From Beroe ovata (Eukaryota; Ctenophora; Nuda; Beroida; Beroidae): 23,311 nt of DNA. Within the stretch, counting starts at the first letter, position 1; each line of letters starts with the position of its first letter. The DNA is taken from assembly GCA_946803715.1 (NCBI GenBank), contig CAMPET010000475.1, forward strand, positions 3,279 to 26,589, written 5' to 3'. Shown here one piece after another: positions 1 through 23,311 of this stretch. Below the pieces are notes generated by a model. That model had not been told where the DNA came from. It did no database searches and saw nothing but the letters and a program-made list of their open reading frames with translations. The translations under genes were made by a program, and so were the position numbers.

Positions 1-7
1 TGTATCG

Positions 8-161
8 GTGTTAACATGGGGTGGTAACAGTGTTAACATGGGGCGGTAACAGTGTTAACAACGGGCGGTAACAGTGTTAACATGGGATGGTAACAGTGTT
101 AACATGGGGTGGTAACAGTGTTAACATGGGGTGGCAATAGTGTTAACATGGGGTCGTACAT
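8..161. repeat. 22-bp tandem repeat, 7 copies
   Basis: The unit is GTGTTAACATGGGGTGGTAA plus CA, repeated seven times with a few substitutions. It probably continues beyond the left edge of the window. Confidence 0.93.
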
Positions 162-171
162 GAAACGACCG

Positions 172-262
172 AAGCTTCGGCTTCGGCTTCGGCTTCTGCA
201 AACTTCGGCACTTTTTTGACATTCGGCTTCGGCTTCGGCTTCGGCAAAATTTTGCCGAAGTT
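172..262. repeat. CTTCGG hexamer runs and a palindrome
   Basis: Two runs of CTTCGG separated by about 25 bp, ending in the perfect 22-bp palindrome at 239-260 (arms CTTCGGCAAAA). The minus-strand frame gives SRSRSR and AEAEAE, which is an artefact of the hexamer. Confidence 0.85.
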
Positions 263-2212
263 TGGCCGAAGTTTTTGAGGCACTAATATATTGAGAAATG
301 GTGATTTTGGGCTGCAAGTACTGCATTTATAAAAATCTGATTGGTAAACAATGAGTTGATTGGTAACCTACAAGGTGTTTGGGCTATACTAATGGGACTA
401 ATTCAATTTGATGCACTTTTAAACTCTTCAACATCACTGGTTAAGACCATGGTAAAAATAGATGCCAATGGCGCCAACTGAACTTGCTCTAAATACGCTG
501 AGCAAACTCCAATTTTCAGCTTCAAGCTTGATTCTAAGCCTCACTTTGAATGGATCATGGCTTATGGCATGCGCGAAAAATCTCAAATCATATTTGGAGT
601 TTGTCTTGTGATTTTGACGTGAATGACAAAGGAGGAAGACGTGAACAAATTTTTTGTCCAATATACCTACGGCTCAGTTGATATTCTTTTTGTACTCTAT
701 ACTACTAGCGACAGACCCCTGCCTTGATTGTTTCATATAGGCCCTAAAATTTTGCTGCCAATATAATGTTTTGTGCACCTGATACGATAAATAACACCTA
801 TTTCTGAATTTTTTTCCTGGGGCAGGGCCCCCAGACCCCTGCTGTGTGTTGCTCGCTTTGCTCGAAGCACAAAGTCCTTAGAAAGCAAGCTCCAAAAATT
901 TTTTTGATTGGCTCCTAAAAAACAAGTATATAGCCATGGTTTATTCTCAACCTAGTGGATGAAAAAATGTTCAAAGCCAGGTAAAATTTACTGAAAAATT
1001 CCCTACTGCACCTTTCATGCAAAATTATTCTTACCTAAGATGAAACTAAGATGCATCTCCCAACTCGTGCTTCAAATTATGGAGCCTTTCATGGAGTTTT
1101 AGAGTTAAAAAAAGTCATCTGAAAACCTTCAAAATTTAGCACGTAGCCGCAGTAATCTCTCTGGCTTCTGGGGGAGGTGCCCCCAGAATCCTGCTCAGGG
1201 TTACAGAACCTATTGTATGGAAGAACAAAATAAGATAGGGGAAGATAATATGGATTTCAAAAAGCCTTCAAGATTTGATTTAGATAAACTTTGCAGAGTT
1301 GCTGAGCGCTACTGCAGATTTGTGATTTTCAGAAGAATGGGATGAGCACTATAGTTTCTAGTGTTTCTTGATTGATTTGTCAAAGGACCCTTTCCTGGCG
1401 ATGCNTTTATATCATGTATTGCTAAATTGCTTGCTTATTCTTTCAATTGTAACTTTAATTGTATATGATTTGTAGAGTTTCTCCATGTTCGAGCCCCAGC
1501 TACCCTCACAGACAGCCAGACCAGCCTAGGCTGGCGGGATTTTCTCTATGATCCAGCTGGCATGCCCTTGCATGGCAAGGGCCAGGGTCGGGCGGCGACT
1601 AGACTGTACTTGTAGGGACGAACCCTATAAGTATACAATTAGCACTATGCGCTGGTGTTTACTAGGGGGCACTGAATTGCAGAGATATTAGGCGTTCGCG
1701 CGCGACGTTATTGTGCGAAAATTTGATTACGAACGGAATGTTGCGGAATAAATCAAATCATGCGTGCCTTTGATATTTGATTCCTGCGGTTTGGAGCCAG
1801 TATTGTATGCAATACTTAGATCATTGATATGGTGGATTGCATTTGCATCGTCTGTCATCATAATCGTACATAGACTCTATGATAGAGTTAGAGTCAGACA
1901 TAATCAAATGGCCTGGTCTGCGTCTTAGTTCCCCACAAGCGCAATAAAACGACCATGTGATCATCATTTCCTACGTATTTCTTACTCATTCTTAATCTTA
2001 TCGAATATGATACAATTACAAATACAAAAATTGATATCATCACTCAATCATCACAAATAATGAATCACAATGGAATCTTAGAATCACTATTAGCTTTGAC
2101 ATGGGACATGCATCAATTGTATCTCGCATGCAATAGTTATCATATTCATAGTACTAGAAGTCCTGAACCACAGTACACAGGTGATCCCATGCTCTTAGTC
2201 AATAGCTATAAT
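263..2212. other. No gene recognised; relics of repeats
   Basis: AT-rich DNA with short frames only. It contains GGGGG/CCCCC hairpins around 820-845 and 1165-1190 like those in repetitive elements. A GGCTGGCGGGATTTT stretch near 1530 is related to the MITE at 11952. A small hairpin lies at 1606-1637. No Kelch-like or other recognisable exon was found on either strand. Confidence 0.5.
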
Positions 2213-2313
2213 TCATTTGCTATGAACAGTAGCTTTGTTCAGAGCAGGAGCTACTTTTGCGACTTCAGGGTACTTTTCCACTGTGATTCTGTGGTACAGC
2301 TCCTGATAGGGAA
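2213..2313 (-). CDS. Possible alternative last exon of the RAG1-like gene
   Basis: If the donor at 2443 is used, an AATCAAG acceptor before 2313 gives a phase-matched 101-nt exon. It ends in TGA at 2215-2213 and has the peptide VPYQELYHRITVEKYPEVAK, then VAPALNKATVHSK. This would make an 891-aa protein. The peptide looks natural, but the acceptor has a poor pyrimidine tract and no AATAAA was seen nearby. Confidence 0.35.
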
Positions 2314-2411
2314 CTTGATTGTAGTACAATCAATCAGCAGCAAACCAGGAATTAAAATGACGATTCATTGAATCGTCATGAATCATTCAATTTCATGAAT
2401 CACTACTGTTT

Positions 2412-2566
2412 TTATAGTTGTTCTATTGTGATAATCAATGTACCTTCCTCTGTTTCTTCTTGTTGAATGACTTGTTGATGATATGACACGCTTCCAACTG
2501 GAGAACCTGGTGCGTGTTTATCAGATTCTTCTCCAGATTTCCTGAGAGTCAATGTGTCATAAGCGG
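2412..2566 (-). CDS. RAG1-like exon 18 (terminal)
   Basis: Residues 818-868 and a TAA at 2414-2412. Acceptor GTCAAGTAACAG. The tail (AYDTLTLRKSGEESDKHAP, later TLIITIEQL) is not recognised. A good internal donor (GAAG then GTACAT at 2443) would allow skipping to a possible exon at 2313-2213. Confidence 0.7.
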
Positions 2567-5500
2567 CTGTTACTTGACCAAAAAATATGGCCCCTCCCAT
2601 AAACCATTAGATTTCTCTATTGTTTCCACTATGACTGTGTTTTATCATATTCGCAGAATACCACCAGACCTCTAAAAGCCTGGAACTTCCGTATGTTCCT
2701 CCCCCTACCCATCACCATTTCCAGGCCATCCTCCGACAACGACTTGAGGCCACGAGAGTCGTTCTCTTCTATCCACTGCCATGAGTGGAACAGCACCTAA
2801 ACATATAAAATATTGAAATAGTAGTGAGTTAAGTATCCAAAGTATTGATCGAGCCCGTGAAATTCAATACAATCTGTCTCCCGGTACTCACGGTGTGAAG
2901 AGTCGGAGTGAAGCGGAAGAATCTCATCTTCTGAGTGATGAAAATCAGTAACTGTCTCGTGAGGAACTGATATTCTTTGATGTTGATTTTCTCATCACTG
3001 TTCAGAAGCTGAAATCATTATAATTATAGTACTATGTAGACCGTACTTCCGTTATAGATGATGTGCTCATAGAAATATAGTTTCGTAATATTGGTAGAAC
3101 TCGACATTCGTGACCCCTCCCCGTTCTCTATAATTATCTTTATCGTTACGTACAGTCAAGACCAAGAACATCTTATCCAAGAGTTCTTTGATGATTGGTC
3201 TATATTTGGCGTTCTTCATGCATCTGCTGATGGAATCACTGTTTTGGAAGAACGCCTTGGCTTGGTTTCCTACAAAGTCACAGATTATCATTATATAATT
3301 ATCGTCGCATATTATAATCGTCACAAGGAACTATCAATAATCTGAATAGGGCATTCATGGAAACCAGTATTGAATAATGAGTATGACTATGTTGTGATAC
3401 ATAAATATAAATTCCATAATTACCTACTAATCCACCACCAGTATTCCCAAGACCAATGTGTCGCACAGTTATTCCCGTTCTCCGTTTGATTCGATTTGCC
3501 ATCCGCTTGAAACCTTTGTCAAGCTGTTTCTTCGACTTAGATGGCAAATTGGAGATAGGGCTCAGCTTCTCGAATCCCTCCACACTAGAGTAGATCGGTA
3601 GTCAACAATATTGATATTGATGATTCTATTGTGATTTGTTGATGAGACTGAGACTGAGACTGAGAGAAGATGAATTTCATTTCGACACTTACAATTCGAT
3701 CTTAGCCATGTGATTAACCATTGTGCGACAGCAATTGATCCAGGAATGAAGTACCGTCATACTGTCCAATACAGTGAGGGGTTTGTCAGTGAAGTACTTT
3801 CTGATGGCGGCCGATTTGTACAAGCTGAATAATACAATAATTTAAAGAAATATCTTGCGTAAACCCAAAGGAAGGTTAAATTACAACGATAAATGACTCA
3901 ATCTGAAATGCTAAAAAACTTATTATATCAGTACTTCAATGATATACAATTACATGACGTACTTGTCATGAGCATATCTAAAGTACACGTTCTCTAGAGT
4001 CTGCTTCGCTTTTGCACAGTCATATTGCATCTCGTGAACCTGTGAGAGTTTTCAGCTCATGATCGGTTAAAGGGTCATTTTTCCCAAAACCAAATGAGAT
4101 TTGGTTGTTGAAGTCCGCAGCATCTGTGCGTCCTTTATTCTAAAGTCTGTGATATGAAAAAGAACGCGGCATATTCGTCAGACTGCCGCCACATCACGTG
4201 TAGAAACACTGTAGCTTTTTCTAGTGAGGTGGCGGCAGTCTGACGTATATGCCGCGTTCTTTTTCATATCACAGACTTTAGAATAAAGGACGCACAGATG
4301 CTGCGGACTTCAACAACCAAATCTCATTTGGTTTTGGGAAAAATATCCCTTTAACCGATCATGAGCTGAAAACTCTCACAGGTTCACGAGATGCAATATG
4401 ACTGTGCAAAAGCGAAGCAGACTCTAGAGAACGTGTACTTTAGATATGCTCATGACAAGTACGTCATGTAATTGTATATCATTGAAGTACTGATATAATA
4501 AGTTTTTTAGCATTTCAGATTGAGTCATTTATCGTTGTAATTTAACCTTCCTTTGGGTTTACGCAAGATATTTCTTTAAATTATTGTATTATTCAGCTTG
4601 TACAAATCGGCCGCCATCAGAAAGTACTTCACTGACAAACCCCTCACTGTATTGGACAGTATGACGGTACTTCATTCCTGGATCAATTGCTGTCGCACAA
4701 TGGTTAATCACATGGCTAAGATCGAATTGTAAGTGTCGAAATGAAATTCATCTTCTCTCAGTCTCAGTCTCAGTCTCATCAACAAATCACAATAGAATCA
4801 TCAATATCAATATTGTTGACTACCGATCTACTCTAGTGTGGAGGGATTCGAGAAGCTGAGCCCTATCTCCAATTTGCCATCTAAGTCCAAGAAACAGCTG
4901 GACAAAGGGTTCAAGCGGATGGCGAATCGAATCAAACGGAGAACGGGAATAACTGTGCGACACATTGGTCTTGGGAATACTGGTGGTGGATTAGTAGGTA
5001 ATTGGCATTTATATTTATGTATCACAACATAGTCATACTCATTACTCAATACTGGTTTCCATGAATGCCCTATTATTGATAGTTCCTTGTGACGATTATA
5101 ATATGTGACGACTATATAATGATAATCTGTGACCAACTTTGTAGGAAACCAAGCCAAGGCGTTCTTCCAGAACAGTGATTCCATCAGCAGATGCATGAAG
5201 AACGCCAAATATAGACCAATCATCAAAGAACTCTTGGATAAAATGTTCTTGGTCTTGACTGTACGTAACGATAAAGATAATTATAGAGAACGGGGAGGGG
5301 TCACGAATGTCGAGTTCTACCAATATTACGAAACTATATTTCTATGAGCACATCATCTATAACGGAAGTACGGTCTACATAGTACTATAATTATAATGAT
5401 TTCAGCTTCTGAACAGTGATGAGAAAANAGTGTTCTCTCTCTATATCTATATATATGGTCGTCACCCAAAAAACGACAAACACCCTCGATTTCGGCGATT

Positions 5501-8500
5501 TCAAGTCGCTATAACTTCGCCATTTTTCATCCGATTGACTTGAAACTTTGGTTGCCGCCACTCCATGGCCCAAATAGACGGAAAACGAAGTTTCATAACA
5601 ATCGGATATAAAGAAGTGGTGTTATTGATACTCGAAATTTGGCGAATCCGTAAAAACATATAGTAGGGTCTGGCAAGCGCCGCAGCTTTTCGCGCGTTAC
5701 ATAAACGCACAAGGCTCACCAAGTCGGCCCTTCGGGCCGCCTCGGTGAGCGAGCTCGCAAAAAGGGCCCTTCGGGCCCTTTTTGCTCGCACGGTCAACAT
5801 TCCCTACAGATGCCGCGGGGGGCTTGCCAGCCCCCTGATAAGATATATAGTTGTGTCCATTGTGTCCACTGTCCAATGATCATCGGTTATTCCAATTGAC
5901 GTCCAACTTCAATGAACAACAGTATGAAAATTTTGGTACTTTCGTTCATTGGTGTGCAATGGACACAATTTTCACTTTTCTATGTTCAGTGGACATGTTC
6001 AATCGACACAATGGATTCGATCTCGTTCATTTGAGTGGACACATTAATGTGTCCACTCACAATTGGACAATTGGACACAATCACAAATCTCACGACCATT
6101 TTGCCACAAAATCAATTCATTGTGTTTGTAAAACTTATTACCACTGGCAGAGCTCGAGAGGGATCTTTAGGCCGTGCACACCAATATTCGGAGATGTGCC
6201 AGTCACAGTGAATACAGTGTGCACCAGCCCGGCCAGACAGAATACCCCTCAACTTGCCATCAACCATGGATCGCTTTATGTTGAATGACACGTTGAGGTC
6301 CTTGCTGGCACCAGAGTCGTCTGTGCACTTGATTATCATCGAGGTCTGGTTCTTCGGGTACCTTGAATTGAACGAAGATAACATTCATGCAATAGAACCT
6401 ATCTATTTATGAATGCAGGTTCTGTAATATCAATCACACATTATGTAACTCATGAGGATGTCTCAGCCGTTAAAATATTGAAATGTAGCGGTTACAGTAG
6501 CTTGCTTTCCAATCGTCACATAACATTGTTACATCACACCTATTCGGTGCGTACTGCGTATTGCCCAAATTTCACTCGGCTTCGCCTCGAGAAATATGGC
6601 CAAATACGCACCTCATAGGTGTGATGTAACAGTATATTATTTTGCACTTTTATTCAAGTGAGGAATTGCAAGATTTATATCGGCCTAAACTCACAGCTCC
6701 ATCAATTCTTCGCATAATTCATAGTCCTCCTTTGATAGCACCAGAGCCAGTGGTTCTATCGAGAAGTTTGAGTTCGGGTAAGGATTCCGCCATATCGTTT
6801 TAGGCTGATCCTGCGATTGAGTATGTTACATACTTACACTGTAATACAGTCACTTAAGTAAAAAGAAACCCTTCAAACAGATACCATTATAAATATAAGT
6901 ATAACAATAACATAAAAGGAAGGCATTTTGATTAAAATCAGGGTCTTAAGTCGCATTTCCATACCCAACCACGCCCTGGCTACACCCAATTTGCTACTGA
7001 AAGTTGAAACAGTGATCATGGGAGGTTAGCATCGGCGGCAAATGTATGCTTGGTCGACGGTTTTTCAAAACACTTGACCTTTCACAACGCCCCGACCACG
7101 CCCTTATTCTGGAATTCATTGATAATCCATGGCTTTAAATTCTAATTAAGTCTTGAGTATATCATCATCATGACCCGTTGTTATCAATTTGTTCAATGTT
7201 CATAATCATTTTATGTATATAGAAGAAAACTAGGTTTTACGACTTAATTAAGGCACAAAATAAATGGAGGCAAGAGGATACTTTTCACTGACTTACCGGC
7301 TGTGAGGTGTCGATGATTTCTAGGACACAATAGCCCATAGTCACCATCTTTCTCAGTTTCTCTTTGATATGGATCTGGTTGCCAGCCCCATCCAGTCCGT
7401 CTTTGATGTTGAGCTGGATACAATCAACGTCATCGGGAATGAGGCCAGCAACACTCATATTCTTGGTGACTGCAAGTTTCATCAAATTTGAAGGTAATAG
7501 GAAGATGATAAATTGATAAAAGAAGGAAAACTATGTACCTATAAGTATGCATTCTATCGGTAGAGAAAGCGCCGATCGAAAAATACCTTTTCTGAGTGAA
7601 TCAGGATAAGTTACATGGGCCATTGTGTTGACAGTTTTTCCTTTGATTACCTTAGGTCTGAAAATAGTCTTGAGTTCGACAAATGAGTAGTACCATAATT
7701 ATAACTGCCTTATTTTGGGCCAAGGCCGCAACAGTCCAATAAATCATCATTTTAATATCATGTAAAGGGCGGATCCGCATTTTGCATTGAACTAAAATCA
7801 TATGAGGATATGAAGTCACTCCTATCTTACCTCCCAATCTTGACAGGCGTTGTGATGCTCTCCTTGGTTTTGGCCAGTTTGAATCTGCCAGGCAGGACAA
7901 ACGCGGTATTTTCAGAGATGAACTTTCGCAATTTGTCTGTCTGTAGGTCAGATAGCCTGGCATGGACCTTGAAACTCTGCAGGGATTTATAGTTATCAAT
8001 TTCCAGTAATCATAGGATATTGCAGCTGACATTGATGCTGAAAGGAACCATAATTAGATAATTGTAATATCTCAGAATACGCATGCGTCAACGCTGAATT
8101 CATCAACTAATACTATACTGTTTACCATCAACTTGAGAGGATCGATGGATTGCGGCTTGGGCTCTATTCTCTTCCGCACCGTATCACAGTATACTCCGTA
8201 TTTTTGATCTTTTTCCCGGAGCATTTCAGCGATTATATCCAGAGATTCCAGCTCAGTGCCATCACCCAAGCCATCTTCGTTCATCATCTGTAGATTCATA
8301 ATGGTAATATTTTGTACTTTGATATCAATATGCTAAAAATGCGCGCATATCTCTATTAATATTATAATTTGGCATTCTCTCTTTTATTATGGACTCTGTG
8401 TTATTCTGACTAGGCTTTCAATTTCGGTGAAAAAAGTGTGAAGTAATACGAAAATAGTGTGAGGTAATACTTATTCGGGAAAAGTGTGATGTAATACGAA

Positions 8501-10643
8501 AGAGTGTGATATGATACGAAAAAAGTGTGGTGTAATGACCCAAAATAACACGTTACTCCACCGGATAATTCAGCCACGAGGTATTAAATACGTTTACTGT
8601 ATAGCATTCATGTATGCTTTTTTACCTCATTGAGAAAGTCGAGTGCCTTGGTTGTATAATATTTGATTCTACGCAACTTCCCGGCTGGTGTAAGGCGTGA
8701 ATAATTCTTCCTCTTAGGTGTTGGAGGTTTAACCTGAAAATAATTCTAGCATAACACGTATAACACGTATAACATAACACGTATAACATAACACTTATAA
8801 CACACCTATGACCTAGCAAACCTAGAAAATAAAATTATTCAGATTACGGCTACAAAGTTTATTGGAAGATCAAAAAGCTACAATAGTGCAATGTATGATT
8901 TTGTAGAACCTCAATGATATTCAGCATAATTTAAAGTACCTTCTTCCTTTTGCCTCTGACTTGCACGACCACTGGCACCACTGGCAACCTCACAAGCACC
9001 TCTTCTTCAACCAATGCTTTCTTGCGCTTTGCAGCCTCATTCAATCTTCTGATCTGCATGGAATTTCGAGATCACAGATATGCATAAACATTTTCGATCT
9101 CTTCAGCAGAAATTGGAAAAGTATCAGATCAGTATCTCAGATCAACCAATTTTGATTAGTTTATAATGGCTATCTATAGTATCTATCCGATATTTCAATT
9201 TACCGAACGGTTCACTGCTTTCACGTGTGTTTCATTGTACTGTAGCTGGATCGACTCTTGCTCAAAAACTTCGCTGGCAATCTCCTCCAGAAGTTTGGAT
9301 CCAGTCTCTTTGAAGCCGATCTTGGCCCTGACCCGTTCGAGATCACGGATTCTGACTTCATGGAGTGGAGCCATTTCTCCTCGTTCAGGAGTAGAGAAAA
9401 CTTTGTTTGGTGTCGACGTCCTAGTATCTTGGTCATGTGTCAGCTGTTGCCCACTACTAGTTGTATCTGGAGTACATATGACAGCTTCCTCATCGTCAGG
9501 AGAATCTACATATCTTGCGTCCAGTCTAGTCCTCTTGGCAGCACCTATCAATCGTGAATTTAGTGGTATCTTATGATAATAAAAAGACACAAACTACAGA
9601 ATTTGTGATATCATGATATAAGTAGATTCTAGACCATTAATTGCAGCTTGCAATACATATTATCATACGGAAGCCCAGGAAACAGAAACATAGGAAACAA
9701 TTGAATTAATTATTAAATGAATCGGCAAAAGGGTCCATTGTGTCCATTGTGTCCATTAGACTAAAATACCAGTTTGATGTCCATCAACAAGGGAAGATTT
9801 GTAGATGTGTCCATTGTGTCCACACAGATGCACAAGATCGATGTCCATTGTGTCCATTGAACATGTCCATTAGACATCGAAAATGCACAAATTGTGGCCA
9901 TTATGTCCACTGGTGTGCAATGGACAAAAATACCAAATTTTCATACTGAGCGGAATGTCTAATGGACGTCTAATGGACGTGCATTAGACGTGCATTAGAC
10001 GTGCATTAGACATTCCCTTATTGATGGACACAATGGACACATCTACAAATCTTATGACCCTTTTACCTGTTATTGTTAAGTAACTCACGTTTCGAAGCAA
10101 AATCCTGTCTCGGAAAGTAGTCAGATAATCCTAGCACAGTAGACATTCCAGTCGGAGTTGAAGCCACTGGCGTTTTCCTTGGCAATCCAGACGATCGTGG
10201 AGTTTCGCAGCCTCTCTCGTCATCTGCAATAAAAAATGTAAAATACTAAGCAATAATAATGTAATTGTGCCCTCAGGAACCATAACAATTCTAATTAAGT
10301 CATATGAATGTTTAACACAACTGTGACACTAGCTACGAAACAGCTGCGACAACTACAGCTGTGCCGCAGTTGTGGTGTATAGTTGTGTTGCAGTTTTGTC
10401 GTCGACAAAATTAACTCGTACGACATCCAGTTCTTACTTGAACTAGAAAACAGGATGGCCGGAAAAGAGAAATAGGATCAGAATCAGATTTAGGAATGGA
10501 TACCAACCGCTATTTCTGGCTGAGTCGTTGGAAGAGATGTCCGTGTCCGAACCATCTTCTGTTCGCTCCGAATTGTATTGATCTGAGTCCGAGGAGGAAA
10601 TTATATCCTCAGAACTAAATGCTAGGTCTGACTCTGAACTCAT
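2412..10643 (-). CDS. RAG1L: RAG1/Transib-like DDE recombinase, 18 exons
   Basis: Seen: 18 minus-strand exons with GT-AG borders and matching phases join into 2607 nt, which is 868 aa plus TAA. Exons, 5' to 3': 10643-10508, 10223-10089, 9544-9204, 9053-8940, 8733-8626, 8287-8126, 7976-7831, 7657-7587, 7469-7297, 6810-6695, 6361-6142, 4039-3963, 3824-3693, 3584-3424, 3269-3154, 3008-2892, 2796-2670, 2566-2412. Known family: RAG1 and Transib transposases cut DNA with an RNase H-fold DDE site and a C2H2 zinc site. Here the candidates are D428, D535, E801 and C550/C553/H774/H779. D428-D535 spans 107 residues, against 108 in RAG1 (D600-D708). The WRNPYP motif, DGK motif and GNxAxxFF motif also fit. 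No RING finger is visible in the first 240 residues. The start is the first in-frame ATG; an upstream exon remains possible because TCAG lies 9 bp before it. Whether this is a host gene or a transposase is open. Confidence 0.86.
2670..2796 (-). CDS. RAG1-like exon 17, catalytic Glu
   Basis: Residues 776-817. After H779 the peptide reads IEENDSRGLKSLSEDGLE, then RGRNIRKFQAFR. RAG1 has IIERDGSIGAWASEGNE, then FRRFRK, in the same place. E801 is the candidate for RAG1 E962, with Transib-like SExxxE spacing. Acceptor TATGTTTAG, donor GTCTGG. Confidence 0.92.
2892..3008 (-). CDS. RAG1-like exon 16, first zinc His
   Basis: Residues 737-775, phase 0 both sides. It ends FTPTLHT, giving H774, which pairs with H779 of the next exon as HTVLFH and matches RAG1 H937/H942 (HKTLAH). 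The left palindrome arm begins inside this exon at 2987; the mirrored copy at 5406-5427 is cut off after 22 nt. Confidence 0.92.
3154..3269 (-). CDS. RAG1-like exon 15 (left arm)
   Basis: Residues 698-736. GNQAKAFFQNSDSISRCM, then IIKELLDKMFLVLT. The donor is GTACGT; without splicing the frame would run to a TGA 27 codons later. Copy at 5145-5260 on the plus strand. Confidence 0.9.
3424..3584 (-). CDS. RAG1-like exon 14 (left arm)
   Basis: Residues 644-697. A basic segment (KSKKQLDKGFKRMANRIKRR) is followed by GLGNTGGGLVG. The latter runs into the next exon as GNQAKAFF, the glycine-rich GNxAxxF motif of RAG1/Transib. Donor GTAATT. Copy at 4837-4997 on the plus strand. Confidence 0.92.
3693..3824 (-). 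CDS. RAG1-like exon 13 (left arm)
   Basis: Residues 600-643. Contains TVLHSWINCC, which fits the LHxxI block following the CxxC in RAG1 (LHCDIGNA) and Transib. Acceptor TTATTCAG, donor GTAAGT. Copy at 4597-4728 on the plus strand. Confidence 0.9.
3963..4039 (-). CDS. RAG1-like exon 12 (left palindrome arm)
   Basis: Residues 575-599: VHEMQYDCAKAKQTLENVYF followed by RYAHD. The acceptor CTCTCACAG is required because the frame meets a TGA just upstream. Donor GTACGT. An identical-length copy lies at 4382-4458 on the plus strand. Confidence 0.88.
4382..5427 (+). pseudogene. Inverted partial copy of RAG1-like exons 12-16
   Basis: Plus-strand exons 4382-4458, 4597-4728, 4837-4997 and 5145-5260, plus the first 22 nt of exon 16 (5406-5427), with intact splice sites. 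They encode the same residues as the minus-strand copies (575-736). The copy lacks both N-terminal catalytic Asp residues and the catalytic Glu, so it cannot make an active enzyme. It lies antisense inside intron 11 of the complete gene. Confidence 0.85.
5429..5847. repeat. Repeat-like DNA in intron 11 with two GC hairpins
   Basis: Contains hairpins at 5714-5750 (GCTCACC...GGTGAGC) and 5757-5785 (GCAAAAAGGGCCC, loop TTC, perfect 13-bp arms). It also contains GGGGGGCTTGCCAGCCCCC and a CTCTCTCTATATC stretch at the palindrome edge. The appearance is that of a mobile-element remnant. Confidence 0.6.
5848..6105. mobile_element. GTCCATTG-family element in intron 11
   Basis: Rich in TGTCCATTGTGTCC and its reverse complement. 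The right end CACAAATCTCACGACCATTT resembles the right end of the 9724-10067 copy (CTACAAATCTTATGACCCTT). Its GTATGAAAATTTTGGTA segment recurs inverted at about 9930. It ends 36 bp from exon 11. Confidence 0.6.
6142..6361 (-). CDS. RAG1-like exon 11, second catalytic Asp and zinc CxxC
   Basis: Residues 501-574. SMVDGKLRGIL carries D535, the probable equivalent of RAG1 D708 (RAG1 reads YDEKL here). Fifteen residues later comes HCIHCDWH with C550 and C553, matching the RAG1 zinc ligands C727/C730. The donor GTAATA at 6141 is phase 0 and opens the 2.1 kb intron 11 that holds the inverted arm. Confidence 0.92.
6527..6631. mobile_element. 105-bp MITE with 17-bp perfect TIRs, intron 10
   Basis: Ends are TGTTACATCACACCTAT and its exact reverse complement. 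The interior has a CGTA...TACG secondary hairpin. No coding capacity and no clear target duplication. Confidence 0.75.
6695..6810 (-). CDS. RAG1-like exon 10 (WxNPxP motif)
   Basis: Residues 463-500. Contains TIWRNPYPNSNF followed by IEPLALVLSKE. This matches the conserved W-NP-P-S...PL-L--KE block seen in Transib/RAG1 cores between the first and second Asp. Acceptor CAATCGCAG, donor GTGAGT. Confidence 0.9.
7297..7469 (-). CDS. RAG1-like exon 9, first catalytic Asp
   Basis: Residues 405-462. Contains LNIKDGLDGAGN. By comparison with the RAG1 segment CDGMGD, D428 is the candidate counterpart of D600, the first metal-binding Asp of the RNase H fold. Acceptor ACTTGCAG, donor GTAAGT. Confidence 0.92.
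7587..7657 (-). CDS. RAG1-like exon 8
   Basis: Residues 381-404, a 71-nt exon reading PKVIKGKTVNTMAHVTYPDS. Acceptor TATTTTCAG, donor GTATTT. It is too short to be picked up as an open reading frame alone; phase agreement on both sides supports it. Confidence 0.85.
7831..7976 (-). CDS. RAG1-like exon 7 (pre-core)
   Basis: Residues 333-380. Starts SFKVHARLSDLQTDKLRKF and ends TPVKIG with two bases of the codon that becomes R381. The resulting junction reads KIGRPKVIKG. Acceptor CCCTGCAG, donor GTAAGA. Confidence 0.88.
8126..8287 (-). CDS. RAG1-like exon 6
   Basis: Residues 279-332, phase 0 at both ends. It begins MMNEDGLGDGTELESLDIIA and continues with a helical, charged segment, possibly the second half of the DNA-binding and dimerisation domain. 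It also contains CDTVRKRIEPKPQ. Acceptor GAATCTACAG, donor GTAAAC. Confidence 0.85.
8431..8538. repeat. Degenerate tandem repeat in intron 5
   Basis: About five copies of a roughly 20-25 bp unit built on AAAAGTGTGATGTAATACG. Confidence 0.7.
8626..8733 (-). CDS. RAG1-like exon 5 (nonamer-binding-like segment)
   Basis: Residues 243-278. Basic peptide PPTPKRKNYSRLTPAGKLRR, then IKYYTTKALDFLNE. Its order (basic grip, LTxxxKxRR, helix with Phe) and its place just upstream of the catalytic core resemble the RAG1 nonamer-binding domain. This is an inference from position and composition. Acceptor TTATTTTCAG, donor GTAAAA. Confidence 0.82.
8749..8803. repeat. AACACGTAT tandem repeat in intron 4
   Basis: Short tandem copies of ATAACACGTAT/ATAACATAACACGTAT immediately upstream of exon 5. 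Confidence 0.75.
8940..9053 (-). CDS. RAG1-like exon 4 (basic, NLS-like)
   Basis: Residues 205-242. A charged helix (IRRLNEAAKRKKALVEEEV) is followed by a valine-rich strand and a terminal RGKRKK cluster that could serve as a nuclear localisation signal. Phase 0 at both ends; acceptor CCATGCAG, donor GTACTT. Confidence 0.8.
9204..9544 (-). CDS. RAG1-like exon 3
   Basis: Residues 91-204, the longest exon (341 nt). It opens with a basic AAKRTRLDAR and continues through an acidic and Thr-rich stretch. It ends in a probable helix (HEVRIRDLERVRAKIGF, then LLEEIASEVFEQE). No Cys/His RING or zinc-finger pattern is present, unlike vertebrate RAG1 N-termini. The donor is GTAAAT. Confidence 0.8.
9724..10067. 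mobile_element. GTCCATTG-family element, intron 2
   Basis: The outer ends GGCAAAAGGGTC and GGTAAAAGGGTC are inverted. Inside, perfect 29-bp inverted arms lie at 9794-9822 and 10025-10053, beginning AAGATTTGTAGATGTGTCC. The middle has ATTAGACGTGC tandem copies around 9955-10010. It looks like one element nested in, or tandem with, a second partial copy. No coding capacity. Confidence 0.75.
10089..10223 (-). CDS. RAG1-like exon 2
   Basis: Residues 46-90. The acceptor is TTTTTATTGCAG and the donor is GTGAGT. The Pro/Ser/Thr-rich peptide (ETPRSSGLPRKTPVAST) looks like a linker with basic patches. Phase 1 on both sides matches exons 1 and 3. Confidence 0.75.
10508..10643 (-). CDS. RAG1-like exon 1 (start codon, acidic serine-rich N-terminus)
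   Basis: Residues 1-45. ATG at 10643-10641 opens MSSESDLAFSSED, a Ser/Asp/Glu-rich, probably disordered segment. It ends with one base of a split codon at a GTTGGT donor, the least typical donor of the set. If an upstream exon exists, this ATG may be internal. Confidence 0.65.
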
Positions 10644-10783
10644 TTGGTATCCTGATCAATGAAACAGCATGTTACTACCTCAACACCTCAACAGTGTGAC
10701 ATTGTAGCTTCGTAGTTGTACTATTATCCATTTCACGCACTCACAATCAGCAAATTAATCAAACTCAATTGTATTGTACTATA
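10644..10783 (-). promoter_or_regulatory. Presumed upstream region of the RAG1-like gene
   Basis: Only about 140 bp separate the ATG from the next repeat element. No clear TATA box was found. GATCAG just before the ATG could instead be a splice acceptor from an upstream 5' exon. Confidence 0.3.
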
Positions 10784-11110
10784 GTGTCCATTGTGCCCAC
10801 CCGGCACCCATCGATGTCTATTTTACATTGAACATTTGAACCATTAACATCCGACACAAATTTCTATTGATGGACACAATGGACAGGGGACATGTTGGAC
10901 AAGGCAAGTGGGAACGAGAGCGCAAGACTAAGATTGCGTCAAATACGCCACACTTGCAGCCCAATGACGCCATTTTACGCCCTAATAGCCTTTTTTCGAC
11001 TGATCGTAATTTGAGATCAAAACATGCGCCCAATTATTGCGTTTTTATTTTTGCACTCCTTCCCACTTGTCATTGACACAACTCTACCGAAATCTTATGA
11101 GCATTTTACC
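10784..11110. mobile_element. GTCCATTG-family element upstream of the gene
   Basis: The left end is GTGTCCATTGTGCCCACC. An internal inverted GGACACAATGGACA lies near 10875. The right end GAAATCTTATGAGCATTTTA resembles the ends of the copies at 10067 and 6105. Confidence 0.55.
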
Positions 11111-11832
11111 GTACGATGCAAGCAAAGAAGTAACTGCTGAAACCGACACAATAACTCGATCGTGTAAACTTGTGTTAACATTGGAAAGTCCTTCTGAAAA
11201 TAGTGCATTTTGTCGACCAATCAAGTCCGAGACCGGATATGGGATATAATCCGATTCACACCATGACAATGATTGGAGCTTGGCCTTTGCTGTGCATGGG
11301 TTGAGCTTATGACGTAATTAACCCACGCAATTTTCATGATCATTGCTTAAATATTGCAGCGACCTGCGACATAGATGAGTTTCATTTTCAACTTCGCTGG
11401 TTCCTGAAAAATCCGATTTGATCGAATTAACATTCAACAGTACCTCCTCAAATTCGATCAACTTCAAATGCTCACGCAATTGTGATTATTTAGCTAACCG
11501 CAGACCGTATCTCACTATCTTATATCCCGGAAATTGAAGAAAGTCATCAGCTGCATACAGTCCGTGTCGTCATTGTACCGTATAGAAACTGGAAAATGGA
11601 AAAGTTTTAGTAAATATCTATTCATGAGGTTCAGGTTCCTCAATAAGAATAGAATTCAAAATACCTTGAAATATTTGGATAACCTAGCGGCTAACATAAG
11701 TAACACGTTAACACAAGTATGAAGTATCATAAGTAACATAAGATCAGCGGACTTTCACTATCAGTAAAGTAGTTTCTCTTGCCTGCCGATGCATCATGCA
11801 TCATGCATCACTCTCGTGATTCGCTGCACTTC
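11111..11832. other. No gene supported
   Basis: Short frames occur on both strands (for example 11101-11249 plus and 11269-11084 minus). Neither has start context, splice support or a recognisable motif. ATTCGATCA/TGATCGAAT inverted segments lie near 11420-11460. Confidence 0.4.
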
Positions 11833-12560
11833 CCAGTAATCACCGGATCACTTGACGGTCATCGCTGCATTACTAGCTGGTCATCGCCGCATCACTTGTC
11901 GGTCATCACCGCATCACTTGACGGCCATCGCACCGCATCACTTGACGGTCATTGTAGGATTTCACCCTACCCTTGCTGGCGGGATTTTATCCCTGGCAAG
12001 GGATAAAATCGGATTGAAAATCGCGCGCACCGACGGTAGGGTAAAATCCTACAAGACGGTCATCGCCGCATCACTTGAAGTTGACGGTCATCACCGCATC
12101 ACTTCCCAGTAATCACCGCATCACTTGNNNNNNNNNNNNNNNNNNNNNNNNNNNNCGCCGCATCACTTGTCGGTCATCGCTGCATCACTTGAAGTTGATG
12201 GTCATTACCGCATCACTTCCCAGTAATCACCGCGCATCACTTGCCGTTCATCGCGGCATCACACATCACTTGACGGCCATCGCGCCGCATCACTTGACGG
12301 CCATCGCGCCGCATCACTTGACGGCCATCGCGCCGCATCACTTGACGGTCATTGCTGCATCACTTACCACTTGCCAGTCATCACCGTCGTTCACCACCGC
12401 ATAACTTGTCGGTCTTACCGCGTCACTTGCCAGTCATCGCCGCGTCACTTGACGGTCATCACCGCGTAACTTACCAGTCATCACCGCATCAATTCCTATA
12501 GTAATCACCGCATCACTTGATGGTCATCACTGCATCACTGCCGTTCACCGCAGCATCACT
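11833..12560. repeat. 22-bp minisatellite
   Basis: The core unit is CGCCGCATCACTTGACGGTC plus AT, with variants (CACCGC, GACGGCCAT, CCCAGTAAT) and longer units containing TTGAAGTTGA. A 28-base N run (12128-12155) interrupts it, so copy number is unknown. The 22-bp period shifts the reading frame each unit, so the open frames here are not genes. Confidence 0.92.
11952..12054. mobile_element. 103-bp MITE with 8-bp target duplication
   Basis: The ends are TTGTAGGATTTCACCCTACC and, inverted, TTGTAGGATTTTACCCTACC. Flanks on both sides are GACGGTCA (11944-11951 and 12055-12062). The insertion splits a minisatellite unit cleanly. An 8-bp duplication suggests hAT- or P-type mobilisation (inference). 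Confidence 0.85.
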
Positions 12561-13559
12561 CGCCAGTCTTCACATTCGCCTCATCACTGTTCTCGCCGAT
12601 CATAACTCACCGGCCATGCCGCCATGGCCCGGGCAGCTTGGCATCACTGCACTGTCAGTCATCGCCACATCAATTGGTTGTCAGCACTACACACTTCATC
12701 ACATCACACATGTTTGTCATCATCCGTATCACTTCCTCTTGCCAGCTTTCTTCGCTGTTTTAGTATTCACATAATGTATACCTAGGTCCTATATTCGCAG
12801 CAATATAAGCAATCGTGACTATGACTGTGAGTACAAATATTAGTGGTTATAGTTATACTTATAACCGGTGGTTATAATTGCATCCTGATCCTGGATCCAT
12901 CGGCATTCAGTTCCATATTTCAAAACCAGCCCCTTCCAGTTCCACATATTGCTCATGCTGTTCACAATCCCTGCCAAAACACCGAGAGATGTTCATAAAG
13001 CATACGTCATACTGTTACTGGCTAGCTTATAGTAGTTTGTATTCCTAAATTACCATTCAATGTCCGGTTATTAGAAATTTGCGTCATACTCATACTGATA
13101 CTGATAGCGTGAATTATACTCATTATCATAGGTTATGTGTTACAGTTTCGTCTATTCCCGATTCTTTTTATATTAACTTTAAGTTTAATACATCCATACT
13201 TGCGTCAAAATCCTGGCCAAGAAGCATCAGGAAAAAATGCAATGTTAACATTCCCCTTATAACTATATTCCAGCTCGACTTGATAATGATTATATGTCAG
13301 GGCGTCTGGCGTCAGGCGTGAGGCGTACGCGGTCCAAATTTTCCTTTCTCTGCACGACATCCATCGTTCTAAATGTTCAATGCCTATGAAGGTAAAATGC
13401 AGATACCATAGAAACATGTAAATTTCTCGGATTTAGCTTTTGATCAATGCCGATCCATGCTCCATTTCCCACTCCCAGATATCTCACGTGAAATTGCTCA
13501 ATGGACCGACAAGAGTCAGGCACGAGCTGGCTCAAACCTCCTCCTTTTCCCGGAATCTA
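12561..13559. other. No gene supported
   Basis: Degenerate minisatellite remnants up to about 12740, then AT-rich DNA. There is a small GGTTATA/TATAACC inverted cluster at 12845-12880 and a GGCGTCTGGCGTCAGGCGTG stretch near 13300 that looks repetitive. Confidence 0.45.
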
Positions 13560-13930
13560 ACCAGGATATAATTGTTTTGGGGCGGATAATTGTCTCCCCG
13601 ACCTCAATAAACAGAAGAATGTCTATTTCCAGACAAATTGAAACTCAAGCTGATTGGCTGTGACCTATGATTGGTGACCTATGATTGGCTGAAATTACAC
13701 CTCGCGTCCCACTCCCAATGGCAGTAGTGACGTAGCACACATGAGCACTCTCACAGCACATTCTCACTCTTCTGCTCCCACAATGTAATAGAATTTTGTT
13801 TATTTAGGGAGCAGATAGCTGTCTCTTCCGCTTCGACAAAGAGAGGAATATGTTTTCAGACAGATTGAAACTCTGCCTTCTGATTGGTTGAAAAGGTTTA
13901 CTCGGTCTATGATTGGCTGATATGATGTGT
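13560..13930. promoter_or_regulatory. Duplicated segment with clustered CCAAT boxes
   Basis: Two diverged copies of an ~85-bp segment (about 13575-13660 and 13810-13895) both run through CAGA-ATTGAAACTC into GATTGG. Five ATTGG motifs lie at 13652-13685 and 13889-13918, and a GTGACGTAG CRE-like site lies near 13728. Clustered NF-Y-type boxes suggest a promoter, possibly for the candidate exons at 14257. Confidence 0.35.
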
Positions 13931-14256
13931 TGTTTTACATCGCTATAATGCTGCAATGATGACACGCGACTCGCCCATATTGATATTATAGTAGCAGTAC
14001 ACTTTGTGTTGCTATTTCATGATCAGAATAAGTACCACTGTCCACACTTGTCAGAGTATTTTAATTCATCTCTCTGCATAAGTTCACTCTCAGTTCGAGC
14101 TCAGAGTGAACGTTTATCAAAGCATCGTAGATTTCACTTTTAGCTGTGACTATCAGTTATAGTGGTAAAAGATAAAGTTTGATATGTTAGAAATAATTTG
14201 TACTTATGCCGTATATGTAATGACGATAATAGTAATACATCCATTTTTCATTTTAG

Positions 14257-14579
14257 AATGAATATATCGTGAGAATTCGGACTATGTGCGGGCATCCACA
14301 GGCTGTTTTCATGAGAGATCACTTGCAGGTATTCGATTGTACCACCATGATTTCTGATTCTCGATTCACAGAACGCGCAGCTCGCGACCCTTTCTTGCGC
14401 ATTGATTCAATTAACTCGCTAGAGTTCAGTACTTCTATTCAGTATGATCACATTGATATTGGCTGAAATGGTGCTTTATCACCATTTGACTGGAACCATT
14501 TGACTGAATCAATAAGGATATTCATTCTAACACTCTTTCAGATGAAAGTGAACCTGTATTACAACGTGTTTGGAGCTAA
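14257..14579 (+). CDS. Candidate last two exons of an unknown gene
   Basis: After a TTTTCATTTTAG acceptor, 14257-14428 reads NEYIVRIRTMCGHPQAVFMR, then DHLQVFDCTTMISDSRF and further hydrophilic residues. The GTACTT donor in phase 1 joins an acceptor CTCTTTCAG and 14542-14579, ending NESEPVLQRVWS and TAA. I do not recognise the protein, and no upstream exon was established. Alternatives are read-through to TGA at 14466, or a different frame (MKVNLYYNVFGANGG) at 14542. Confidence 0.25.
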
Positions 14580-15660
14580 TGGAGGTGATATGTCAATCTG
14601 GTTTGCACAAGTCGGTGTTCGACCCGTACTCATGGTCATACGATTGATCAGTGCAATCTGCATGAGTGATGCACTATGACTATGCCACACTCATGCAATA
14701 TATGTGATACTGATACTGAATGACTTTGACTGGACTGCAGATGCCATGCCTCGTTGACAATTGACATGAATCTAACTGTAAGTGTAAGATACTTTGAGTT
14801 TAAGAGACAGTGATCATGATATACGAGTAAAGGGAAATCTATTTGAATCATATTCAGAGATATTGAAATTAGTTAACATTGATTTTGACTTTGAGTAGGA
14901 AGTACCGACTATCACTATCCCGGAATAGTGATATCAGGTACCTGCCTATCACTGTCAAAGGAAATAAACCGTCAACTCTTGAGACCACTCCAGACTCCTT
15001 AACCACGTTCTATTTAGATGTGGCCTGTTGTCACTCCAAATCCTATTACGCTTAAAGTTTGTACGTTCAATGTTCATATTCATGACCTTCATTCGACTTT
15101 TTTCAGGAGAATGACAAGTAGTATGAAAGGCACTCTTCAATTACCTGCACCGAACGAAATCAGACCTCACAGGTGAAGATAAGGAGATGAAGAAGAATAC
15201 GAATTGAGTCTAACTCTAACTGCTGGTGACCTATGGAATGGTCAGTGGTCCTTAATTGTCCAATTTCATAACAGACGTCCAGCTAAGTCTGCAGTGTCCC
15301 TTTGATATTTTCTGTCGAGGTATGAGGACTGATCTGACAGACATCTGTGTGGTTTCGAACACATTTTCCGTTTTGTTTTGGTGGTGTCGATGAGTATCGA
15401 TTTAAGATGCAGTTCCATGTGGATCAAAAGAGCATATTTTTGATATCATTATCCAGTCTATATCAATTATTATACTCATTGATAATTATGATGTTCACAT
15501 AATATTAATAATTCTTTATCATCTGTTGTTGAACAGTTTCTTGATCTTATGTACAGAGAAGCGTGTAACATGATACGATATGGGCGTAAGCTCTCTACCG
15601 CAACGCATGAAACGACCCATGAAGTTGCGACCGACTTATTTCAACGTCCATTTTCGAATT
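14580..15660. other. No gene supported
   Basis: AT-rich. It contains isolated splice-like sites (for example a 14741-14777 segment between CTGCAG and GTAAGTG), but they do not assemble into a consistent gene. Confidence 0.4.
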
Positions 15661-15759
15661 GTTCCGTACTTCGCCCCATATAGAGACCTACACCATGTTT
15701 TAGAGGAAAGATCAAGCTTTATCACAGTATGCACCACTAAGGGGGGCGAAGTACGGAAC
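15661..15759. mobile_element. 99-bp MITE with 17-bp perfect TIRs
   Basis: Begins GTTCCGTACTTCGCCCC and ends with its exact reverse complement. The interior has no coding content. A related ATTCCGTACA end occurs near 15950. Confidence 0.8.
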
Positions 15760-16074
15760 ATGAAAATAATTGAGGCTGAAAATTCCCTATTTTTGATCGA
15801 TCATAACTGGTTGAATTATTCAAATCTGTGTAAAAATGAAAACACCGTCATAAAGTACAGACTTTCATCTTTCTGATGAGATAAAACAGAGCCAGCTAAG
15901 GTTTATACACCCTTCACAATGAAGGGTTGAGTACACCACACTTTCTCGATATTCCGTACATTTAGTGCTGCGCGTTCCCCCAAGTTAAAATATCGCGAAA
16001 TCAGCGCATAGTGATTAGTAGTAGTACAATTACAAGATCAAGAATTAACAGATTGGCAATTTGTCAGAATGCAG

Positions 16075-16450
16075 TCAAGTTGCCTGGCGATGTTAGGCCC
16101 AGCTGGCGCCGCGCGAGCCGCGAAGCTATCTGAGAATAATTTGCGGCGCGCGCGCAATGAAATTCTCGACAGGGGCTATCATTGCCGGATGTTATGTTCC
16201 CGCGCTGCGTGACCCAAATACTCCGCGCGCGCTGCGCGTCTCCGTGGTTTGGACTACGACTTTTCAGTTCACTGAGTAGAACAGGGGCGCGCAACGTGTG
16301 CACACGGATGTTATCTGTCCATGACTGCTTCTTGCGCGCGGCGCGCGCGGCGCGCGCAATAAACAGTGGACAGATAATATCCGGCAAGGCTATCATCGAC
16401 AGCATTGCTGCTTCCCGGATGTTATCTGTCCACTGTTTCTTGCGCACCAT
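16075..16450. repeat. GCGC-rich island with CCGGATGTTATCTGTCC repeats
   Basis: The motif CCGGATGTTATCTGTCCACT (often followed by TTGCGCGC) occurs near 16187, 16305 and 16415, and inverted at 16350-16384. This makes a hairpin from 16305 to 16383 around GCGCGCGC. Related copies sit at 19627-19700. The local GC content is far above its surroundings. Confidence 0.75.
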
Positions 16451-16459
16451 ACAACAAGA

Positions 16460-17372
16460 GTCTAAACTTAGTTTCTTTTTTGAGTTTCTGAATCATGGGT
16501 AGTCTCCACCAGCATGGCAGTGCAGGTCATTGTTTATGAACAAGCAGTTGTGATCAGTGATGGTTCAATAGTGATTAGTATTCAAGTATTTGTTTCTTTA
16601 AGTTTATTCATCACTAGAAAACCTGTTAAATGGACGTAATTATCTACAAATTGAGCCATATCAGATACAACACAACAACAACGTTAATCAAAAACAGCAC
16701 AATGATGCATTTTCCTATTGAATGAGGTCAGAGATATTGAGAGTAAATGGATGTCAAGTCTCAACTACGCTCTCAAAACATTGATTTCATGACGGAGCAC
16801 TTTGGAACAAATTGGCCATTTCTTCTGATTGGCACTGTGACATGATACTTGCCCCGTTGTACGAATTTCGTTCCAATTTGCATTGTGTATGTTGACAAAA
16901 TGACACAATCAATTCTAATAGTGAGTCAAATAATACTTACAGTACAGATGCAACAACTTAATATTATATTTTGTAGAATCGTTGCTCCAATCAGCTTGTG
17001 CATTGTTCCTAAAAAGTGAAAAAGGACGAAAAAGGAACGTAACCAAAGCACCACCATTATCAGAAATGAGTTCCTAGATCACTATTACAGTTATAGCACA
17101 TGTCCATGGCGACGCGCACTTAACTTCAAAATCAGTATGTGCATTTCATGACAGACAACTGGACAAACAAACAACCAAATTATAATAGAGATGGTGCTTT
17201 TATTCATTCATCATTGTGGAACATAAACAGATTGTTTGAGAGTTTCATAATTTGACTTGTAAAATGTGACTGAACTTTTCGAACTGCCTTACTGCACAGA
17301 GAATTTTTTCAACAAATATTCACATTGCAAGATTTAGATTCTTTTATATAGTTTGGACTGTATGCAAATCTA
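16460..17372. other. No gene supported
   Basis: AT-rich intergenic DNA with short interrupted frames and no recognisable motif. Confidence 0.4.
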
Positions 17373-17374
17373 TA

Positions 17375-17844
17375 CACTCAGTTTTTTTCATAAGAAACTT
17401 ATTAAAATCCTAGGCTAGAGGTTTCTTATTTTTCCGCGATTTTGAGCCTACAAGTTTCTTAACAGTTTCTTATTTCTGTATCATATAGCCATTTTCGAAA
17501 CTTACTTGAGTCAACATAGTTGTACTAAATTTAGTAGTCTATACCGTCGGTGTTCTCAAAATGCCGATCAGAAGTGGCAGATGTGTGGTATACGGATAAA
17601 AGTGAAGGGGCGGGGTCTGGGGGCGCAGCCCCCAGGAGCCAGACGTTTTCTGTTGATAGAATTATCGTTGTACTAGGATTCTGTACACAAATTTAAGAAT
17701 TTTAGGCTCGAAGTTTCTTAGTTTCTTAATTGTAAATCAACGGAGTTTCTTAATTTTTCCTGAATCCTAGGCTAAGTTTCTTAAATTTTCAGAAATCCTA
17801 GGCTCAGTTTCTTATAGAGAGTTTCTTATAGAAAAAACTGAGTG
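17375..17844. mobile_element. 470-bp TIR element flanked by TA
   Basis: The ends are CACTCAGTTTTTTTCATAAG and, inverted, CACTCAGTTTTTTCTATAAG. TA lies on both sides (17373-17374 and 17845-17846). Subterminal arrays of GTTTCTTA and CCTAGGCT occur at both ends. The interior has GGGTCTGGGGGCGCAGCCCC near 17612. A TA duplication suggests Tc1/mariner-type mobilisation; no transposase frame is present. Confidence 0.72.
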
Positions 17845-17846
17845 TA

Positions 17847-19048
17847 CGGAAGAACTAAAATCTGCAAAATGGGCCAAATGCGGACCCGTGTGGAATAGCG
17901 CGCGCACATTGTAGTCTCATATATTGCACTGCGCGCTACGCAATAGATGCAGAATAACACAATAGTCCACAAAATTTGTGCACTTGTGACATGTAACAAG
18001 AATTCCTCTTGTGATCCCGCTGGGCAAGCGCTAGATTGCCCTTCCCCCGACTATGACACCAGACATACCATACATTTTACAGTATATAGTGAGCATACCA
18101 TACATCGTAATTCGTAAAATTGTGAGGTGGACTAAAAGACCCCTAGATCACCGCTGGTATCCACGTTGTTGAGCTGGTCAGTTAAGGGNGTCACCGGAGA
18201 CGTCACCCGTGATGTCACAACTAGTTGGGGTCTAAACTCCCTGTGTCAATTATTTCCAATAGAAAGGATATGTTGTGTCCAAGAGACATATTGAATCCAG
18301 TGGCCACTGGCCATAATGTGTCTAATGGCCATAAAAACGTTGTGCTGTATGTTTAAACATATTTGGAAGAATATTATTGTTATTGTGTTTATTGTGTTAG
18401 ATTATATTTATGGGATTTGGATTGTGATGTGATTGTTAGAGTAAATACTATATCTCATGGCTAGTGAATGAATCATGGTGTAGCCGTGGACGCTGTGCAA
18501 GTTAAGAGTGTTGGTAAGACAGTCGGGTGAAGCTGAGTGTTGACAGTTGAAGAACTGGTGGAACGAGTATAGGAGAGTTTCCAGTCAGTCCAGTAAGCAC
18601 GAGTTGATTGAAGGATTAGAGAGATGTGTGATATCCCACGGGAAATGTGTGTTGAGTGGGTTTCTAACCCATACTCCCTATCCCAGGCTATCTAAGTGGT
18701 ACAAGGTGCAACTAAAACTCTTCTAGAGTTCTTCTAGTAAAAAATAGTTTGTTTTACTAAAACTATTTGTTTTTACTTCTAATCATGCAAGTGCTACTTA
18801 AGTTTGCAAGTACTTTTGATTGTGAGAGAATAACTATTACTGAGTGTTGGTACTAGACTACACTGCTAGTCAGTGTGAGTGTTATTGTGATGACACAAGT
18901 GTTACTATTCGGTATCTCCCAATTGAAGTGTGACAACCAGTATTAGTGGTGGGTAAGTGAGAGGTGACAGACAGACTCACTTCCTCATCATCCAAGAAGA
19001 GTAAATCATATATACACATCCATATCATATATACACATCCAAGAAGAG
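17847..19048. other. No gene supported
   Basis: A CATACCATACAT duplication lies near 18065-18105, and a GTCACCGGAGACGTCACC segment follows the N at 18188. A long GT-rich stretch at 18380-18960 has many GTGTT and TAGTG words. A direct repeat TCCAAGAAGAGTAAATCATA appears twice just before the hairpin. Confidence 0.4.
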
Positions 19049-19210
19049 TAAATCATATATACACAATCAATAAAGTTTCTCTTATATGAGTCTGGAACAC
19101 TAAACTCGATCTCTTCTTGGATGAAATTTTTATTTCATCCAAGAAGAGATCGAGTTTAGTGTTCCAGACTCATATAAGGGAAACTTTATTGATTGTGTAT
19201 ATATGATTTA
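19049..19210. repeat. 162-bp hairpin with 79-bp arms
   Basis: The arms are complementary around a TTTT loop at 19128-19131, with one mismatch seen (CTCTTAT against ATAAGGG). The outer sequence begins TAAATCATATATACACAATC. The stem includes ATCTCTTCTTGGATGAAAT. Confidence 0.92.
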
Positions 19211-19464
19211 CTATTTTGTGTGTTTTGACTCACAGAGGTGCATCAGTTTGTGAGTGATTCTATTGAGAGATTCGAGGGAGTGAATACTTGAGACAACAAG
19301 TTCACTCATTCACCTTATCCCTTGGTTGTGCGCAGCGGCTGATGACTTGATTACAATTACTTGACCTCTTCTAACACGTGAAACAATCTCATTAGGTGAA
19401 TATCTTGATCAATGATCATTGAAATTATATCAATCCAAATTATAACAGTGAAACTCCCATATAT

Positions 19465-19710
19465 AACAGTACATGTCCAATGGACATGTCAATTGGATGC
19501 ACTGTCCAATGACAAATTTGAAAATTTTGTCAAGTTCATGTGCCATGATCCACAGAAAGCTGGGATGTGGACATTTCATATCAAAGGACCTATCAAAGGA
19601 CAGAAGATATTTTCGCGACGCTGTTGCCGGATGTTTTCTGTTTTGCCGGATGTTATCTGTCCACTGTTTCTTGCGCGGATATCTGTTTACTGTTTCTCGC
19701 GCGCAATTGT
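19465..19710. repeat. Mixed fragments of two repeat families
   Basis: ACATGTCCAATGGACATGTC and GAAAATTTTGTCAAGTTC recall the GTCCATTG family. From 19627, TGCCGGATGTTTTCTG and CCGGATGTTATCTGTCCACT with TTGCGCGG match the 16075-16450 family. Confidence 0.55.
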
Positions 19711-19966
19711 TGCCGCCGCGAGCCGAGTTTCGTCGATTGATTTTGATGGATCATGCAATTAATTTTTTAAATTGTTCGTCGAGTCGAGCGCCGCGCTTTT
19801 TGTATCAATAATACCAACTGCATGGGAGTGCGCGCAGCGCGCGTACACCCATAATACCCAGATCTCTTCATTTTACTTGTAATTTGCAATAAAACCCGGC
19901 GGCTCGTGAAATTTGGGTGCATAGTGTATTTCTATTTTCTATTGATCATGTGTGTCAGAATACCCA

Positions 19967-20018
19967 TTGTAGGATTTCACCCTACCCTTGCTGGCGGGAT
20001 TTTATCCCTGGCAAGGGT
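19967..20018. mobile_element. Partial copy of the TTGTAGGATTT MITE
   Basis: Matches the first ~50 bp of the element at 11952 (left TIR plus the CTTGCTGGCGGGATTTTATC hairpin), then diverges. No right end was found. Confidence 0.8.
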
Positions 20019-20750
20019 AGGGGGAAATTTAGCAGGTTACGCGCATTACGCGCCGCGGCTCAATTATGCCTACTCTGTGTACTTTTTACGCACGGCTTGC
20101 GCAAAATACAAAGGGTCTTCTTGAAGGAGACGGAGGACGCTGAACAAAACTCGAATGGCTGTCAGGAAGTAACTCAATAATATTAGTCAATAGCGAATGG
20201 CTCCAACATTCTGCAGTTTACGTGTAGATCATCTTCTAGTGGGTCACTCTACTCATTAACGATAGACAAGAAAATACGTGAATTGGATTAGAATAATGAT
20301 TTTAGNTGCTGAAGATGAAATTTGGTTTTCTGTTTCAATAATAAAGTTTTCAACCCTGTTGTGGCAAGAAAAAAGGGTATAAACATTTATACCCACTTAT
20401 CTTAGTTGGTTTTGACAAATATTATTTATTTTGAATTCTAATTTCAATTATAGCAGTCATTAATATAGCAATCTGTTGTTGTTGTTTTTTAGCATTTCTA
20501 TCAGTAATAGAACTGATTGTTTGACTCTCTGCTTCGTGGGAGTACTCTGTGTGGGTACATAATTCAATGAATAGAGTTACGATGAATGACTAGTTAGAAT
20601 AGAGATGCCTGAAGGCAAAAATTTTTATTTATTTATATTATTTATTTAGGCTATCAAACTTATTCTCAGACAGCTAGCAGCTTGCTGCTTGCATCAGTGC
20701 CATCAGTGGTCTAGCATCGCCAAACAAATGAGCAGTGATCAAATAATTGG
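20019..20750. other. No gene supported
   Basis: AT-rich. It contains the palindrome GGGTATAAACATTTATACCC near 20375 and a TTATTTATTTATATTATTTA stretch near 20625. Confidence 0.4.
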
Positions 20751-20782
20751 ACCTCCGCATCCACGTTTAGAGACGCGGAGGT

Positions 20783-21062
20783 TAGGGTGCACATTGCGCC
20801 CCTAGTATCTCAGATTAAACCTGACTTTTTTCTGGTGGTGAGGTTCGATATAGAAATAGAAACTGTGAAGTTTCAGCAATATTGGGCAATGTTTAGAACT
20901 GGCAGGGGGCCCATAAAGTCCCGCGCGGGGTCTTCGTGGCCCCGAATACTGTATCTCGGCTCCTGAGCATGCTATAGAGTCAAATTATAGCTCAAAAGAT
21001 GCGCAACCAGCATGTTTATATAAGACTTGTTAATATACTATAGGTCTATCTTGATCCATTTT
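20783..21062. repeat. 280-bp direct repeat, copy 1
   Basis: Begins TAGGGTGCACATTGCGCCCC and ends GATCCATTTT. Nearly identical to 21529-21808. A 7-8 bp stem hairpin (ACCTCCGC...GCGGAGGT, 20751-20782) abuts its start, and an N follows its end. Confidence 0.93.
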
Positions 21063-21126
21063 NTGTGACAGATATTTTTCTATTCTGACCTAAATTACAA
21101 TAAAAAATTACTTATAAAAATACAGA

Positions 21127-21132
21127 TACACA

Positions 21133-21184
<52 letters not shown>

Positions 21185-21187
21185 CGC
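21127..21187. repeat. CA microsatellite
   Basis: About 30 CA units with two AAAC interruptions. Confidence 0.95.
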
Positions 21188-21448
21188 ATGGAGATGAGTG
21201 TTATGAAACCAATTACCTGACGCAAAAGTGGCTATCATGATTCCCCTCTTATATAGGTAGTGTGTGTGTTTATTGCTATAGATCATGCGAATGAGCAGCG
21301 ATAATAAGAAACCACAGCCCTGCATCTCTCTCTATGATTGTATAAGCGGCATTATCTGAGACTCTAAACACTGCGTCTATTATAGTCTATCGGTCATATC
21401 GAGCTGAAGATAGAGCATACTTACACTTAGAGCTTACTTACACTTATT

Positions 21449-21528
21449 ACACAAACACAGACACACACACTCCCCCCCCCACTCACACACACAGACACAG
21501 ACACAGACACACACACAAAGACACACAC
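21449..21528. repeat. CA/GACA microsatellite with C9 run
   Basis: CA-rich tract with ACAGAC variants and CCCCCCCCC. It runs directly into copy 2 of the 280-bp repeat. Confidence 0.9.
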
Positions 21529-21808
21529 TAGGGTGCACATTGCGCCCCTAGTATCTCAGATTTAACCTGACTTTTTTCTGGTGGTGAGGTTCGATATAGA
21601 AATAGAAACTGTGAAGTTTCAGCAATATTGGGCAATGTTTAGAACTGGCAGGGGGCCCATAAAGTCCCGCGCGGGGTCTTCGTGGCCCCGAATACTGTAT
21701 CTCGGCTCCTGAGCATGCTATAGAGTCAAATTATAGCTCAAAAGATGCGCAACCAGCATGTTTATATAAGACTTGTTAATATACTATAGGTCTATCTTGA
21801 TCCATTTT
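21529..21808. repeat. 280-bp direct repeat, copy 2
   Basis: Same length and sequence as 20783-21062 apart from one clear substitution (GATTTAACC for GATTAAACC). Confidence 0.93.
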
Positions 21809-21929
21809 CGAGAAAAATTCGAAAAACCATTTTTCGCTTGACAGCGAATCGCAGTCACATTTCTCGACTTAAATTGATGGTTGTATTCCACTGACTGAAA
21901 GTTTCTGGTTCAACCAGCATGCTACCCAG

Positions 21930-22860
21930 CTTTATGGCATGTGACCAGCCTGTAGGCAAGCCTATGATCGGACATATTCATCTAAGAAATTTAAATGTAC
22001 CTGTCCTTCATTGTAGGAACATGAGCAGTTTGCTCATTTGTGCAGCGTGCCTACAATTTTACATACAGTGCAGAGCAAGACAACTGCTAGAAACCATGGT
22101 TATAGCCCTCTGCCAGTTGTTTTAAGTGAAGGGTAGTCTTGAACAATCCTGAAACTCTGAAACGGCAAGCCCCCTGCAGTCAGTCAATATGAATAGGCCA
22201 TAAGGCTGATCTGGTCTGACTTACGCTCTATAAATCTATAGGCCACAAAAACCTTCTGGAAATTTCTAGGCTGACTTGCAGGTTGCTCACCAACCTGCTT
22301 GATGGTTTACCACAGGCCGGCCTTAAGGCTGGTGAAATGCTTGCCTAGAGACCATTAACAGGACAGTATTTTGGTATTAAGGCTGTTCATGCTGGAGCCA
22401 GTTGATTGGCCAGCCTGCAGATTGTTAACAGATTACAGGCCAGTATGCAGACTACTAAATCTACGAATAGGATTACAGGTAGCTTATTGGGTACCGGTAC
22501 GCCTCAAAGCTTTTAACAGGGGTGTTCACAAGCGCGCCAGCAGGGCATTCACAGGTCACTAGGCTTATTCATGGGCCTGCCTGCAGGCTGTTCACAGTTC
22601 AATCTGCAGTCAACCAGGTCAAATTGCAGGCAGGGCAAAAGCTGACCACTAGAGGTCCACTACATGAGCTCACAAGGTGCTCATTGAGCAGCCTTGGAGC
22701 AGTGCTCAAAATACAGTCTGTATACAGTTCCAAGGCCAGTCTAGAGGCTGTTCACAGTCAACCCAACTGGCTTGCAAGCTGTTCAGCACAGGTCGACCTG
22801 CGGATTGTTCAAAGGTTGGACAATTGGCTTTTCACGGGTCTGCTTTTAGCTCTTTAGGCT
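21930..22860. repeat. Degenerate tandem region (GCCTGCAGGCTGTTCACAG words)
   Basis: Recurring variants of GGCCAGCCTGCAGATTGTTA, CCTGCAGGCTGTTCACAG and CTTGCAAGCTGTTCAG occur at irregular 30-60 bp spacing. The two overlapping plus-strand frames at 22522-22982 appear to be by-products of this and the CA tract. Confidence 0.6.
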
Positions 22861-22865
22861 TATAT

Positions 22866-22888
22866 ACACTACACACACAGACACACAG

Positions 22889-22921
<33 letters not shown>

Positions 22922-22929
22922 CAAACATA
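22866..22929. repeat. CA microsatellite
   Basis: CA/CAGA/CAAA tract, third CA-rich tract in this end of the window. Confidence 0.93.
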
Positions 22930-23311
22930 CTATCGTGTGTAGTGTGTACTGTGTACCAGGGAGCAAAGTGGTACGACAGTGACACTTTTAACTACAGCAA
23001 TATTTACAGCGACACTCAGCCATGTGTGTTATTTGTATCTTCGATCACCGCGTGTTAGTCACGTGATAGCCACGTGACATGATGGCTACACATTCAACAC
23101 AGCGTCACAGCATTGCTGAGACGCAGCTCCGAGCTCTATCGTGGTAGTCGGGTGTTGTAAGTGCAATGAGTATGATGGGTGGTATCACATATAGAACTAT
23201 GCACTGTGAACTGTGAATGGCTGCTGTAATCGGGAATTCCCATTGCGATGTGTACATATCCCCTTGTAGTGGTGGAGAACGGGTGTAGGAATGAGGAGAA
23301 ATACTGTGTGA
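22930..23311. other. No gene supported; paired CACGTG sites
   Basis: GTCACGTGATAGCCACGTGA at 23058-23077 holds two E-boxes in inverted arrangement, resembling a USF/TFE-type site. No coding exon was recognised before the window ends. Confidence 0.4.

Follow-up and report, generated by a model that had tools for sequence, protein, structure and literature searches.

A RAG1/Transib-superfamily transposase gene with 18 introns in a probable transposon with asymmetric ends from Beroe ovata

Results

Structure and conservation of the gene

The window (the whole 23,311-nt stretch of Beroe ovata DNA that was analysed) carries a minus-strand gene that, with the splice model rebuilt from the sequence, runs from 10643 to 2213 and comprises 19 exons and 18 introns (Table 1). 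All 18 introns are of the GT-AG type, and the 879 codons plus TGA are consistent in phase and contain no internal stops. An earlier note on this DNA had proposed a chain of 18 exons. Its minus-strand exons, GT-AG junctions, phases and open frame were recovered, whereas exon 19 had been missed, and neither its count of exactly 868 codons nor its end at 2412 was reproduced; the frame ends at the TGA in exon 19. At the base composition of the window, 879 codons would stay open by chance with a probability of approximately 1e-22, a crude figure that is weak alone because the exons had been picked for openness.

Table 1. Coordinates of the candidate transposon, its transposase gene and associated features in the window
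Feature	Position	Strand	Basis
Target site duplication, left copy (ATTAG)	1638..1642		Flank comparison
Transposon, 14,371 bp	1643..16013		Right boundary common to three copies; inverted ends; flanking ATTAG
Left terminal inverted repeat, CACTATG + 11 nt + ACTAGGGGG	1643..1672	+	End pattern search
Transposase gene, 19 exons, 879 aa	2213..10643	-	Splice model; confirmed against C475 and C193
Exon 19, absent from the earlier model, ends in TGA	2213..2302	-	Splice model, copy comparison
Exon 18	2444..2541	-	Splice model, copy comparison
Exon 17, E797 (SEDGLE) and second H of HxxxxH	2670..2796	-	Splice model, alignment, copy comparison
Exon 16, first H of HxxxxH	2892..3008	-	Splice model, copy comparison
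Exon 15	3154..3269	-	Splice model, copy comparison
Exon 14	3424..3584	-	Splice model, copy comparison
Exon 13	3693..3824	-	Splice model, copy comparison
Exon 12	3963..4039	-	Splice model, copy comparison
Intron 11, 2,102 bp (C475 and C193: about 245 bp)	4040..6141	-	Copy comparison
Exons 12-15 and the initial 22 nt of exon 16, duplicated in antisense beside N at 5428	4224..5427	+	Self-comparison
Exon 11, D535 (MVDGK) and CxxC pair	6142..6361	-	Splice model, alignment, copy comparison
Exon 10	6695..6810	-	Splice model, copy comparison
Exon 9, D431 (KDGLDG; aligned with RAG1 CDG motif)	7297..7469	-	Splice model, alignment, copy comparison
Exon 8	7587..7657	-	Splice model, copy comparison
Exon 7	7831..7976	-	Splice model, copy comparison
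Exon 6	8126..8287	-	Splice model, copy comparison
Exon 5	8626..8733	-	Splice model, copy comparison
Exon 4	8940..9053	-	Splice model
Exon 3	9204..9544	-	Splice model
Exon 2	10089..10223	-	Splice model
Exon 1, start codon at 10643 (putative start site)	10508..10643	-	Splice model
Sequence blocks conserved across copies, without a recognised gene	13113..16013		Copy comparison
Right terminal inverted repeat, CACTATG + 21 nt + ACTTGGGGG (minus-strand reading)	15967..16013	-	End also found in C475 and C193
Target site duplication, right copy (ATTAG)	16014..16018		Flank comparison

Other copies of the gene provide an independent and real test of this model. The catalytic core was searched against the window's own genome assembly (77.8 Mb, 534 contigs), which revealed two further copies with the exon pattern of the window, on contigs C475 and C193. 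Wnt genes, with nine matches on four contigs, mark this assembly as that of an animal; a search for COX1 found none. The C475 copy has 18 of 18 GT-AG introns and a frame that is open throughout (881 aa). Its C193 counterpart is open across exons 5 to 19 and has 17 of 18 GT-AG introns, the exception being intron 1, where the diverged exon 1 could not be aligned. Exons 5 to 19 are equal in length in all three copies. The exons are conserved among copies, and nine of the 18 introns have no detectable match between them. Over exons 5 to 19, Ks between copies is 0.18 to 0.55 and Ka/Ks is 0.119 for window-C475, 0.063 for window-C193 and 0.070 for C475-C193. These comparisons confirm, at the level of sequence, that the predicted transposase gene is real and conserved across copies.

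The same genome search returned relatives that are approximately 37 to 50% identical on C71, C26 and C37, along with a weak match on C22. The sequences on C26 (L011), C71 (L012) and C37 (L013) constitute another branch of this transposase family with fewer introns, and the pieces recovered either have broken frames or extend into masked sequence. No relatives were found in GTDB genomes or viral contigs. Relatives from protein searches were drawn from the best 7,999 candidates scored, and more may exist because scoring covered these candidates only.

Kinship with RAG1 and Transib transposases

A profile made from the window protein and four relatives matches HzTransib (2e-13), amphioxus RAG1L (5.1e-9) and mouse RAG1 (8.5e-6). 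The catalytic D-D-E residues (D431, D535 and E797) fall in columns aligned with RAG1/Transib, as do the zinc ligands C550/C553 of the CxxC motif and H774/H779 of the HxxxxH motif. Likewise, the predicted structure of P0003, a relative with approximately 40% identity to the window protein, superposes on HzTransib, amphioxus RAG1L and mouse RAG1. This model was built with 40 sequences and replaced an earlier one from five sequences (pLDDT 50.3); its pLDDT is below 50 in the N-terminal part and in part of the zinc-binding region. A Pfam search of the window protein itself gave no match; PF26100 is listed for its relatives. Thus the RAG1/Transib-like identity proposed in the earlier note held up in the profile comparison that it had called for, with significant matches and aligned catalytic columns, and both the alignments and the structure model confirm the predicted protein as a member of the superfamily that keeps the catalytic D-D-E.

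The phylogeny that had also been suggested was run and places the family in a clade of its own. The tree (21 sequences, 509 columns; the C26 and C71 fragments left out) resolves the window family, insect-type Transibs, and RAG1 plus RAG1L as groups whose splits have support of 100, where the RAG1/RAG1L side consists of BbRAG1L and mouse RAG1 fragments only. The 11 Transibs in the tree are so called by kinship, since seven carry insect names and none is named Transib. The window family lies outside the RAG1/RAG1L clade (split support 100) and outside the insect-type (Subgroup II) clade. Identity to the window protein is 17 to 20% for the 11 Transibs and HzTransib, and 21% for BbRAG1L.

The zinc-binding stretch of the window family is longer than that of the insect-type proteins. 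The gap from CxxC to LH spans 69 to 74 residues in all eight window-family sequences measured, compared with 29 in nine of the 11 Transibs (those matched by the search expression; the other two were unmatched) and 59 in BbRAG1L. A value of 7 for HzTransib was left unused as an artefact of joining two printed stretches. By sequence comparison, this stretch is RAG1L-like in length. Tao et al. 2022 (PMC9435367) report the RAG2-binding region that corresponds to it in Transibs of Subgroup I and its absence from those of Subgroup II. Subgroup II is marked by a loss of zinc-binding helices, a trait that the window family, by the length of this stretch, does not show. The length of 69 to 74 aa also fits the RAG1-like alpha11-alpha12 region, a Subgroup I feature, with model pLDDT below 50 over much of the region.

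Ends, flanks and boundaries of the element

Homology between the copies extends far past the gene, and on the right it stops at the same base in each (16013 in the window, 16635 in C475 and 13392 in C193), beyond which the flank of each copy is different. The ends of the window element are CACTATGCGCTG, with the left end starting at 1643 with CACTATGCGCTGG. On the left, the end is masked in C475, and in C193 homology ends at an N before the left end is reached.

A search for CACTATGCGCTG followed by 4 to 34 bases and GGGG yielded 28 rows representing 18 distinct sites, and a control with the reversed pattern yielded 0 matches. Four of the 18 ends have the left form and 14 the right form, and the distance from the heptamer to the G-rich block is 11 nt in every left end (4/4) and 21 nt in every right end (14/14). 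On C125, one further left end, the fifth, has one G changed and retains the 11-nt spacing. The left and right spacings, as analysed here, differ by 10 bp, or about one helical turn, and appear to recall 12/23 signals.

Exact 5-bp partners were found for three of the five left flanks among 13 distinct right flanks, where approximately 0.06 would be expected. Five additional two-mismatch matches lacking the second block (L005, L014 twice, L024:1019 and L041:898) were dropped from these counts. The ATTAG pair joins both ends of the window element on the same contig. The other two pairs lie on different contigs, with CGACA shared by L024 (C9) and L027 (C35), and TGCAG by L041 (C239) and L036 (C180); left flanks on C85 and C125 have no match among the 13. 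Single Ns are located just inside the element ends on C9, C35, C239 and C180, as if insertions had been split, and the cross-contig pairs may reflect contigs misjoined at these Ns. C125 also carries, at 65371-70252 (L050, L033), a 4,882-bp internally deleted derivative without matches to the transposase exons. Its right flank is shared with the window element (92.9% over window 14465-17374) and its left flank is different; the C125 and window contigs are probably haplotypes.

Several other repeats were noted. A degenerate tandem repeat of CATCACTTG and GGTCATCG units (by eye) occupies 11800-12600, and similar units are also present near an element end on C85 (L031). A 22-bp tandem repeat of the GTAACAGTGTTAACATGGGG type lies at the window edge (1-158). 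By eye, near-identical direct repeats of about 280 bp are present at 20784-21062 and 21530-21807, the first ending at an N, and a MITE-like long inverted repeat surrounds TTTCATCCAAGAAGAGATCGAG at 19040-19210.

The intron 11 palindrome

Positions 2987-5427 form an inverted duplication of approximately 1.2 kb per arm, with arms differing in 29 of 1,215 columns. The antisense copy within intron 11 may be a real rearrangement or a scaffold artefact; the intron is 245 bp long in C475 and 246 bp in C193. Because the palindrome directly adjoins the N at 5428, exons 1 to 11 of the window gene are joined to exons 12 to 19 across a doubtful spot.

Divergence between copies changes at the same place. 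For exons 5 to 11, Ks is 0.28 (window-C475), 0.98 (window-C193) and 0.89 (C475-C193), compared with 0.08, 0.23 and 0.24, respectively, for exons 12 to 19. Thus Ks is roughly fourfold lower in the 3' half for all three pairs, which suggests either exchange between copies or chimeric assembly. If the window gene were a chimera whose two parts come from different copies joined at the N in intron 11, then the position of that N exactly beside the palindrome and the closer match of exons 12 to 19 to C475 would be explained. However, the same gene in C475 is contiguous, with no N and an open frame of 881 codons, ATTAG is common to both ends of the window element, and the Ks step also occurs in the C475-C193 pair, as fits exchange between copies. 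We therefore consider a chimera unlikely and, if true, it would affect the window copy only and not the family.

The other half of the element

No gene was recognised in the 10.7-16.0 kb region by examining ORFs and cross-copy translations. The blocks conserved there resemble one another across copies in several reading frames and contain stops. The longest ORF (15574-15873, plus strand, 100 codons) has stops in five of eight copies checked; it is also open in C125, C193 and C282, with 71 and 78 codons matched in the diverged C193 and C282. Its pN/pS is 0.27 to 0.71 in seven comparisons. Pfam searches with three ORFs of the region gave nothing, and a RAG2 model searched against the whole genome gave one sub-threshold match (16 bits against a cut-off of 21). 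A RAG2-like gene was therefore not found by these approaches, which are weak tests. According to PMC7204232, blast with vertebrate RAG2 misses even the amphioxus RAG2L, and so failure to find RAG2L by such means does not equal its absence.

This leaves room for an element that is a RAGL transposon proper, in which the RAG2-like gene resides in the other half and is too diverged or too split by introns for detection. The approximately 5 kb that have no assigned function and are partly conserved between copies would accommodate such a gene, and the RAG1L-like length of the zinc-binding stretch is in keeping with it. Against this stand the sub-threshold RAG2 match, the similarity of the blocks in several frames, and the breaks and pN/pS values of the longest ORF, and we judge this explanation decidedly unlikely.

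Discussion

On the sequence data, the window very probably contains a cut-and-paste transposon (1643-16013) that belongs to the RAG1/Transib superfamily and whose sole transposase gene contains 18 introns. Certain observations count against this reading. Its ends are separated by the N at 5428 and by a run of Ns at 12128-12155, two of the three duplication pairs are on different contigs and two of the five left flanks are unmatched. The left end is masked or missing in the other transposase-bearing copies, C125 shares the right flank and has a different left flank, the window protein itself has no Pfam match, and the structure model, of low confidence in places, is that of a relative at approximately 40% identity.

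By kinship with HzTransib and RAG1, the spliced transposase would act as a dimer that binds one end with an 11-nt spacer and one with a 21-nt spacer, cuts one strand beside CAC, leaves hairpins on the flanking DNA, and then excises the element and inserts it with a 5-bp stagger. The transposase introns would be spliced out in the manner of host introns. A zinc-binding stretch of RAG1L length is kept in the lineage, and no RAG2 partner was seen.

The earlier note had proposed from the intron load that the gene is old or host-adopted. Age may hold for the lineage, given Ks values of up to 0.55. Host adoption is unsupported because the gene sits in an element that has inverted ends and a 5-bp duplication and exists in multiple copies, three of them bearing the transposase, with further ends elsewhere. 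A domesticated gene would occupy a fixed locus without transposon ends, and here both ends and a duplication are present; on these grounds a lone host-adopted gene was rejected. A broader version would have a family of three selected, intron-rich RAG1-like genes serving the host, with the ends as co-duplicated relics. This proposal is favoured by the conserved introns and by purifying selection, which is strong over Ks values of 0.18-0.55, and multi-exon RAG1L genes of sea urchin are discussed as possibly functional in part of PMC8355894. Nevertheless, the ends and duplication are intact in the window, at least 13 distinct right flanks exist in the genome, and the differing right flanks indicate that the copies did not arise by plain segmental duplication, making a host-adopted family highly improbable.

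If the window indeed holds a mobile element, its introns have a history that can be followed. P0003 is uninterrupted across 13 of the 18 intron positions of the window gene, and the C26 relative is uninterrupted across at least eight (in two reading frames). P0001-P0004 might be assembled transcripts, whereas the C26 stretch is genomic. Judging from these sequences, either the window lineage gained most of its introns or other lineages lost them, and the presence in the same genome of a relative without at least eight of them makes intron gain or loss in a mobile gene traceable. An introner origin was rejected, as the introns are mutually unlike except that intron 11 resembles introns 12 to 15 (through the palindrome) and intron 2 (through a shared short repeat). 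Introns as such are not new, since multi-exon RAG1L genes of sea urchin are known from sections of PMC8355894. The unusual point is the occurrence of 18 introns within an element with intact ends, and the open-licence literature searched yielded no report of a Transib rich in introns or of sponge RAG1/Transib elements. Eighteen conserved introns do not by themselves imply that a transposase gene has been domesticated, which corrects the step taken in the earlier note.

Among known systems, the window family resembles Subgroup I Transibs, compared here by published description only (Tao et al. 2022, PMC9435367). Both have asymmetric ends, a single transposase gene and a RAG1-length zinc-binding stretch, and both are about equally far from RAG1L and insect Transibs, but the window gene has 18 introns. 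With insect-type Transibs (HzTransib; Subgroup II) the family shares its fold and catalytic residues, as well as CAC-type ends and a 5-bp duplication, Transib features given in a section of PMC7204232. It differs in its low identity, separate clade and longer CxxC-LH gap. RAGL transposons such as ProtoRAG are likewise of this superfamily, with CAC-type ends, a 5-bp duplication and a zinc-binding stretch of similar length, whereas no RAG2L was seen in the window element, identity to BbRAG1L is low, and published spacings are 27/31 (ProtoRAG) and 4/13 (algal RAGL) rather than 11/21. V(D)J recombination by RAG1/RAG2 on 12/23 signals has in common the fold, the catalytic residues and bipartite signals whose two spacings differ by about one helical turn. 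Here, in contrast, there is a transposon without a known RAG2, with spacings of 11 and 21 and a G-rich second block.

Asymmetry as such is already known: PMC8355894 describes it for Transib ends of fly and mosquito (12/23-like) and for ProtoRAG (27/31), and PMC9435367 reports both the 4/13 algal spacing and asymmetric ends as general in Subgroup I. Within this known kind of transposon, the window element is distinguished by its unusual number of introns and by ends whose asymmetry does not vary. It has long been asked why V(D)J recombination should bring together a 12-spacer and a 23-spacer signal. It is conceivable, although doubtful, that the family constitutes a third RAG1/Transib lineage that is RAG2-free and carries some 18 introns while mobile, and in which obligate pairing of 11 and 21 ends represents a 12/23-like rule without RAG2. 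Recognition of the 12/23 asymmetry is reported, in a passage of PMC8355894, to need RAG2. A RAG1-type transposase with no evident RAG2, acting on ends that differ by 10 bp in spacing (18 of 18), would make the pairing question testable in a simpler enzyme.
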